Part shown: positions 1 to 64,000 of the stretch, in pieces
Layout: each line of letters begins with the position of its first letter
How positions within the stretch are numbered: position 1 is the first letter of the stretch
Origin: Conexibacter sp. CPCC 205762
GTDB lineage: Bacteria; Actinomycetota; Thermoleophilia; Solirubrobacterales; Solirubrobacteraceae
Assembly (NCBI RefSeq): GCF_030646155.1
Contig: NZ_JAUTDN010000006.1
Span: 62,001 to 126,000 of the forward strand
DNA: 64,000 nucleotides
Reading direction: 5' to 3'
Translations under genes and position numbers: made by a program
The notes under the pieces: model-generated
What the model saw: only the letters and a program-made list of their open reading frames with translations
What the model was told of the DNA's origin: nothing
Databases searched by the model: none

Positions 1-888
1 CGCGAGGTCGTCTCGCGTGACGGCACGACGCTCGCGGTCGAGCTGTTCGGGCCGCCGGACGGGCCGCCGCTCGTCTTCATCCACGGCTGGACCTGCGCCC
101 GCCGCTTCTGGACCGGGCAGCTGCACGGCCTCACCGACCGCTACCGGATCGTCACGTACGACCTGCGCGGCCACGGCGACAGCGGCCTGCCGGCCGGCGA
201 CGACTTCTCGACCGACGCGCTCGCCGAGGACCTGCAGGCGGTGCTGGAGGCGACCGTGCCCGAGGGCCGCAAGGCGCTGCTCGTCGGCCACTCGCTCGGC
301 GCGATGACGATCGCCGCCTGGGCCGGCCGCTTCCCGCGCGAGGTGGAGGCGCGCGCCGCGGGCGCGGCGCTGCTCAACACCGGCCTCGGCGACCTGATCG
401 ACCAGGCGCTGATCCTCAAGCTGCCGGCCGGGATGAGACGCACGAAAGCGGTCGCGGGCGGCATCTTCCTGTCGGCCAGCGCGCCGCTGCCGCCGGCCTC
501 GCCGGTCAGCCTGCGCGCCGTCCAGTACGTCGCCCTGTCACCGAGCGCGACGCCGGCCCAGGTCGCCTTCTGCCAGCAGATGGTGATGGAGTGCCGGCGC
601 GAGGTGCGCGCCGGCTTCGGCCGCACGATGACGCGGCTGGACCTGCTCGACGCGCTCGACAACCTGACCGTCCCGACGCTGCTGCTCGGCGGCGGCAGCG
701 ACCGTCTCACACCGCCGCCGCACGTCGAGCGGATGGCGGCCGCGCTGCCGCAGCTGGCGGAGCGGGTCGAGCTGCCAAGCTCCGGCCACATGAGCCCGAT
801 CGAACAGCCGGACGCGGTCAACGCCGCGCTCGAGCGGCTGGCCGAGCGCGCGGGGCTCGCGCCCAAGAAATCCCACGCGGCCGCGTAG
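1..888 (+). CDS. alpha/beta-fold hydrolase, 5' end cut by the window
   Basis: The reading frame is open from base 1 to the stop at 886-888 (295 codons seen). The start lies outside the window, so the in-frame ATG at 241 is internal. Seen: an oxyanion-type HGW motif near residue 28, the nucleophile elbow GHSLG near residue 99, and a late SSGHMSPIEQP motif carrying the catalytic His near residue 263, with an Asp-containing GGGSDRLTP loop before it. This is the full Ser-Asp-His layout of the alpha/beta hydrolase fold (AB hydrolase 1), so the enzyme should be active on an ester, lactone or similar bond. The substrate cannot be told from sequence. No signal peptide can be assessed because the N-terminus is missing. 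Confidence 0.85.
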   Translation, partial: REVVSRDGTTLAVELFGPPDGPPLVFIHGWTCARRFWTGQLHGLTDRYRIVTYDLRGHGDSGLPAGDDFSTDALAEDLQAVLEATVPEGRKALLVGHSLGAMTIAAWAGRFPREVEARAAGAALLNTGLGDLIDQALILKLPAGMRRTKAVAGGIFLSASAPLPPASPVSLRAVQYVALSPSATPAQVAFCQQMVMECRREVRAGFGRTMTRLDLLDALDNLTVPTLLLGGGSDRLTPPPHVERMAAALPQLAERVELPSSGHMSPIEQPDAVNAALERLAERAGLAPKKSHAAA

Positions 889-963
889 CTGCACTAAGGT
901 ACAGCTTTCCGGAGTCACCGGGCGGGTCATGGGGTCCCGCCCTCGGGGAAGGGGAGATTTCAG

Positions 964-2187
964 ATGCCGAACAGCATCCGCTGCCGGTCGCTTTCGCCTG
1001 TCCGCGCGCTGCTTGCGCTCGTCACGCTGCTCGCTGCGCTGGCCTGCGCCGCGACGCCCGCGCTCGCGCTCGACCCGCCGTCGGGCAACGCCTTCTACAC
1101 GCCGCCGAGCCCGCTGCCCGCGGGCAGAGCCGGCGACGTGATCTGGTACCGCGTCGCCAACACCTCGATCGCGAGAGACAACAACGCGAACGCGTACGAG
1201 GTGCTCTACCGCTCGACCAACGTCGCCGGCAACGCGATAGCGGTCTCCGGCACCGTGCTCGTGCCGAGAGCCGCCTGGACGGGCAGAGGCACGCGGCCGC
1301 TGACCGCCTACGCCAGCGGCACGCAGGGCTGGGACGACTCGTGCGCGCCGTCGCGCGAGATGACCGCCGGCAACTTCGACGAGAGCTTCGCCGTCTCGAA
1401 CCTGCTCGCGCGCGGCTGGGCCGTCGCGGTGACCGACTACCCGGGCCTCGGCACGCCTGGCGACCACCAGTACAACGTCGGCATCTCCGAGGGCAGAGCG
1501 GTCCTCGACATCCTGCGCGCGGCGACGCGGCTGTCGCCGGCCGGCATCAGCGCGACGACGCAGGTCGGCGTCGAGGGCTACTCGCAGGGCGGCGGCGCGG
1601 CCGGCTGGGTGATCCAGCAGGAGGCGACCTACGCGCCTGAGCTGAACGTCGTCGGCGTCGCCGGCGGCGGCACGCCGGCGAACCTGCAGGCGGTCAAGAA
1701 CAACATCGACGGCTCCGCCTTCTTCGCCTTCCTCGCCGGCACCGCGATCGGCTTCCGCGGCGGCTACCCGGCGCTCGACGTCAACAGATACCTGACGCTC
1801 TACGGCAGACTGGCGATCTCGACGCTCAACTCGCTCTGCCAGCTGCCGGCGCTCGCGCTCTACGCCGCCCACCACCTGACCGAGTACACGGTCGGCGGCA
1901 TCGACCCGACGGTGCAGCCGGCGTTCAGAGCCGCGCTCGACGCCAACAACCTCGGCGGGATCAGACCGCAGGTGCCGGTGCTCCAGTACCACGGCTCCTA
2001 CGACGAGGTGATCCCGTACTCGGTCGAGCAGAACCTCCAGAGACAGTGGTGCGCGCTCGGCGCCAGAACGAAGCTCTCGGCCTACCCGCTGGAGCACGTC
2101 TCGACCCAGCTCGGCGCTCAGATAGAGGTCGTCAACTGGCTCGCGGACCGCTTCGCCGGCGTGGCTGCGCCCAGCAACAACTGCTGA
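964..2187 (+). CDS. secreted lipase of the LIP (secretory lipase) family
   Basis: The protein has 407 residues. The N-terminus has basic residues, a long Leu/Ala stretch and an Ala-rich cleavage region near residue 35 (ATPALA), so it is exported. The nucleophile elbow is GYSQGGGAA near residue 203, and the C-terminal part carries an Asp (SYDEVIPY) and a late His (EHVST), as in actinobacterial secretory lipases that hydrolyse triacylglycerols or other esters outside the cell. A GGGGAG ribosome site lies about 8 bases before the ATG. Arginine is encoded largely by AGA, unlike the hydrolase upstream. A weak -10 like TAAGGT sits at 895-900. Family assignment is good; substrate is unknown. Confidence 0.8.
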   Translation: MPNSIRCRSLSPVRALLALVTLLAALACAATPALALDPPSGNAFYTPPSPLPAGRAGDVIWYRVANTSIARDNNANAYEVLYRSTNVAGNAIAVSGTVLVPRAAWTGRGTRPLTAYASGTQGWDDSCAPSREMTAGNFDESFAVSNLLARGWAVAVTDYPGLGTPGDHQYNVGISEGRAVLDILRAATRLSPAGISATTQVGVEGYSQGGGAAGWVIQQEATYAPELNVVGVAGGGTPANLQAVKNNIDGSAFFAFLAGTAIGFRGGYPALDVNRYLTLYGRLAISTLNSLCQLPALALYAAHHLTEYTVGGIDPTVQPAFRAALDANNLGGIRPQVPVLQYHGSYDEVIPYSVEQNLQRQWCALGARTKLSAYPLEHVSTQLGAQIEVVNWLADRFAGVAAPSNNC

Positions 2188-2200
2188 ATCCGGATCGGTG

Positions 2201-2236
2201 ACGCCCGGGGCCGGGGCTCAATTCAGCCCTGGGCGT
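2201..2236. terminator. hairpin at convergent gene ends
   Basis: Arms of 11 bases (2201-2211 and 2226-2236) pair with one mismatch (acgcccggggc against gccctgggcgt). The hairpin lies between the lipase and the convergent small secreted protein and includes the latter's stop codon. There is no T-tract, so it is a candidate bidirectional terminator rather than a classic one. Confidence 0.4.
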
Positions 2237-2654
2237 TGCCGTAGTATCTGCCGTTGAATCTGACGGTGCCGCACGATCCGCCTCTTGCCGTGCTCGTCCC
2301 CACGACGCGATTGGCCTGGAATCTGCCGGTGATCAGCATCTTCGTCTTGAAGTCGTCGAAGCCGCTGGAGACTCTCACCGTGCCGTCGATCTTGAACGTG
2401 CCGTTCGCCTTGATCGGCACGTTTCTGACGTTGATCGTGCCGCCCGGTCTGCCCGCGTCGTTGAGACAGGCGACCTGGAATATTCTCAGCTTGTTCAGCT
2501 TCGGCGTCACCTGCAGCGTCATGCCGCGGTCGGCGGTGGTGTCGGCGTAGACGCCGACCTTCGCCTTGTTGGCGGATGCGGCGAACGCGGCGGTCGGGAC
2601 GGCGACGGCGGCGAGCGAGCTGAGCGCGGCGAGCGCGAGGGCGGGGCGGTGCAT
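2223..2654 (-). CDS. small secreted protein of unknown function
   Basis: 143 residues with a clear signal peptide: a short basic start, then an Ala/Leu/Val-rich core ending AAFAAS near residue 27. The mature part is rich in Lys, Asn, Thr and Gly with alternating hydrophobic residues, suggesting a small beta-rich domain, and has only two cysteines (CLNDAG and GSCGT) that could form a disulphide. No family recognised. An AGGAGG ribosome site lies 5 bases before the ATG, and many Arg codons are AGA, both signs of good expression. It stands alone between the lipase (convergent) and the helicase gene upstream on the same strand. Confidence 0.7.
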   Translation of the reverse strand: MHRPALALAALSSLAAVAVPTAAFAASANKAKVGVYADTTADRGMTLQVTPKLNKLRIFQVACLNDAGRPGGTINVRNVPIKANGTFKIDGTVRVSSGFDDFKTKMLITGRFQANRVVGTSTARGGSCGTVRFNGRYYGNAQG

Positions 2655-2690
2655 CGATCCTCCTGGTCGAAGACGAACCAGACCATTTTT

Positions 2691-2716
2691 CCGGCGCGTG
2701 GCCGTTCTGGCGCCGG
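2691..2716 (-). terminator. hairpin after the SNF2 helicase gene
   Basis: A perfect 7-base stem (CCGGCGC at 2691-2697, GCGCCGG at 2710-2716) with a 12-base loop starts 12 bases past the helicase stop codon. Read on the minus strand it is followed by an A-run, not a T-run, so it is only a probable terminator. The rest of 2655-2727 holds the ribosome site of the small secreted gene. Confidence 0.4.
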
Positions 2717-2727
2717 TTGCGTGGGAA

Positions 2728-4920
2728 CTACGTAGCCGCGGCGGGCTCGGTGACCGCCTTCAGGTGGCGGAACGGTCTGCCGTCGCGCAGCTCGCGCACG
2801 ACCTCCTCGACGAGGCTGTCGCCGTCGAGCCGGCGGCCGTCGGTGACGGCGGCGACGATCCCGCGCTTGCGCTGGATCAGCCGCGCCATCGTCTCGTCGA
2901 TCGTTCTCGCGGCCAGCAGGTACCAGGCGGTGACCGCGTCGTGCTGGCCGATGCGGTGGCAGCGGTCCTCGGCCTGGTCGTGCATCGCCGGCGTCCACTC
3001 CAGCTCGAGGAAGGCGACGTTGGAGGCGCGCGTCAGCGTGATGCCCTGCCCGGCGACGCGCGTCGCGGCGACGATCAGCTGCGGGCCTCTGGGGTCCTGG
3101 AACTGCGCGACCGACAGCTCGCGCGCCCGGATCGAGTCGCGGCCGAGCAGGTGGAGCGCGTCCGGGAAGCGTCTCAGCACCGCCTCCTGCACCTCGACGT
3201 GGCGGGCGAAGACGACCAGCGCCTCGCCGCTTGCGAGGAAGTCGTCGATCCACGCAAGCGCCGCCGCCAGCTTGCCGCGCGCGGCGATCTGCTGCAGCGC
3301 GCCGAGCTGCGCCAGCCGCTTGGCGCGCAGCGTCGCGGCGATCTTCGCGTTCAGCTCCGACAGGTCGTACGGCTGCTCGCGCAGCCACTTGATCACGTCG
3401 TCCTCGGCGAGCCGGTACTCCTTCATGTTGTCGAGCGCGACCGGCACGACCGTCTGGCGCTTGGCCGGCAGCTGCGGCAGCACCTCGCTCTTGAGGCGCC
3501 GCACGAAGCAGCTCTTGCGCAGGTGCCAGTGCAGCCGCTCCTCGGTCAGCGGGCCGCGGAACTGCTGCTTGAAGCGGGCGCCGGAGCCGAACTCGTCCAG
3601 CCGCCCGAGCACGCGCAGCTGCGAGATCAGCTCGTCGGGGTGGTTGAGCACCGGCGTGCCGGTCAGCGCCAGCCGCAGCTTGTCCGGCCCCATCGACTCG
3701 GCCAGTCTGCGCACGGCGCGCGTCCGCTTCGCCGACGGGTTCTTGCAGTAGTGCGCCTCGTCGAGCACGAGCGCCTTCGGCCGCAGCCGCGCGAGCGTCT
3801 CGCGGTGGTGGTCGATCAGCTCGTAGTTGAGGATCGTTATCTCGTTCGTCCTCGGCACCGCCTGGCGGCCCTCAACGACGCTGACGCCGCGGTGCGGCAG
3901 CCAGTCGCGCGCCTCGCGCTCCCAGTTGAGCTTCAGCGAGGCGGGGCAGACGACGATCGCCGGGTAGGCGTCGTCGGCCTCCAGCGCGGCGAGCGCCTCG
4001 ACCGTCTTGCCGAGGCCCTGCTCGTCGGCGAGGAAGGCGCGGCGGGCGTCGAGCACGTACCTGACGCCGGCCCACTGGAACGGCTCCAGCTCGCCGCCGA
4101 GTCTGGCGGCCGTCGCCTCCAGCGGCGGCGCCTCGGTCGCGCGCGAGGCTCTGATCTGGGCGGCGGCGCGCGCGTGCTCCTCGCGCAGCCTGCGCAGCGC
4201 GCCGCTGGCGGAGAAGCTGACCTCGACCTCGTGCAGGCGGATGAAGTGCTCCAGCGGCTCCAGCAGCCACGGATCGACGGGGACGGTGCGCTCGCCCTCG
4301 TTGCCGGGCAGGTCGTCGAAGGCGAGGCCGGCGGTCGGGTCCCACAGCGCCTCCAGCCGCAGCCGCGCGCCCTCGACGCCGTGGGTGCCGATCAGCCGCG
4401 CCGGCGGCGGCACGTCGCCCAGCTCCAGCGCCGAGACGGTGCGGTCAGCGGCGGCGTCGAGCTTGGCCGACTCCTGCTCGCGCAGCAGGTGGGCGTGCTC
4501 CTCCGTCAGCGAGATCAGCAGCGCGCCGTCCTCCTCGCGCGTGACCGAGCCGTCGAGCAGGCCCGCGGGCACCTCGCCGGCGAGCGTCTGCAGCACGAAC
4601 CAGCCGCGGCCGTCGTGGCGGGTCGTGCGGACGTGGCCGAGCCAGCGGCGCTCGATCGCGTCGAGCCATTCGGCGACGCGGTCGCTCGGCGTCAGCTCCG
4701 GGAACCGTCTCAGCAGGTCGGCGACGTGGAGCGCGACCCAGGCGTCGATCGGCGCCCACCATTCGTACGTGTCCCAGTCGAAGCGGCGGTGCGGGATCCC
4801 GCGCACGGCCTCGACCAGGTGGCGCTCGTAGGGGAACGCGAGCACGACGATCCGGCCCCGTTCGGCGTCGTCGCGCAGGTCAACGTTCGGGCGTTCGGGG
4901 ACAAGCTCCATCACAGACAA
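2728..4920 (-). CDS. SNF2-family DNA translocase, SMARCAL1/HARP-like
   Basis: 730 residues. The N-terminal part (about 22-75) has the HARP-like pattern around RFDWDTYEWWAPIDAW known from SMARCAL1-type annealing helicases. The motor motifs follow in order: DEQGLGKT (motif I, about 298), LVLDEAH (II, about 386), LALTGTP (III, about 420) and DRCHRIGQ (VI, about 654). It therefore should be an ATP-driven dsDNA translocase acting on branched or damaged DNA. The reported start is TTG at 4918-4920; an in-frame ATG at 4909-4911 is an equally good choice. It is divergent from greA with only 25 bases between the starts, so the two must share a very compact control region. Confidence 0.85.
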   Translation of the reverse strand: MSVMELVPERPNVDLRDDAERGRIVVLAFPYERHLVEAVRGIPHRRFDWDTYEWWAPIDAWVALHVADLLRRFPELTPSDRVAEWLDAIERRWLGHVRTTRHDGRGWFVLQTLAGEVPAGLLDGSVTREEDGALLISLTEEHAHLLREQESAKLDAAADRTVSALELGDVPPPARLIGTHGVEGARLRLEALWDPTAGLAFDDLPGNEGERTVPVDPWLLEPLEHFIRLHEVEVSFSASGALRRLREEHARAAAQIRASRATEAPPLEATAARLGGELEPFQWAGVRYVLDARRAFLADEQGLGKTVEALAALEADDAYPAIVVCPASLKLNWEREARDWLPHRGVSVVEGRQAVPRTNEITILNYELIDHHRETLARLRPKALVLDEAHYCKNPSAKRTRAVRRLAESMGPDKLRLALTGTPVLNHPDELISQLRVLGRLDEFGSGARFKQQFRGPLTEERLHWHLRKSCFVRRLKSEVLPQLPAKRQTVVPVALDNMKEYRLAEDDVIKWLREQPYDLSELNAKIAATLRAKRLAQLGALQQIAARGKLAAALAWIDDFLASGEALVVFARHVEVQEAVLRRFPDALHLLGRDSIRARELSVAQFQDPRGPQLIVAATRVAGQGITLTRASNVAFLELEWTPAMHDQAEDRCHRIGQHDAVTAWYLLAARTIDETMARLIQRKRGIVAAVTDGRRLDGDSLVEEVVRELRDGRPFRHLKAVTEPAAAT

Positions 4921-4945
4921 GGCTAGAGACTGCGAAACTGTCTGG

Positions 4946-5413
4946 ATGACAGAGGGCTATGCCATCACGCAAGAGGGTCTCGACGCGCTGCGCGCCGAGC
5001 TGGAGCAGCTGGAGGGGCCGGCCCGGCGCGACATCGCCGAGCGCATCCGGATCGCGCGCGAGTGGGGCGATCTGAAGGAGAACGCCGAGTACCACGCCGC
5101 CAAGGAGGAGCAGGCGCACCTCGAGACGCGGATCCTCAAGCTGAACGAGCGTGAGCGCAACGCGGTCGTCGTCGCGGCCGCCTCCGACGCCAGCGTCGTC
5201 GCCTTCGGCTCGACCGTCGAGGTGCGTGACGAGAAGTCCGGCAAGGTCGCGACGTACACGCTTGTCGGCGCTGCCGAGGCGAGCGCGAGAGACGGCAGGC
5301 TGTCGATCGAGTCGCCGGTCGCCAGAGCGCTGATCGGCGCCGGCGAGGGCGAGGACGTGAGAGTCCACACGCCCACCGGCGTGCGCACGCTGCACGTCGT
5401 CAGAGTCGGCTGA
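4946..5413 (+). CDS. greA: transcription elongation factor GreA
   Basis: 155 residues, the usual length of GreA. The N-terminal coiled coil carries the diagnostic ARREW-like segment REWGDLKENAEYHAAKEEQ, whose acidic tip reaches into the RNA polymerase secondary channel and stimulates cleavage of backtracked RNA. The C-terminal half is the FKBP-like domain (GSTVEVRDEKSGK onwards). Arginine codons switch from CGC/CGG at the start to AGA in the second half. The gene is followed after 7 bases by a tautomerase-like gene, probably co-transcribed. Confidence 0.95.
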   Translation: MTEGYAITQEGLDALRAELEQLEGPARRDIAERIRIAREWGDLKENAEYHAAKEEQAHLETRILKLNERERNAVVVAAASDASVVAFGSTVEVRDEKSGKVATYTLVGAAEASARDGRLSIESPVARALIGAGEGEDVRVHTPTGVRTLHVVRVG

Positions 5414-5420
5414 GCGGCGC

Positions 5421-5786
5421 GTGCCGAAGCTCGACGTCCAGTTCTCACACGGCGCGCTGCCGGCCGCCTCGCTCGGCCCGCTGACCGGCGAGCTGACCGA
5501 GCTGCTGCTGCGCCATCGCGGCTGGGAGGCGAGCGACGAGAACCGCGCGAAGGTGTGGGCCTTCGCGCAGGAGCAGCCGGCGTTCGTCGCCGGCGCCGCG
5601 CCCGCGCTGCCGCTGGTCGTCGTCACGATCGGCCTGATCGCGGGCGGCCTCGACGACGCGGCCGCCGCCGCGCTGATCGCCGACAGCACCGCGAAGGTCA
5701 AGGCGATCGCGCCCGAGGCGCGCGTCTGGGTCGTGGTCGACGAGACCCCGAGCGGCCGCTGGGGCGTCGAGGGGAGAGCGTTCTAG
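5421..5786 (+). CDS. tautomerase-superfamily protein with N-terminal proline
   Basis: 121 residues from a GTG start seven bases after the greA stop. The second codon is Pro, which after Met removal would be the catalytic Pro1 of 4-oxalocrotonate tautomerase/MIF-type enzymes. The C-terminus VWVVVDETPSGRWGVEG matches the family's closing strand (xVWVxIxExPxxxWGxGG). The middle (VVVTIGLIAGGLDDAAAAALIADSTAKV) fits the beta-alpha unit in which a helix precedes this strand. It would enolise or tautomerise a keto acid; the substrate is unknown. Family call is from motif recognition, not a search. Confidence 0.6.
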   Translation: MPKLDVQFSHGALPAASLGPLTGELTELLLRHRGWEASDENRAKVWAFAQEQPAFVAGAAPALPLVVVTIGLIAGGLDDAAAAALIADSTAKVKAIAPEARVWVVVDETPSGRWGVEGRAF

Positions 5787-5812
5787 CGGCGGCGCCGTGA
5801 GGCGCCCGCCGC
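5786..5812. terminator. GNRA-capped hairpin between convergent genes
   Basis: GGCGCC (5791-5796), loop GTGA, GGCGCC (5801-5806), then a one-base bulge and five further pairs (5786-5790 with 5808-5812). The hairpin begins at the last base of the tautomerase stop and lies before the convergent ATPase stop at 5818. GUGA is a GNRA tetraloop. No T-tract. Confidence 0.5.
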
Positions 5813-5817
5813 CGCGC

Positions 5818-7203
5818 CTACGCGAACAGGTCGGCGGCGGTGACGAGCAGGATCCGCTCCCGCTGCGCCCGTTCGCGCAGCTCGTCGCTGAAGCCGCGGC
5901 GGGCGAACAGCGCCAGCCGCGCGCCCATCGCCTTGCCGCCGAGGGCGGCCTGCGCCTCGTGCAGGTCGTCGAGCACGTCGGCGCCGACGGTGCGGCGCCA
6001 CTTGCACGAGCCCAGCAGCGCGTAGCGGCCCTTGCGCACGCCGACGACGTCGATCTCGACGCTGCCGTCGCGCGACCACCACGAGCCGAGCTGCTCGCTG
6101 CCGCCGACCTCCGGCTCGTCGGCGTAGCTGCCGACCCAGGTGCGGCAGGCGTCCTCGAAGGCGCGGCCCATGATGTTGTCGAGGTCGGCGCCGATCTCGC
6201 GTGCGACCTCCTCGACGAGGCCGCGCTCGAGCCGGCTGCGGTTGGGAAAGACGTAGCGGAAGTAGAAGGCGAAGTAGGGGTCGGCGATCCGCCAGCTGGT
6301 GCGGCGCGGCTCCGGCCCATCGGCCGACAGGGGCGCCCAGCCGGTCAGGTAGCCGAGGTCCTCCAGCCGCACCAGCCGCGCGCCGAGGTTGCTGCTGGCG
6401 ATGTTGGTCTGCGTCGCGATCTGGTTGTGCTGGGTCGCGCCGCCGGCGATCGCGCGCAGGATCGAGAAGTAGGTCGCGGGGTCGCGCACGCCCTCGCCCT
6501 CGCGCAGCAGGTGCAGCGGGTCCTCGTAGAGCGGGTGGTCCTTCGCCAGCACGGCGCTGCGCAGGACCGTCTCCAGCCGCCGGTCGCCGGCCCACGCCTG
6601 GTACTGGGGCGTGCCGCCGATGACGGCGTAGCGGCGCAGCAGCGCCTCCGGATCGCTGGCTCTGACGAAGCCGGCGGCGTCGCGGTAGTCGAGCGGGCCG
6701 AGGAAGGGGCGCTGGGTCGCGCGGCCGTAGAGCGGCGCGTCGTGGCCGAGCAGGCCCTCCATGAACGACAGCGCGCTGCCCGACAGCACGAGCGTCAGCG
6801 GCAGCTCGTCGCGATCCCAGCGATCCCAGTGGCGCTGGATGATCGACGGCAGCGCCGGCTGCGCGCTGCAGAGGTACTGGAACTCGTCCAGTATCACCGT
6901 CACCTGCGCCTGCTCGGCCTGCGTCGCGAAGAAGCGCAGCGCCTCGTCCCAGTCGCCGAAGTGCAGCGGGGGAGCGCCGGGCAGCAGGCGCGCCGCCTCG
7001 ACGGCGAGCAGGTCGAGGTGGCCGCGCTGGTCCTGCTCGTCGGCCTGGAAGCTGACGACACGCTCGCCGTCGAGGACGCGCGCGAGCAGGAAGCTCTTGC
7101 CGATGCGGCGGCGGCCGCGGAGGATCGCGAGGCTGGGCGGGGCGGCCTGCGCCTGGCGCAGCAGCTCAGCCTCGTGTCTGCGGTCGACCAGCTCGCGTGC
7201 CAT
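5818..7203 (-). CDS. ATPase of the archaeal-type AAA / DUF234 family
   Basis: 461 residues. The Walker A motif GRRRIGKS is at about residue 29, a hydrophobic strand ending VILDEFQYL (Walker B plus sensor-like Gln) at about 103, and the C-terminal half shows the winged-helix and nuclease-like DUF234 region (WRIADPYFAFYFRYVFPN at about 300, then a D...KGRYALLGSCKW patch resembling a PD-(D/E)XK core). Such proteins are widespread single genes often carried on mobile DNA; their role is poorly known, possibly DNA-directed or toxin-like. The start ATG at 7201-7203 lies next to an unusual AT-rich inverted repeat, the only AT-rich stretch in this part of the window. Confidence 0.75.
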   Translation of the reverse strand: MARELVDRRHEAELLRQAQAAPPSLAILRGRRRIGKSFLLARVLDGERVVSFQADEQDQRGHLDLLAVEAARLLPGAPPLHFGDWDEALRFFATQAEQAQVTVILDEFQYLCSAQPALPSIIQRHWDRWDRDELPLTLVLSGSALSFMEGLLGHDAPLYGRATQRPFLGPLDYRDAAGFVRASDPEALLRRYAVIGGTPQYQAWAGDRRLETVLRSAVLAKDHPLYEDPLHLLREGEGVRDPATYFSILRAIAGGATQHNQIATQTNIASSNLGARLVRLEDLGYLTGWAPLSADGPEPRRTSWRIADPYFAFYFRYVFPNRSRLERGLVEEVAREIGADLDNIMGRAFEDACRTWVGSYADEPEVGGSEQLGSWWSRDGSVEIDVVGVRKGRYALLGSCKWRRTVGADVLDDLHEAQAALGGKAMGARLALFARRGFSDELRERAQRERILLVTAADLFA

Positions 7204-7308
7204 GCACCACAGGGTAGCGCAGCTAAAACCGCTATGTCATGAGTTGCTATTTCAAGGAATACTATGTTGCGATATAGCAAGTGGTGAGATAGCGACTGTC
7301 GAGACGGT
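7204..7308. promoter_or_regulatory. AT-rich intergenic region with symmetric GCTAT/ATAGC repeats
   Basis: GCTAT occurs at 7231-7235 and 7246-7250, and its reverse ATAGC at 7274-7278 and 7289-7293. The two pairs have the same 15-base period, so 7231-7250 and 7274-7293 form a 20-base inverted repeat matching at 16 of 20 positions around a 23-base centre. The base composition is far lower in GC than the surroundings. It sits upstream of the ATPase gene (minus strand) and after the thioesterase stop codon. It could be an operator for one or two dimers or an RNA hairpin. Confidence 0.55.
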
Positions 7309-7872
7309 CTATGGGGCGATGATCAGGAGGCTGCTGCTGGCGCTGGCGAGCAGGGCGCCGTCGGCGGAGCGGACGTCGCCCTCGGCGAAGGCGACGCGGC
7401 GGCCTGGCTTGGTGACCCAGCCGTGGGCGTGGATCTCGCCGCTGTCGGCGCGGACGGGGCGGAGGTAGCTGACCTTCAGCTCGATCGAGGTGTAGCCGGT
7501 GCCGGCGGGCAGCTGGCTGTGGACCGCGCAGCCGACGACCGAGTCCAGCAGCGTGCAGACGAGGCCGCCGTGGACGAGGCCGATCGGGTTGTAGGCCGAC
7601 TCGTCCGGGACGACTGCGAAGCGCGCCTCGCCGTCGCCGACCTCGGTGATGCGGAAGCTGAACAGCGAGGCGATCGGGGGTGGCGGCAGCGTGCCGTCGG
7701 CGATCGCCTCCAGGTAGGCGCGGCCGGGCAGCTGCGCGCCCGTGGCCGCGGCCTGGAGCGGGTCGAACCAGGTGACGGTGCGCGTGCGCGGCTCGCCCCA
7801 GCTGGCGGGTGGTGCGGCCGCGGCCGCGTCGGTGGGGCCGGCCGGGTCGCGCGGGTCTGTGTCGAGCGTCAT
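7309..7872 (-). CDS. PaaI-type hotdog-fold thioesterase
   Basis: 187 residues from the ATG at 7870-7872; a longer open frame exists upstream to 8022 but overlaps the divergent SDR gene and its control region, so it is rejected. The motif NPIGLVHGGLVCTLLDSVVG (about 100-119) is the hotdog-fold HGG helix with the catalytic Asp, typical of PaaI/YbgC-like acyl-CoA thioesterases. The N-terminal 60 residues (Pro/Ala-rich, then TVTWFDPLQAAATGAQLPG) are typical of actinobacterial PaaI homologues. It would hydrolyse an acyl- or aryl-CoA. It is divergent from the SDR gene at 7982, sharing an operator-like palindrome. Confidence 0.8.
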   Translation of the reverse strand: MTLDTDPRDPAGPTDAAAAAPPASWGEPRTRTVTWFDPLQAAATGAQLPGRAYLEAIADGTLPPPPIASLFSFRITEVGDGEARFAVVPDESAYNPIGLVHGGLVCTLLDSVVGCAVHSQLPAGTGYTSIELKVSYLRPVRADSGEIHAHGWVTKPGRRVAFAEGDVRSADGALLASASSSLLIIAP

Positions 7873-7894
7873 GCGTGGTACTGTGGCGAGTGCC

Positions 7895-7909
7895 CTTGCA
7901 AAATGCAAG
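7895..7909. promoter_or_regulatory. operator-like palindrome between thioesterase and SDR genes
   Basis: A perfect 15-base palindrome, CTTGCA-AAA-TGCAAG, in the 109-base divergent gap, followed by another TGCAA at 7911-7915. It is well placed to control both genes. The regulator is not evident in the window; a TetR- or MarR-type dimer is plausible. The start codon of the SDR gene is preceded by AAGGGA. Confidence 0.5.
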
Positions 7910-7981
7910 CTGCAACGAGACGGCGACCGCTGACGCGGTGGCGGCTCGCGCGGTGCGGGCGCATCCACGAAGGGAACGGTC

Positions 7982-8722
7982 ATGGAACTGTCTGGAACCG
8001 TCGCGCTCGTCACCGGCGCCAATCGCGGGCTCGGCGCCGCCTACGTGCGGGCGCTGCTCGACGCCGGCGCGGCGAAGGTCTACGCCGCCGCGCGCGATCC
8101 GCGCAGCGTCGCCGCCGACGACCCGCGGGTCGTGCCGCTGGCGCTCGACGTGACCGACGCCGCGCAGGCCGAGGCGGCGGCGCGGGCGGCCGGCGACGTG
8201 CGGCTGGTGATCTCCAACGCGGGCATCGCGAGCGGCACCTCGCCGCTGGACGAGCACGCGATCGACGGCGCCCGCGCGGAGCTGGAGGTCAACTACTTCG
8301 GCCTGCTGAACGTCGCGCGCGCCTTCGCGCCGGTGCTCGCCGCCAACGGCGGCGGCGCGCTCGTGCACATGCACTCGGCGCTGTCATGGGTCCACTTCCC
8401 CGGCAGCGGCACCTACGCCGCCTCGAAGGCCGCCGCGTGGGCGGCGACCAACGCGCTGCGGGTGCAGCTGCGCGGCCAGGGGACGCAGGTGGTCGGCGTC
8501 CACGTCGGCTACGTCGACACCGACATGACGGCCGGCGTGAGCGACCCCAAGAGCACGCCGGAGGAGGTCGTCGCGGCGGTCCTCGCGGGGATCGAGGCCG
8601 GTGCCGAGGAGGTCCTCGCCGACGACGTCAGCCGCGCGGTCAAGGCCAATCTCGCGGACGACCTCGCGACGCTCTACCCCGGCGTGCAGGCGCGCTACGA
8701 CGCGGCGACGGCGGCCGCCTGA
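7982..8722 (+). CDS. short-chain dehydrogenase/reductase
   Basis: 246 residues. Seen: the cofactor glycine motif TGANRGLGAAY near residue 10, NAG at about residue 79, a catalytic Ser region (HMHSALSWVHF) and the YAASK catalytic Tyr/Lys motif near 147. This is the classical SDR arrangement for an NAD(P)-dependent alcohol or carbonyl oxidoreductase. The substrate is unknown. ATG start with AAGGGA upstream. Divergent from a PaaI-like thioesterase and possibly co-regulated through the palindrome between them; convergent with lutC, with 62 bases of extremely GC-rich sequence between the stops and no convincing terminator. Confidence 0.85.
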   Translation: MELSGTVALVTGANRGLGAAYVRALLDAGAAKVYAAARDPRSVAADDPRVVPLALDVTDAAQAEAAARAAGDVRLVISNAGIASGTSPLDEHAIDGARAELEVNYFGLLNVARAFAPVLAANGGGALVHMHSALSWVHFPGSGTYAASKAAAWAATNALRVQLRGQGTQVVGVHVGYVDTDMTAGVSDPKSTPEEVVAAVLAGIEAGAEEVLADDVSRAVKANLADDLATLYPGVQARYDAATAAA

Positions 8723-8784
8723 GGCCGCGTCCGCGGGCGGGGCGCGGCGGCGCGGCGGGCGCGGGACGGCGGCGGGCGGCGGCG

Positions 8785-9435
8785 TCAGCCGGTGACGACG
8801 AGCACGTCGAGCGTGCGCGGGCCGTGGACGCCCTCGACGCGGTTGAACTCGATGTCGGAGGTCGCCGAGGGGCCGGCGACGATCGTCATCGGCTGGCCGG
8901 CGAGGGCCGCCTCGCGCAGCCGCGCGATCCCCTCCGGCACCAGCTCGACGACCTGCTCGGCGTGGACGACGCAGAGGTGGTAGTCGGGCAGCAGCGTCAG
9001 CGCGCGGCGGCCCTGCGCGACGCCGCCGTCGAGCGCGATCGTCCCGTTCAGCGCGACCGCGACGGCGCAGCCGGTGACGACCCCGTCGACCGCGCTCAGC
9101 GCGTCATGCGAGAGGCCGTGGTCCTCGACCCACTCGACGCCGTCGCCGGCGCGCCACTGCGCCGGCAGGTCGGCGGGGATCGCGAGCCGTCTGGCGCCGC
9201 GTGCGGCGAGCGCCTCGGCGATCGCGCCCGGCAGCCCGGCGGCGTCGACCTCGCGCACGTTGGCGCGGTAGTCGGCGCAGTTCTCGGCGAACAGCGCGAC
9301 GACCTCCGCATGCGGCAGCGTGCCCTCGGTGCGGTAGTCGCGTGCGACGGCGACATCGTCCGCTCGCTCCGCCTCGGGGACGTCTCTCAGCGCAGCGCGC
9401 ACCCGCGCGAGGATCGCGTCACGGGCGGCATTCAT
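8785..9435 (-). CDS. lutC: lactate utilization protein LutC (LUD domain)
   Basis: 216 residues from the ATG at 9433-9435, which overlaps the lutB stop (ATGA). The protein is a single LUD/DUF162 domain: central SAVDGVVTGCAVAVALNGTI and the closing ATSDIEFNRVEGVHGPRTLDV, the latter a strong family signature. LutC is the third component of the LutABC complex that oxidises L-lactate to pyruvate in the cytoplasm without the classic flavin dehydrogenase. It is the last gene of the minus-strand lutABC operon, convergent with the SDR gene. Confidence 0.92.
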   Translation of the reverse strand: MNAARDAILARVRAALRDVPEAERADDVAVARDYRTEGTLPHAEVVALFAENCADYRANVREVDAAGLPGAIAEALAARGARRLAIPADLPAQWRAGDGVEWVEDHGLSHDALSAVDGVVTGCAVAVALNGTIALDGGVAQGRRALTLLPDYHLCVVHAEQVVELVPEGIARLREAALAGQPMTIVAGPSATSDIEFNRVEGVHGPRTLDVLVVTG

Positions 9436-10871
9436 CGTGAGGCCTCCCGCTCCACCCACCACTCGCGGAAGGTCTGGTCGGGGATCGGCATCAGGTCGCG
9501 CGCCTTCGTCCAGCCGCCCAGCTCGCCGGGCAGCCTCTCGATCTTGCCCTTGCGCGCCAGCGGCCACTGGCCCAGCCGCCCGAGCTTCTGCAGCCGCTCG
9601 TAGCGGCCGCGCGTCGCGAAGCCCTTCGCGACCGCCTTCAGCGCCAGCCGCTCCGGGTCGAGCCGCCCCTTCAGCGACGCCGCCGCTCTCTCCTTGTTGG
9701 AGCGGTCGCGCAGGTGCACGAGCACGGTCGGTATGTCGATCTTGACCGGGCAGACCTCGTAGCAGGCGCCGCACAGCGAGGAGGCGAACGGCAGCGACCC
9801 GGCCGCTCTCATGCCGGCCAGCTGCGGCGTCAGGATCGCGCCGATCGGGCCCGGGTAGACCGAGCCGTAGGCGTGGCCGCCGGTGCGCTCGTAGACCGGG
9901 CAGACGTTGAGGCAGGCCGAGCAGCGGATGCACGCGAGCGTCTGGCGCGCCAGCTCGTCGGCGAGCGAGTCGGTGCGGCCGTTGTCGAGCAGCACGAGGT
10001 GGAACTCGCGCGGGCCGTCGTCGTCGCGGGCGCCGCTCCAGAGCGTCGTGTACGGGTTCATCCGCTCCGCTGTCGAGGAGCGGGGGAGCAGCTGCAGGAA
10101 GACCTCGAGGTCCTGCCACGCCGGCACGAGCTTCTCGATCCCGCAGACGGTGATCAGCGTCTCCGGCAGCGTCGTGCACATGCGGCCGTTGCCCTCGGAC
10201 TCCAGCACCGCGATCGCGCCGGTCTCGGCGACGGCGAAGTTCGCGCCGCTGACGCCGACTCTCGCGCGCAGGAATCTCTCGCGCAGGAAGCGGCGCGCCG
10301 CCTCGGCCAGCTCGGCCGGCTCGTCGGTCAGCGTCTCGGGCCCGATCGTGCGGCGGAAGATGTCGCGGATCTCGGCCCGGTTGCGGTGGATCGCCGGCAC
10401 GAGGATGTGCGACGGGCGGTCTCTGCCGAGCTGCACGATCAGCTCCGCGAGGTCGGTCTCCAGCGCCGTGATGCCGGCCGCTTCCAACGCCTCGTTGAGC
10501 TCGATCTCGACCGTCGCCATCGACTTGACCTTGACGACCTCCGAGACGCCCTTGGACTTCGCGATGCGGGTGACGATCGCGTTCGCCTCGTCGCCGTCGC
10601 GCGCCCAGTGGACGACGCCGCCGGCGCGCGTGACCGACTCCTCCAGCGTCAGCAGGTGCTCGTCGAGGTGGCGCAGCGTGCGCTCCTTCAGCGCCCGGCC
10701 GGCCTCGCGCAGCTGCTCCCAGTCCGGCATCTCCTCGACCACGCCGGTGCGCTTCTCGCGGATCGTCGAGGTCGCCATGCCGATGTTGCGGCGCATCTGC
10801 GCGTCGGCGAGCGCGCTCTTGGCGGCGAGCGGGAAGGCCGGGACGTCGGGCCAGGAGGCGCTCGTGGTCAT
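9432..10871 (-). CDS. lutB: iron-sulfur lactate oxidation subunit LutB
   Basis: 479 residues from the ATG at 10869-10871, overlapping the lutA stop. The N-terminal two thirds are a LUD domain, and the C-terminal third has two 4Fe-4S motifs, CIRCSACLNVCPVY (about 312) and CGACYEVCPVKID (about 363), followed by the LutB tail ending in a WW motif (FREWWVE). This is the electron-transfer subunit of LutABC. It matches the usual length (about 475). Position between lutA and lutC with stop/start overlaps on both sides shows one operon. Confidence 0.95.
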   Translation of the reverse strand: MTTSASWPDVPAFPLAAKSALADAQMRRNIGMATSTIREKRTGVVEEMPDWEQLREAGRALKERTLRHLDEHLLTLEESVTRAGGVVHWARDGDEANAIVTRIAKSKGVSEVVKVKSMATVEIELNEALEAAGITALETDLAELIVQLGRDRPSHILVPAIHRNRAEIRDIFRRTIGPETLTDEPAELAEAARRFLRERFLRARVGVSGANFAVAETGAIAVLESEGNGRMCTTLPETLITVCGIEKLVPAWQDLEVFLQLLPRSSTAERMNPYTTLWSGARDDDGPREFHLVLLDNGRTDSLADELARQTLACIRCSACLNVCPVYERTGGHAYGSVYPGPIGAILTPQLAGMRAAGSLPFASSLCGACYEVCPVKIDIPTVLVHLRDRSNKERAAASLKGRLDPERLALKAVAKGFATRGRYERLQKLGRLGQWPLARKGKIERLPGELGGWTKARDLMPIPDQTFREWWVEREASR

Positions 10872-11656
10872 GCTCTCACCACCGTGATCGCGTCGCCGGA
10901 GCCGACGGCGGGGACGCCGAACGGCTCGGCCTCGGTCGAGGCGAGGATCTCGGCGAGATGGACGGCGCTGACGCCCGCGCGCTGGCGCGAGAGGCCGCCG
11001 CCGATGTGCATCAGGCAGGAGTTGTCGGCCGCGGTGCAGACCTCGGCGCCGGTCTCCTGCACGTTCGTCAGCTTGTCGTCGAGCATCGCGATCGAGGTGT
11101 CGGCGTTCTTGATCGCGAAGGTGCCGCCGAAGCCGCAGCACTGCTCGGCCGCCGGCAGCTCGACCAGGTCGATCCCTCTGACCGCCCGCAGCAGCTGCAG
11201 CGGCTTGTCGCCGATGTGCAGCATCCGCAGCGCGTGGCAGCTGGGGTGGTAGGTGACGCGGTGCGGGTAGTAGGCGCCGACGTCGCCGAGGCCGAGCACG
11301 TCGATGAGCAGCTCGCTCAACTCGAACGTTCGCTCGCCGAGCGTGCGAACAGCCTCGATCAGCTCGGGATCGCCCGACTCCTTCGCGACGTGCGGGTAGT
11401 GGTCGCGCACCATCGCGACGCAGGAGCCCGACGGCGAGACGATCAGCGGCTCGTCTCTGAAGACGCGTGCGAAGCGGCGCACGAGCGGCAGTGCCTCGTC
11501 GTGATAGCCCGAGTTGAAGTGCATCTGGCCGCAGCAGGTCTGTTCGAGTGGGAATACCACCTCGTGACCCAGCCGTTCGAGCAGGCGCACGACCGCCTGC
11601 CCCGTCCGAGGAAAGAGCGTGTCGTTGAAGCAAGTGATGAAGAGCGCGATCCGCAC
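10868..11656 (-). CDS. lutA: lactate oxidation subunit LutA (CCG domains)
   Basis: 262 residues from the GTG at 11654-11656, chosen because VRIALFITCFND is where LutA family proteins begin and because a GGAGGAG ribosome site lies just before it; a longer ATG start at 11692 would place the operator inside the gene. Two cysteine-rich CCG repeats are visible: CFND...TCCGQMHFNSG and HPSCHA...CCGFGGTFA, which bind iron-sulfur or heterodisulfide-type cofactors. First gene of lutABC. It is divergent from the rhamnose operon, whose end product after aldolase and dehydrogenase steps would be L-lactate, so the two operons form one pathway. Confidence 0.92.
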   Translation of the reverse strand: MRIALFITCFNDTLFPRTGQAVVRLLERLGHEVVFPLEQTCCGQMHFNSGYHDEALPLVRRFARVFRDEPLIVSPSGSCVAMVRDHYPHVAKESGDPELIEAVRTLGERTFELSELLIDVLGLGDVGAYYPHRVTYHPSCHALRMLHIGDKPLQLLRAVRGIDLVELPAAEQCCGFGGTFAIKNADTSIAMLDDKLTNVQETGAEVCTAADNSCLMHIGGGLSRQRAGVSAVHLAEILASTEAEPFGVPAVGSGDAITVVRA

Positions 11657-11680
11657 GAGAGAAGCTCCTCCGCCGGGAAT

Positions 11681-11691
11681 TGGTCGGACCA
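11681..11691. promoter_or_regulatory. FadR/GntR-type operator over the lutA promoter
   Basis: A perfect odd-centred palindrome TGGTC-G-GACCA, with T and A flanks (TTGGT...ACCAT). It matches the TGGTNNNACCA pattern known for FadR-subfamily GntR regulators such as FadR, PdhR and LldR. On the minus strand it overlaps a -10 like TATGGT (11693-11688), about 25-30 bases before the lutA start, a repressor position. Basis: sequence plus family knowledge. Confidence 0.6.
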
Positions 11692-11719
11692 TATCGCGAA
11701 GACAACGAGCGAAGGGTGT

Positions 11720-11808
11720 TCGATCAGCGTGATCGAGTTCGATCGCGTCTGTGCGCCAGGCCGGGCGGGAGAAAAGGGAGTGGTCGAGTGTGACCAACCT
11801 TACTCGAC
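11720..11808. promoter_or_regulatory. cluster of inverted repeats between lutA and the rhamnose operon
   Basis: Three kinds of symmetry occur: TCGATC-agcgt-GATCGA (11720-11736) overlapping GATCGA-gt-TCGATC (11731-11744); TGGTC-gagtgt-GACCA (11781-11796); and GTCGAGT with ACTCGAC (11783-11789 and 11802-11808). The second reuses the half-sites of the lutA operator with wider spacing. Such density suggests several regulator sites in the shared 200-base control region. Confidence 0.4.
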
Positions 11809-11858
11809 TTGACGTGCGGATATGTTCTGTGCTCTGATTGCTTTTGTCCATTTGGACA
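11809..11858 (+). promoter_or_regulatory. promoter and operator of the rhamnose operon
   Basis: A -35 TTGACG (11809-11814), an 18-base spacer and a -10 like TCTGAT (11833-11838) place the transcription start near 11845. Exactly there lies a perfect 14-base palindrome TGTCCA-TT-TGGACA (11845-11858), just before the regulator's ATG at 11864. Location and symmetry suggest autoregulation by the DeoR-family protein encoded next. The -10 match is only moderate. Confidence 0.5.
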
Positions 11859-11863
11859 GAGAG

Positions 11864-12699
11864 ATGGCAGCAAACGAACAAACAAGCACAACCGGCCGCC
11901 CGGTGATGGCGGCCTCGCGGCGTCGCTCGATCGTCGACCTGCTCCACCGCGACGGTGAGGTCACCGTCGCTGCGCTGGAGGAGCAGTTCGGCGTCTCCTC
12001 GATGACCGCCCGCCGCGACCTCGCGGAGCTCGAGCGCCAGGGCCTCGCCCGCCGCACGCACGGCGGCGCCGTGCTGCCCGGGGTCGCCGCGCACGAGGAC
12101 TCCTTCCAGCACCGGCTCGGCGTCGACGCCGACGCGAAGCGCCGCCTCGGCGAGGCCGCCGCCGCGCTCGTCGCTCCGCACGAGACGGTCTACATCGACT
12201 CCTCCTCGACCTGCTGGCACGCCGCGCAGGCGATCGTCGCCGCGCGCCTGCCCGTCACGATCGTGACCAACTCCGTGCCCGTGATGGAGCTGGTCGGCGC
12301 CGCCGACCAGGCCAACGTCGAGCTGATCGGCGTCGGCGGCTCGATGCGCAGGCTGACACGCTCGTTCGTCGGCCCGCACGCCGTCCGCACGGTGCTCGAG
12401 CACTTCGCCGACAAGGTCTTCCTGTCCGTCAAGGGACTCTCCCGCGACGGCACCCTGACCGACGCGGATCCGCTGGAGGCGGAAGTCAAGCGCGCCATGA
12501 TCAGCCACGCGGAAGAGCCCGTGCTGCTGATCGACGGCAGCAAGCTGCACACGCGCGGCCTGGCCGCGATCACCAACGTCGACCAGCTCGCCTGCGTGCT
12601 CGTCGACGAGGCAACGACCGAAGACGTCGCGTCTCTGCGCGCGACCGGCATCGAGGTGCGTCGGCTCCCGTCGGGACGCGCGCGCCGTGGGAGCGAGGT

Positions 12700-12703
<4 letters not shown>
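11864..12703 (+). CDS. rhaR: DeoR/GlpR-family regulator of rhamnose catabolism
   Basis: 279 residues from the ATG at 11864; the longer frame from 11822 would cover the promoter palindrome and is rejected. The N-terminal DeoR winged helix-turn-helix is clear ([17 protein letters not shown], then [16 protein letters not shown]), followed by the DeoR C-terminal sensor ([38 protein letters not shown]), which binds phosphorylated sugar effectors in the family. The stop overlaps the next ATG (ATGA). By context it is the RhaR-type repressor of the operon, with rhamnulose 1-phosphate as the likely inducer in analogy to other DeoR rhamnose regulators. It is divergent from lutABC and might act there too. 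Confidence 0.85.
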
Positions 12704-14261
<1,558 letters not shown>

Positions 14262-14265
<4 letters not shown>

Positions 14266-15299
14266 GTACCGCTGACGTCGCCATAGACAGAACGGAGGCG
14301 GGGGAGAGAGCCCGGCGCCTCTCCGAGGTCGTCTTCCGCATGCGCGAGCTGGGCATCGTGATCGCCCTGCTGCTGCTGATCGCCGTCACGGCGATCCTCG
14401 AGCCGCGCTTCATCGAGCTCGACTCGATCAAGGACCTCGCCCGCAACGCCTCGATCATCATGGTGATCGCGGCCGGGATGACGATGGTCATCCTGACCAG
14501 AAACATCGACCTGTCGGTCGGCTCCGTGCTCGGCCTCGCCGCCTTCTTCTGCGGCGACATGCTCAGCAACCACGGCACGCCGATCATCGTCGCGATCCTC
14601 CTCTGCGTCGTCCTCGGCGCCCTCTGCGGCGTCATCAACGGCGTCCTGACGACCTTCGGCAGAGTGCCGGCGCTGGTCGTGACGCTCGGAACGATGTACG
14701 TCTTCCGCGGGATCGCGTTCGTCTACACCGACGGCCGTCAGATCAACGCCGAGACGCTGCCGGACGGCTTCCTCAACATCGGCACCGGCACGATCCTCGG
14801 CGTCCCGACGATCTTCGTCATCGCCGTCGCGATCGTCGTCGTCGTCGGCCTCTTCCTGAGCAACTACCGCAGCGGCCGCGAGCTGTACGCGATCGGCTCC
14901 AACGAGGCCGCCGCCAAGCTCGCCGGCATCCGCGTCGACCGCCGCGTCGTCGGCGCGTTCGTCGCCTCCGGCGCGCTCGCCGGCCTCGGCGGCGCGCTCT
15001 ACTGCGCCCGCTTCGGCACCGTCGACGCGACCGCCGGCACCGGCTACGAGTTGACCGTCATCTCGGCCGCCGTCGTCGGCGGCGTCGCGATCAACGGCGG
15101 CGTCGGCTCGGTCTACGGCGCCGCGATCGGCGCGATCCTGCTCGGCTGCATCACCTCGTCCCTGATCGTGCTGCGGATCGACTCCTTCTGGCAGCAGGCC
15201 GCCGTCGGCGCGCTGCTGATCGCCGCGATCGCCTTCGACCGGCTCGTCGGGCTGCGACTCGACGCCGCCCTGCGACAGCGGAGTGCCCGCCGTGCCTGA
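14262..15299 (+). CDS. rhaP: rhamnose ABC importer, permease 1
   Basis: 345 residues from the ATG at 14262 overlapping the ATPase stop, with an AAGGAGGAG ribosome site. Highly hydrophobic with about eight to ten membrane segments; the family signature [16 protein letters not shown] (about 80-95) and the cytoplasmic loop [16 protein letters not shown] (about 208), which contacts the ATPase, are both clear. BPD_transp_2/CUT2 family. Pairs with the next gene to form a heterodimeric channel for rhamnose. Confidence 0.9.
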
Positions 15300-16404
15300 G
15301 CTTGCCACCACCACCCCCCAGGCCGGCGGCACGCCGCCGGCCGCGCCGAGCGGCAGAGCCGGCGCGAAGTTCGAGGCCGGCGCGCTCGTGCGCTGGGAGA
15401 CGCTGATCGTCGGTCTGATCGTCGTCGTCCTGTTCGTCGGCTCCGGCCTCTCCGACAAGTTCTTCACGTCGGCGTCGTTCACGACGGGCTCGTTCGACAT
15501 GATCGAGGTCGCGCTGATCGCGCTGCCGATGACGCTCGTCATCATCACCGGCGAGATCGACCTGTCGGTCGCCTCGATCCTCGGCCTCTCCAGCGCGCTC
15601 ATGGGCGAGCTCTGGAACGCCGGCCTGCCGCTCGAGCTGATCATGCCGATCTGCATCGCGATGGGCGCGGTCTGCGGCGTCTTCAACGGCTTCCTCGTGA
15701 CGCAGCTCGGCCTGCCGTCGCTCGCCGTCACGATCGGCACGCTCGGCCTCTACCGCGGCCTCGCGCTCGTGATCCTCGGCGACGAGTCGGTCACGTCGTT
15801 CCCGTCGAGCTGGACCGAGAGAGCGTTCGGCACGATCGGCGGCGGCTGGTTCCCGAACGTGATGGTCATATTCGTGATCCTCGCGATCGTCTTCGCGATA
15901 GCGCTGCACGCGACGCCGTTCGGCCGCTCGATCTACGCGATCGGCGCCAACAAGGAGGCCGCGCGCTTCAGCGGCATCCGCGTCAAGCGCGTCACGCTGT
16001 CGCTCTACGTCCTCGCCGGCATGGTCTCCGCGCTCGCCGGCATCATCATGACGCTGCGCAACTCGACGGCCGCCGCCAACGTCGGCGTCGGCCTGGAGCT
16101 GACCGTGGTCGCCGCGGTCCTGCTCGGCGGCGTCTCCATCTTCGGCGGCAAGGGCACGCTCTTCGGCGTCATCCTGGCCGTCTTCCTCTTGGGCTCGATC
16201 CAGAAGGCTCTGCTGCTCGCGGACGGCGTCTCGTCCTACTGGATCCAGATCGTCACCGGCACGCTGCTCGTCGGCTCGGTGCTCGGCCCCAACCTCGTCG
16301 TGCGCGCGCGGGATGCCCGCGCTCGCGCAACGCGCTCGCGTGCCCCTGGGGCTGGACGCGCGACGACCACCACGACCAAGCCCCGCAAGGAGGAGGATCG
16401 ATGA
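15283..16404 (+). CDS. rhaQ: rhamnose ABC importer, permease 2
   Basis: 373 residues from the GTG at 15283, with a second in-frame GTG at 15292 that has better spacing from a GGAG site. CUT2 permease with [16 protein letters not shown] and the ATPase-contact loop [16 protein letters not shown]. After the last membrane span there is a 30-residue Arg/Ala/Thr-rich cytoplasmic tail. It overlaps permease 1 by 17 bases and the binding protein by ATGA. Rhamnose specificity is inferred from neighbours. Confidence 0.9.
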
Positions 16405-17498
16405 GTTTGTTCCATCGGTCGCGCGCGCTGTGGGTCGCCGTTCTGGCGATCGTGCTCGCGATGGTCGTCGCCGCCTGTGGCGACACCAAGGACGACACCG
16501 AGTCGAACGCGAGCAGCACGCCTGCCGCGTCGTCCACTGACGGTGGTGCCGCGGCGAACGCCGACGGTGAGTACAGAAGAGGTCTGAAGGCCATCGTCAT
16601 GCCGAAGCAGCTCGGCAACCCGTACGAGGAGCTCGAGGACAGCGGTACGGTCGAGGCGTTCAGCGAGCTGGGCGGCGAGGCGACGATCGAGGGTCCGACG
16701 GACGCCGGCGCTTCTTCGCAGGTCCCGCTGCTGCAGTCTGCGATCCAGAAGCAGCCCGACGCGATCATCCTCGCGGCGAACGACCCGAACGCGGTCGCCC
16801 CGGTCCTCAAGAGAGCGATCGCGGGCGACATCAGAGTCGTGACGCAGGACTCTGACGCGGCGCCCGACGCGCGTCAGATCTTCATCAACCAGGCGACGAC
16901 CGAGGGCATCGGCGAGGTGCTCGCGAGAATGTCGAAGGCCGTCGTCCCGGGTGGCAGAGGCGAGATAGCGGTCCTGTCCGCGACCGCCAACGCGACCAAC
17001 CAGAACGCCTGGATCAGAGTCCTCCAGGAGAGACTGAAGACGCCTGAGTACAGCGGTCTGAGACTCGTCAAGGTCGCCTACGGCGACGACGACGACCAGA
17101 AGTCGTTCCAGGAGGCCCAGGGCCTGCTGTCGGCCTACCCGAACCTGAGAGCGATCGTCGCGCCGACCACCGTCGGCATCGCGGCCGCCGCCCGCTACCT
17201 GTCGACCTCCCCGAAGAAGGGCAGAGTCGCCGTGACCGGTCTCGGCACGCCGAACCAGATGCGCAAGTTCGTGAAGGACGGCACCTCGCCGGTCTTCGCG
17301 CTGTGGAACCCGAAGGACGTCGGCTACCTCGGCGGCTACGCGGCCGCCGCTCTGGCCTCGGGCATCATCACCGGTGCCGAGGGCGAGAGATTCGAGGCCG
17401 GCCGCCTCGGCGAGAGAGAGATCCTCGCCAACGGCGAGATCGTCCTCGGCCCGCCGACGGAGTTCACCAGAGACAACATCGACGACTTCAGATTCTGA
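16401..17498 (+). CDS. rhaS: rhamnose-binding lipoprotein
   Basis: 365 residues. The signal peptide ends in the lipobox VVAAC with Cys26 as the lipidated residue, followed by a Ser/Thr/Asp-rich linker. The body is a Peripla_BP_4 sugar-binding fold (LGNPYEELEDSG, AANDPNAVAPVLKRA, VVTQDSDAA). It shares long stretches with the second binding protein at 44606 (for example RLVKVAYG and PNQMRKFVKDG). Arginine in the mature part is encoded almost only by AGA (about 16 of 22 Arg codons in the gene), in sharp contrast to the catabolic genes around it, which fits very strong expression. Confidence 0.92.
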   Translation: MSLFHRSRALWVAVLAIVLAMVVAACGDTKDDTESNASSTPAASSTDGGAAANADGEYRRGLKAIVMPKQLGNPYEELEDSGTVEAFSELGGEATIEGPTDAGASSQVPLLQSAIQKQPDAIILAANDPNAVAPVLKRAIAGDIRVVTQDSDAAPDARQIFINQATTEGIGEVLARMSKAVVPGGRGEIAVLSATANATNQNAWIRVLQERLKTPEYSGLRLVKVAYGDDDDQKSFQEAQGLLSAYPNLRAIVAPTTVGIAAAARYLSTSPKKGRVAVTGLGTPNQMRKFVKDGTSPVFALWNPKDVGYLGGYAAAALASGIITGAEGERFEAGRLGEREILANGEIVLGPPTEFTRDNIDDFRF

Positions 17499-18976
17499 TG
17501 TCGTCCACGACCGTCAGCAGCACCAGCACGGTCGTGACCGAGACCCGACCCGCGCAGCGTGCGCGGGTCGGGGTCTTCGGGATCGGCCTCGAGGCGTACT
17601 GGCCCCAGTTCGCGGGCCTCAAGGAGCGGTGCGAGGGCTACCAGGCGCGCGTTGAGGAGCGTGTGCGCGAGCTTGGCGCGGACGTGGTCAGCGCGGGCCT
17701 GGTGGACACCGCGCAGGGCGGCCGCGCGGCAGGTGACCTGTTCGCGCAGAAGCAGGTCGACCTCGTGCTCTGCCACGCCGTCACGTACGCGACCTCCTCG
17801 GTCGTCATCCCCGCGCTCCAGGAGGCCGGCGTCCCGGTCGTCCTGCTGGGGCTGCAGCCGACCAGAACGCTCGACTACGAGGCGACCGACACGGGCGAGT
17901 GGCTGGCCAACTGCGCCGCCTGCTGCGTGCCGGAGATCGCCGGCGCCTGCGTCCGCGCGGGCATCCAGTACGACACCGTCGCCGGCACGATCGACGACGA
18001 CGAGCGCGCCTGGGACAAGATCGCCGCCTGGGTCCGCGCCGCCGGCGCCGCCCGCGCGCTGCGCCGCTCCCGCATCGGCTTCATGGGCCATGCCTACGCC
18101 GGCATGCTCGACATGTACACCGACTTCACGATGGTCCACGGCCAGCTCGGCGCCCACGTCGAGGTGCTCGAGATCGACGACCTCGGCGCGCGCGTCGCGG
18201 CCGTCACCGAGCAGGAGCGGGCCGCGAAGGAGTCGGAGATCCGCGCGCAGTTCACGTTCGCCGACGCCTCGACCGACCCGATCGCCGCGCCGATCGAGCA
18301 GGAGCAGCTCGACTGGTCCGCGCGCGTCGCCGTCGGCCTCGACAAGCTCGCCGCCGACTTCGAGCTGGACGCGCTGACGTACTACTACCGTGGCGTCGAC
18401 GGCAACGAGTCCGAGCGGCTCGGCGCCGGCGTGATCGTCGGCAACTCGCTGCTCACCGCGCGCGGGATCCCGACGGCCGGCGAGGCCGACATCAAGACGA
18501 ACATCGCGCAGCTGCTGCTCGACCGTCTCGACGCCGGCGGCTCCTACACCGAGTTCTACGGGCTCGACTTCGACGAGGACTTCATCCTGATGGGCCACGA
18601 CGGCCCCGGGCACCTCGCGATCGCGCAGGAGCAGCCGACGCTGCGCAACCTGAAGGTCTTCCACGGCAAGCGCGGCGCCGGCCTGTCGGTCGAGCAGAAG
18701 GTCCGCTTCGGCCCGATCACGATCGTCGGCTGCACGCAGACGGCCGACGGCAGGCTGAAGCTGATCGTCGGCGAGGGCGAGTCGGTCCCCGGCGCGACCT
18801 TCAAGATCGGCAACACCAACTCGCGGCTCGTCTTCGGCAGCAAGCCGGCGGACTTCTTCGAGCGCTGGTGCGAGGAGGGCCCGACCCACCACGTCGCGCT
18901 CGGCGTCGGCCACGTCGCCGCCGAGGTCAGAAACGTCGCGAAGCTGCTCGGCCTGCAGTACGCGGAGGTCAAGTAG
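17498..18976 (+). CDS. FucI/AraA-like sugar isomerase family protein
   Basis: 492 residues; the ATG overlaps the rhaS stop (TGATG). It belongs to the L-fucose/L-arabinose isomerase fold: an N-terminal half with CHAVTYATSS, and a C-terminal half with candidate metal ligands in GEADIK (Glu), FDEDFILMGHDGPGH (Glu/His) and THHVALG (His). Metal-dependent aldose-ketose isomerase activity is expected. Its presence is curious because the operon also has a dedicated rhamnose isomerase at 20815. It may widen the pathway to another 6-deoxy or pentose sugar (L-fucose, L-lyxose) or replace that enzyme in some conditions. Substrate not resolvable from sequence. Confidence 0.75.
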   Translation: MSSTTVSSTSTVVTETRPAQRARVGVFGIGLEAYWPQFAGLKERCEGYQARVEERVRELGADVVSAGLVDTAQGGRAAGDLFAQKQVDLVLCHAVTYATSSVVIPALQEAGVPVVLLGLQPTRTLDYEATDTGEWLANCAACCVPEIAGACVRAGIQYDTVAGTIDDDERAWDKIAAWVRAAGAARALRRSRIGFMGHAYAGMLDMYTDFTMVHGQLGAHVEVLEIDDLGARVAAVTEQERAAKESEIRAQFTFADASTDPIAAPIEQEQLDWSARVAVGLDKLAADFELDALTYYYRGVDGNESERLGAGVIVGNSLLTARGIPTAGEADIKTNIAQLLLDRLDAGGSYTEFYGLDFDEDFILMGHDGPGHLAIAQEQPTLRNLKVFHGKRGAGLSVEQKVRFGPITIVGCTQTADGRLKLIVGEGESVPGATFKIGNTNSRLVFGSKPADFFERWCEEGPTHHVALGVGHVAAEVRNVAKLLGLQYAEVK

Positions 18977-18978
18977 CG

Positions 18979-19290
18979 ATGCCACGCGTGTGCTTCACGT
19001 TCAACGTCAGCGTCGAGCACCTCGACGTCTACAAGACGGCCCACCAGAACGTCTGGCCGGAGATGCGCGAGGCGCTCTCTGCCGCCGGCTGGAGCGACTA
19101 CTCGCTGTTCCTGCGCGAGTCGGACGGGCTGATCGTCGGCTACCTCGTGACCGACGACTTCGAGGCGGCGCAGGCGCGCATGTCGGCGACGGACGTGAAC
19201 ACGCGCTGGCAGCAAGAGATGGCAAAGCTGGCCGGCGGCCGGCCGGACGACAACTTCGTCGTCCTCGAGGAGGTGTTTCACCTTGAGTAG
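18979..19290 (+). CDS. rhaM: L-rhamnose mutarotase
   Basis: 103 residues, the expected length. The family pattern is visible: MPRVCFTFNV start, YKTAHQNVWPEM with the conserved His, GWSDYSLFLRE, and a Trp-rich C-terminal helix (NTRWQQEM). It interconverts alpha and beta anomers of L-rhamnose so that the isomerase receives the right one. It starts 2 bases after the preceding stop and its end overlaps the kinase start by 8 bases. Confidence 0.92.
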   Translation: MPRVCFTFNVSVEHLDVYKTAHQNVWPEMREALSAAGWSDYSLFLRESDGLIVGYLVTDDFEAAQARMSATDVNTRWQQEMAKLAGGRPDDNFVVLEEVFHLE

Positions 19291-20814
19291 TGCTCAGGCG
19301 CTGGCTCGATACATCGCGGTCGACCTCGGCGCCGAGTCCGGGCGGGTCCAGCTCGGCACGGTCGCGAGCGGCCGCGTCAAGCTGGAGGAGATCCATCGCT
19401 TCCCCAACGGCCCGGTGCGGCTGCCCAACGGGCTGCACTGGGACGTGCTCGGGATCCATCGCGAGATCCTCACCGGCATCAAGGCCGCGGCGCGCCGCGC
19501 CGACGGCCCGATCGACGGCATCGCCGTCGACGCGTGGGGCTGCGACTACGGACTGCTCGACCGCGACGGCGACCTGCTCGGCAACCCGTTCCACTACCGC
19601 GACCGTCGCACCGACGGCGTGATGGAGCGGGTGCTGGAGGAGATCCCGGCCGAGGAGATCTACGCCGCGACCGGCATCCAGTTCATGCCGTTCAACACGA
19701 TCTTCCAGCTCGCCGCGCACAAGGGCAGCGCGCAGCTCGACGCAGCCAGAGCGCTGGCGACGATCCCCGACCTGCTCGCCTACTGGCTCTGCGGCCGCCT
19801 CGCCGGCGAGCGCACCGCCGCCTCCACGACGCAGCTGCTCGACGTCCACACCGGCGACTGGGCGCGCGAGCTGGCCGTCCGCGTCGGGATCCCGGCGCAG
19901 ATCCTGCCGCCGCTCGTCGACGCCGGCACCGTGCTTGCGCCGCTGCGCAGCGAGATCGCGACCGACGCCGGCCTCGACCCGGTCCCCGACGTGATCGCGA
20001 TCGGCGGCCACGACACCGCCTCGGCGGTCGTCTCGGTGCCGGCCAGAGGCAAGGACTTCGCCTACCTCTCCAGCGGCACCTGGTCGCTGCTGGGGATGGA
20101 GCTGGACGCGCCCGTCACGAGCGAGGAGGCGCGCGCCTACAACCTCACCAACGAGGGCGGCGTCGACGGCACGATCCGCCTGCTGCGCAACGTGATGGGC
20201 CTCTGGCTCGTGCAGGAGTGCCGCCGCCAGTGGGCGCGCGAGGGCGTCGACCACGACTACGACGCGCTCCACCGGATGGCGCAGGCGACCCCGCTCGGCG
20301 GGCCGCTGATCGACCCCGACGCGCCCGAGCTGCTGCCGCCCGGCGACATGCCGGCGCGAATCGCGGAGCTGTGCGTCCGCAGCGGTCAGGAGCCGCCGCG
20401 CGACGCCGGCGCGACGATCCGCACGGCGCTGGAGTCGCTCGCCTGCAAGTACCGCCTCGTGCTGGAGCGGATCGAGCGCGTCGCCGGCCGCCGCGCCGAG
20501 GTCGTCCACGTCGTCGGCGGCGGCTCGCGCAACGCGACCCTCTGCCAGCTCGCGGCCGACATCCTCGACCGTCCCGTCCACGCCGGCCCGATCGAGGCGA
20601 CGGCGCTGGGCAACGTGATGACGCAGGCGCTGGCGCAGGGCAAGGTCGCCTCGCTGGAGGAGATCCGCGAGATCGTCGGCGCCTCCTTCTCGTCCGACGT
20701 CTACGAGCCTTCCTCCGATCGCGCGCCCTACGAGGAGCTGTACGCGCGCTTCCTCTCCGTCACCGGGTTGACGCCCGTTGCCGACCTTGCACCGACCCAA
20801 GGAACCAACCCCTG

Positions 20815-20815
<1 letters not shown>
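19283..20815 (+). CDS. rhaB: rhamnulokinase
   Basis: 510 residues from a TTG start that overlaps rhaM. FGGY-family kinase: YIAVDLGAESGRVQLG (phosphate loop, about 10), IDGIAVDAWGCDYGLLD (about 75), AIGGHDTASAVVSVP and LSSGTWSLLGME (about 265), and the C-terminal ATP-site VVGGGSRNATLCQLAADIL (about 412). The DLGAESGR form with Glu-Ser rather than Gly-Thr-Ser is characteristic of rhamnulokinases. Phosphorylates L-rhamnulose to the 1-phosphate. Stop overlaps the next ATG (TGATG). Confidence 0.93.
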
Positions 20816-22022
<1,207 letters not shown>

Positions 22023-22026
<4 letters not shown>

Positions 22027-24107
22027 GCCACACGACTGACACAGCAACTCCGGTGGCGCCGCGCGCCGAGAGCCTCTACGACGCCTCCAAGGCGCCGAAG
22101 GGCGGCCTCGACGAGCTCGTCTACCGCTCGAACCTGCTCGGCGCCAACCGCGCGGTCTCCAACTACGGCGGCGGCAACACGTCGTCGAAGTCGAAGGAGA
22201 TCGACCACGCCGGCCGCGAGGTCGACACGCTCTGGGTCAAGGGCTCCGGCTCGGACCTGGCGACGATGGGCGCGAAGAACTTCACCGGCCTGCGGCTGGA
22301 GGAGATCCTGCCGCTGATCGAGCGCGACGAGATGAGCGACGAGGAGATGGTCGAGTACCTCGGCCGCTCGCAGGTCGCGCCCGACATGCCGCGCTCGTCG
22401 ATCGAGACGCTGCTGCACGCGTTCGTGCCGGCGCCGCAGGTCGACCACACCCACCCCGACACGATCAACATGCTGGCCGGCTCGGTCAACGGCGAGCAGT
22501 TCGTGAAGGAGGTCTTCGGCGACGAGGCCGTCTGGGTCCCCTACATCCGTCCCGGCTTCACGCTCGCCAAGCAGGTCGGCCTCGCCGCCCGCGGCGAGGG
22601 CGTCCGCTTCGTGATCCTCGCCAAGCACGGCCTCGTCACCTGGGGCGAGACCGGCGAGGAGTCGTACGCGAACACGATCGAGGCGATCAACCGCGCGGCC
22701 GACTACGTCACCGCGAAGGCGAAGGTCCGCTTCGGCGGCCCGGTGCGCGAGCCGCTCTCGGGCGAGCAGCGCGACGAGCTGCTGGCCGAGCTGCTGCCGG
22801 CGATCCGCGGCGCGGTCTCCAGCGAGCGCTCGAAGATCCTCCAGGTCGACGCCTCGCCGTCGACGCTGGAGTTCGTCTCCTCGGCGGACGCTCCGACGCT
22901 GTCGCAGGTCGGCGCCGCCTGCCCGGACCACCTCGTGCGCACCAAGCGCGTGCCGCTGTGGGTCGACTACGACCCGGCCGCCGACGACGTCGAGACGCTC
23001 GCCGCGCGCATCCGCGAGGGTGCTGCGACGTACCGCAAGGAGTACGTCGAGGACTACTTCACGCCGAACGCCAACGACGGCGAGCAGCTCAGCGACCCGG
23101 ATCCGCGCGTCGTCCTGATCCAGGGCGTCGGCATGGTCTCGGTCGGCAACACGCTGAAGGACGCGCGCCTGGCGCGCGACCTCTACCAGCGCGCGATCGA
23201 GGTGATGGGCGGCGCCTCGGCGATCGACTCGTTCACCTCGCTGACGGCGCCCGAGTCGTTCGCGGTCGAGTACTGGCCGCTGGAGCTGTACAAGCTGGCG
23301 CAGGCGCCGGCGCCGAAGGAGCTGCAGGGCAAGGTCGCCGTCGTCACCGGCGCGGCCGGCGGCATCGGCGGCTCGATCCTCGGCGCGCTCGCGTCGCAGG
23401 ACGCGATCGTCGTCGCGGCCGACATCGACGCCGACGGCGCGGCGCGCGTCGCCGCCGAGTACGGCGACTCCGGCCTCGGCGTGGCGATGGACGTGACCAG
23501 CGAGGAGGGCGTCCAGGCCGCCTACCGCGAGGCCGTCCTGACCTACGGCGGCGTCGACATCGTCGTCTCCAACGCCGGCATCGCCTCCAGCGCGCCGATC
23601 GAGGAGACGAGCGTCGAGATGTGGGATCGCAACCACAACATCCTCACGCGCGGCTACTTCCTCGTCGCGCGCGAGGCGTTCAAGCTGCTGCGCCGTCAGG
23701 CCAGCGGCGGCGGCGTCGTCTTCGTCGCCTCCAAGAACGCGCTCGTGGCAGGCAAGAACGCGGCTGCCTACTCGTCGGCCAAGGCCGCCGAGCTGCACCT
23801 CGCCCGCTGCCTCGCCGAGGAGGGCGGCGCGGCCGGCATCCGCGTCAACACGGTCAACCCGGACGCGGTCCTGCAGGGCTCGAGAATCTGGGGCTCGTCG
23901 TGGCGCGAGGAGCGTGCCGCGGCGTACAACATCGACCCCGACCAGCTCGAGGAGCACTACCGCGCTCGCACGACGCTGAAGGTCAACATCCTGCCGGAGG
24001 ACATCGCCCAGGCGGTGCTCCACTTCGCCTCGCCCGTCCGCTCGGGCAAGTCGACCGGCAACGTGCTCAACGTCGACGGCGGCGTGCCGGCGGCGTACTC
24101 CCGCTAG
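22023..24107 (+). CDS. rhaD: bifunctional rhamnulose-1-phosphate aldolase / lactaldehyde dehydrogenase
   Basis: 694 residues from the ATG at 22023 (frame is open further upstream inside rhaI). Residues 1 to about 430 are a class II aldolase with zinc-binding DHTHPD (about 141) and KHGLVTWG (about 200). From about 434 there is a complete SDR: VTGAAGGIGGS, a NAG motif, and catalytic YSSAK near 581. This is the RhaEW fusion (also named RhaD aldolase/dehydrogenase): it cleaves rhamnulose 1-phosphate to DHAP and L-lactaldehyde and oxidises the latter, known to give L-lactate in this family. Last gene of the operon; lactate then feeds the divergent lutABC. Confidence 0.93.
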
Positions 24108-24115
24108 GAGTCTGC

Positions 24116-24140
24116 CTCCCGCTCTAGAATCAGGCGGGAG
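24116..24140 (+). terminator. hairpin after the rhamnose operon
   Basis: CTCCCGC (24116-24122) pairs with GCGGGAG (24134-24140) around an 11-base loop, nine bases after the rhaD stop. No T-tract follows, but position and stem make it the likely operon terminator or 3' end stabiliser. Confidence 0.5.
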
Positions 24141-24152
24141 ACATACGAGCTT

Positions 24153-24371
24153 GGAGCCGCGTGCGCCGGTCTGCCGCGCGGCTCCGAACCCCGGGCTCGC
24201 GCCCCTTGGTCTCGCGCGAGCCCGGATCCCCCACACGAGGCCCGCGTCACCCCTCGATCCCGGCGCGGTCCTCAGGCCGGAAGCCCGCTCGCCCCATCCG
24301 CGACGGCCTCCGAGCACGTGAGCCACCCGCCCCGCGCCTCCCCCGGCGCGGGGCGGAGCGCTCGCGCGCTC
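24153..24371 (+). other. tract of consecutive strong hairpins, possible structured RNA
   Basis: The 301-base gap between rhaD and the protease gene has no gene. After the hairpin at 24116-24140 there are four more perfect stems: GGAGCCGCG/CGCGGCTCC (24153-24161, 24177-24185), CCGGGCTCGCG/CGCGAGCCCGG (24191-24201, 24215-24225), a 12-base stem 24327-24338/24345-24356, and GAGCGC/GCGCTC (24356-24361, 24366-24371). The segment 24226-24326 has only weak pairing. No covariance data are available, so a non-coding RNA is only a hypothesis; the protease mRNA leader is the alternative. Confidence 0.4.
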
Positions 24372-24408
24372 GCCGTAATGAATCGCTTCCTGCCGGCAGA
24401 GATCCGGT

Positions 24409-25494
24409 GTGAACAAGATCAGGAAGGGAACGACCGGGGCGCTCGCGGTCGGCGGGCTGCTGGCGCTCGCCGGGCTTGTCCCCCCGGGGGCGCACGCGAT
24501 CGTCGACGGTGAGCGGGTCACGAGCGCGCAGGCGCCGTGGGTGGTGTCGTTCGTGTCGGAGACCGGCGAGCGCAGATTCCACACATGCAGCGGGACGGCG
24601 GTCGGGCCGCGGCGGGTGGTGACGGCGCGGCACTGCGTCGAGCACAGCGGCACCTGGCGGGACCTCGTCATCAGCGGCAGCGATCGGCCCGAGAGCGCGC
24701 CCGGCAAGGGGATCGCGCTCGCGCACGTGTGGGTGCCGGTGCTGATCGACGAGCTGCGCGGCGACATGAGCGACAGCGACCTCGCGGTCGTCGAGACGGC
24801 GCGCGACCTCGGCGTGCCGGCGTTGCCGCTGGCGGCGGCGGGCTTCGCCGCGGCGCCCGCCGAGCCGGTCCACGCCTACGGCTTCGGCGCCAGCGATCGC
24901 AGCGCGGCACGCGACGAACCGGCGCTGCTGCGACGCGCCGCGATGCGGATGCACACGCCCGCTGAATGCGGCGAGTCCGACTTCGGCAACAACCTGACCG
25001 CGATCTGCGCCGAGCGCCTCGTGGGGCCCGGCGGAGGGAACGTCTCGTTCGGCGACTCCGGCGGCGGGCTGGTGCGCGAGGGCGCCGGCGGGCCGGAGCT
25101 GCTCGGCGTCAACTCGGTCATCACCGGCGGGATGCACAGCGACGACCTCGCCGGCTTCGCCTCCGTGCCGGCGCTGCGCGGCTTCCTCGACGCGCCCGAG
25201 CGCGGCTACGAGCTGCCGCGGCCGCTGTCGGCCGCACGGCTGCGCGGCGCGGCGCGCGTCGGCGGCACGGCGCGCTGCGAGGTGCGCTGGTCGCTCGCGG
25301 TGAAGCGCCGCAAAACCGTCTGGAGGCTCACGCGCCGCGGCGCCAGAGAGCGCCGGATCGAAGGCCGCGCGCTGACGCTGAAGCTGCCGGCGAGCGCGCG
25401 TGGCTGGAGGCTGTCGTGCGCGGTGTCGGGAGGGTTGAGCGAGCTGTACGGCTCGACCAGCGAATGGTCGCGGGAGATCGAGGTGAAGCGATGA
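24409..25494 (+). CDS. secreted trypsin-like (S1) serine protease
   Basis: 361 residues from the GTG at 24409. A signal peptide (basic start, LAVGGLLALAGLVPPGAHA) leads to IVDGERV, a trypsin-like mature N-terminus. The catalytic triad is present: TARHC (His), DSDLAVV (Asp), FGDSGGGL (Ser). The last about 90 residues after the protease domain form a beta-rich tail with a Cys pair and many Arg/Lys, of unknown function. The stop overlaps the start of the next secreted hydrolase (ATGA), so they are co-expressed. It is preceded by the hairpin tract rather than by an obvious promoter. Confidence 0.85.
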   Translation: MNKIRKGTTGALAVGGLLALAGLVPPGAHAIVDGERVTSAQAPWVVSFVSETGERRFHTCSGTAVGPRRVVTARHCVEHSGTWRDLVISGSDRPESAPGKGIALAHVWVPVLIDELRGDMSDSDLAVVETARDLGVPALPLAAAGFAAAPAEPVHAYGFGASDRSAARDEPALLRRAAMRMHTPAECGESDFGNNLTAICAERLVGPGGGNVSFGDSGGGLVREGAGGPELLGVNSVITGGMHSDDLAGFASVPALRGFLDAPERGYELPRPLSAARLRGAARVGGTARCEVRWSLAVKRRKTVWRLTRRGARERRIEGRALTLKLPASARGWRLSCAVSGGLSELYGSTSEWSREIEVKR

Positions 25495-27326
25495 CGTTCA
25501 AGACGATCGCGCTGTCGGCGGCGTTCGCGCTGATGGGGGCCGCGCCGGCTGCCGCCGCTGCGCCGCTCGCGTTCGCGCCCTGCGCGGAACCTGACCAGGC
25601 CGGTTGGGAGTGCGCGACGCTGATCGCGCCGCTGGACCACTCCGGTGCGACCCCGGGCACCGTCGAGCTGCGCGTCGAGCGGCTCGCGCACGACGGCCCG
25701 CCGCGCGCGAAGGCGCTGGTCAACATGGAGGGCGGGCCGGGCGGCTCGACGACCGCGCGCTCGGCGCAGACCAGACGCCTGCTCGGGGCGGTGACGGCAC
25801 GCAACGGCTACGACCTCGTGCTCGTCGACCTGCGCGCCACCGGCGCCAGCCGACCGCAGAAGATCCCGCTCGGCACCTCGCGGTACTACTCGACCGCGGA
25901 CAACGTGCGCGACCTCGAGCTGGTCCGGCAGGGGCTCGGCGTCGAGCGGCTGGCCTTGATGGGCACCTCCTACAGCACCTTGACCGCGGCCGAGTACGCG
26001 CGCACCTTCCCGGAGCGGGCCGATCGGCTCGTGCTCGACTCGCCGATGGCGCCCGGCGGGCCCAGCTCGTTCGGCGAGGAGACGGTCGCCGCCGCGCTGC
26101 CGGCGCTGCGCGACGTCTGCCGTCACGGCGGCTGCCCCGGCGGCATGAGCGGGCTCGACGCCGACGTCAAGAGCGTGATCGCGAGAGCGCGCGGAGGCCA
26201 GTTCATGGTGCCGCACGCGATGGTCTGGCTCAACAGAGGCAGACCGCAGCGCGAGCAGGGCGAGATGGGGATCGACGGGCTGACGCTGCTGCGCGAGCTG
26301 CTGCCGGCCGACGAGACCAGCGCTCGCTTCGCGCAGCTGCCGGTCGCTCTCCACGACGCCGCGCGCGGCGACTGGCGGGCGCTCGCCCGCCGCAGCCCGC
26401 CGGCTGCCGGGCCGGAGGGGACGCCGCCGATCAACAGCGACCTGACCCGCATCACCGCCTGCCTCGACCTGCGCCCGCCGTGGGCCCACGGCGCCGACTC
26501 GCCGGTGCGCAAGGCCGGCCTGTCGAGCGCGTTGGCGGCAGTGCCGGCGGCGGCCTTCGGGCCGTGGGGCAAGCAGGCTCAGTGGCTGATGCGCGCCGTC
26601 GGCTGCAGCGAGTTCCCGCTCTCGGGGCTGCCGGGGGCGATCAAGGGCGGGCCGATCCCGTCCGCGGTGCCGGGCGTGATCCTCCAGGGTGCGTGGGACC
26701 TGCGCACGCCGCCGGCGAACGGGCGCGCGCTCGCCGCGGCTTGGCCGGGCGGGACGCTCGTGCTCGCGCCCGGGATCGGCCACGGTGTGCTGCGGTCGGC
26801 GACCGCCTGCGCGACCGGCGCGGTCGACGCGCTGCTGGCGGGGCGCACGGTCGACGGCGACGCCTGCGCTGAGGCGCGCCCGGTGGCGCCGCCGCTGAGC
26901 GCCGGCGCGCGGCCGGCCGACCTGCGCCCGCTGCCGAACCTGCCGCGACCGATCGCGCTGACGGCAGCGGCGGTGGTCGCGTCGTTGCGCGATGCCGAGG
27001 TCGAGCTGGCGGTCAGCGCGCCGCGCGGCGGCAGCGGCGTCGCGGCTGGCGTCGCCGACGGCTGGGCGACCGGAAAGCGCACGCCGCCGTCGCTCGCGAC
27101 GACGATCCGGCTGCGCAGATTCGCGCTCCAGGACGGCCTGCTGCTCGACGGCACGCTGACGATCAGATCGGCGACCGCCTACGGCGCGAACGTGCGCCTC
27201 TCCGGTAGACACAGCGGCCGCGTGAAGATCGCCCGCGGCCGCCTGCGCGGCACGATCGACGGCAGCCCCGTCGCGGTCAGACTGCCGGCCGCGCTGGCCC
27301 GCCCTGCGGTGACCCGCTTCGGCTGA
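25491..27326 (+). CDS. secreted alpha/beta hydrolase, S33/TAP peptidase-like
   Basis: 611 residues with a signal peptide (ALSAAFALMGAAPAAAA). Domains: an N-terminal alpha/beta hydrolase with an oxyanion NMEGGPGGS motif (about 78) and nucleophile GTSYST (about 160), then a cap region, then a C-terminal TAP-like segment with GAWDLRTPP (Asp) and APGIGHGVL (His). This is the Streptomyces tripeptidyl/proline aminopeptidase-like layout. The elbow reads GTSYST instead of the usual GTSYGG. The last about 130 residues are a separate beta-rich domain. Translationally coupled to the S1 protease, suggesting joint extracellular protein breakdown. Confidence 0.78.
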   Translation: MTFKTIALSAAFALMGAAPAAAAAPLAFAPCAEPDQAGWECATLIAPLDHSGATPGTVELRVERLAHDGPPRAKALVNMEGGPGGSTTARSAQTRRLLGAVTARNGYDLVLVDLRATGASRPQKIPLGTSRYYSTADNVRDLELVRQGLGVERLALMGTSYSTLTAAEYARTFPERADRLVLDSPMAPGGPSSFGEETVAAALPALRDVCRHGGCPGGMSGLDADVKSVIARARGGQFMVPHAMVWLNRGRPQREQGEMGIDGLTLLRELLPADETSARFAQLPVALHDAARGDWRALARRSPPAAGPEGTPPINSDLTRITACLDLRPPWAHGADSPVRKAGLSSALAAVPAAAFGPWGKQAQWLMRAVGCSEFPLSGLPGAIKGGPIPSAVPGVILQGAWDLRTPPANGRALAAAWPGGTLVLAPGIGHGVLRSATACATGAVDALLAGRTVDGDACAEARPVAPPLSAGARPADLRPLPNLPRPIALTAAAVVASLRDAEVELAVSAPRGGSGVAAGVADGWATGKRTPPSLATTIRLRRFALQDGLLLDGTLTIRSATAYGANVRLSGRHSGRVKIARGRLRGTIDGSPVAVRLPAALARPAVTRFG

Positions 27327-27382
27327 CGATCAGGACGACACCGCGGAGGCGCGTCTGGACCGGCAGTCGACGGGCATCCGAG

Positions 27383-27405
27383 GCGCACTCCGCAAAGCGG
27401 TGCGC
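27383..27405. terminator. bulged hairpin between convergent genes
   Basis: GCGCA (27383-27387) and CCGC (27390-27393) pair with GCGG (27397-27400) and TGCGC (27401-27405), with a two-base bulge and an AAA loop. It lies in the 100-base gap between the S33 hydrolase and the convergent TetR gene. Confidence 0.4.
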
Positions 27406-27426
27406 TGGTTCGTCGTAGCGGCGGCG

Positions 27427-28059
27427 TCAGCGGGTCGCCAGCGCGGCGGCGGCGGTGTAGAGGGCGGTGAGGTGGGTGACGAGCTCGTCGGGGTCGGCGG
27501 GGGCGCGGCCGGTGGCGGAGGCGATCAGGGCCTCGGCGATGCCGCCGGAGACGATCAGGGCGCTGAGCTGGAGGCTGCGCGCGTCGACCGCGCTCGGGTC
27601 GGGGGCGAGGCCGACCATCAGGCGGGCGGCGAGCGCGCTGAAGCGCTCGACCAGGACGGCGCGACGGGCGCGGAAGGCCGGCGTCGCGAACGACTCGACG
27701 AGCGTCACGCGGACCGTGCGGGGATCGGCGGCGAAGTGCTCGGCGAGCGCGCTCAGGACGCCGTGGGCCTGCTCCTGGGCCGAACGGCCGGGAGCGTTGG
27801 CGGCCGCCTGCACGACCGCTTCGATCTGCTCCGCGGCGCGGTCGACGACGGCCAGGAAGAGCGCCTCGCGGCTGTCGAACTGCTCGTAGAAGTAGCGTTG
27901 GCTGAGCCGCGCCTCTCTGCAGACGTCGGTCACGGTCGTCGCGGTCCAGCCGCGCGCGGCGAACAGCTCCAACCCCGCCGCGAGGAACTGCTCGCGCCGC
28001 CTCAGCTCGCGCTCGGAGCTGGTCATGCCGCCCCAGACGCGGCCCGGATCGGCGCTCAT
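27427..28059 (-). CDS. TetR-family regulator of the adjacent acyl-CoA operon
   Basis: 210 residues from the ATG at 28057-28059 (a later ATG at 28026 and a longer start at 28095 are possible). TetR_N helix-turn-helix: AGLELFAARGWTATTVTDVCREARLSQRYFYEQFDSREAL (shown in part by ARLSQRYFYEQF, about residue 50). The C-terminal ligand domain is not diagnostic. It is divergent from the thiolase-like operon starting at 28150, and an operator-like palindrome covers that operon's -35 box, so repression relieved by an acyl-CoA or related ligand is likely. Confidence 0.85.
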   Translation of the reverse strand: MSADPGRVWGGMTSSERELRRREQFLAAGLELFAARGWTATTVTDVCREARLSQRYFYEQFDSREALFLAVVDRAAEQIEAVVQAAANAPGRSAQEQAHGVLSALAEHFAADPRTVRVTLVESFATPAFRARRAVLVERFSALAARLMVGLAPDPSAVDARSLQLSALIVSGGIAEALIASATGRAPADPDELVTHLTALYTAAAALATR

Positions 28060-28106
28060 CGGCTGATCGTCGCACAGCCCCTCCCCAAACAACAAGAACG
28101 AGCGCC

Positions 28107-28142
28107 TTCAACTTGAACTACCGCGTTCCAGATGCGTAGGAT
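28107..28142 (+). promoter_or_regulatory. promoter with overlapping operator; leaderless start likely
   Basis: A -35 TTGAAC (28113-28118), 18-base spacer and -10 TAGGAT (28137-28142) would start transcription at about 28149-28150, exactly at the ATG of the thiolase-like gene. No ribosome site precedes that ATG, so the mRNA is probably leaderless. A perfect palindrome TTCAA-C-TTGAA (28107-28117) overlaps the -35, and TTGAAC-taccgc-GTTCCA (28113-28130) adds a second imperfect one; both are suited to the divergent TetR protein. Confidence 0.55.
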
Positions 28143-28149
28143 CCGGGCA

Positions 28150-29664
28150 ATGTCACGCGATCCGCACCTGCCCGTGCTCGTCGGGGTCGGCGAGGTCGTC
28201 CGCCGGCCCGGCGACGACGGACCGACCGAGCCGGCCGCGCTCGCGGTCGAGGCGATCCGCGCCGCGCTCGCCGACGCGGGCGCCGGCGACGCGCTGCTCG
28301 GCCGCGTCGGCGCGGTCGGCGCCGTCCCGTCCGCCGCCTGGACCGACGGGGATCCCGGCCGCCGCATCGCGGAGCTGATCGGCCGCGGGGACCTGCCGAC
28401 GCTGCGCTCCAGCATGCAGGGCGGCAACGGCCCGCAGCTGCTCGTCAACGTGCTCGCGGAGCGGATCCAGGCCGGCCGGATCGACGCCGCGATCGTCTGC
28501 GGCGCCGAGGCGCTCAGCACCGTCGCGCGGCTGGCGAAGCAGGGCCGGACGCCCGGCTGGCCGGCCGCCGACCCGGCGCGCGAGCCGGGCGAGACGCTGG
28601 AAGCCGACAGGCCCGCCAGCACCGCGGCCGAGAACGCCGTCGGGATGATCGCGCCGATCATGGCCTACCCGCTGATCGAGAACGCGATCGGCCACGCCGC
28701 CGGCCGCACGCCGGCGCAGCAGCTCGACCGCGCCGCGCGGCTGTGGTCGCGCTTCAGCGAGGTCGCGACGAGACAGCCGGCGGCGTGGGGAAGACCGCAG
28801 GCGCGCAGCGCGCAGGAGCTGGCGACCGCGAGCGCCGGCAACCGCCGCGTCACGTACCCGTACACGAAGCTGCTCAACGCCAACATCCAGGTCGACCAGG
28901 GCGCCGCGCTGATCCTCTGCTCGGCGGGCGCCGCGGCCGCGCTCGGCGTCCCGCGCGACCGCTGGGTGTTCGTCCACGCCGGCGCCCGCGCGACCGACGA
29001 GTGGTTCATATCCGAGCGGCGCGAGCTGCACCGCTCGCCGGCGATCCGCGCCTGCGGCGAGGCGCTCTTCACGCGCGCCCACGTGCGCGCCGAGGAGCTG
29101 GGCCCGATCGACCTCTACTCCTGCTTCCCGGCGGCCGTGCAACTGGCGGCGCGCGAGCTGGGGCTGCCGCTCGACGATCCCGCGCGGCCGCTCACCAGCA
29201 CCGGCGGCCTGACCTTCTTCGGCGGCCCCGGCAACAACTACGCGACGCACGGCATCGCGGCCGTCGCGCGCCGGCTGCGGGAGGCCGAGCCGGGCACGCA
29301 CGGGCTCGCGACCGCGCTCGGCTGGTACGCGACCAAGCACGCGCTCGGCCTCTACGGCAACCAGCCGCCGAGACGCGCGTTCGCGTCGCTGCAGCCGGCG
29401 CCGGCGACGCCCGCGCCGCGGCGCGTGATCGCGCCGGCCGAGACGACCGCGGTCGCCGAGACCTGCACGCTGATCTGCGACCGCGCCGGCGAGCCCGCCT
29501 ACGGGATCCTCTTCGCGCTGACCGAGGCCGGCGATCGCGCGCTCGCCAAGACCGACGACCCTGCGGTGATGGCGGCGATGAGCGGGGACGGCTTCCTCGG
29601 CGCCCGCGTCGCGCTCCACGCCGACCGCAGCTTCGACCTCGTCCAGGAGGCCACGCATGCCTGA
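28150..29664 (+). CDS. thiolase-like acetyl-CoA acetyltransferase family protein lacking the active cysteine
   Basis: 504 residues from the ATG at 28150. Overall it follows the thiolase/SCP-x fold: VLVGVGEVV start, MQGGNGPQLLVN where thiolases carry the acyl-accepting Cys, IVCGAEALS, and the C-terminal TSTGGLTFFGGPGNNYATHG. Neither the nucleophilic Cys nor the second C-x-G cysteine is at its usual place, so ordinary thiolysis is doubtful. Such proteins occur in actinobacterial fatty acid or steroid gene sets. A C-terminal OB-like domain (about 425-504) follows. Overlaps the next gene by 8 bases. Confidence 0.72.
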   Translation: MSRDPHLPVLVGVGEVVRRPGDDGPTEPAALAVEAIRAALADAGAGDALLGRVGAVGAVPSAAWTDGDPGRRIAELIGRGDLPTLRSSMQGGNGPQLLVNVLAERIQAGRIDAAIVCGAEALSTVARLAKQGRTPGWPAADPAREPGETLEADRPASTAAENAVGMIAPIMAYPLIENAIGHAAGRTPAQQLDRAARLWSRFSEVATRQPAAWGRPQARSAQELATASAGNRRVTYPYTKLLNANIQVDQGAALILCSAGAAAALGVPRDRWVFVHAGARATDEWFISERRELHRSPAIRACGEALFTRAHVRAEELGPIDLYSCFPAAVQLAARELGLPLDDPARPLTSTGGLTFFGGPGNNYATHGIAAVARRLREAEPGTHGLATALGWYATKHALGLYGNQPPRRAFASLQPAPATPAPRRVIAPAETTAVAETCTLICDRAGEPAYGILFALTEAGDRALAKTDDPAVMAAMSGDGFLGARVALHADRSFDLVQEATHA

Positions 29665-30436
29665 CACCGACAGCACCCCGCCGATCCGCGTCGAGCGGCG
29701 CGGCGCCGTCCAGCTCGTCACGTTCGAGCGGCCGCAGGTCCGCAACGCCTTCAACCGCGAGATGTCGGAGCTGGTCGCCGCCGCGATGGACGAGCTCGAC
29801 CGCGACGACACGCTCTCGGTCGGCGTCGTCACCGGCGCCGGCGGGTGCTTCAGCGCCGGCATGGACCTGAAGGCGTTCGCGCGCGGCGAGTTCCCGGGCG
29901 TCGCTGTGCGCGGCTTCGCCGGCATCACGCAGAAGGCGTCCGACAAGCCGCTGATCGCGGCCGTCGAGGGGCCGGCGCTGGCGGGCGGCTTCGAGATCGC
30001 GGTCGCCTGCGACATGATCGTCGCCGGTCGCTCCGCGACGTTCGGCGTGCCGGAGGTGCGGCGCGGACTCGTCGCGCTCGCGGGCGGGCTGCGCCAGCTC
30101 GCGCGCCGCGTGCCGCGCGGGATCGCGAAGGAGCTGGCGCTGACCGGCGCGCCGATCGACGCCGAGCGGGCGGCGCAGCTGGGGCTCGTCAACCAGCTCG
30201 TGGACGACGGGAGCGCGCTCGACGCGGCGCTGGAGCTGGCGCAGCGGATCGCCGCCAACGCGCCGCTGGCGCTGCGCGCGACGAAGCGGATCCTCGACGA
30301 GCAGGACGCCTGGGACGGCGACGACTTCTGGGCGCGCCAGGGCGAGATCGCCGGCCCGGTGATCATCAGCGCCGACGCGCGCGAGGGCGCCGTCGCCTTC
30401 GCCGAGAAGCGCGACCCGGTCTGGCAGGCGCGATGA
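29657..30436 (+). CDS. enoyl-CoA hydratase/isomerase family protein
   Basis: 259 residues, typical crotonase length. Seen: FNREMSELV, the first oxyanion loop SAGMDLKAFARGE (about 66) and the second VEGPALAGGFEIAVACDMIVA (in part, GPALAGGFEIA, about 100), and a catalytic-region FGVPEVRRGLV with one acidic residue. It hydrates or isomerises 2-enoyl-CoA thioesters. Middle gene of a three-gene coupled operon with a thiolase-like protein and an acyl-CoA ligase, consistent with degradation of a carboxylic acid or side chain by beta-oxidation. Confidence 0.88.
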   Translation: MPDTDSTPPIRVERRGAVQLVTFERPQVRNAFNREMSELVAAAMDELDRDDTLSVGVVTGAGGCFSAGMDLKAFARGEFPGVAVRGFAGITQKASDKPLIAAVEGPALAGGFEIAVACDMIVAGRSATFGVPEVRRGLVALAGGLRQLARRVPRGIAKELALTGAPIDAERAAQLGLVNQLVDDGSALDAALELAQRIAANAPLALRATKRILDEQDAWDGDDFWARQGEIAGPVIISADAREGAVAFAEKRDPVWQAR

Positions 30437-32055
30437 ACGTCCCGTCGTTGCGCGCCGTCGGCGACCTCGGCCGCGGCGCGAGAGCGCTGGCGGCGGCGGG
30501 GATAGTGACGCCCCGCGTCGGCGAGCTGGTGCAGCGCGTGAAGGCGCTGCGCGCCTGGGGCCACGTGCCGATCGCCGGCTTCGTCGCGGCCGCCCGCTCG
30601 CGACCGCACCAGCCCTTCCTGCACGACGACGAGGGGACGCTCACCTACGCCGAGGCCGACCGTCGCAGCGACGCGATCGCGCACGGGCTGCGCGCCTCCG
30701 GCCTGCGCGAGGGCGACGCCGTCGGCCTGCTCTGCCGCAACGGCCGCGCCTTCGTCGAGGGCATGCTCGGCTGCTCGAAGGCCGGCCTGACGATGCTGTT
30801 CCTCAACACCGACTTCGCCGGCCCGCAGCTGCTCGGGACGCTGGAGCGGGAGGGCGGCAAGGCGCTGATCGCCGACGCCGAGTTCGACGCGCTGCTGCCC
30901 GCCGACGCGCTCCCGGGCCGCCGCTTCGTCGGCCACGGCGCGCGCGACGACGACCCGCTGGCGCTGGAGCGGCTGGCGCAGCGGCCAGGCGGCGGGCCGC
31001 TCGCGCCGCCCGCCCAGCCGGGCAAGCTCGTGATCCTCACCTCCGGCACGACCGGCACGCCGAAGGGCGCGGCCCGCAGCGGCGCGCCGATCTCCGCCGT
31101 CGCCGGCATCCTCGACCGGATCCCGCTGAAGGCCGGGCAGACCCACCTGATCGCGGCGCCGCTGTTCCACGGCTGGGGGCTGCTGCACCTCACGCTCGCG
31201 CTGGCGCTGCCGGCGACGGTCGTGCTGCAGCGCCGCTTCGAGCCGGAGGAGCTGCTGCGCGTCGCCGCCGCCCGTCGCGTCGACTCGATCGTGCTGGTGC
31301 CGACGATGCTCCAGCGGATCATGCAGCTGCCCCCGGAGACACGCGCCCGCCACGACCTCTCCTCGCTGAGCGCGCTGCCGCTGTCGGGCTCGGCGATCCC
31401 CGGCGACCTCGCGACGCGCGCGATGGACGCCTTCGGCGACGTCGTGCTCAACTTCTACGGCTCGACCGAGACCGGCTGGGCGACGATCGCGACGCCGGCC
31501 GACCTGCGCGCCGCGCCCGGCACCGCCGGCCGGCCGCCGATGGGGACCGACCTGCTGCTGCTGGACGAGCACGACCGGCCGCTTCCGCAGGGCGCGACCG
31601 GCCGCATCTTCGTCGCCTCGCGGCTGCGGATGGAGGGCTACACCGACCGTGCGCTGCGCAAGGCGGAGGTCGACGGCCGCATGTCGACCGGCGACGTCGG
31701 CCACCTCGACGCGAGTGGGCGGCTGTTCGTCGACGGCCGCGACGACGAGATGATCGTCTCCGGCGGCGAGAACGTCTTCCCGCGCGAGGTCGAGGACCTG
31801 CTGGTCGCGCACGACGCGGTCCTCGAGGCGGCCGTGATCGGCGTCGATGACGAGCAGTTCGGCCAGCGGCTGCGGGCGTTCGTCGTGCTCGCGGAGGGGG
31901 CGCAGGTGGACGGCGAGGCGCTGCAGGCGCACGTCCGTGCCAACCTCGCGCGGTACAAGGTCCCGCGCGAGGTGGTGGTGCTGGCGGAGCTGCCGCGCAA
32001 TCCGACCGGGAAGGTGCTCAAGCGGCAGCTGGCCGCCTGGACCGACCCCGCGTAG
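30433..32055 (+). CDS. fatty-acyl/aryl-CoA synthetase (AMP-forming)
   Basis: 540 residues from the ATG at 30433, overlapping the hydratase stop. ANL superfamily motifs: ILTSGTTGTPKGA (A3, about 204), NFYGSTETGWATIA (A5, about 340), STGDVGHLDASGRLFVDGRDDE (in part STGDVGHLD, A7-A8, about 420) and the catalytic lysine PTGKVLKRQ near the C-terminus. The acid first becomes an adenylate and then a CoA thioester, feeding the hydratase and thiolase-like proteins. The substrate class (fatty, aryl or steroid side chain) is not clear. Confidence 0.9.
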   Translation: MNVPSLRAVGDLGRGARALAAAGIVTPRVGELVQRVKALRAWGHVPIAGFVAAARSRPHQPFLHDDEGTLTYAEADRRSDAIAHGLRASGLREGDAVGLLCRNGRAFVEGMLGCSKAGLTMLFLNTDFAGPQLLGTLEREGGKALIADAEFDALLPADALPGRRFVGHGARDDDPLALERLAQRPGGGPLAPPAQPGKLVILTSGTTGTPKGAARSGAPISAVAGILDRIPLKAGQTHLIAAPLFHGWGLLHLTLALALPATVVLQRRFEPEELLRVAAARRVDSIVLVPTMLQRIMQLPPETRARHDLSSLSALPLSGSAIPGDLATRAMDAFGDVVLNFYGSTETGWATIATPADLRAAPGTAGRPPMGTDLLLLDEHDRPLPQGATGRIFVASRLRMEGYTDRALRKAEVDGRMSTGDVGHLDASGRLFVDGRDDEMIVSGGENVFPREVEDLLVAHDAVLEAAVIGVDDEQFGQRLRAFVVLAEGAQVDGEALQAHVRANLARYKVPREVVVLAELPRNPTGKVLKRQLAAWTDPA

Positions 32056-32068
32056 GCGGTCGGTCCAG
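32037..32068. terminator. perfect hairpin over the stop codon of the acyl-CoA ligase
   Basis: CTGGACCGACC (32037-32047) pairs perfectly with GGTCGGTCCAG (32058-32068). The 10-base loop contains the TAG stop at 32053-32055. It lies at the junction with the convergent surface-protein gene (stop at 32085). No T-tract. Confidence 0.55.
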
Positions 32069-32084
32069 GCGTGAGCGGGTCAGG

Positions 32085-35000
32085 TCAGGCGAACGAGATC
32101 TCGCCGTCCTCGACCCAGGCGGTGCCGTTCCAGCGCACCGCTCTTCTGTCGCCGATCGAGGCGCACAGCGTGCTCGACGCGCACGAGCCGGCGAACGCGA
32201 GGCCGGACGCCGGCTGGTACGCCGCGCTCGGCGAGCCGCTGCCCGTCCACGTGTAGATGTTGGCCGAGCTCTCCAGCCCGGCGAACATGCAGAACGAGCC
32301 GGTCGGCGCGCAGCTGATCGGATAGGCGGGCCGGCCGCCGGCCGCTCTTCCGGCGCTCCAGCTGGAGCCGTCGAACAGCGTGTAGTCGCCGAACGTGCCG
32401 CCGGCGACGCATCTGCCGCCGGGGGTGCACGCGACCTGCTGGACGTAGCTGATTCTCGACGTCAGCGACTCCTCCGCGGTCCAGTTGACGCCGTTCCATC
32501 TGGTGATCGACTGGCGCGAGCCGACGGCCGCGACGCAGTTGGTCGCCGTGACGCACTGCACCGACGTCATCTGGTTGTCGGAGCCCTCGCCGGCCGGGAA
32601 CGTTCTGATGCTCCAGGCGCTGCCGTTCCAGGTCCAGATCGCCGCTCTGTTGGCGGAGCTCTTGCCCGCGAACATGCAGAAGTCGGCTCTGACGCAGGAG
32701 ACCATCTTGCCGTAGTACATCGAGAGGCCGTCGGTGACGGTCGGGCCAACGCTCCAGGTGCCGTCCACGCGCGTGTACGCCTTGCCGGCGTTGTCGACGA
32801 CGAGGCAGGAGCCGTCGGCGGCGCAGCCGATCACGCCGTCGGTCGTGGTCCAGGCCGGGAGCTGGATGCGGTCTCCCCATCTGGTGCTGGTCGCGTCGTA
32901 CGTGACGACGCCGCCTCTGTTGTCGAGCGCGGTGCACGAGTCCCCGGCGCAGGAGACCGAGCGCAGGTACTGCGCCGTGTTGCCGGCGATCGTGAACGTG
33001 ACCGTGCCTCTGGCGACGACGCTGTCGGCGTCGCTGACCTGGAACGTCACGCTTCTGCTGCCCGACGCCGTCGGCGTGCCGCCGATCGCGCCGGTCGCTC
33101 TGTCGAGCGTGAGCCCGGCCGGCAGCGAGCCGCTGGCGACCGTCCAGGTGAACGGCGCTCTGCCGCCGCGCACCTCGAGCGTCTCGGCGAAGGCGGTGCC
33201 GACTCTGCCGCCGAAGGCGCTGGAGAGCACCTCGAGCGCGTTCGGGACGACCGTCAGTCTGATCTCCAGCGTCGCTCTCTGACCGAACTTGTCGGTCGCC
33301 TCGACGGTGAAGATCGCGTCGCCCTCGGTCGTGGCGGTGCCGCTGATCGCGCCGTCGGTCGCCAGCGAGAGACCGGCCGGGAGCGTGCCGCCGGTGACCG
33401 CCCAGGTGATCGGGCTGCCGCCGCCGGTCGCTCTCAGCTGCGCTCTGTACGACTGGCCGGCCATCGGCGAGAGCAGCGACTGCGTGCCGAGCGAGAAGGC
33501 CGGGTAGGCGCTTCTGATCGTCAGCTCGCGCGTCGCTCTCGTGCCGACGGCGTCGGTCACCGTGACGGTGAAGCCGCTCTCGCCGGGCGCGGTCGCCGAG
33601 CCGCTGACGACGCCGTCGGCCGACAGCGTCAGGCCCTCCGGCAGTCTGCCGGCGGTGATCGCCCAGGTCAGCGGCGCGACGCCGCCGTCGGCGTTCAGGG
33701 TCGCTCTGTAGGCGCTCTCGACGGTCGCCGCCGGGAGCGTCTGCGCGGGCACCGACAGCGCCGCGGCGTCAACCGCGATCGACAGCGCGCGCGATGCCTT
33801 CTGGCCGTCGGCGCCGGTCAGCTCGACCGTGAACGAGCCGGTGCCGACGCTGCTCGGGATGCCGGAGATCGTGCCGGTCTGTCCGTCGAGCGTCACGCCC
33901 GCCGGCAGGTTGCCGGCGCTGATCGCCCAGCGGTACGGCGCGGACGAGCCGCTGCCGGCGAGCGCCGTCGTGTACGGCTTGCCGGCGGTCGCGTTCGGCA
34001 GCGAGGCCGTCGTAATCGCCGCGGGCGGGGTGGCGACCGCGATCCGCAGGTCGCGCGTCGCCGTCTTTCTCTTGCTGTCGGTGACGGTGACGGTGAAGGC
34101 GGAGACGCCGGCGGAGGTCGGCGTGCCGCTGATCTGACCGCTCGACGGGTTGAGCGTCAGGCCGGCCGGGAGGCTGCCCTTCGTGACGCTCCAGGTGAAC
34201 GGTCTGGTGCCGCCGATCGCGGCCAGCGTCTGGCTGTAGGCGCGCGTGGCGACCGCGTCGGGGAGCGTCGAGGTCGACACCTGCGGCGGCGCGGAGCCGC
34301 TCGCCTTGGCGATCGTCCAGTCCTTCGAGAAGAGGTCGGGGACGTTTCTGTCGAAGCTGAATCTCCACACCTGGAAGGCGATGCCGGCGCCGGCCTGGAA
34401 GCCGCCCGACAGACGCCACCACGGATCTCTGGTCGAGTCGACGTCGAATCTGATCAGCGCCTCGGCGGTCAGGTACGGGCCGCCGACCTCGTAGACGTCG
34501 AACATCAGCTTGGGGCCGATGCCGGCCATGATGCCGGCGTTGAACTCCGGCTCCGGCGGGGTGAATCTGAAGTCGTTGTCGAGCGACTTGACCGGGATCA
34601 GCTTCTTGCCGTCCCACTGCAGGCCGACGCGCGCGTCCATCGCCTGGCGGACGCTGGTGCTGACGGCACCCTCGACCGAGCCCTCGGCGATCACGTGGAA
34701 GTTGAGCTTCGGCGTGATCACGACCGGCACGGGGCCGACCGAGAAGGTGATCGGGCTGTAGCGGATCGGTCTGCTGAGCAGGTCGACGTCGAGCTCGCAC
34801 TTGGCCTTGCCGGAGACGCGCAGCGCCAGCTGCGACGACTGCTGCAGGCGCGCGACCGCGATCGCCTCGATCGTCAGCGGATGCCAGAGGCCGCCCCACG
34901 AGATGCCGATCTCGGCGCCGGCCGAGAGGCCGAGCGAGCCCTTGATCGACGCGTCGACGCCGCCGGAGCATCTGTACGGCTTGTCGACGCCGCCCTCGGG

Positions 35001-35789
35001 CTGCTGCGCGACCGACGACTTGGCGCCGAGCTTGCCGGGGCCGACCTGCAGCTGCGGCTCGACTCTGATGCGCGCCTGCGGGCCGATCGCCGACAGCGGC
35101 GCCTGCGTGCCGGTGACGGTCGCGCTGTCGCCGCTGCGGTTGACCGACGCGACGACGATCAGCAGGCCCTGCGGGGTTGCCTTGCCGGGACCGGCCGCGA
35201 GCGTGTCGCCGACGGCGACTCTCTTGTTCGGGTCGTCGAGCGTGACGGTGTAGGTGCCGTTCGTCTTGACCGACGAGGTGATCGCCGACGGCTGCGCGAC
35301 GCGGGTCGTGTTCGAGACCCGCTGGACCCAGCGCACGTGCGCGGTGCCGCGGCCGCCCTTGCGGACCTTCACGATCGTGCTGCGGTACTGCGGGAAGGTG
35401 ACGGTGGACGTGCCGGCGATGCGGTTGCCGGTGACGGTCCAGCGGCCGAAGACCTTCGGCTTGAAGGTGCGCGATCTGGCGATCCGCCAGCGTCTGCCGC
35501 TCGGGCTGACGACGTACGCGCGACGAGCGCTGGTGCCGCCGCTGAGCTTGACGACCAGGCGCGAGGGGCGCGCCTTGGCGCCGCGCTTGGCCGCGCCAGC
35601 CGGGCTGCCGAGCGTGATCACCTGCGGAGCGCCGGCTGCGGGGCAGTCGGCGGGGGCGCAGACCGGCGGCGCCGTGGGCGCGGCGGTCGCGGCCGGGACG
35701 CGCTGCGCGCACCACGCGAGCAGCGCGACGAACAGCAGCAACGCGATGCGTGCCGTCCGTGGCGTGGAGAGACGTCCTTGTCCAGTCAT
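32085..35789 (-). CDS. large secreted protein with five Ig-like repeats and a propeller-like C-terminus
   Basis: 1234 residues. A signal peptide (IALLLFVALLAWCAQ, then APA-type cleavage) is followed by a beta-rich region (about 40-480) with no recognised domain. Residues about 500-933 hold five tandem repeats of roughly 86 residues sharing the pattern PFTWSVTKGSLPAGLTL...SGTP...FTVTVTD, which is the putative Ig (He_PIG) family. The last 300 residues contain about six short units each with a Cys pair and an aromatic W(N/T)G-type strand (SVQCVTATNCVAA), suggesting a disulphide-braced propeller. Arg is very often AGA. Likely an adhesin or matrix protein; it has no LPxTG or membrane anchor. Divergent from a secreted subtilisin. 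Confidence 0.8.
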   Translation of the reverse strand: MTGQGRLSTPRTARIALLLFVALLAWCAQRVPAATAAPTAPPVCAPADCPAAGAPQVITLGSPAGAAKRGAKARPSRLVVKLSGGTSARRAYVVSPSGRRWRIARSRTFKPKVFGRWTVTGNRIAGTSTVTFPQYRSTIVKVRKGGRGTAHVRWVQRVSNTTRVAQPSAITSSVKTNGTYTVTLDDPNKRVAVGDTLAAGPGKATPQGLLIVVASVNRSGDSATVTGTQAPLSAIGPQARIRVEPQLQVGPGKLGAKSSVAQQPEGGVDKPYRCSGGVDASIKGSLGLSAGAEIGISWGGLWHPLTIEAIAVARLQQSSQLALRVSGKAKCELDVDLLSRPIRYSPITFSVGPVPVVITPKLNFHVIAEGSVEGAVSTSVRQAMDARVGLQWDGKKLIPVKSLDNDFRFTPPEPEFNAGIMAGIGPKLMFDVYEVGGPYLTAEALIRFDVDSTRDPWWRLSGGFQAGAGIAFQVWRFSFDRNVPDLFSKDWTIAKASGSAPPQVSTSTLPDAVATRAYSQTLAAIGGTRPFTWSVTKGSLPAGLTLNPSSGQISGTPTSAGVSAFTVTVTDSKRKTATRDLRIAVATPPAAITTASLPNATAGKPYTTALAGSGSSAPYRWAISAGNLPAGVTLDGQTGTISGIPSSVGTGSFTVELTGADGQKASRALSIAVDAAALSVPAQTLPAATVESAYRATLNADGGVAPLTWAITAGRLPEGLTLSADGVVSGSATAPGESGFTVTVTDAVGTRATRELTIRSAYPAFSLGTQSLLSPMAGQSYRAQLRATGGGSPITWAVTGGTLPAGLSLATDGAISGTATTEGDAIFTVEATDKFGQRATLEIRLTVVPNALEVLSSAFGGRVGTAFAETLEVRGGRAPFTWTVASGSLPAGLTLDRATGAIGGTPTASGSRSVTFQVSDADSVVARGTVTFTIAGNTAQYLRSVSCAGDSCTALDNRGGVVTYDATSTRWGDRIQLPAWTTTDGVIGCAADGSCLVVDNAGKAYTRVDGTWSVGPTVTDGLSMYYGKMVSCVRADFCMFAGKSSANRAAIWTWNGSAWSIRTFPAGEGSDNQMTSVQCVTATNCVAAVGSRQSITRWNGVNWTAEESLTSRISYVQQVACTPGGRCVAGGTFGDYTLFDGSSWSAGRAAGGRPAYPISCAPTGSFCMFAGLESSANIYTWTGSGSPSAAYQPASGLAFAGSCASSTLCASIGDRRAVRWNGTAWVEDGEISFA

Positions 35790-35929
35790 GTGGCCAGATG
35801 ATCGACCGCTTGAGGAATTGTTTAAGTACCGTCTCCGTTTTCAGACAGGCGCGCTCAAGCTCCTTTCCAGGCACGTTCCACGCCCGCTGAGAGCCCCTGG
35901 TAGGGTCGGGCCGAATTGCGGGGGTTTGA

Positions 35930-37315
35930 GTGATCGTGCGGCGAATCGCCACTGTCGCGGTGGCTGCGCTGGCGTGCGCGGGGACGCTGCCGGCGGCGGC
36001 CGCGGCGCGTGCCGCGTACGTGCCCGGCGAGGTCGTGGTCGCCTACGCGTCAGGCGCCGGACCTGCGGCGCGGGCGGCGAGCGCGGCCGGCGCCGGCGCG
36101 GTCGCGAGCACGGCGCCGACCGGCGACGCGCACGTGCATGTGCTGCACGTCGCGCCCGGTCGCGAACGGGCGGCGATCGCGCGGCTGCGGCGCCAGGGGC
36201 GCGTCCGCTGGGCGGCGCCGAACCCGGTCGCGCACGCCTCGCAGCTGGCCGAGCCGCTGAACGACCCGGGCCTGCCGCGGCTCGGCGGGCTGATCGGCAC
36301 GCAGTGGAACTTCTTCGGCCCGTGGGGCGTGCAGGCGACGCAGGCGTGGGCCAACGTCGCCGCCGTCGCGCCCGGCGGCCGCGGCGTCCGCGTCGCCGTG
36401 CTCGACACCGGCATCGCCTACCGCGACTGGCGCCGCTTCCGCCGTTCGAGCGACTTCGCCGCGACCCGCTTCGTCGCTCCCTACGACTTCGTCGCCGGCA
36501 ACCGCTTCCCGCTCGACCGCGACCGCGCCGGCCACGGCACCCACGTCGCCGGCACGATCGCCGAGACGCCCGGCAACGCGGTCGGCGTCACCGGCCTCGC
36601 CTGGGGCGCCTCGATCATGCCGGTGCGCGTGCTCGACGGCTACGGCTACGGCGACGCCGTCAACATCGCCCGCGGGATCCGCTGGGCGGCGCGCCATGGC
36701 GCGCGCGTGATCAACCTCAGCCTCGAGTTCTCCGGCAGCGTGCGCGCCTCCGAGATACCGGGGATCGTCGACGCGATCCACGACGCCGACCGCCGCGGCG
36801 CGCTCGTGATCGCCAGCTCCGGCAACGAGGCGCAGCAGCGCGTCGCCTACCCGGCGCGGACCGACGTCGCCGTCGCGATCGGCGCGACGACCGACGCCGG
36901 CTGCCTCTCCAGCTTCTCCAACGACGGCCCCGGGCTCGACCTCGTCGCACCCGGCGGCGGCGACAACGCCGACATCGCCGACGACCCCAACTGCACCTTT
37001 CCGCACAGCGGCCGCGACATCGTCCAGCAGACCTACGACGGCAGCTTCGCCAGCTTCGGCCTGCTCGGCCTCGGCGGCACCTCGATGGCGGCACCGCACG
37101 TCAGCGCGGCCGCGGCGCTGACGATCGCCAGCGGCCTGCTCGGCGCCGCGCCGACGCCGGCGCAGGTCGAGTGCCGGCTGAAGCTGACGGCGACGAGACT
37201 GGGCCTCGCCGCGCCCAACCGCGTCTACGGCTACGGCCTCGTCAACGCCGCCGCCGCGACCGACCCGCAGCTCGCGACGCCGGCCTGCACCGCCGGCAGT
37301 GCGCGGCTGCGGTAG
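35930..37315 (+). CDS. secreted subtilisin-family (S8) serine protease
   Basis: 461 residues from the GTG at 35930 (a second GTG at 35936 is in frame). Signal peptide, then a short propeptide-like part (YVPGEVVVAYASG, about 29) and the catalytic domain with VAVLDTGIAY (Asp, about 155), GHGTHVAGT (His, about 204), SSGNEA (oxyanion Asn, about 300) and GTSMAAPHVSA (Ser, about 384). It ends soon after with a Cys pair and no anchor, so it is released. Upstream a TAGGGT -10 like sequence lies at 35901-35906. It is 140 bases from the divergent Ig-repeat protein, a possible substrate or partner. Confidence 0.9.
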   Translation: MIVRRIATVAVAALACAGTLPAAAAARAAYVPGEVVVAYASGAGPAARAASAAGAGAVASTAPTGDAHVHVLHVAPGRERAAIARLRRQGRVRWAAPNPVAHASQLAEPLNDPGLPRLGGLIGTQWNFFGPWGVQATQAWANVAAVAPGGRGVRVAVLDTGIAYRDWRRFRRSSDFAATRFVAPYDFVAGNRFPLDRDRAGHGTHVAGTIAETPGNAVGVTGLAWGASIMPVRVLDGYGYGDAVNIARGIRWAARHGARVINLSLEFSGSVRASEIPGIVDAIHDADRRGALVIASSGNEAQQRVAYPARTDVAVAIGATTDAGCLSSFSNDGPGLDLVAPGGGDNADIADDPNCTFPHSGRDIVQQTYDGSFASFGLLGLGGTSMAAPHVSAAAALTIASGLLGAAPTPAQVECRLKLTATRLGLAAPNRVYGYGLVNAAAATDPQLATPACTAGSARLR

Positions 37316-37335
37316 GCGCGCACGCCGGCCTCGTC

Positions 37336-37362
37336 GCGCGGGCGCTCCGCGCGCGGGCGCTC
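37336..37362. repeat. 12-base direct repeat at a convergent junction
   Basis: GCGCGGGCGCTC occurs at 37336-37347 and again at 37351-37362, a 15-base period. The second copy touches the stop codon of the CoA-binding protein. No function is evident, and low-complexity GC sequence may account for it. Confidence 0.35.
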
Positions 37363-37789
37363 AGAGCGCGAGCCGGCGGTACTCGATCGCCGGGCAGCGG
37401 TCCATCACGACCGTCAGGCCGGCGGCGGCGCCGCGCGCGGCGGCCTCGGCGTCGATCACGCCGAGCTGGAGCCAGGCGACCGAGGCGCCGATCGCGACCG
37501 CCTCGTCGACGTGCTCGCCGGCCTCCTCCGAGCGCCTGAAGACGTCGACGACGTCGATCTCGACCTGCTCGCGCGCGTCGGCCAGGGTCGGATAGGCGCG
37601 CTCGCCGAGGATCTCCAGCGCGGCCGGGTTGATCGGCACGATCCGGTTGCCGCGCGACTGCAGCAGCGCCGCGATCCGGTGGCTGTCGCGGCTGGCGCGC
37701 GGCGAGCAGCCGACGACCGCCCACGTGCGCGGCGTCGCCAGCAGCTCGCGGATGACGTCGTCGCCGGGGTTGGCGAAGCCGCCGCTCAT
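37361..37789 (-). CDS. CoA-binding (Rossmann) domain protein
   Basis: 142 residues from the ATG at 37787-37789, which overlaps the stop of the gene before it. Stand-alone CoA_binding domain like YccU: TWAVVGCSPRASRDSHRIAALL (in part, WAVVGCSPRASRDS), VPINPAALEILGERAYPTLAD and VWLQLGV-like SVAWLQLGVIDAEA. These small proteins bind CoA or acyl-CoA; the role is not established. It is the second gene of a two-gene unit with the basic membrane-associated protein at 37786. Confidence 0.85.
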   Translation of the reverse strand: MSGGFANPGDDVIRELLATPRTWAVVGCSPRASRDSHRIAALLQSRGNRIVPINPAALEILGERAYPTLADAREQVEIDVVDVFRRSEEAGEHVDEAVAIGASVAWLQLGVIDAEAAARGAAAGLTVVMDRCPAIEYRRLAL

Positions 37790-38235
37790 GCTCTTCTGCC
37801 CGGCAGCAGCTGCTTGACCTTGTCGGCGCCGCCGCGGGCCGTCTCGCTGACCTCGTGGGCGCCGCCGCGCAGGCGTCTCGCCGCCTCGCCCGCCCATCTG
37901 CGCGCTCTGCTGACCGGCAGGTCCTCGGGTCGCGTCAGGTCTCTGCGCGCGTGCGTTCTCAGCTTCCGCGCCAGGTCGCCCTCGACCGGCGGGTAGGAGG
38001 AGATCGGCTCGCCGTCCTTCCACACGACGACGTGCCGCTCGCCGTCGATGATCGCGGCGCTGAACATCCCGTCGATCTGCCGCGCCTCGCCGATCGCGAC
38101 CTGCCGGTGCCTGACGCGCTCGATCCAGACGAGGAACAGCGCCAGCGCTCTCGGCCCGGCGGTCGCCAGCAGCCACGCGCGGAAGCGCTTGTTCCTCAGC
38201 AGTTTCCAGAGCCAGGCGACCCACATGGCCTTCAC
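37786..38235 (-). CDS. small basic protein of unknown function, possibly membrane-associated
   Basis: 149 residues from the GTG at 38235 (ATG at 38226 is an equal choice). The N-terminal 40 residues are hydrophobic and basic (WVAWLWKLL, then ALALFLVWIERV), able to sit in or on the membrane. A middle region has an Ile/Val-rich strand pair (MFSAAIIDGERHVVVWKDGEPISSYPP), and the C-terminus is rich in Arg and Ala, probably helical and RNA- or membrane-binding. No family recognised. Overlaps the CoA-binding gene by ATGA. Confidence 0.6.
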   Translation of the reverse strand: MKAMWVAWLWKLLRNKRFRAWLLATAGPRALALFLVWIERVRHRQVAIGEARQIDGMFSAAIIDGERHVVVWKDGEPISSYPPVEGDLARKLRTHARRDLTRPEDLPVSRARRWAGEAARRLRGGAHEVSETARGGADKVKQLLPGRRA

Positions 38236-38273
38236 GCTACCCGCTCGGCGGGACGGTCGACGCGGGGCGTGGT

Positions 38274-39995
38274 TCAGTCTCCGCCGTAGATCAGCAGCGT
38301 TCCCGCCACGTGGTCGGCGATTGCCAGCGCCGTAGCCGCCGATTTCGTTTCGGCGCGCACGGCCAGATTGCCGCTGCCGTAGGAGGCGTAGTACGTCGCC
38401 GTGTGGAGGTCTCCGCTGCTGGCGGTGCGCAACGCGACGTCACTGAACACGCCGACCGAGGCCGGGCGGATCTCGCCGCCCTCGGCCTCGCGTGCGTTCT
38501 GGATCGCGCTCAAGCCGTACCCCGGCATCCAGTCGATGACGACAGCGCACCCGCATTCGTCGCTCGACCACTCGGAGCGGTACCGCGGGGGATCGTCGCT
38601 CTCCGTCACGTCGGTCTTGACCTCGGACCAGCCGCGCGGCCGCTCGACGCTGTAGTCGAGACCGCTGTGGAACGCGTACTCAGCGGGCGGTCCTGGGGCC
38701 GCCGGCGGCGCTGCCGCCGTAACCGTGCGCGTGCGTTTGCGGGGCGCTCTCGCAGCGGCCGCGGTGGTTCGCTGGTCGTCGCGCGACGGCGTCGTCGCGG
38801 CGACGGCAGGACGTCTCGTCGCAGGTTGAGTCGCGGCGACCGTCTCCGCGAGGTCGGACGGGCTGCCGCGGAGCGCAAGCGCGGTGACGCCGCCGACGAC
38901 GAGCAAGACGGCGACGAGTGCGAGCAGCACCGGCGTTCGCGCCGAGCGCTTGCGCGCCGCGGGCGAAGGCGGCAGCAGCGGCTTGCGCAGCGTCGCATCG
39001 ACTGCGCTGGCTGGGGCGTGCGGTTGTGGCAGCACAGCCGTCGCCCCGTCCTCCTCCGGCGGCGCATCGTCATCGGACGTCGGCTCCACATCGTCGGCGG
39101 ATACCGGTGCGGCGGCGCCGATCGCGACGCTGCGATCGTCAGCGGGCAGCTCGCGGTCCTGCACCGCGGCGAGCACGGCACGCGCGAGCCCTCCGGCAGA
39201 GGCGTAGCGCGCGTCTGGATCCTTCGCCAGCGCTCTGCTCAGGACGGTCCCGAGCGCCCGCGGCAGCTCGGGCGCGTGTTCTGACAGCGACGGCGGGTCG
39301 GCGTTGACGTGGGCCCACACCTTCGCGATCTCGTGCTCGCGCGGAAACGGGACCGAGCCGGTGAGCGCCTGGAACAGCAGGCAGCCGAGCGCGTAGACGT
39401 CGGTGCGCGCGTCGAGCCGGCGACCCTCGATCTGCTCGGGCGCGACGTAGTCGATCGTTCCGATCCACTGACCGGTGCGCGTGAGCCCGGACGACGAGGC
39501 GCTGACGAGCTTGGTGAGGCCGAAGTCGGACAGGTAGGCGTGCTCGCGCGAGGCCGTCACGAGCACGTTCGCGGGCTTGACATCGCGGTGCACGAGCCCG
39601 CGCGCGTGAGCGGCGTCGAGCGCGTCTGCGACCTGGGTCAGGAGCGCGACCGCGCTCTCTACCGGCAGCGTTCCGCCGTTCTCGCGCAGCAGTGCGCGCA
39701 GGTCGAGACCGTCGACCCAGCGCATGACGATGTAGAGCTCGCCGTCGCTCTCGCCGGCGTCGTGGATCGGCACGACGTTGGGATGGTCGAGCGAAGCGGC
39801 GATTCGCGCCTCTGACTGGAAGCGTTCGCGGAACTCCGGATCCTGGGCGAGCTCGGGCGACAGCAGCTTCAACGCGACGCGCCGCTCGAGCGCCTCGTGC
39901 TGGGCCAGGTAGACGACGCCCATGCCGCCCCGGCCGATCACGGAGATGATCCTGCAACCTGCCACGACGGTGCCGATCCGCGCGTCCCCTGCCAT
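38274..39995 (-). CDS. PknB-type Ser/Thr protein kinase with an extracytoplasmic domain
   Basis: 573 residues from the ATG at 39993-39995 (a GTG nine bases upstream is also possible). Kinase domain 1 to about 270: GRGGMGVVYLA glycine loop, VALKLL lysine, HRDVKPANVL catalytic loop, SDFGLTK metal site, and GTIDYVAPEQ activation segment. A Pro/Glu/Asp-rich linker follows, then one membrane span (LLALVAVLLVVGGVTALAL, about 357-376), an Arg/Ala/Thr-rich stalk and an outer domain with one close Cys pair (DECGCAV). No PASTA repeats. It probably senses an envelope or extracellular cue; its targets are unknown. Confidence 0.9.
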   Translation of the reverse strand: MAGDARIGTVVAGCRIISVIGRGGMGVVYLAQHEALERRVALKLLSPELAQDPEFRERFQSEARIAASLDHPNVVPIHDAGESDGELYIVMRWVDGLDLRALLRENGGTLPVESAVALLTQVADALDAAHARGLVHRDVKPANVLVTASREHAYLSDFGLTKLVSASSSGLTRTGQWIGTIDYVAPEQIEGRRLDARTDVYALGCLLFQALTGSVPFPREHEIAKVWAHVNADPPSLSEHAPELPRALGTVLSRALAKDPDARYASAGGLARAVLAAVQDRELPADDRSVAIGAAAPVSADDVEPTSDDDAPPEEDGATAVLPQPHAPASAVDATLRKPLLPPSPAARKRSARTPVLLALVAVLLVVGGVTALALRGSPSDLAETVAATQPATRRPAVAATTPSRDDQRTTAAAARAPRKRTRTVTAAAPPAAPGPPAEYAFHSGLDYSVERPRGWSEVKTDVTESDDPPRYRSEWSSDECGCAVVIDWMPGYGLSAIQNAREAEGGEIRPASVGVFSDVALRTASSGDLHTATYYASYGSGNLAVRAETKSAATALAIADHVAGTLLIYGGD

Positions 39996-40022
39996 TGGAC
40001 GCACTCTAATACGGCGGTTCGC

Positions 40023-40167
40023 TCACGCGAGCCAGACACGCAACGCGATGACGATCGCGATCAGCAGGATCAGCATCAGCTGGCGGATGAACAGGCGCCG
40101 CTCGGCGCGGTCCTGCTCGCGCGCTTCGAGGTCGCCGCCGTCGATCAGAACGGGGAGAGCGCGTCAT
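40023..40167 (-). pseudogene. degenerate copy of the 46-residue membrane protein gene
   Basis: The reverse strand matches the gene at 52110-52250 nearly base for base over its last 126 bases (I count about ten substitutions, mostly conservative: V to I, L to M). Near the 5' end the copy is four bases longer (145 against 141), so the ATG at 40165-40167 is out of frame with the conserved part, and an in-frame TGA precedes it. Without the shift the product would read LIDGGDLEAREQDRAE and so on. Either a pseudogene, or translation begins at a rare codon such as CTG. It lies 20 bases beyond the GntR stop. Confidence 0.6.
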
Positions 40168-40187
40168 GCCAGCTGCCGCTTCTGCGG

Positions 40188-40952
40188 TCAGGTGGTCGCA
40201 CCGGCGGCGGCCGGCGCGACGATCCCGTAGTCGACGTCGGGCGCCGACTCGAGGAAGTGGACGGCCATCGCGCGCGCGGCGGCGTCGCGATCGCCGCCGG
40301 CGACGGCGGCGGCGATCGCCTCGTGGTGGGCGATCGTGCGGGCGAGCGCGTCGTCCCTGTCGGCGATCCGCCGCCACAGCTCGCCGAGCGAGTGCGACAC
40401 GACGGTGTTGAGCGCCTCCAGCAGCAGCAGCAGCGCCTGGTTGCCGGCGAGGCCGGCGAGCGCGAGGTGGAAGGCGAGGTCGGCCTCGCGGAAGGCGTCG
40501 AGGTCCTGCGCGGCGCGCATCGCGTCGAGCGCGGGCGTCAGCGCGGCGGCGCGCGCCGCGGCGTCGGGCGCGGTCGCGGCCAGCACCGCCGACTGCGCCT
40601 CCAGCGCCGCGCGACACTGCTGGAACTCGTCGACGGCGATCCCGTCCTGACGCATCCGCACGCGCAGGATCGAGTCGAGGATCTCGGCGCCGGGCCTGCC
40701 GACGACCGTCTCGCGCCCCTGGCTGCGGACGAGGATCCCGCGCCCGGCGAGCGCGGCGATCGCCTCGCGCACGACGACGACGCTGACGCCGAACCGCTTC
40801 GCCAGCTCGCCGGCGGCGGGCAGCGCGTCACCCGCGCCGAGGTCGTCCTCGTCGATCAGGGCGAGGATCGCCTCGGCCGCCTGATCGGAGAGCGAGCTGC
40901 GGGGGAGCGTGGACACGCGAGCAGTGTAGTGGGGGTGACGGCTGCTCTTCAT
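40188..40952 (-). CDS. GntR-family (FCD-domain) regulator of the second sugar operon
   Basis: 254 residues from the ATG at 40950-40952; a GTG at 40916 is the alternative. The winged helix is clear: LGAGDALPAAGELAKRFGVSVVVVREAIAALAGRGILVR (in part AKRFGVSVVVVREA, about 50). The C-terminal all-helical FCD effector domain follows, with likely metal-binding His/Asp residues (FREADLAFHLALAGL, THAI-like TIAHHEAI). FadR/UxuR-type proteins of this sort bind sugar acids or other small carboxylates. It is divergent from the operon at 41047, whose promoter contains a palindrome between -35 and -10. Confidence 0.88.
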   Translation of the reverse strand: MKSSRHPHYTARVSTLPRSSLSDQAAEAILALIDEDDLGAGDALPAAGELAKRFGVSVVVVREAIAALAGRGILVRSQGRETVVGRPGAEILDSILRVRMRQDGIAVDEFQQCRAALEAQSAVLAATAPDAAARAAALTPALDAMRAAQDLDAFREADLAFHLALAGLAGNQALLLLLEALNTVVSHSLGELWRRIADRDDALARTIAHHEAIAAAVAGGDRDAAARAMAVHFLESAPDVDYGIVAPAAAGATT

Positions 40953-40961
40953 CTTCTTAGC

Positions 40962-40991
40962 TTGACAGCTTCTAATAGAAGTAGCTAGGGT
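40962..40991 (+). promoter_or_regulatory. promoter of the second sugar operon with embedded operator
   Basis: TTGACA (40962-40967), 18 bases, TAGGGT (40986-40991). Between the boxes sits a perfect 13-base palindrome CTTCTA-A-TAGAAG (40969-40981), and a related half site CTTCTTA lies just upstream (40952-40958). A GntR dimer bound there would block RNA polymerase. Transcription would start near 40998, which rules out the GTG at 40990 as start of the first gene. Confidence 0.65.
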
Positions 40992-41046
40992 GAAACGAAG
41001 AGAGGCGCCGCGAACCCCCGAGCGGCGCGAGGAGGAGAAGGACCAC

Positions 41047-42572
<1,526 letters not shown>

Positions 42573-42576
<4 letters not shown>

Positions 42577-43568
42577 GCGCCGTCGCTCGTCTCGCACGCG
42601 TCCGCGAGCTGGCGCTGGCCGGCTTCATCGCGCTGCTGGTGATCGTGATCGCGGCGCAGAACGGCGACTTCCTGTCGGGCTCCAACCTGCGCAGCATCCT
42701 GCTCGACATCACGCTGATCGCCGCGCTCGCCTCAGCCCAGCTGATGGTGATGCTGACGCGCAACTTCGACCTCTCGATCGGCTCGACGGTCGGGCTCTCG
42801 GCCGTCACCGTCGGGATGATCTGCCAGCAGCACGGCGCGCTGCCGACGCCGCTGGCCTACCTCGTCGCGGTCGCGGTCGGGCTCGTCGTCGGGCTCGTCA
42901 ACGGGTTCGCGATCGCGCGCCTGAGAATCCCCTCGATCATCTTCACGCTCGGCATGCTGAGCGTCGTCCGCGGTGCGGTCTACCTCGTCGCCGACGGCGG
43001 CCAGGTCAACAGCGAGGACGTGCCGGCCGGGATGACCGACCTCGCCACCGGCGGCCCGTTCGGGATCCCGCCGCTGGTGCTGATCGCGCTCGCCGTCGCG
43101 CTCGCCGCGTTTGCCTTCCTGCGCTGGACGCGCAGCGGCCGCAACGTCTACGCGGTCGGCTCCAACCCCGACGCGGCGCGCCTGCACGGCCTGCCCGTCA
43201 GCCGCACGGTCGTGCTCGTCTTCGCCCTCAGCGGCGCCGTCGCCGGCCTCGCCGGCGCGCTCTACCTGAGCCGCTTCGGCTTCGCGCAGATCACCGCCGG
43301 CAGCGGCCTCGAGCTGACGGTGATCGCGGCCGTCGTCGTCGGCGGCGCCTCGATCTTCGGCGGCTCCGGCAGCATCGCCGGCACGCTGCTGGGCTGCCTG
43401 CTGCTGGGCGTGATCGGCAACGGCTTCGCGGTGCTGGGCGTCTCGCAGTACTGGCAGGACGCCGCCTACGGCGCGCTGATCCTGCTGGCCGTCATCGCCG
43501 ACGCCCGCCTGCGCGCCGTGCGCCGGCCGGCGCGCTCGGCCGCCGCTCCCAAGGAGGCAACCGCATGA
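42573..43568 (+). CDS. sugar ABC importer, permease 1 (second operon)
   Basis: 331 residues, CUT2 permease with MLTRNFDLSIGSTVGLS (about 62) and the ATPase-contact loop GSNPDAARLHGLPVSR (about 195). Very hydrophobic throughout with about eight to ten spans. It overlaps its neighbours by ATGA on both sides. Likely forms a heterodimer with the next permease. Confidence 0.88.
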
Positions 43569-44590
43569 GCTCCCGCGCCGCCCGCCGCTTCGCCTTCTCG
43601 CACGAGGCGTTCACGGTCGTGCTGCTGGTGGTCGCCGTCGTCGTCGTGACGCAGCTGTCGCCGTACTTCCTCGACGCGCAGAACTTCTCGCAGATCGCGA
43701 CCGACTCGCTCGAGATCGGGCTGATCGCGCTCGCGATGACGCCGCTGATCGTCGTGCGCGAGATCGACCTCTCGGTCGGCTCGACGCTGGGCCTCGCGGC
43801 GGTCGTCTTCGGCGAGCTCGCCAGCCACGATGTGCCGCTGCTGGCGGCGGTGCTCGCGACGGTCGCGACCGGCGCGCTCGCCGGCCTGCTCAACGGCCTG
43901 CTGGTGACGCGCTTCGGGCTTTCGTCGATCGTCGTGACGCTCGGCACGATGGCGCTCTTCCGCGGTCTCGCGAACGCGATCGTCGGCGACCAGACGATCA
44001 CGACGCTGCCCGACAGCTTCACCGCCAGCGACACGCGCTACGCGATCGGCACGCTCGTGACGATCCCGCACGTGCTGTTCGCGCTCGCGGCGCTGGCGGC
44101 GGCGCTGCTGCTGCATCGCTCGACCGTCGGCCGGCGGATCTTCTTCGCCGGCTCCAGCCCCGACGTCGCGACCCACTCGGGCGTCCGCGTCGACCGCCTC
44201 AAGGTCGGCCTGTTCGTCGCCTCGGGCACGCTCGCGGCGATCGCGGCGCTGTTCATGACCTCGCGGCTGCAGTCGGTGCGCGCCGACACCGGCAGCGGGC
44301 TCGAGCTGCTGGTGCTGACGGTCGTGCTGCTCGGCGGCGCCGACATCCGCGGCGGGCGCGGGACGATCTTCGGCACGCTCGTCGCGCTCGCGCTCGTCGG
44401 CGTCGTGCGCAGCGGGATGGCGCTCGGCGACCTGCCCGACCAGGCCCGCGTCGCCGTCGTCGGCGGGCTGCTGCTGCTGTCGATCTGCGCCGGCGTCGCG
44501 ATCGAGGCGCTGCGCAGACGCGCGGCGGAACGTCGCACCACCCGGAGGATCCGCGGCGGCGCGGAGCTCCGACCGACCCCCACCACGTAG
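43565..44590 (+). CDS. sugar ABC importer, permease 2 (second operon)
   Basis: 341 residues, CUT2 permease with VVREIDLSVGSTLGLA (about 60) and the coupling loop GSSPDVATHSGVRVDR (about 195). The C-terminal tail is Arg-rich. Order ATPase, permease, permease, binding protein is the same as in the rhamnose operon, which supports duplication of an ancestral rhamnose-type transporter. Confidence 0.88.
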   Translation: MSSRAARRFAFSHEAFTVVLLVVAVVVVTQLSPYFLDAQNFSQIATDSLEIGLIALAMTPLIVVREIDLSVGSTLGLAAVVFGELASHDVPLLAAVLATVATGALAGLLNGLLVTRFGLSSIVVTLGTMALFRGLANAIVGDQTITTLPDSFTASDTRYAIGTLVTIPHVLFALAALAAALLLHRSTVGRRIFFAGSSPDVATHSGVRVDRLKVGLFVASGTLAAIAALFMTSRLQSVRADTGSGLELLVLTVVLLGGADIRGGRGTIFGTLVALALVGVVRSGMALGDLPDQARVAVVGGLLLLSICAGVAIEALRRRAAERRTTRRIRGGAELRPTPTT

Positions 44591-44605
44591 CAGGAGGAGA
44601 GAGAG

Positions 44606-45652
44606 ATGGTTCGCACCGCTGGGCGCCTCACGGCGCTGGGTCTCGGCATGGCCGCACTGACGTTCGCCGGCTGCGGCGAGAAGTCCGACGGCAGCTCCGC
44701 CACGAGCGGATCGGGCAGCTCCAAGAGCGGCCCGACGCGCGTCGTGTTCATCCAGCAGAACTCGGGCAACCCGTACTTCGACAACATCGCCGAGGGCTTC
44801 AAGGCCGCCGGCGAGAGACTCGGCTACGAGTTCACCGCGACCGGCCCGTCGACCGCCGCCGCGGCCGACCAGGTGCCGCTGATCCAGGACCAGATCCAGA
44901 AGCAGGTCGACGCGATCGCGATCCAGGCGAGCGACCCGAAGGCGGTCCTGCCGGCGCTCAGACAGGCGAAGGCGAAGGGGATCAAGATCATCGCCGTCAA
45001 CTCCGACCAGATCGCGGAGGTCCGCGACGCGGCCGTCACGCCGGTCGACTTCGAGAGAGTCGGCGAGGCGCAGCTGGCGCTGCTCGGCGAGCTGATGGAC
45101 TACAGCGGCGACTTCGCCGTCCTCAGCGCGACGACGACGGCCCCGTTCCAGCTGACGGTCATCGACCACATCAGAAGACTGCTCGCCTCTGACCCCAGAT
45201 ACAGAGCGATGAGACTGGTGAAGGTCGCCTACGGCAACGACGAGCCGCAGAAGTCGACGACCGAGACGCAGGGCCTGCTGACCAGCTTCCCGCAGCTTAA
45301 GGGGATCCTCGCCCCGACGACGGTCGGGCTGCCGGCTGCCGCGCAGGCGATCGCGACCGCCGGCAAGGGCGGCAGAGTCGCGCTGACCGGCGTCGGCCAG
45401 CCCAACCAGATGCGCAAGTTCGTCAAGGACGGCGTCGTCGAGAAGTTCCAGCTGTGGGTCCCCTACGACCAGGGCTACGTCGGCGGCACGCTGCTGAAGG
45501 GCCTCGTCGACGGCGAGATCGAGGGCAGACCGGGCGTCTCCTTCGACGCCGGCAGATACGGCACGCAGAGAATCTCGGAGACGGGCGTCGTCTACGTCGC
45601 GCCGGAGATGACGGTCTTCGACAGAGACAACATCGACGACTACGACTTCTAG
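44606..45652 (+). CDS. sugar-binding lipoprotein (RhaS paralogue)
   Basis: 348 residues. Lipobox TFAGC with Cys23, then a Ser/Gly linker. Peripla_BP_4 fold with SGNPYFDNIAEGFKAAG, IQASDPKAVLPALRQA and VLAPTTVGLP. Shared stretches with the protein at 16401 (VLSAT, MRLVKVAYG, QPNQMRKFVKDG) are clear, so the ligand is probably rhamnose or a close 6-deoxysugar. Arg codons are mostly AGA (about 14 of 20). A GGAGGAGAGAG ribosome site precedes the ATG. Strong expression is likely. Confidence 0.9.
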   Translation: MVRTAGRLTALGLGMAALTFAGCGEKSDGSSATSGSGSSKSGPTRVVFIQQNSGNPYFDNIAEGFKAAGERLGYEFTATGPSTAAAADQVPLIQDQIQKQVDAIAIQASDPKAVLPALRQAKAKGIKIIAVNSDQIAEVRDAAVTPVDFERVGEAQLALLGELMDYSGDFAVLSATTTAPFQLTVIDHIRRLLASDPRYRAMRLVKVAYGNDEPQKSTTETQGLLTSFPQLKGILAPTTVGLPAAAQAIATAGKGGRVALTGVGQPNQMRKFVKDGVVEKFQLWVPYDQGYVGGTLLKGLVDGEIEGRPGVSFDAGRYGTQRISETGVVYVAPEMTVFDRDNIDDYDF

Positions 45653-45661
45653 GCGGCTCCG

Positions 45662-46609
45662 GTGCAGATCGACCACAGACCGCTGTTCGCCGCGCTCGGG
45701 CTGCCGCCCGGCGACCTGCACGACCGGCCCGACTCGCCGCTGACCTTCCCGGACGGCGGCGCGTACCGGATCGAGATCGCGACCGCGGAGGGGCTCGCCT
45801 CGCTGCAGGCGATCGTCGCGACCGCGCGCGAGCTGGGCGTGCCGGTCCACCGCGTCACGCAGGGCAGCGGCGCGATGCTGCTGACCGAGCGCGAGCTGGC
45901 GGAGATGGCGGCGCTCGGCCGCGAGGAAGGGGTGGAGGTCTGCATCTTCGCCGGGCCGCGCGGCCCCTGGGACGGCACCGCCTCGCCGAAGACGCCGCAG
46001 GGCGGCGTCTTCGGCTGGCGCAACTTCGGGCTCGACCAGCTCGGCTACGCCGTCCGCGACGTGCAGCGGGCGGTGCGGGCCGGCGTGCGCTCGATCTGCG
46101 TCGCCGACGAGGGGCTGCTGTGGCTGCTGGCGAGAGCGCGCGAGCGCGGCGACCTCCCGCCCGAGCTGGTGCTGAAGGTGAGCGCGCTCACCGGCATCGC
46201 CAACCCGCTGCAGGCGCGCATGCTGGCCGGGCTCGGCGCCGACACGATCAACGTCGCCTCCGACACCTCGCTGGCGCGGCTGGCGGCCTTCCGCGCGCTC
46301 GTCGACCTGCCGCTCGACCTCTACATCGAGTCGCCCGACGCCTTCGGCGGCTTCGCGCGCTACTGGGAGATCGGCGAGATCGTCCGCGTGGCGGCGCCGG
46401 TCCACCTCAAGTTCGCGCTCGTCAACGCTCCCAACCACTACCCGGCGGGCCGTCACCACGAGGCGGCGGTCGTCGCCGGCTCGATCGAGCGCGTCCGCCG
46501 CGCGGCGGCGGCGCTGGAGATCCTGCGCGACGTCGCGCCCGCCGCCCGCCGCTCGCCCGGCGGCGCCGGCGGCGCCGTGACCTCCAACGAACCCAACGGA
46601 CATGTCTGA
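45662..46609 (+). CDS. TIM-barrel-like protein of the second sugar operon, resembling U32-family proteins
   Basis: 315 residues from a GTG nine bases after the binding-protein stop. No motif for a known sugar enzyme stands out. The pattern YRIEIATAEGLASLQAIV, VEVCIFAGPRGPWDGT, GADTINVASDTSLARLA, DLYIESPDAFGGFARYWEI and HLKFALVNAPNHYPAG looks like alternating strands and helices of a barrel, and reminds me of U32-type peptidase-like proteins; no U32 cysteine motif is seen. By context it should take part in sugar-acid breakdown, perhaps as the missing aldolase or second dehydratase. This is speculation from position. Overlaps the dehydratase gene by 8 bases. Confidence 0.55.
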   Translation: MQIDHRPLFAALGLPPGDLHDRPDSPLTFPDGGAYRIEIATAEGLASLQAIVATARELGVPVHRVTQGSGAMLLTERELAEMAALGREEGVEVCIFAGPRGPWDGTASPKTPQGGVFGWRNFGLDQLGYAVRDVQRAVRAGVRSICVADEGLLWLLARARERGDLPPELVLKVSALTGIANPLQARMLAGLGADTINVASDTSLARLAAFRALVDLPLDLYIESPDAFGGFARYWEIGEIVRVAAPVHLKFALVNAPNHYPAGRHHEAAVVAGSIERVRRAAAALEILRDVAPAARRSPGGAGGAVTSNEPNGHV

Positions 46610-47786
46610 ACATCGCATCGCCGACATCCGCGTCCGGCGGATCGGCTTCTCGCGCACGCCGCAGACGCTGCGCGCCCACCTCGTCAGCCCGCTCAGTGCC
46701 CACCCGGGCGCCGAGCCGGCCGGCGGCGGCAGCTGGTTCGGCGGCTGCGCGCTCGTCGTCGTCGAGGTCGAGACCGACAGCGGCCTCGTCGGGCTCGGCA
46801 CGGCAGGCGGCTTCAGCGCCGTCCCCGCGACCGTGATCGAGGAGCACCTGCGCCCGCTGATGCTCGGCGCCGATCCGTTCGCGGTCGAGCGCAACTGGGA
46901 CCTGATGTACCGCTCGGTCGCGCGGCTCGGCGTCAGCGGCGCCGTGCTGGCCGGCGTCAGCGGCATCGACATCGCCTGCTACGACATCATGGGCCAGGCG
47001 CTCGGGGTGCCGGTCTACGAGCTGATCGGCGGCCGCACGAGCGAGCGGATCCCCGTCTACGCGAGCCGTCTCTACGCGCTCGACGACCTCGACGAGCTGG
47101 CGCAGGAGGCGCGCCGCTGGCGCGACGCCGGCTTCAGGCTCGTCAAGCAGCGCTTCGGCTTCGGCGCGCGCGACGGCCTCGCCGGCATCCGCCGCAACGT
47201 CGAGCTGGTGCGGACGGTGCGCGAGGCGATCGGCGACGACGTCGAGCTGGCCGCCGACGCCTACATGGGCTGGGACGTCGAGTACGCGCTGGAGATGGTC
47301 AAGCGGCTGGCCGAGTTCGACCTCAAGTGGCTGGAGGAGCCGCTGCTGGCGCACGACGTCGGCGGCTACCGCCGGCTCTGCCGCGAGAGCCCGATCCCGA
47401 TCGCCCACGGCGAGCACCAGTTCGGCCGCTACGGCTTCGCGCGCGTGATCGAGGCCGAGGCGGCGCACCTGCTGCAGCCCGACGTCAACCGCGTCGGCGG
47501 CATCACCGAGGCGCGCAAGATCTTCGCGCTCGCCGCCGCCCACGACCTGCCGGTGATCCCGCACTCGAACGAGCTGCACAACCTCCACCTGGTGATCTCT
47601 CAGCAGAACGCACCGATGGCCGAGTACTTTCCGGATGTCGAGCCGGACACAGGCAACGAGCTGTTCTGGAAGATCTTCGAGGGGGCTCCGGTCGCCCGGG
47701 ACGGACATGTCGAGCTGAGCGAGCAGCCGGGACTCGGGCTGGCGCTCCGCACGTCCGCGATCGAGCAGCTGACGACCCATGTCTGA
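46602..47786 (+). CDS. enolase-superfamily sugar-acid dehydratase, rhamnonate-dehydratase-like
   Basis: 394 residues. The MR/MLE capping domain (GGGSWFGGCALVVVEVETDSGLVGLG, in part) precedes the barrel, with metal ligands in ELAADAYMGWD (Asp, about 224), WLEEPLL (Glu, about 246) and AHGEHQFGRYGF (Glu, about 271). A catalytic His candidate sits in VIPHSNELHNLH (about 321). The GEHxxxxxGF segment and the N-terminal SW(F)GG pattern resemble L-rhamnonate dehydratases. It would remove water from an aldonate to give a 2-keto-3-deoxy acid. It indicates that this operon uses an oxidative, non-phosphorylating route. Confidence 0.8.
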   Translation: MSEHRIADIRVRRIGFSRTPQTLRAHLVSPLSAHPGAEPAGGGSWFGGCALVVVEVETDSGLVGLGTAGGFSAVPATVIEEHLRPLMLGADPFAVERNWDLMYRSVARLGVSGAVLAGVSGIDIACYDIMGQALGVPVYELIGGRTSERIPVYASRLYALDDLDELAQEARRWRDAGFRLVKQRFGFGARDGLAGIRRNVELVRTVREAIGDDVELAADAYMGWDVEYALEMVKRLAEFDLKWLEEPLLAHDVGGYRRLCRESPIPIAHGEHQFGRYGFARVIEAEAAHLLQPDVNRVGGITEARKIFALAAAHDLPVIPHSNELHNLHLVISQQNAPMAEYFPDVEPDTGNELFWKIFEGAPVARDGHVELSEQPGLGLALRTSAIEQLTTHV

Positions 47787-48585
47787 GAAGGAGAGCCCCG
47801 TGAAGTGGAGCGTGCGCGCGATGAAGGTCGGCCACTGGACGGCCGTCCCCGGTCCCGAGCTGCACTGGATGTCGCACTGGGACGAGTGGCAGCAGGTCGA
47901 CGTGCTGATGCTCGTCGCCAGGAGCGACGACGGCAGGGTCGCGCTCGTCAACACCGGCCCGGGACAGGACTACCTGCCGTTCATGAACGCCCACTGGGCG
48001 AGAGTCGTGCGCGAGGACTGCAGCTTCGACGTCGCGCCGGAGCAGCGGATCGAGGCGATCCTGGCCGCCAACGAGCTGACCCCCGACGACGTCGACTACG
48101 TCATCTGCACGCCGTTCCAGGCGTACACCGTCGGCAACCTGCCGCTGTTCGAGCGGGCGCGGATCTGCCTCTCGCGCAGAGGCTGGGACTTCTTCTTCCA
48201 GAACCCCTATCCGAATCACCCGCACGACTACCGGCCGATGGTCTTCCCGCCGCGCGTGCTCGAATGGCTCGTCTACGAGGCGCACGACCGGATCGTGCTG
48301 CTCGACGACGAGCACGAGCTGGCGCCGGGCCTGCGGACGTTCTTCACCGGCGCCCACCACCGCGCCTCGATCGCGGTCGACCTCGACACCGCCAACGGCC
48401 GCGTGATCGCCTCCGACGCCGCCTTCCTGTACGAGAACGTCGAGCAGAGCACGCTGCTCGGCATCAACGAGAGCATGTACGAGGCGCTCGACGCCTACGC
48501 GCGCTTCCGCCGCGACGCCGACCACTTCGTGCCGCTCTGCGACGGCCGCGTCTTCGACCGCCACCCGGGCGGGGTGATCGCGTGA
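47779..48585 (+). CDS. metallo-beta-lactamase-fold protein with a degenerate metal site
   Basis: 268 residues. The fold resembles the N-acyl-homoserine lactonase group of MBL proteins: VDVLMLVARSDDGRVALVNTG strand region, DDVDYVICTPFQAYTVGNLPLF, TGAHHRASIAVDL and VIASDAAFLYENVE. In active members the second segment carries HxHxDH (as in SSHLHFDHAGN); here it reads TPFQAYTVGN, so three or four metal ligands are missing, while the later His and Asp remain. In a sugar operon a lactonase would be expected between the dehydrogenase and dehydratase steps. The lost ligands mean either a different chemistry or a binding role. Confidence 0.7.
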   Translation: MSEKESPVKWSVRAMKVGHWTAVPGPELHWMSHWDEWQQVDVLMLVARSDDGRVALVNTGPGQDYLPFMNAHWARVVREDCSFDVAPEQRIEAILAANELTPDDVDYVICTPFQAYTVGNLPLFERARICLSRRGWDFFFQNPYPNHPHDYRPMVFPPRVLEWLVYEAHDRIVLLDDEHELAPGLRTFFTGAHHRASIAVDLDTANGRVIASDAAFLYENVEQSTLLGINESMYEALDAYARFRRDADHFVPLCDGRVFDRHPGGVIA

Positions 48586-49349
48586 CCGTGCCCGTCAGCG
48601 AGCGCGTCGCGCTCGTCACCGGCGCCGCACGCGGGATCGGCCGCGGGATCGCGCTGCGGCTCGCCGCCGACGGCTACCGCGTCGCCGTCAACCACCCGAG
48701 CGACGACGACGGGCCGCAGGAGACGCTGCGGCTGATCGCGGCGGCCGGCGGCGAGGCGATCGGCGTCAAGGCCGACGTCGGCGTCGCCGCGCAGGCGCGC
48801 GGGCTCGTCGCCGAGGTGGTCGAGCGGCTCGGCCGTCTCGACGTCGTCGTCTGCAACGCCGGCGTCTGCCCGTTCGGCCCCTTCGACGAGGTCACCGAGG
48901 AGACCTGGGACCGCACCCACCAGGTCAACCTGAAGGGCACCTTCCTCGTCAGCCAGGAGGCCTCGCGCGTGCTGATCGCGCAGGGCGACGGCGGCCGCAT
49001 CGTCGCGATCTCGTCGATCTCGGCGATCGCCGGCGGCTCGATGCAGACCGCCTACACGCCGACGAAGGCGGGCCAGGTCTCGCTGATGCGGTCGCTGGCG
49101 ATCGCGCTCGGTCCGCACGGCATCACCTGCAACTGCGTCGAGCCCGGCACGATCGAGACCGACCTCAACGCGGAGGTGCTCGCCGACCCGGCGATGCGCG
49201 AGCACTATGCCTCCCGCATCCCCACCCGCCGCATCGGCGCGCCGGCCGACATCGCCGCCGCCGTCGCCTTCCTCGTCTCCGACGACGCCGCCTACGTCAA
49301 CGGGACCGAGATCCTGGTCGACGGCGGCGCGCTCGTGAACCTCGCCTAG
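48582..49349 (+). CDS. short-chain dehydrogenase, probable sugar dehydrogenase
   Basis: 255 residues from a GTG overlapping the previous stop (GTGA). Classical SDR: VTGAARGIGRGIALRLA (about 12), CNAGVCPFG (about 90), ISSISAIAGG (Ser, about 142) and YTPTKAG (Tyr/Lys, about 155), with the C-terminal NGTEILVDGGAL. In this setting it probably oxidises the sugar to a lactone, or a ketodeoxy acid intermediate. A frame upstream is open but lies inside the preceding gene. Confidence 0.85.
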   Translation: MTVPVSERVALVTGAARGIGRGIALRLAADGYRVAVNHPSDDDGPQETLRLIAAAGGEAIGVKADVGVAAQARGLVAEVVERLGRLDVVVCNAGVCPFGPFDEVTEETWDRTHQVNLKGTFLVSQEASRVLIAQGDGGRIVAISSISAIAGGSMQTAYTPTKAGQVSLMRSLAIALGPHGITCNCVEPGTIETDLNAEVLADPAMREHYASRIPTRRIGAPADIAAAVAFLVSDDAAYVNGTEILVDGGALVNLA

Positions 49350-49364
49350 CAGGGAGAACCACCG

Positions 49365-50546
49365 ATGAGCATCACCAGCACCGACGCCGACGCCCAGTTC
49401 GCCCGTGTCGAGCCGCTGCTCGACGAGCTGGAGGTCGTCACCGCCTCGTGGGCGTTCGGCAACGCCGGCACCCGCTTCAACGTCGTCCAGCATCCCGGCT
49501 GCCCGCGCAACGTGTGGGAGAAGCTCGACGACGCCGCGACCGTCCACGAGCTGACCGGCGGCGCCGGCAGCGTCGCGCTGATCGTCCCGTGGGACGTCGT
49601 GCCCGACCCGCAGCAGCTGGTCGATGGGCTGGCGCAGCGGAACCTCAAGCCGGGGCCGGTCCGCACCAACCTGTTCCAGGACGACGACTACATGCTCGGC
49701 ACGCTCTGCCACCCCGAGCAGCGCGTCCGCGACAAGGCGATCGGCCACATCCGCGAGTGCGTCGAGCTGGCCCAGGCGGTCGGCTCCGACGTCGTCGGGA
49801 TCTGGCTGCCGGACGGCACCAACTACCCCGGCCAGGACTCGATCATCGAGCGCAAGCGGCGGCTGGAGGCGTCGCTGGACGAGGTCCACGCGCTCTTCCC
49901 GCAGGAGCTGACGCTGCTGCTGGAGTACAAGTTCTTCGAGCCCGCCTTCTACTGGACCGACCTGCCCGACTGGGGCACCTCGCTGATGCACTGCCAGCGG
50001 CTCGGTGACAACGCGAAGGTGCTCGTAGACATGGGCCACCACGCCGCCCACACGAACGTCGAGGGCGTCGTCGCGCAGCTGCTCGACGTCGGCCGCCTCG
50101 GCGGCTTCGACTTCAACAACCGCGCCTACGCCGACGACGACCTGATCGTCGGCTCGGTCGACCCGTTCGAGCTGTTTCTGGTGATGGACGAGCTGGTCTC
50201 CAACTGGGGCAGAGCGAGAGAGGTCGTGCTCGCGCTCGACCAGAACCACAACATCGAGGAGAAGATCCCCGCGGTCGTCCGCTCGGTCCTCAACATCCAG
50301 GAGGCGGCCGCGAAGGCCGCGCTCGTCGACCGTGAGGCGCTCGCCGTCACGCAGGCGGCCGGCGACGTGCTCGGCGGCCACGAGCTGATCCTCGACGCGT
50401 ACAACACCGACGTGCGGCCGCTCGTCGCGCGCTGGCGCGCGCAGCACGGCGCGCCCGAGCAGCCGCTGCGCAGCTATCGCGAGAGCGGCCGCAGAGAGCA
50501 GCTGATCGCCGAGCGCGGCAGCGCCGGCGACGGCGGCTGGGGCTGA
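49365..50546 (+). CDS. RhaI-like sugar isomerase paralogue with altered metal ligand
   Basis: 393 residues, clearly homologous to rhaI at 20815 along its full length (LEYKFFEPAFYWTDLPDWG, VLVDMGHHAAHTNVE, DDDLIVGSVDPFELFL). At the place of His260 in that protein (GGFHFNNRKYGDDDL) this one has Asp249 (GGFDFNNRAYADDDL), a residue known as a metal ligand in RhaI-type isomerases. The acidic cluster and the GHH motif remain. Either the metal site tolerates Asp or the reaction has changed. A ribosome site (AGGGAGAA) precedes the ATG. Confidence 0.82.
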   Translation: MSITSTDADAQFARVEPLLDELEVVTASWAFGNAGTRFNVVQHPGCPRNVWEKLDDAATVHELTGGAGSVALIVPWDVVPDPQQLVDGLAQRNLKPGPVRTNLFQDDDYMLGTLCHPEQRVRDKAIGHIRECVELAQAVGSDVVGIWLPDGTNYPGQDSIIERKRRLEASLDEVHALFPQELTLLLEYKFFEPAFYWTDLPDWGTSLMHCQRLGDNAKVLVDMGHHAAHTNVEGVVAQLLDVGRLGGFDFNNRAYADDDLIVGSVDPFELFLVMDELVSNWGRAREVVLALDQNHNIEEKIPAVVRSVLNIQEAAAKAALVDREALAVTQAAGDVLGGHELILDAYNTDVRPLVARWRAQHGAPEQPLRSYRESGRREQLIAERGSAGDGGWG

Positions 50547-50551
50547 TCGCC

Positions 50552-52105
50552 GTGAGCGCCCAGATCGCCACCTTCCGCTCCGCCGACCCGCGCAGCGGCG
50601 CGCCGCTGGAGCCAGCCTTCGCCGACGCGCAGCCGGCGGCGGTGGTCGCCGCCGCCGACCGCGCCGCGGCCGCCTTCGCCGCCGAGTGGGAGGCGCGCAG
50701 CTTCTCCGACGCCGCGCTGCTGTGCGCGATCGCCGACGGCATCGAGGCCTCGGCCGCGGCGCTGCGCGAGCGCGCGCAGGCCGAGACGGGCCTGCCGGCG
50801 GCGCGGCTGGAGGGCGAGCTGGCGCGCACGGTCGGTCAGCTGCGCGCCTTCGCCGCCGTCGCCGAGCGCGGCGACCTGCTCGACCCGATCGTCGACCGCG
50901 CCGATCCCGGCGCGACGCCGCCGAAGCCCGACCAGCGGCGCGCGAACGTGCCGATCGGACCGGTCGCGGTCTTCGCCGCCAGCAACTTCCCGTTCGCCTT
51001 CAGCGTCGCCGGCGGCGACACCGCCGCGGCGCTGGCGGCCGGCTGCCCGGTCGTGCTGAAGGCGCATCCGGCGCATCCGCGCACCTCCGAGCTGACCGCC
51101 GCGGTCGTCGCCGAGGCGGTCGCGTTCGCGGGCGCGCCGGCGGCGTGGTTCCAGCTGCTGCACGGCAGCGGGCCGGCGGTCGGGCAGGCGCTCGCGCGCG
51201 CCGACGCGATCGAGGCGGTCGCCTTCACCGGCTCGTTCGCCGGCGGCAGCGCGCTCGCGCGCGCCGCCGCCGAGCGGGCGCGCCCGATCCCGGTCTTCGC
51301 CGAGATGGGCTCGCTCAACCCGCTGCTGGTGACGCCCGCCGCCGCGGCCGCGCGCGGCGAGCAGATCGCCGACGGCCTCGCGGCCGCGGTCACCGGCTCG
51401 GCCGGGCAGCTGTGCACGAAGCCGGGCCTGATCGCGCTCGTCGACGACGCCGCCGGCCGCGCGCTCGCGGCGCGGTTGGCGCAGCGGCTGGGAGAGGTCG
51501 AGCCGGCGGCGATGCTGACGGCGCGGCTGCGCGACGGCTTCGCCACCGCGGCGGCGCTGGCGCTCGGCGACGAGCGCGTCGAGACCGTCGTCGCGGCCGC
51601 CGCCGACCGGCGCCCCGGCGCCTGGCAGGCGCCGCTGCTCGGCGCCGTTCGCGCACGCGCGCTGGAGGCCGGCGACGCGCTGCTGGAGGAGCTGTTCGGG
51701 CCGGCCGCGCTGATCGCCTGGTGCGAGGACGCCGCCGAGCTGGCGGCGCTGCCGGCGCGGCTGCCGGCGGCGCTGACCGGCAGCGTCCACGGCGAGCGCG
51801 GCGAGCCGCTGCTGGCGACGCTCGTGCGGAGGCTGGCGGCGCGCGTCGGCCGCGTCGTCGTCGACGGCTACCCGACCGGCGTCGCCGTCGGCTGGGCGAC
51901 CGTCCACGGCGGCCCCTGGCCGGCGACGAGCGCGGCGGCGACGACGTCGGTCGGGATGACGGCGGCGCTGCGGTTCATGCGCCCGGTCGGCTACCAGGGG
52001 CTGGCGGACGAGCTGCTGCCGCCTGCCCTGCGCGACGCCAACCCGCTCGGGCTGGTGCGGCGGCTCGACGGCCGTCTGACCGACGCCGCCGTCGAACGGC
52101 GCTGA
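50552..52105 (+). CDS. aldehyde dehydrogenase, ketoglutarate-semialdehyde type
   Basis: 517 residues from a GTG 5 bases after the isomerase stop. ALDH superfamily: FAASNFPFAFSVAGGDTAAAL (in part SNFPFAFSVAGGD), Glu251 in FAEMGSLNP and catalytic Cys288 in GSAGQLCTKPG. The long form with these motifs is the alpha-ketoglutaric semialdehyde dehydrogenase group, which ends oxidative pentose and aldarate pathways; lactaldehyde or another aldehyde would be the alternative here. It is the last gene of the operon; its stop and that of the convergent small gene form the palindrome TGAGCGCTCA (52103-52112). Confidence 0.82.
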   Translation: MSAQIATFRSADPRSGAPLEPAFADAQPAAVVAAADRAAAAFAAEWEARSFSDAALLCAIADGIEASAAALRERAQAETGLPAARLEGELARTVGQLRAFAAVAERGDLLDPIVDRADPGATPPKPDQRRANVPIGPVAVFAASNFPFAFSVAGGDTAAALAAGCPVVLKAHPAHPRTSELTAAVVAEAVAFAGAPAAWFQLLHGSGPAVGQALARADAIEAVAFTGSFAGGSALARAAAERARPIPVFAEMGSLNPLLVTPAAAAARGEQIADGLAAAVTGSAGQLCTKPGLIALVDDAAGRALAARLAQRLGEVEPAAMLTARLRDGFATAAALALGDERVETVVAAAADRRPGAWQAPLLGAVRARALEAGDALLEELFGPAALIAWCEDAAELAALPARLPAALTGSVHGERGEPLLATLVRRLAARVGRVVVDGYPTGVAVGWATVHGGPWPATSAAATTSVGMTAALRFMRPVGYQGLADELLPPALRDANPLGLVRRLDGRLTDAAVERR

Positions 52106-52109
52106 GCGC

Positions 52110-52250
52110 TCACACGAGCCAGACGCGCAACGCGACGACGAGCGCGATCAGCAGGATCAGCAGCAGCTGGCGGACGAACAGGCGCCGCTCGGCGCGGTCC
52201 TGCTCGCGCGCCTCGAGGTCGCCGCTGTCGATCAGGTCGGGGAGCGTCAT
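52110..52250 (-). CDS. 46-residue single-span membrane protein
   Basis: Starts at the ATG 52248-52250, overlapping the stop of the glycosyltransferase gene (ATGA). The first 27 residues are charged (DLEAREQDRAERRLF) and helical; the last about 18 (LLLILLIALVVALRVWLV) form one membrane span ending at the C-terminus. Too short for most gene callers but strongly supported by coupling and by a near-identical degenerate copy at 40023. A small accessory subunit of the glycosyltransferase is the simplest idea. Confidence 0.75.
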   Translation of the reverse strand: MTLPDLIDSGDLEAREQDRAERRLFVRQLLLILLIALVVALRVWLV

Positions 52251-53701
52251 GTCAGCTCCCCGACCGCACCGACCTTCTCCGTCTTGTCCCATCTCATCTC
52301 CGCACCGCGCGCCTCCTTGACGTAGGCGGCGGCGGTGATCGCGCACAGCAGCGGGCCGTAGCCGACGATGTAGATGCCGGGTGCGAGCAGGCCGCGCAGC
52401 CGTCTCGGCAGCACGCTGTCGAGCAGCTTCAGCAGCCACGCTGCCAGCATCGAGGCCGACAGCCAAACGTAGGCGAACAGCAGGATGCCGGTCGCGAGGC
52501 CGTCGGCGGGGTCGATCCCGGCGTCGCGCAGCCAGCCGGCGAAGGTGTCCTCGAACAGCGGCGGATAGAGCGCGTAGAGGATGATCAGCAACGCCACCAG
52601 GCCGGGGAAGAAGATCCCCTCGCGCCAGGTCCGGCGGGCGGTCGCGGGGTCGATCGAGAAGCTCGACAGCGTCACGAACAGGTACGTGACGACGTTCAGG
52701 AACCAGAGCGTGCGGAAGACCTCCAGCGAGGTCCCTCTGTCGAGGAACCACAGCCCCAGCAGCGCGCCCGAGGAGGTGAGCATGAAGACCGGCATCAGGA
52801 AGACCGAGAACCAGATCAGCGCGAAGCCGATCCCGCCGAGCGAGCCGGCGCTGCCGCGCCGCAGCCAGATGCGGCGGAAGCGGCGCGTCACCTGCACGTT
52901 GCCGCGCCCCCAGCGCAGCCGCTGCTTCCACAGCCCGGTGATCTCGCGCGGCTCTTCGGCCCAGACGATCGCGTTGGGCTCGAACACGACCCGCTTGCCG
53001 GCCAGCTGCACGCCGAGCGTCGTGACGGTGTCCTCGGCGAGCGTCGCGGTGTCGATCTGGCCGCCGACGGCGTCGAGGCTCTGGCGCCGCAGCAGCTGCG
53101 CGCCGCCGGCCAGGCAGGCCTGCGCGCCGAGCACGTTCTGCGCTCGCCGCGCCGCCGCCTGCGCGGTCACGTACTCGAACGAGACGAAGCGGTTCATCCA
53201 GTTGCCGGGGCGGCTGCCCTCCTTGATGTAGCCGGTGACGGCGCCGACCTGCTCGTCGGCGAGGTGGCGCGTCATCCGCCGCAGCGACGGCGGCGTGAAG
53301 ATCACGTCGGCGTCGATCACCAGCACCGCCTCGTACCAGCCCTCGGCGCGGATGATCCGCAGCCCGTGGTTGATCGTGTGGGCCTTGCCCTCGCCGCCCT
53401 TCTCACGCCGCAGGTGGAAGACCGTGCCCGGGTGCAGCTCGGCCTTCGCCAGCACCTTCTGCGGCGTCTCGTCGGTCGAGGCGTCGTCGACGACGTAGAC
53501 GCGCAGGCGGTCGCCCGGGTACTCCAGCGCCAGCAGCTGCTCGATCGTGCGCTCGATCACCGCCGCCTCGTTCCAGGCCGGGATCACGATCGCGACGCGC
53601 GGATAGAACGGCTCGCGCGGCGTCGTGCGCCGCAGGCCGTGGAAGCTGGCGAGGAGGAACTGATAGCAGCCGGCGATCAGCGGGATCGCGCCGACCAGCA
53701 C
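52247..53701 (-). CDS. processive family 2 glycosyltransferase, membrane-bound
   Basis: 484 residues from a GTG at 53699-53701, inside the first membrane segment, so the true start could be a little upstream although no better start codon is seen. GT2 motifs: VVDDASTDE (about 65), LVIDADVIF (about 121), LAEDTVTT (about 217) and QRLRWGRG (QxxRW, about 253). The C-terminal half has about five membrane spans. This is the architecture of poly-N-acetylglucosamine, cellulose and hyaluronan synthases, which polymerise and export a glycan. Cysteine- and PilZ-type c-di-GMP domains are absent. It is part of the cassette with a deacetylase, an ATP-grasp enzyme and a PHP protein. Confidence 0.87.
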   Translation of the reverse strand: MLVGAIPLIAGCYQFLLASFHGLRRTTPREPFYPRVAIVIPAWNEAAVIERTIEQLLALEYPGDRLRVYVVDDASTDETPQKVLAKAELHPGTVFHLRREKGGEGKAHTINHGLRIIRAEGWYEAVLVIDADVIFTPPSLRRMTRHLADEQVGAVTGYIKEGSRPGNWMNRFVSFEYVTAQAAARRAQNVLGAQACLAGGAQLLRRQSLDAVGGQIDTATLAEDTVTTLGVQLAGKRVVFEPNAIVWAEEPREITGLWKQRLRWGRGNVQVTRRFRRIWLRRGSAGSLGGIGFALIWFSVFLMPVFMLTSSGALLGLWFLDRGTSLEVFRTLWFLNVVTYLFVTLSSFSIDPATARRTWREGIFFPGLVALLIILYALYPPLFEDTFAGWLRDAGIDPADGLATGILLFAYVWLSASMLAAWLLKLLDSVLPRRLRGLLAPGIYIVGYGPLLCAITAAAYVKEARGAEMRWDKTEKVGAVGELT

Positions 53702-53768
53702 GAGCGCGACGAGGATCGGCCGGAGGACGTCGTCGACCTGCAGGAGAACTCCCGGATCGCGGCGCGCG

Positions 53769-54494
53769 TCAGCGCGCCGCGGCCTCCGACAGCTCGCGCA
53801 CGACCCGCAGGCAGTGGTCGTAGCGGCCGATCGTGTCGCGTCTGTGGCTGTCGGTGCTCATCAGCAGCGGCACGCCGCGCGCGACGAACGGCGCCAGCGT
53901 CGCCGCCGACGGCGTGCGGTAGCGCTCGTTGACCTCGATCCGGTTGCCGGTGTCGTAGGTCGTCTGCGCGAGCGACTCGATCAGCTGCAGCGGCACGTCC
54001 TCCTCGCGCACGCCGATCTTCGGCAGGATGCTGAAGATGTGCGCGATCACGATTCTGCCTGGATGCTGCGGCAGGCAGCTCTCGGTCGCCTGCAGCAGGC
54101 CGGCGACGACCTCCTCGGCGCGGTAGCGGCCCGACTCGATCCCCTCGCGCACCTCGTCGGGGTGGTGGACCCCGTCGGCCATCGGCACCTGGTGGTCGGC
54201 GGCGTAGATCCAGCTGACGCCGTCGAGCGGGCCGTCGGGCATGTCGAGCGTGCCGGCGGTGTCGAGCAGCTTCGCCTCGATCCCGCAGTGGAGCGTCAGC
54301 GGCGTCTCGGTCTCCAGCGCCGCGACCGCCGCCGTGTACTCCGGCAGCCAGGCGGTGTCGCGCCGCACGTGGTCGACGCAGCACAGCTCGACGAGGCCGA
54401 ACGCCTCCGCCTCGGCGACGTTGGCCTCGATCGTGTCGGCGCCGTCGGAGAAGGTCGAGTGGACCTGCATGTCCTGCGTCGCGGCGGCGATCAT
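53769..54494 (-). CDS. PHP-domain metal-dependent hydrolase
   Basis: 241 residues from the ATG at 54492-54494, overlapping the ATP-grasp stop. PHP motifs: MQVHSTFSDGADT (metal His, about 11), CCVDHVRRD, LHCGIEAKLLD (Glu), HIFSILPK and the closing STDSHRRDTIG. Proteins like this hydrolyse phosphoesters (histidinol phosphatase-like) with two or three metals. Role in the cassette might be to release phosphate from a sugar or nucleotide precursor. No substrate can be named. Confidence 0.83.
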   Translation of the reverse strand: MIAAATQDMQVHSTFSDGADTIEANVAEAEAFGLVELCCVDHVRRDTAWLPEYTAAVAALETETPLTLHCGIEAKLLDTAGTLDMPDGPLDGVSWIYAADHQVPMADGVHHPDEVREGIESGRYRAEEVVAGLLQATESCLPQHPGRIVIAHIFSILPKIGVREEDVPLQLIESLAQTTYDTGNRIEVNERYRTPSAATLAPFVARGVPLLMSTDSHRRDTIGRYDHCLRVVRELSEAAAR

Positions 54495-55504
54495 GCTCCG
54501 CTCCCGACGCGCGCGGCGGCCTCGCGCAGCGCGACGATCTCGCCGAAGTCGAAGAAGTGCTCGGTGAACGTCCGCACCATCGCGATCTCCTCGAACGGCA
54601 GCGGCCCCTGCGGCGGCGGCGCGCCGAGCGCCTCCGCGACCGCCAGCGACGGCATGTCGATCCCGGCCGCGATCGTCAGCGGCATCGTGCCGGGGAAGCG
54701 CGGGTTGACCTCCAGCAGCGCAGGCTCGCCGCTGCTGGCCTCCTTCACCTGCACGTTGGCGACGGTCGTCAGGCCGATCAGCCTCGCGACGGCGGCGCCG
54801 AACGCCTCCAGCGCCGGGTCGTGGACGGTGCGGCCGGTGATCGCGATCCCGGAGTCGACCTTCAGCCGCTCGCGCGGGACGACCGCCAGCACCTCGCCGT
54901 CCTGGCCGCAGAGCACGTCGAGCGAGTACTCGGGGCCGGGCAGCAGCTCCTGGATCAGCAGCGTCGCGTCGCGCTCCAGCGCCGCCAGCTCCGCCTCCGT
55001 GGCCAGCAGCGCGATCCCGCGCGAGCCGCTGCCGCTGCGCGGCTTGACGATCACCGGCAGGTCCGGCTCGGACGGGTCGAAGGAGCCGTCGACGAGCCAG
55101 CAGCGCGGCGTTCGCACGTGTCTGCGGCAGCGCGCGTCGAGCGCCCACTTGTCGAGGCAGACGGCGAGCGTCTGCTCGTCGGCGAGCACGAGCGTGACGC
55201 CGGCGGCGGCGAACCGCTCGCGCTCGCGCGCCAGCGGCAGCAGCTCGCTGTCGACCGTCGGCACGAGCACGTCGACGGCCTCGCGCTCGCACAGCTCGAA
55301 GATCCGCTCGGCGAAGGCGGGGTCGTCGCCGCGCGGAAGGATGAAGCGCTGCCCCGGCGGGACGTGGTAGAGGCCGGCGGCGTACGGGTCGATGTCGCCG
55401 GCCAGCAGCGTCAGCCTGTCGCTGGCGATCGACTGCATGACGGCGATTCCGGAGGGGCCGCCGGCGCCGGTGACGAGCACGCGGCCGGGCAGGTCAACGG
55501 GCAT
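54491..55504 (-). CDS. ATP-grasp enzyme, CarB-like
   Basis: 337 residues. An N-terminal preATP-grasp fold (RVLVTGAGGPSGIAVMQSI, about 8) leads to DVLVPTVDSELLPLA, the ATP-grasp lid VIVKPRSGSGSRGIALL (about 151) and the metal-binding LLEVNPRFPGTMPL (about 265). It should join a carboxylate to an amine or other nucleophile with ATP. With a deacetylase beside it (free amino sugar) one can imagine re-acylation of an amino sugar with an amino acid; this is inference. Its start overlaps the deacetylase gene by 11 bases. Confidence 0.82.
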   Translation of the reverse strand: MPVDLPGRVLVTGAGGPSGIAVMQSIASDRLTLLAGDIDPYAAGLYHVPPGQRFILPRGDDPAFAERIFELCEREAVDVLVPTVDSELLPLARERERFAAAGVTLVLADEQTLAVCLDKWALDARCRRHVRTPRCWLVDGSFDPSEPDLPVIVKPRSGSGSRGIALLATEAELAALERDATLLIQELLPGPEYSLDVLCGQDGEVLAVVPRERLKVDSGIAITGRTVHDPALEAFGAAVARLIGLTTVANVQVKEASSGEPALLEVNPRFPGTMPLTIAAGIDMPSLAVAEALGAPPPQGPLPFEEIAMVRTFTEHFFDFGEIVALREAAARVGSGA

Positions 55505-56564
55505 CGGCTACCTCCTGAGGGAGCGTGGAGAGGGAGTCGTCGGCGCTCGTGTCGGCCTCGCGCACGACCTCCAGCGGCTCGACGTAACGGGCTTGGGTGA
55601 AGCGCGACCAGTAGCGGGCGGTCGAGCGCATCAGCTCCTCGTCGAGGTAGGCGCGGACGGCGGTCTGCGAGGCGAAGGCGCGGATCACCTCCAGCTTTCT
55701 GTCGACGTAGGGGTCGATCGCGACGAACTTCGTCGGCTTGAACTCGACCGTCGTCGAAGGCGCCTGGTAGCAGTAGACGCGCGGGATCCCGCGTGCGGCC
55801 ACGAGCGTCGCGTGGTGGACGTTGCGGTGGTCCTGGTGGACGTCCTTCGACGTGTGCGTGTAGACCGTCGTCGGCAGCACCTGGTCGATCACGCGCTTGA
55901 TCACGCTGATCGTCGTGCCGCCGTCGCTGACGCTCGTGTCGGACAGGTCGGTGTGGAACAGGCGCGCGCCCATCAACTCGGCCGCGAGCTGCGACTCGGC
56001 GGCGCGCTCGGCCGCCTCGCCGCCCTGCTCGCCGCCGGTCAGCGTCAGCACCGCGACCTCGTGGCCGGCGGCGCTGTGGCGCAGCAGGATCCCGCCGACG
56101 CCGATCTCGACGTCGTCGGGGTGGGCGCCGACCGCGAGCACCCGCTCGCGCCCCTTCGCGCGCCGGTCGCGTGTCAATGCCATCAGCTCACGCGCCTTCG
56201 CGACCAGCTTCGGCGGCTGCACCGGCTTGGTCAGGTAGTCGTCGGCCCCGGCGCGGATCGCCTCGACGGCGTGGTCGAAGCTGGCGTGGCCGGACAGCAT
56301 CAGCACCGCCAGGTCGGGCTGCGCCGACTTCGCGTGGCGGACCATCTCGTGGCCGTTCATGCCCGGCAGGTCGATGTCGGACAGCAGCAGGTCCCACGGC
56401 CGCAGCGAGAGCTGCGCGACCGCCTGCTCGGCGCTCGGCGCCCAGACGATCTCGCCGAGCGGCGTCAGCAGCTCGATCACGACGGCCGCCAGCACGTCGT
56501 CGTCCTCGACGAAGAGGATCAGCCCGTCTTGTCCCTGCGTTCCCGCCATGCCTCCGGTCACCAT
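55494..56564 (-). CDS. response-regulator receiver fused to a PIG-L (LmbE) deacetylase
   Basis: 356 residues; start ATG 56562-56564, with GTG 56561 and ATG 56549 as alternatives. Residues about 15-130 are a receiver domain: FVEDDDVL acidic pair, LLLSDIDLPGMNG with the phospho-accepting Asp (about 61), LMLSGH (Ser of the T/S switch) and LTKPVQPP (Lys). From about 140 comes a PIG-L deacetylase: AVGAHPDDVEIGVGG (about 142) and HQDHRNVHHAT (about 247) provide the zinc ligands. Such enzymes remove N-acetyl groups from amino sugars. The fusion suggests that phosphorylation directly switches catalysis. First gene of the cassette, divergent from an HPt protein. Confidence 0.88.
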   Translation of the reverse strand: MVTGGMAGTQGQDGLILFVEDDDVLAAVVIELLTPLGEIVWAPSAEQAVAQLSLRPWDLLLSDIDLPGMNGHEMVRHAKSAQPDLAVLMLSGHASFDHAVEAIRAGADDYLTKPVQPPKLVAKARELMALTRDRRAKGRERVLAVGAHPDDVEIGVGGILLRHSAAGHEVAVLTLTGGEQGGEAAERAAESQLAAELMGARLFHTDLSDTSVSDGGTTISVIKRVIDQVLPTTVYTHTSKDVHQDHRNVHHATLVAARGIPRVYCYQAPSTTVEFKPTKFVAIDPYVDRKLEVIRAFASQTAVRAYLDEELMRSTARYWSRFTQARYVEPLEVVREADTSADDSLSTLPQEVADAR

Positions 56565-56644
56565 TCCCTGCTTGACCGGAACCTAGCGCTCCGATCGCCG
56601 ATTCGGGGAGTGGGATGCCGCTTCGCGTGGCATCATCGGCGCAA

Positions 56645-57034
56645 ATGCACACGGAACCGCTCGATCAGCAGGTCATCGGCTCGCTCTCAGCCGAGCTGGG
56701 CGACCCGGCGACCTTCGCCCGCCTCGTCCGGCTCTACCTCGATCGGCTCAGCGACCGGCTCGAGAACGTCGTCAACGCCGAGGACGCGGCCGCGATGGCC
56801 GCCGCCGCCCACTCGCTGAAGTCCGCCAGCGGCACCTTCGGGGCCGCGATCGTCGCTGACATCGCCGGCCAGCTGGAGGCGATCGGCGAGCGCGGGGAGG
56901 AGGCGCCGGCGCCACTGATCGACGGCATGCTCGACGCTGCCGAGGACGCCCGCAGAGCGCTCACCCAGCTCGTCGCCGACGCCGAGGCGGAGGCCGACGT
57001 CGAGGCCGACAACGCGCCCGACGACGCCGGCTAG
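56645..57034 (+). CDS. histidine phosphotransfer (HPt) protein
   Basis: 129 residues from the ATG at 56645. A four-helix HPt domain with the phospho-His in AAHSLKSASGTFGA (His56), flanked by an N-terminal helix (FARLVRLYLDRLSDRL) and a C-terminal helix. The last 20 residues are very acidic (Asp/Glu/Ala). It stands 80 bases from the divergent receiver-deacetylase gene, making that receiver its natural partner. No histidine kinase is in the window, so the phosphate must come from elsewhere. The stop overlaps the convergent DUF1697 stop. Confidence 0.88.
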   Translation: MHTEPLDQQVIGSLSAELGDPATFARLVRLYLDRLSDRLENVVNAEDAAAMAAAAHSLKSASGTFGAAIVADIAGQLEAIGERGEEAPAPLIDGMLDAAEDARRALTQLVADAEAEADVEADNAPDDAG

Positions 57035-57049
57035 GCCGCGTCGGCGTCG
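57022..57049. terminator. hairpin over two overlapping stop codons
   Basis: CGACGCCG (57022-57029) pairs perfectly with CGGCGTCG (57042-57049); the loop holds CTAG at 57031-57034, which is the stop of both convergent genes. No T-tract. Confidence 0.5.
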
Positions 57050-57582
57050 GCGAGGTCGAGCAGCGTCGCGACCGTTCTCCAGTTGCGCGACGTCACTCTG
57101 GCTCTCAGCGGGCGCTCGGTCAGCACTCTCGCCAGCTTCGACTGCGACAGCCCCTCCGGCGTCTTCAGGTACAGCTCGCGGCCGACCAGCGCGTAGGCCT
57201 CCGGCGCGGGGTCGTCGGGGACGAGTCTCGCGACGGCCTCGGGGTCGACGGCGTCGGAGAGGAAGTTGACGTGGAAGAACCTGCCCTCGGCGACGGAGGC
57301 GCCGAGCGGGTTGGCCGCCACGATCGCCGCCAGCTCGTCGCGCGTGCGGACGGTGACGAGGCTGTCGAAGCCGAACTCGGCGACGATCGCCTGCTCCAGC
57401 GCGTCGGCGAGCGCGCGCGGCGCGCTGCCGCCGGGCGCGCTGAAGACGACGTTGCCGCTCTGCACGTAGGTCTTCACGTCGCTCCAGCCGAGCTGCTGCT
57501 CGCAGAGCGCGCGCAGCTGCGCCATCGGCACCTTCTTGGCGCCGCCGACGTTGATTCCTCTCAGCAGCGCGATCGCCCTCAT
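57031..57582 (-). CDS. DUF1697 family protein
   Basis: 183 residues from the ATG at 57580-57582, which overlaps the LLM oxidoreductase stop (ATGA). The family's start AIALLRGINVGGAKKVPM and the YVQSGNVVFS segment (about 42) are plain, as is the length. Function of the family is unknown. The C-terminus uses AGA for Arg (SRNWRTVATLLDL). It is second in a two-gene unit and converges on the HPt gene. Confidence 0.88.
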   Translation of the reverse strand: MRAIALLRGINVGGAKKVPMAQLRALCEQQLGWSDVKTYVQSGNVVFSAPGGSAPRALADALEQAIVAEFGFDSLVTVRTRDELAAIVAANPLGASVAEGRFFHVNFLSDAVDPEAVARLVPDDPAPEAYALVGRELYLKTPEGLSQSKLARVLTERPLRARVTSRNWRTVATLLDLADADAA

Positions 57583-58418
57583 ACCGGCGGCCCGCTCGCG
57601 ATCCGCGCGCGCATCTGCTCCAGCGGCGCGCGGTACCAGCCGATCTTCTCGACCCACCAGGTCAGGCCGGCCTGCTCGTAGGGCGCGATCAGATCGGGGT
57701 CGGGACCGTCGGAGACGCCTTCGAGCACGACGTCGAAGTGCGAGTCGTCACCGCGCTGCTCGCGCACGTAGGCGACGACCTCGGCCAGCGCGCTCGCCGG
57801 CACCGTCTCGTCGCGCAGCGCGTCGGCGAAGGTCGGGAAGACGCCGTCCCAGCGGGCCGCGCGTCTGAACGGGCGCGTCCCCGGCCAGCGGCCGGCGATC
57901 CAGATCGGCGGGCGCGGCCGCTGCACCGGGCGCGGCAGGAAGCCGGGCGTTCTCGCCTGCAGGTGGGCGCCCTTGAACTCGAACGGCTCGCCGCTCCAGA
58001 GGCCGTCGACGATCTCCAGGCCCTCGTCGAGCTTCTGCGCGCGCGTCTTCGCGTCGCCGTCCTCGCCGAACCAGGTGAACTCCTCGTCGGCCTGCGAGCC
58101 GAGGCCGGCGCCGACGACGAGGCGGCCGCTGGAGAGCACGTCGAGCGTCGCCAGCTCGCGCGCGAGCTTCGTCGGCCGCCGCCGCGCGACCGCGGAGACG
58201 AGCACGCCGAGACGGATCCGCTCCGTCTGGGCGGCGATCGCGGCGACGGTCATGTACGGATCCGCGACCGGCCAGCCCGGTTCGCGGTAGGCGACGTGGT
58301 CCCACACGAAGGCGCCGGCCCAGCCGGCCGCCTCCGCGTCGCGGGCGAGCTCGACGAGCAGCAGCGGATCGCCGTACTCGCCGATGTTGGGAAGGCCGAC
58401 AGCGCAGGAGACGGGCAT
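57579..58418 (-). CDS. LLM-class flavin-dependent oxidoreductase
   Basis: 279 residues. Bacterial luciferase-like barrel: AEAAGWAGAFVWDHVAY (about 31), DPYMTVAAIAAQTERIRLGVLVSAVARRRP (in part TERIRLGVLVS), LGSQADEEFTWFGE and the C-terminal GLTWWVEKI. FMN- or F420-dependent oxidation of an unknown substrate. F420 is common in actinomycetes, but cofactor choice cannot be read here. Upstream a strong hairpin separates it from the arylsulfotransferase-like gene. Confidence 0.87.
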   Translation of the reverse strand: MPVSCAVGLPNIGEYGDPLLLVELARDAEAAGWAGAFVWDHVAYREPGWPVADPYMTVAAIAAQTERIRLGVLVSAVARRRPTKLARELATLDVLSSGRLVVGAGLGSQADEEFTWFGEDGDAKTRAQKLDEGLEIVDGLWSGEPFEFKGAHLQARTPGFLPRPVQRPRPPIWIAGRWPGTRPFRRAARWDGVFPTFADALRDETVPASALAEVVAYVREQRGDDSHFDVVLEGVSDGPDPDLIAPYEQAGLTWWVEKIGWYRAPLEQMRARIASGPPV

Positions 58419-58461
58419 GCCTCCGACCCTATCGCCCGTGAGCCGGCACCCATCTGATCCG

Positions 58462-58498
58462 CGTGAAGTTACTGGTCTGGGGGACCAGCAACTTCACG
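58462..58498 (-). terminator. long hairpin between the arylsulfotransferase-like and LLM genes
   Basis: Arms of 16 bases (58462-58477 and 58483-58498) match at 15 positions around a TGGGG loop. It begins 5 bases past the stop of the gene at 58503-60059 and 44 bases before the LLM start codon. It is the strongest hairpin of the window. Terminator or attenuator; a protein-binding palindrome is also possible. Confidence 0.55.
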
Positions 58499-58502
58499 GG
58501 GA

Positions 58503-60059
58503 TCACTGCCGCCGCGGCTCGATCGCGCGTGAGCTGCGCAGCGGTCTGCCGTTGGGGCCGATCGCGCGGACGGCGACGAAGCGCGCCTGCGTGCGGACTC
58601 TCAGCGCCGTCTCGAAGCCGGTCCGCCGCAGCGGTCTGCCGATCGGTCTCAGCTCGCCGCGCTTGGGCCCGGCGAGCACGCGCCAGCGGCGCACCAGCGT
58701 CGCGCCGTTCCAGCTCGCCCAGACGGTCGTTCTGCGCTCGCCGCTGCGGTGCGCCGCGACGGCCGGTCTGGTGAGCGGGCGGCCGCGCCAGGGGAAGCGG
58801 AAGGCCTGGTAGCTGTCGGCGCCGGCCGGCAGCGCGAGGTCGAGCAGCAGCCTGCCGTCGCGGCTGAACTCCGAGACGCGCTCCTCCGGGCCGTACGACG
58901 CGAACACGTCGCCGTTGGGCAGCGTCTGCACGTTGCCCTCGGCGCCGGCCAGCAGCCTGTCGGGGTGCTTCCAGACGCGCACCAGTCTCACGCTTCCGCG
59001 GCGCGGGTGCAGCCGCAGCCGCAGCAGCCGTGACTGCGGCGCCTTCGGCGGCGTCGCCTCGTTGTCGAACAGCGTCAGCGTCCCGTCGGGCTGGAGGCGC
59101 GCGTCGTGCTGGAAGGCGAATCTGGTGCGGCGCGTCTGCTTGAAGTCGCTGACCTCGCCGCCGAGCCTCCAGACGACCCTGCCGCTCGCCTTGTCGAGCT
59201 TGTAGACCGCGTGCATGTTGCGGGCGCTGACGATCACCTGCCTGCCGTCGGGCGTCTCCTCGACCGAGTTGACGTGGAAGAAGTCGTGCGGCTTGCCCGC
59301 CTTCGGCGCCGTCACGCCCTCGCTGACGGCGAAGTGGTCGGCGGCGCGCCACTCCCACAGCAGTCTGCCGCTGGCGACGTCGACCTCCTGGATGCGCGAG
59401 TCGACGATCGTGCCGTCGGCCGGGCCGCCGACGCTGGTGAGGTCGGCCGGGCGCTCGACGTAGAGCGTCATCAGCGCGGTGCCGCGCGGGGTCAGCTGGA
59501 AGTCGTGGTGGTCGCCCAGCTCGCTCGCGACCGTCGTGACGCGTCTGATCACGCGGTAGTGGTTGTCCATCACCACGTAGGTGCCGTGGCCGTGGCCGAG
59601 ATGGGTGTTGCCCTCCCACCACGTCAGCACCGGTCTGCCTCTGTAGCGCTGGACCTGGAAGGCGGTCGCGGTCTTGTCGCCGCCGACCGGGTGGAACCAG
59701 ACCGGCCGCCCGCGGTCGTCGGCGATCATCGGCCCGTCCTGCCCGGGGCCGCGCTTGACGGCGAGGAAGATCGACCCGCGCGCGACCGCGGCGGCGGCCG
59801 GCGTCGCGACCGTCAGCGTGTCGGGGTCGAGCCGGGGGCGCGAGTGGAACTGCTTCGGCGCGACCGGGATCGGCTCCGGCTCCGGCGCGGGCGGCTCCTC
59901 CGACAGCTGCCACGCGACCGCGCCGCCGGCGACCAGCGCGAGCGCCAGCACGCCGAGGCCGGTGCGCGTGCGCCGCGGCGTGCGCGGAGGCGGCGGCGCG
60001 GGCGGCAGCGTCGGCGTCCCGGTCACGGTCATGCGACGAGCAGTCTGCCTGCTCTGCAT
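58503..60059 (-). CDS. arylsulfotransferase-family (ASST-like) membrane-anchored protein
   Basis: 518 residues from the ATG at 60057-60059 (ATG at 60032 is as good). A Pro-rich cytoplasmic start, one membrane anchor (GLGVLALALVAGGAVAW, about 34-50), then a large outer domain of beta-propeller type. The recurring blades with HHDFQLTPRGTALM, HDFFHVNSVEETPDG and FQHDARLQPDG have the conserved His/Asp-rich strands of the Arylsulfotran_2 family. Real sulfotransferase activity is unproved; many such proteins may bind ligands only. Many Arg codons are AGA. Divergent from the MFS gene with only 34 bases between. Confidence 0.8.
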   Translation of the reverse strand: MQSRQTARRMTVTGTPTLPPAPPPPRTPRRTRTGLGVLALALVAGGAVAWQLSEEPPAPEPEPIPVAPKQFHSRPRLDPDTLTVATPAAAAVARGSIFLAVKRGPGQDGPMIADDRGRPVWFHPVGGDKTATAFQVQRYRGRPVLTWWEGNTHLGHGHGTYVVMDNHYRVIRRVTTVASELGDHHDFQLTPRGTALMTLYVERPADLTSVGGPADGTIVDSRIQEVDVASGRLLWEWRAADHFAVSEGVTAPKAGKPHDFFHVNSVEETPDGRQVIVSARNMHAVYKLDKASGRVVWRLGGEVSDFKQTRRTRFAFQHDARLQPDGTLTLFDNEATPPKAPQSRLLRLRLHPRRGSVRLVRVWKHPDRLLAGAEGNVQTLPNGDVFASYGPEERVSEFSRDGRLLLDLALPAGADSYQAFRFPWRGRPLTRPAVAAHRSGERRTTVWASWNGATLVRRWRVLAGPKRGELRPIGRPLRRTGFETALRVRTQARFVAVRAIGPNGRPLRSSRAIEPRRQ

Positions 60060-60093
60060 AAGGCCACAGTGAGAGTGCTAAAGTCATCAAACG

Positions 60094-61677
60094 ATGTCTT
60101 CGACTGATGACTTACAGCAGCGGCGGATGATCGGGGCGCTCGTCTTCGCCGGGCTGACCGTCTCGGTGATGTCGACGCTCGGCACGCCGCTGATCCCGAC
60201 GATCGCGCAGGCGCAGCACGTCTCGCTGGAGACGGCGCAGTGGATGCTCACGGTGACGCTGCTCGTCGGCGCGATCGCGACGCCGGTGCTCGGCCGGCTC
60301 GGCGACGGTCCGCAACGGCGCACGGTGCTGATCTTCACGCTCGCGATGACGCTGCTGGGCTCGGTCGTCGCCGCCACCTCGACGCACTTCGTGCAGCTGC
60401 TGATCGGCCGCGCGCTGCAGGGCATCGGCTACGGCACCGTGCCGCTGGCGATCGCGCTCGTGCGCGAGCACGCGCACGGCGAGCGCCAGCGCTCCGGGAT
60501 CGCGACGCTGTCGATCACCGTCGCCGTCGGCGCCGGCCTCGGCTTCCCCGTCACCGGGCTGATCGCGCAGGTGCTCGACTTCCACGCCGCCTTCTGGTTC
60601 GGCGCGCTGTTCGCGGCGGGCGCGACGCTCGCGGTGATCCTGCTGGTGCCGAAGGCCGGCGGCAGAGCGAGAGCGATAGCGCTCGACGTCCCCGGCGCGC
60701 TGCTGCTGGCCGGCGGCCTCGCCGCGCTGCTGCTGGCGATCTCGCAGGGCGAGACGCTCGGCTGGGGCTCGGTCACCGTCGTCGTCTGCTTCGCGCTCGC
60801 GTTCGCGCTGCTGGCGACCTGGACGCGCGTCGAGCTGCGCCGCGCCGACCCGCTCGTCGACCTGCGGCTCGTCTCTCAGCGCGCGATCGTCGGCGCCAAC
60901 ATCGCCGCGCTGCTGCTGGCGATGGGCATGTACATCGCGATGTCGCTCGTCAACCGCCTGATGCAGACGCCGGAGTCGACCGGCTACGGCTTCTCCGCCT
61001 CGCTCGTCACGACCGGCCTGATGCTGCTGCCGCTGTCGCTCGGCTCGCTCGTCTCGCAGCAGATCACCCGCCGCGTGATCGCCCGCTACGGGATCCGCGT
61101 CGTGCTGCCGGCCGGCGCGCTGATCGTCGCCGCCACGCTCGTGTGGCTGGCGCTGATGCACGGCCACCTGTTCGACGTCGCGATCGCGACCGCGCTGCTG
61201 GGGATCGGCATCGGCTGCTCGTTCGCCGCGATGCCGGCGCTGATCGTCGCCTCCGTCCCGGCCGAGCGGACCGGAAGCGCGACCAGCCTCAACCAGGTCC
61301 TGCGCAGCGTCGGCGGAGCGCTCGGCAGCGCCGTCGGCGTCGCCGTCCTGTCGGCCCACCATCCCGCCGGGCTGGCGTTCCCCGAGGAGTCGGGCTACAC
61401 CGTCGCGTTCCTCGCCGGCGCCGTCGTCTGCGTCGCGACCGCCGCGCTTGCGATCCTGCTCGCGCCGCCGCGGAAGGTGGCGGACGAGGTCGAGGCGGAG
61501 GTCGGCGATGCGAGTGAGCAGCTGCTGATGGAGGAGGTCGCGGTCGGCGCCGGCATCGGGCCGAGCGTCTTCGATGGCGAGGAATCCCGCGGCCAGGGGC
61601 CTCGGATTCCTTTCGAGAACTCGCCTGGCGGCTCGCTCTCGGCGTCCCGCAGGGAAGCGGCCGAGGCTGCGCGATGA
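60094..61677 (+). CDS. MFS exporter (DHA2-like)
   Basis: 527 residues. Twelve to fourteen membrane segments, an N-terminal GALVFAGLTVSVMSTLGTPLIP span, the loop 2-3 signature GRLGDGPQRRTVL (about 66), motif LQGIGYGTVPLAIALVREH and GLGFPVTGLI. The last about 60 residues after the final span are acidic and hydrophilic (VADEVEAEVGDASEQLL) and unusual for the family. The TetR gene overlaps its stop (ATGA), so exporter and regulator are made together. Drug or metabolite efflux is expected. Confidence 0.85.
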   Translation: MSSTDDLQQRRMIGALVFAGLTVSVMSTLGTPLIPTIAQAQHVSLETAQWMLTVTLLVGAIATPVLGRLGDGPQRRTVLIFTLAMTLLGSVVAATSTHFVQLLIGRALQGIGYGTVPLAIALVREHAHGERQRSGIATLSITVAVGAGLGFPVTGLIAQVLDFHAAFWFGALFAAGATLAVILLVPKAGGRARAIALDVPGALLLAGGLAALLLAISQGETLGWGSVTVVVCFALAFALLATWTRVELRRADPLVDLRLVSQRAIVGANIAALLLAMGMYIAMSLVNRLMQTPESTGYGFSASLVTTGLMLLPLSLGSLVSQQITRRVIARYGIRVVLPAGALIVAATLVWLALMHGHLFDVAIATALLGIGIGCSFAAMPALIVASVPAERTGSATSLNQVLRSVGGALGSAVGVAVLSAHHPAGLAFPEESGYTVAFLAGAVVCVATAALAILLAPPRKVADEVEAEVGDASEQLLMEEVAVGAGIGPSVFDGEESRGQGPRIPFENSPGGSLSASRREAAEAAR

Positions 61678-62282
61678 GCGCCGCGGCCGAGCGCAGACCG
61701 GCGCGCAAGCGCGACGCGGAGGCGACCCGCCGCGCGCTGCTGGACGCCGCCGGGGCGCTCTTCGACGAACGCGGCTACGAGCGCGCGACGATCCGCGAGA
61801 TCGGTGAGCGAGCCGGCGTCGACGCCGCCCTGATCGCGCGCTACTTCGGCTCCAAGGAGGCGCTCTACCTCGCCGTCCTGACCGACGAGGAGCGGATCGC
61901 GCGGCGCCAGCCGGCGGTCGCCGACATGCGCGTGATCGCCGAGCGGATGCTGTCGCGCTGGGACAGGGGCGACGCCTCGCCGGTGCGGCGCGCGCTCGCC
62001 GACCCGGCGCCGCCGGAGCAGGAGCGGGTCGCGCTGCTGCGCAGCATCATGCGCGCGGTCGTGCTCGACCCGGGCGCCGCGGCGGCCGGCGGCGGCGAGC
62101 TGGGGGAGCTGCGCGCCGAGCTGATGCTGGCGTTGCTGATCGGCGTCTCGGTGACGCGCTCCAACGGCGCGCTGCCGGCGATCGCCACAGCACCGCGCGA
62201 GCGGCTGCTGGAGGAGCTGGGCCCGCTGCTCGACGCGCTCGCGCGCGGGGGCGGCGCGGACGTGGCGGCGGACGCCTCCTAG
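61674..62282 (+). CDS. TetR-family regulator, coupled to the MFS exporter
   Basis: 202 residues. TetR_N: LDAAGALFDERGYERATIREIGERAGVDAALIARYFGSKEALY (in part AGVDAALIARYFGSKEAL, about 45). The ligand domain is Ala/Arg-rich and not diagnostic. Coupled to the MFS gene by ATGA; no operator in the 34-base gap upstream of that gene is obvious. Its stop codon overlaps that of the convergent TetR gene. Confidence 0.85.
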   Translation: MSAAAERRPARKRDAEATRRALLDAAGALFDERGYERATIREIGERAGVDAALIARYFGSKEALYLAVLTDEERIARRQPAVADMRVIAERMLSRWDRGDASPVRRALADPAPPEQERVALLRSIMRAVVLDPGAAAAGGGELGELRAELMLALLIGVSVTRSNGALPAIATAPRERLLEELGPLLDALARGGGADVAADAS

Positions 62283-62941
62283 CGCGCGGGCCGCGGTCGC
62301 AGTCCGTCGAGCACGATCTCGACCGACCGTCTCCAGTCGAGCACGCCCGCCTGCACGATGCTCGCGAGCGCGGCGTAGAGCGGCGGCATGTCGCTCGCCT
62401 TCAGGTCGGCGCGCACGACGCCGGCCGCCTTCGCTCTCTCGACCCACGCGGCCGTCAGCCCGAGCAGGCCCTCGACCTGCTCGACCGACGGGCCGAGCGG
62501 GCCGCCGGACAGGTGCTGCGCCGGCGCGGCGCCCGCGAGCGTGCCGACGATCTCGGCGTAGCCGCGGTCGCGCAGCTGCATCTCGGCGCACCACTGGAAG
62601 GAGCGCTCGAGCGCCCGCCACGGGTCCGGGTCGGTGAGCATCTCGCGCGCGACCCAGTCGCTGATCGCGTCGAAGCGCTGCTCGACGATCGCGACCGCGA
62701 GCGACTGCTTCGTCGGGAAGTTGCGGTAGACGGTCCCCACGCCGACACCGGCGCGGCGTGCGATCTCGTCCATCTGGGCATCACGCCCGTATTCGGAGAA
62801 GACCTCGCGCGCGGCGTCGAGGATCTTCGCGCGGTTCCGCGCGGCGTCCGCGCGCAACGGCTTCTGTGGCTGCGCGCCGGAATCCGGCTCGGGTCTGGAC
62901 GTCGAGGTTGACAAGCGGAACCGCGCCTCCGTATCGTTCAA
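62279..62941 (-). CDS. TetR-family regulator divergent from the second MFS exporter
   Basis: 220 residues from a TTG at 62941; another TTG at 62914 is the alternative and no ATG or ribosome site precedes the domain, so a leaderless mRNA is possible. TetR_N: ILDAAREVFSEYGRDAQMDEIARRAGVGVGTVYRNFPTKQSL (in part GVGVGTVYRNFPTKQSL, about 70). TetR_C with WCAEMQLRDRGY. Its start region overlaps the promoter/operator of the MFS gene, so both are controlled together. Confidence 0.85.
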   Translation of the reverse strand: MNDTEARFRLSTSTSRPEPDSGAQPQKPLRADAARNRAKILDAAREVFSEYGRDAQMDEIARRAGVGVGTVYRNFPTKQSLAVAIVEQRFDAISDWVAREMLTDPDPWRALERSFQWCAEMQLRDRGYAEIVGTLAGAAPAQHLSGGPLGPSVEQVEGLLGLTAAWVERAKAAGVVRADLKASDMPPLYAALASIVQAGVLDWRRSVEIVLDGLRPRPAR

Positions 62942-62966
62942 GCGGAACCGGAACTCCGTTTCCGGT
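62908..62966 (+). promoter_or_regulatory. promoter and operators of the second MFS exporter
   Basis: TTGACA (62908-62913), 18 bases, TATCGT (62932-62937). The 12-base direct repeat CAAGCGGAACCG occurs at 62912-62923 (in the spacer) and 62939-62950 (at the start point), and an inverted repeat ACCGGAA-ctccgt-TTCCGGT covers 62947-62966. This is a textbook repressor arrangement for the divergent TetR protein. The downstream leader of about 55 bases includes GGAGAGAAGGA before the ATG at 63002. Confidence 0.65.
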
Positions 62967-63001
62967 CAGGCCTATCTTACCCCTTGGAGAGAAGGACGCG
63001 C

Positions 63002-64000
63002 ATGAGCTCCGCCGCACCGCAGTCTGGGCCCGATCCGCTTCGCTGGAAAGCGCTCGTCGTGCTCGCGATCGCCCAGTTCATGGTCGTGCTCGACGCCTCG
63101 ATCGTGAACGTCGCGCTGCCGTCGATCCAGAGAGATCTCGACTTCTCCGACGCGAGCCTGCAGTGGGTCGTCAACGCCTACACGCTGATGTTCGGCGGCT
63201 TCCTGCTGCTCGGCGGCCGCGCCGCGGATCTGTTCGGCCGCCGGCGCGTCTTCATCGCCGGCCTCGGGCTGTTCTCGGTCGCCTCGCTGGTGGGCGGCTT
63301 CGCGACCTCGTCGGAGTGGCTGATCATCGCCCGCGGCGTGCAGGGCCTCGGCGCCGCGATCGTCTCGCCGGCCGCGCTGTCGATCGTCACGACGACCTTC
63401 ACCGAGGGCGCCGAGCGCAACAAGGCGCTCGGCATCTGGGGCGCGCTCGCCGGTGCCGGCGGCGCCGTCGGCGTGCTGCTCGGCGGCATGCTGACCGAGT
63501 GGGCCGGCTGGGAGTGGGTGCTGTTCGTCAACGTCCCGATCGGCCTGCTCGCCGCCGTGCTGGCGCCGCGCTTCGTGCGCGAGAGCCGCGGCCACGAGGA
63601 GACGAGCATGGACATAGCGGGCGCGGCGCTCGTGACGAGCGGCCTCGTCGTGCTCGTCTACGCGCTCGTCGACGCCGAGAAGGCCGGCTGGACCTCGTTC
63701 CAGACGCTCGGCCTGATCGGGCTGTCGATCGTGCTGCTGATCGCGTTCGTGATCGTCGAGCAGCGGCTCGTCAAGCACCCGGTGATGCCGCTGAGAATCT
63801 TCCGCAACCGCAACGTCGCCAGCGCCGACGCGGTCGCGCTGCTGGTCGGCGCGTCGCTCTTCTCGATGTTCTTCTTCATCTCGCTCTACCTGCAGCAGGT
63901 GCTCGGCTACTCGGCGCTGAAGGCGGGCCTGTCGTACCTGCCGCTGGCGCTGACGATCATCGTCTCGGCCGGCGCCGCCTCGCAGCTGGTGACGAGAGTG
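63002..64000 (+). CDS. MFS exporter of the EmrB/QacA (DHA2) type, 3' end cut
   Basis: 333 codons are visible and the frame runs out of the window. Motifs of 14-span drug exporters: FMVVLDASIVNVALPSIQRDL (in part VVLDASIVNVALPS, motif D1, about 29), WVVNAYTLMFGGFLLLGGRAADLFGRRR (in part GGRAADLFGRRR, motif A, about 70), RGVQGLGAAIVSPAALS (motif B) and GAAGGVLLGG-like GAGGAVGVLLGG (motif C). Proton-driven efflux of hydrophobic compounds is expected, with repression by the TetR protein next door. ATG start with GAGAAGGA ahead. Confidence 0.9.
   Translation, partial: MSSAAPQSGPDPLRWKALVVLAIAQFMVVLDASIVNVALPSIQRDLDFSDASLQWVVNAYTLMFGGFLLLGGRAADLFGRRRVFIAGLGLFSVASLVGGFATSSEWLIIARGVQGLGAAIVSPAALSIVTTTFTEGAERNKALGIWGALAGAGGAVGVLLGGMLTEWAGWEWVLFVNVPIGLLAAVLAPRFVRESRGHEETSMDIAGAALVTSGLVVLVYALVDAEKAGWTSFQTLGLIGLSIVLLIAFVIVEQRLVKHPVMPLRIFRNRNVASADAVALLVGASLFSMFFFISLYLQQVLGYSALKAGLSYLPLALTIIVSAGAASQLVTRV

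Follow-up and report, generated by a model that had tools for sequence, protein, structure and literature searches.

A receiver domain fused to a PIG-L-type deacetylase is encoded in the 64,000-nucleotide window (the whole stretch of DNA analysed), together with genes that we read as a phospho-signal-controlled polysaccharide operon, in which a phosphorelay would act directly on the cytoplasmic N-deacetylation step of surface polysaccharide synthesis. From the sequence comparisons described below, we put the probability of this reading at a little over one half (about 0.55). Known two-component control of surface polysaccharides operates mostly via transcription or cyclic-di-GMP; a receiver built onto a deacetylase would be a direct and fast route from signal to polymer chemistry. 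If the reading is true, the locus would also give a name to a polymer system whose synthase has a hitherto unrecognised small subunit of ~50 residues. A full-text literature search found no description of a receiver-PIG-L/ATP-grasp/PHP/GT2 system.

Gene layout and protein domains

The genes are listed in Table 1. An earlier sequence-only reading of this DNA had placed a receiver-PIG-L fusion beside a divergent HPt gene, followed by mostly coupled genes for an ATP-grasp ligase, a PHP protein, a GT2 glycosyltransferase and a 46-residue membrane protein; fusion and gene order were both recovered as described. Coupling was likewise borne out by the overlaps in Table 1, the exception being the PHP and GT2 genes, which do not overlap and are separated by 67 nt, or by 25 nt if GT2 starts at an in-frame CTG at 53743, which lies behind GGGAG. 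Promoter and terminator scans found nothing, with no match to a sigma-70-type promoter in the divergent intergenic region.

Table 1. Features of the locus, in positions of the 64,000-nt window.
Feature	Positions	Strand	Remarks
Receiver-PIG-L fusion, 356 aa	55494..56564	-	receiver ~15-125; PIG-L/LmbE-type N-deacetylase ~137-336
ATP-grasp ligase, PylC/CarB-like, 337 aa	54491..55504	-	overlaps fusion gene by 11 nt
PHP-fold phosphoesterase-like protein, 241 aa from ATG 54494	53769..54494	-	overlaps ATP-grasp gene by 4 nt
Processive-type GT2, 484 aa from GTG 53701	52247..53701	-	PgaC/IcaA-like, under curated cut-off
Single-span membrane protein, 46 aa	52110..52250	-	overlaps GT2 gene by 4 nt
Stand-alone HPt protein, 139 aa	56615..57034	+	divergent from fusion; 50 nt between starts
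Divergent intergenic region HPt/fusion, 50 nt	56565..56614	no strand	

The fusion is a single open reading frame that matches both the receiver family (PF00072, 80.4 bits) and the PIG-L family (PF02585, 86.2 bits; cut-off 28.2). All key residues are present in the window protein, namely E20/D21, D63, S91 and K113 of the receiver and the zinc residues H148-D150-D151 and H243-D245-H246 of the PIG-L domain. Among the matches listed, aligned in 88 rows of which two are one contig, the phospho-Asp was kept in 86 rows, the Ser/Thr in 85 and the Lys in 80; the H, D and D of HPDD and the D and last H of HxDH were invariant, and the first H of HxDH was kept in 85. Arg replaces the receiver Lys in five members from the Alphaproteobacteria, so that there the receiver may act without phosphate, and erosion of the receiver is further advanced in Chryseobacterium and one other locus (L114). 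A confident predicted model of the fusion joins receiver and PIG-L domain by a helix (residues 117-138). Sugar deacetylases are among the solved PIG-L structures closest to it, as are BshB and the N,N'-diacetylchitobiose deacetylases; PorX and PleD were also matched, presumably via the receiver. Since the PIG-L domain is fused to a receiver, the deacetylase is presumably cytoplasmic. The best curated PIG-L model was BshB1, and an identity as BshB1 bacillithiol deacetylase was rejected at 80.5 bits, far below the cut-off of 182.5. One locus (L108) encodes a tandem receiver-receiver-PIG-L frame. Long open frames around some fusions, of up to 927 aa, suggested larger fusions; those of L035 and L008 were judged by eye to be stop-to-stop extensions ahead of the receiver.

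The ATP-grasp protein scored 103 bits with PF15632 and 50 bits with PF02655, both over the Pfam cut-offs. The PHP protein barely exceeded its Pfam cut-off (27.1 versus 26.4 bits); its predicted model has the PHP fold and matches PolX, histidinol phosphatase and YcdX. The first metal-binding His of its HxH motif is Gln in the window protein and three relatives (His in 47 and Gln in 4 of 52 aligned rows). GT2 scored 121 bits with PF13641, over the Pfam cut-off, and contains QRLRW. The DxD, ED and QxxRW motifs of processive GT2 polysaccharide synthases are present, in alignment numbering as D143/D145, E236-D237, Q273 in 62 and R276-W277 in 63 of 64 rows, in agreement with the processive type proposed from the sequence. 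Assignment as the poly-beta-1,6-GlcNAc synthase PgaC/IcaA was rejected (132.3 bits against a cut-off of 422.3).

The window copy of the 46-aa protein had no match in Pfam or NCBIfam. Its family shares the pattern E-x3-D-x-R-x-E-R-x-L, one membrane span and V-x-x-R. Among the matches listed, such a small membrane ORF followed GT2 in 48 of 60 loci, the corresponding counts being 3 of 52 downstream of PHP and 1 of 63 downstream of ATP-grasp; in the remaining 12 of the 60, including the family relatives L035 and L118, none was found after GT2. The small protein is, as judged from these patterns, a conserved, translationally coupled partner of GT2.

Conservation of the fusion and its neighbours

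At least 489 relatives of the fusion were found, of which the best 80, chosen by similarity to the window protein, supplied the loci; these are not phylogenetically independent, many being from Microbacterium and Cellulomonas. By record titles, the fusions among the matches listed fall in about six phyla (Actinomycetota, Bacteroidota, Rhodothermales, Gemmatimonadota, Pseudomonadota and Myxococcota); NCBI ranks Rhodothermota as a separate phylum. Carriers include the common soil Actinomycetota Microbacterium, Cellulomonas, Leifsonia and Blastococcus, an occurrence that makes the reading testable there. No fusion was found on plasmid records at E 1e-40. ORFs around the fusions were clustered with length and codon-GC filters, and clusters of antisense frames were excluded on visual inspection.

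Co-occurrence of the cassette genes with the fusion in other genomes, which the sequence-only reading had proposed as a check, was seen in the majority of loci. Within 6 kb of the fusion, ATP-grasp was present in 48, GT2 in 45 and PHP in 40 of 65 well-flanked loci among the matches listed, and all 35 well-flanked loci having the three partners kept the order fusion-ATP-grasp-PHP-GT2. That reading had also named fusions lacking these neighbours as evidence against itself, and such fusions exist: 15 of the 65 loci had none of the three within 6 kb, 9 of these 15 with an adjacent kinase. Of 121 relatives, 5 had a GT2 ortholog, and every one of these belonged to the 8 having the full fusion; in a phylum sample of 296, the 2 with a GT2 ortholog likewise had the full fusion. 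Pairwise identities of the cassette proteins were positively correlated for all ten pairs in a Mantel-type test (rho 0.63-0.88, reached in 0 of 300 permutations), a result that we do not lean on because shared species history alone can produce it.

Kinases and HPt proteins near the fusion

Among the matches listed, 67 loci had both flanks present; a histidine kinase lay within 2.5 kb of the fusion in 47 of them, and in 56 of all 88 rows. Detected with a profile derived from nine kinases of the loci under study, kinases were eight-fold denser within 2.5 kb (56 in 410 kb) than at 2.5-9 kb (14 in 826 kb). The other 20 of the 67 fully flanked loci, the window included, had no kinase within 2.5 kb; in five Blastococcus loci it was at 3.3-3.8 kb.

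The HPt protein of the window scored 43.2 bits with PF01627 (cut-off 24.6), carries H66 in AAHSLKS and aligns with HPt domains of hybrid kinases. Any HPt profile match was found in 12 of 88 loci among the matches listed, one being CheA (L038), and HPt stood alone in the window and one other locus (L116). Three Blastococcus loci (L048, L066, L068) have Pfam-level HPt or receiver-HPt frames ~1 kb upstream of the fusion, and a fourth (L044) by profile only. Three genomes from a different genus of the window's family have PAS-HisKA-HATPase-REC-HPt kinases divergent from the fusion, a hybrid kinase ending in HPt occurs in one Gemmatimonadota locus, and in L039 a REC-REC-HPt kinase follows ATP-grasp. 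The HPt gene had been counted as part of the cassette: HPt-bearing genes do recur nearby, but the cassette does not always include a separate HPt, and most loci have a plain kinase in its place. The best candidate kinase for the window HPt is on another contig and has its own HPt, and any choice of source kinase is a guess. As predicted wiring, the link between the fusion and phosphorelay genes is well supported.

Proposed mechanism and its alternatives

We infer a chain of events from phosphotransfer through control of the enzyme to the substrate, step order, export and product. A sensor kinase would phosphorylate Asp63 of the receiver; in the window the kinase is probably unlinked and phosphate would pass via the adjacent HPt, and elsewhere an adjacent kinase would usually serve. 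The phospho-receiver would alter how active the fused PIG-L domain is, how it oligomerises or where it is located, and this domain would take N-acetyl groups off an amino-sugar intermediate in the cytoplasm. ATP-grasp may ligate a carboxylate onto the freed amine, the PHP protein would take phosphate off an intermediate, and GT2 with its small membrane partner would polymerise and export the chain. That phosphorylation switches deacetylation is plausible. A point against the reading is that kinases beside the operons may simply control transcription. A polymer is the expected product because of the GT2 type and the TPR companions described below. More tentatively, the fusions may form a new response-regulator class whose output is a sugar N-deacetylase, through which a phosphorelay would post-translationally set the amount of amino sugar that passes from N-acetyl to free amine or, by ATP-grasp, N-aminoacyl before GT2 and the ~50-aa membrane subunit polymerise it. 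In many phyla, a signal would then directly govern how a surface polymer is charged or decorated.

It is also conceivable that the receiver is a regulatory tether and not a catalytic switch: phosphorylation would control dimerisation of PIG-L or its docking to the synthase complex in the membrane, and the deacetylase would be active at all times. Many receivers act by dimerisation, and helix 117-138 links the two domains; moreover, the Alphaproteobacterial members keep the receiver despite eroded phosphorylation residues, which would fit a domain that serves in part for docking. The predicted model, however, says nothing on dimers or partners, and both phospho-Asp and Lys are kept in the great majority of aligned rows; we consider a tether unlikely, if worth taking seriously. 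The neighbouring kinases and HPt could be incidental or feed another regulator, leaving the fused receiver a vestige. In both L117 and L048 an OmpR-type regulator adjoins the fusion, some loci contain a second receiver protein, and nearly a third of fully flanked loci have no close kinase. Against this stand the local enrichment of kinases, which extends to most fusions without the cassette, and the intact receiver residues of most rows, making a vestige very improbable.

A different outcome for the same enzymes would be a small modified amino-sugar compound, such as a glycolipid or thiol-like metabolite, with PIG-L deacetylating a GlcNAc conjugate and ATP-grasp adding an amino acid. PIG-L plus ligase is the logic of bacillithiol and mycothiol biosynthesis, and BshB1 is the best curated PIG-L model. 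Its score is nevertheless far under the cut-off, GT2 is of the processive QxxRW type with a conserved membrane partner, and a number of Gram-negative loci also encode a TPR protein; we regard a small compound as rather improbable. In eleven loci, mostly Gram-negative, a TPR protein clusters with the cassette. Their best family matches are generic TPR models, ranking above PgaA, and an outer-membrane barrel at their end is a guess.

The polysaccharide operon proposed here resembles Pga/Ica, which makes poly-beta-1,6-GlcNAc, in having a GT2 of the same broad type, a deacetylase and a putative counterpart of the small membrane partner PgaD/IcaD, and several Gram-negative relatives add a TPR protein weakly similar to the TPR part of PgaA. 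However, PgaB/IcaB is a secreted CE4 deacetylase whereas that of the cassette is of PIG-L type, and the cassette GT2 falls far under the PgaC cut-off; Pga is not known to include anything equivalent to ATP-grasp, PHP or the kinase. In the E. coli yaiS-yaiP-yaiX-yaiO cluster, for which a literature search found no functional paper, the PIG-L protein YaiS (34% identity over 173 aa) adjoins the GT2 YaiP (25%) and an outer-membrane protein, but the annotated stretch is without receiver, ATP-grasp, PHP or kinase. Identity of the TPR companions with YaiO was rejected: TIGR04390, which matches E. coli YaiO itself, matched none of seven tested, and one companion had no meaningful BLASTP similarity to E. 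coli YaiO.

CheB, PleD and PorX are response regulators with enzymatic output and, like the fusion, join a receiver to a catalytic domain; a literature search found no response regulator with a PIG-L or sugar-deacetylase output. BshB and the N,N'-diacetylchitobiose deacetylases share the PIG-L fold, but act on small substrates and have no receiver. Two exosortase-associated clusters (L142, L143) also bring together a PIG-L (42-43% identity to the window protein), a GT2 (32-33%) and an ATP-grasp (34-35%). An XrtP-associated identity was rejected for their GT2s (96-99 bits against a cut-off of 520). Unlike in the window, their PIG-L has no receiver, and an exosortase-family protein (TIGR04178) lies between GT2 and ATP-grasp.

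Gene layout and spread of the cassette

All six genes between positions 52110 and 57034 of the window matched the description in the sequence-only reading. Pfam confirmed domains in five and found none in the 46-residue membrane protein. The five minus-strand genes overlap at three of their four junctions. No ATG, GTG or TTG start for GT2 lies ahead of the GTG at 53701 (53743-53701, minus strand); an in-frame CTG at 53743, 5 nucleotides behind GGGAG, is a possible rare start that would add 14 residues. Sugar-catabolism genes (47779-52105, plus strand), with an SDR-like frame judged by eye among them, converge on the cassette, leaving a gap of 4 nucleotides.

Features of the window and, where a locus (L) is named, of loci compared with it
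Feature	Position	Strand	Remarks
Receiver-PIG-L fusion	56564-55494	minus	first of the minus-strand series; Pfam domain
ATP-grasp	55504-54491	minus	Pfam domain
PHP	54494-53769	minus	Pfam domain
GT2	53701-52247	minus	Pfam domain
46-residue membrane protein	52250-52110	minus	without Pfam domain
HPt	56615-57034		divergent from fusion, start 50 nt away; Pfam domain
L-rhamnose isomerase-like	49365-50546	plus	497 bits against a cut-off of 531
Aldehyde dehydrogenase	50552-52105	plus	in sugar-catabolism set
~117-128-residue protein	L039:3688-4038		
~117-128-residue protein	L047:15683-16027		
~117-128-residue protein	L080:3446-3841		
~117-128-residue protein	L094:6413-6799		
~117-128-residue protein	L099:5520-5903		

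Queried with the fusion, the GTDB genome contigs yielded at least 489 relatives. Record titles of the best 80 of 489, from which taxa were taken, included Actinomycetota, Bacteroidota, Rhodothermales (phylum Rhodothermota), Gemmatimonadota, Alpha-, Beta- and Gammaproteobacteria and Myxococcota, with numerous metagenome bins. The comparison covered 88 loci, made up of the window, loci L036-L114 and L116-L122, and L144; L035, which shares a contig with L119, was omitted. Partners within 6 kb of the fusion were counted in the 65 loci with more than 5.5 kb on either side: ATP-grasp, PHP and GT2 were all present in 35, ATP-grasp and GT2 only in nine, ATP-grasp and PHP only in four, GT2 alone in one and PHP alone in one, and all three were absent in 15. 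Gene order, counted regardless of strand, was that of the window in 35 of the 35 complete loci; in L047 GT2 is reversed. PHP was usual among Actinomycetota loci and absent from the Gammaproteobacterial loci examined. At L036 (13047-15990) GT2 is duplicated in tandem after PHP (55% and 57% identity to the window GT2), and in Cellulomonas (L071, L085) a fusion-kinase pair is separated by ~3 kb from a more distantly related GT2 on the opposite strand and an ATP-grasp match.

The cassette is rare. In genome searches, with scoring restricted to the best first-look candidates, 8 of 121 relative genomes carried a full-length fusion, as did 2 of 296 sampled from the phylum (G000, G272); two further matches in that sample (G304, G344) span PIG-L only. 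A GT2 ortholog (E up to 1e-60) occurred in 5 of the 121, all within the eight fusion genomes, and in the same two of the 296; G007, G031 and G047 carry the fusion without one at that threshold. The chance of five out of five is ~3e-7 (56/198,792,594) presuming independent genomes, which these, from two genera, are not. The parts are ordinary; their combination is unusual and widely conserved. No account of a receiver-PIG-L protein or of this gene set appeared among the matches listed by full-text searches of open PubMed Central, a scope outside which subscription papers and preprints fall.

Receiver, kinases and putative phosphate donors

Across 88 rows (L009 and L035 being one contig), the receiver phospho-Asp was present in 86, Ser/Thr in 85 and Lys in 80, the Lys exceptions being five Alphaproteobacteria (Arg), Chryseobacterium L110, L114 and frame-broken L107. 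A profile made from nine kinases in this set, each confirmed by Pfam, detected a kinase core (> 100 bits) no more than 2.5 kb from the cassette in 47 of the 67 loci having both flanks. Within that distance there were 56 kinases in 410 kb, compared with 14 in 826 kb at 2.5-9 kb. A kinase was still present beside nine of the 15 fusions lacking the cassette. The kinase follows GT2 in many Actinomycetota; in six loci of Gammaproteobacteria and one of Burkholderiales, it lies ahead of the fusion on the opposite strand. Neither kinase nor HPt match was found across the stretch examined of L118 and L119; L119 encodes a GGDEF-EAL protein. These genomic comparisons strengthen the main line of the earlier interpretation, that phospho-signalling is tied to a glycan cassette. 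In a Frankiaceae bin (L108:9701-11488), a single open frame encodes two tandem receivers followed by PIG-L, with a kinase directly ahead of the frame.

The relay through HPt proposed at the same time is partly supported: an HPt lies divergent from the fusion, as one of several putative phosphate donors occupying that slot. Within the window's genus the slot holds HPt in the window and in L116 (41.6 bits), and an OmpR-type regulator and kinase in L117; in three genomes from a different genus in this family (G007, G031, G047) it holds a PAS hybrid kinase with a terminal HPt. Elsewhere, a REC-REC-HPt kinase follows ATP-grasp (L039, Gemmatimonadota), and Blastococcus has an HPt (L048, with an OmpR-type regulator in between) or a receiver-HPt frame (L066, L068) ~1 kb upstream, with a kinase 3.3-3.8 kb away. 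On another contig of the window genome, a PAS hybrid kinase that itself includes an HPt (40% identity to the L120 kinase) is at most a candidate donor.

Enzymes and receiver-less relatives

PIG-L HPDD, together with D and the last H of HxDH, was intact in 88 of 88 rows, and the top fold matches of the fusion model (pLDDT 91.5, pTM 0.80) were a Bacillus cereus deacetylase, TT1542, BshB and archaeal diacetylchitobiose deacetylases. As part of a receiver fusion, PIG-L would be expected to work within the cell. The PHP model (pLDDT 93.9) matches PolX, histidinol phosphatase and YcdX in fold; its first metal His is Gln in the window, L116, L035 and L118, the other invariants (H4, H34, E65, H93, H144, D207, H209) being intact (31 rows, alignment A1). 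The nearest model for GT2 was PgaC/IcaA, scoring below cut-off. In twelve Bacteroidota, Rhodothermales and proteobacterial loci, identity to the window was 47-59% for GT2 versus 34-49% for the fusion.

Unlike the cassette, L142 and L143 encode a PIG-L without receiver, consecutive with GT2, an exosortase-family protein and ATP-grasp, and E. coli K-12 yaiS-yaiP-yaiX-yaiO is likewise a receiver-less deacetylase/GT2 relative. The deacetylase/GT2 core thus recurs with varying attachments, and we infer that the receiver was added onto an existing core. Beside the L142 and L143 clusters lie secreted-looking proteins (L142:4159-4926, minus; L143:10580-12841, plus) with a terminal hydrophobic segment and basic tail; by eye they resemble exosortase targets.

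Small membrane protein and companions

An ORF of 43-92 residues with a single strong hydrophobic span directly follows GT2 in 48 of 60 loci, 42 of the 48 sharing a 4-nucleotide start/stop overlap with GT2 (median length 49; tighter start window). The identical scan found such an ORF after PHP in 3 of 52 and after ATP-grasp in 1 of 63. The shared pattern is ExxxDxRxERxL, then the span, then often VRE. Among the 12 of 60 loci in which none was found are those with distant GT2s (L071, L085, L086) and the family relatives L035 and L118.

Eleven loci (L037, L039, L078, L079, L093-L095, L100, L102, L111, L113) have a TPR protein near the cassette. In seven of seven tested, the PgaA TPR match was weak and the generic PEP_TPR_lipo model matched best; since the latter outscores PgaA TPR, export via this protein would be a lead only. 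Near the cassette in several phyla is a conserved protein of ~117-128 residues, the L099 copy of which gave no Pfam match. Capsule systems include tyrosine phosphatases of both folds; in Gammaproteobacteria (L075, L078, L081, L093, L094, L095; Pfam applied to L094 alone), a low-molecular-weight protein tyrosine phosphatase stands near the cassette where Actinomycetota carry PHP.
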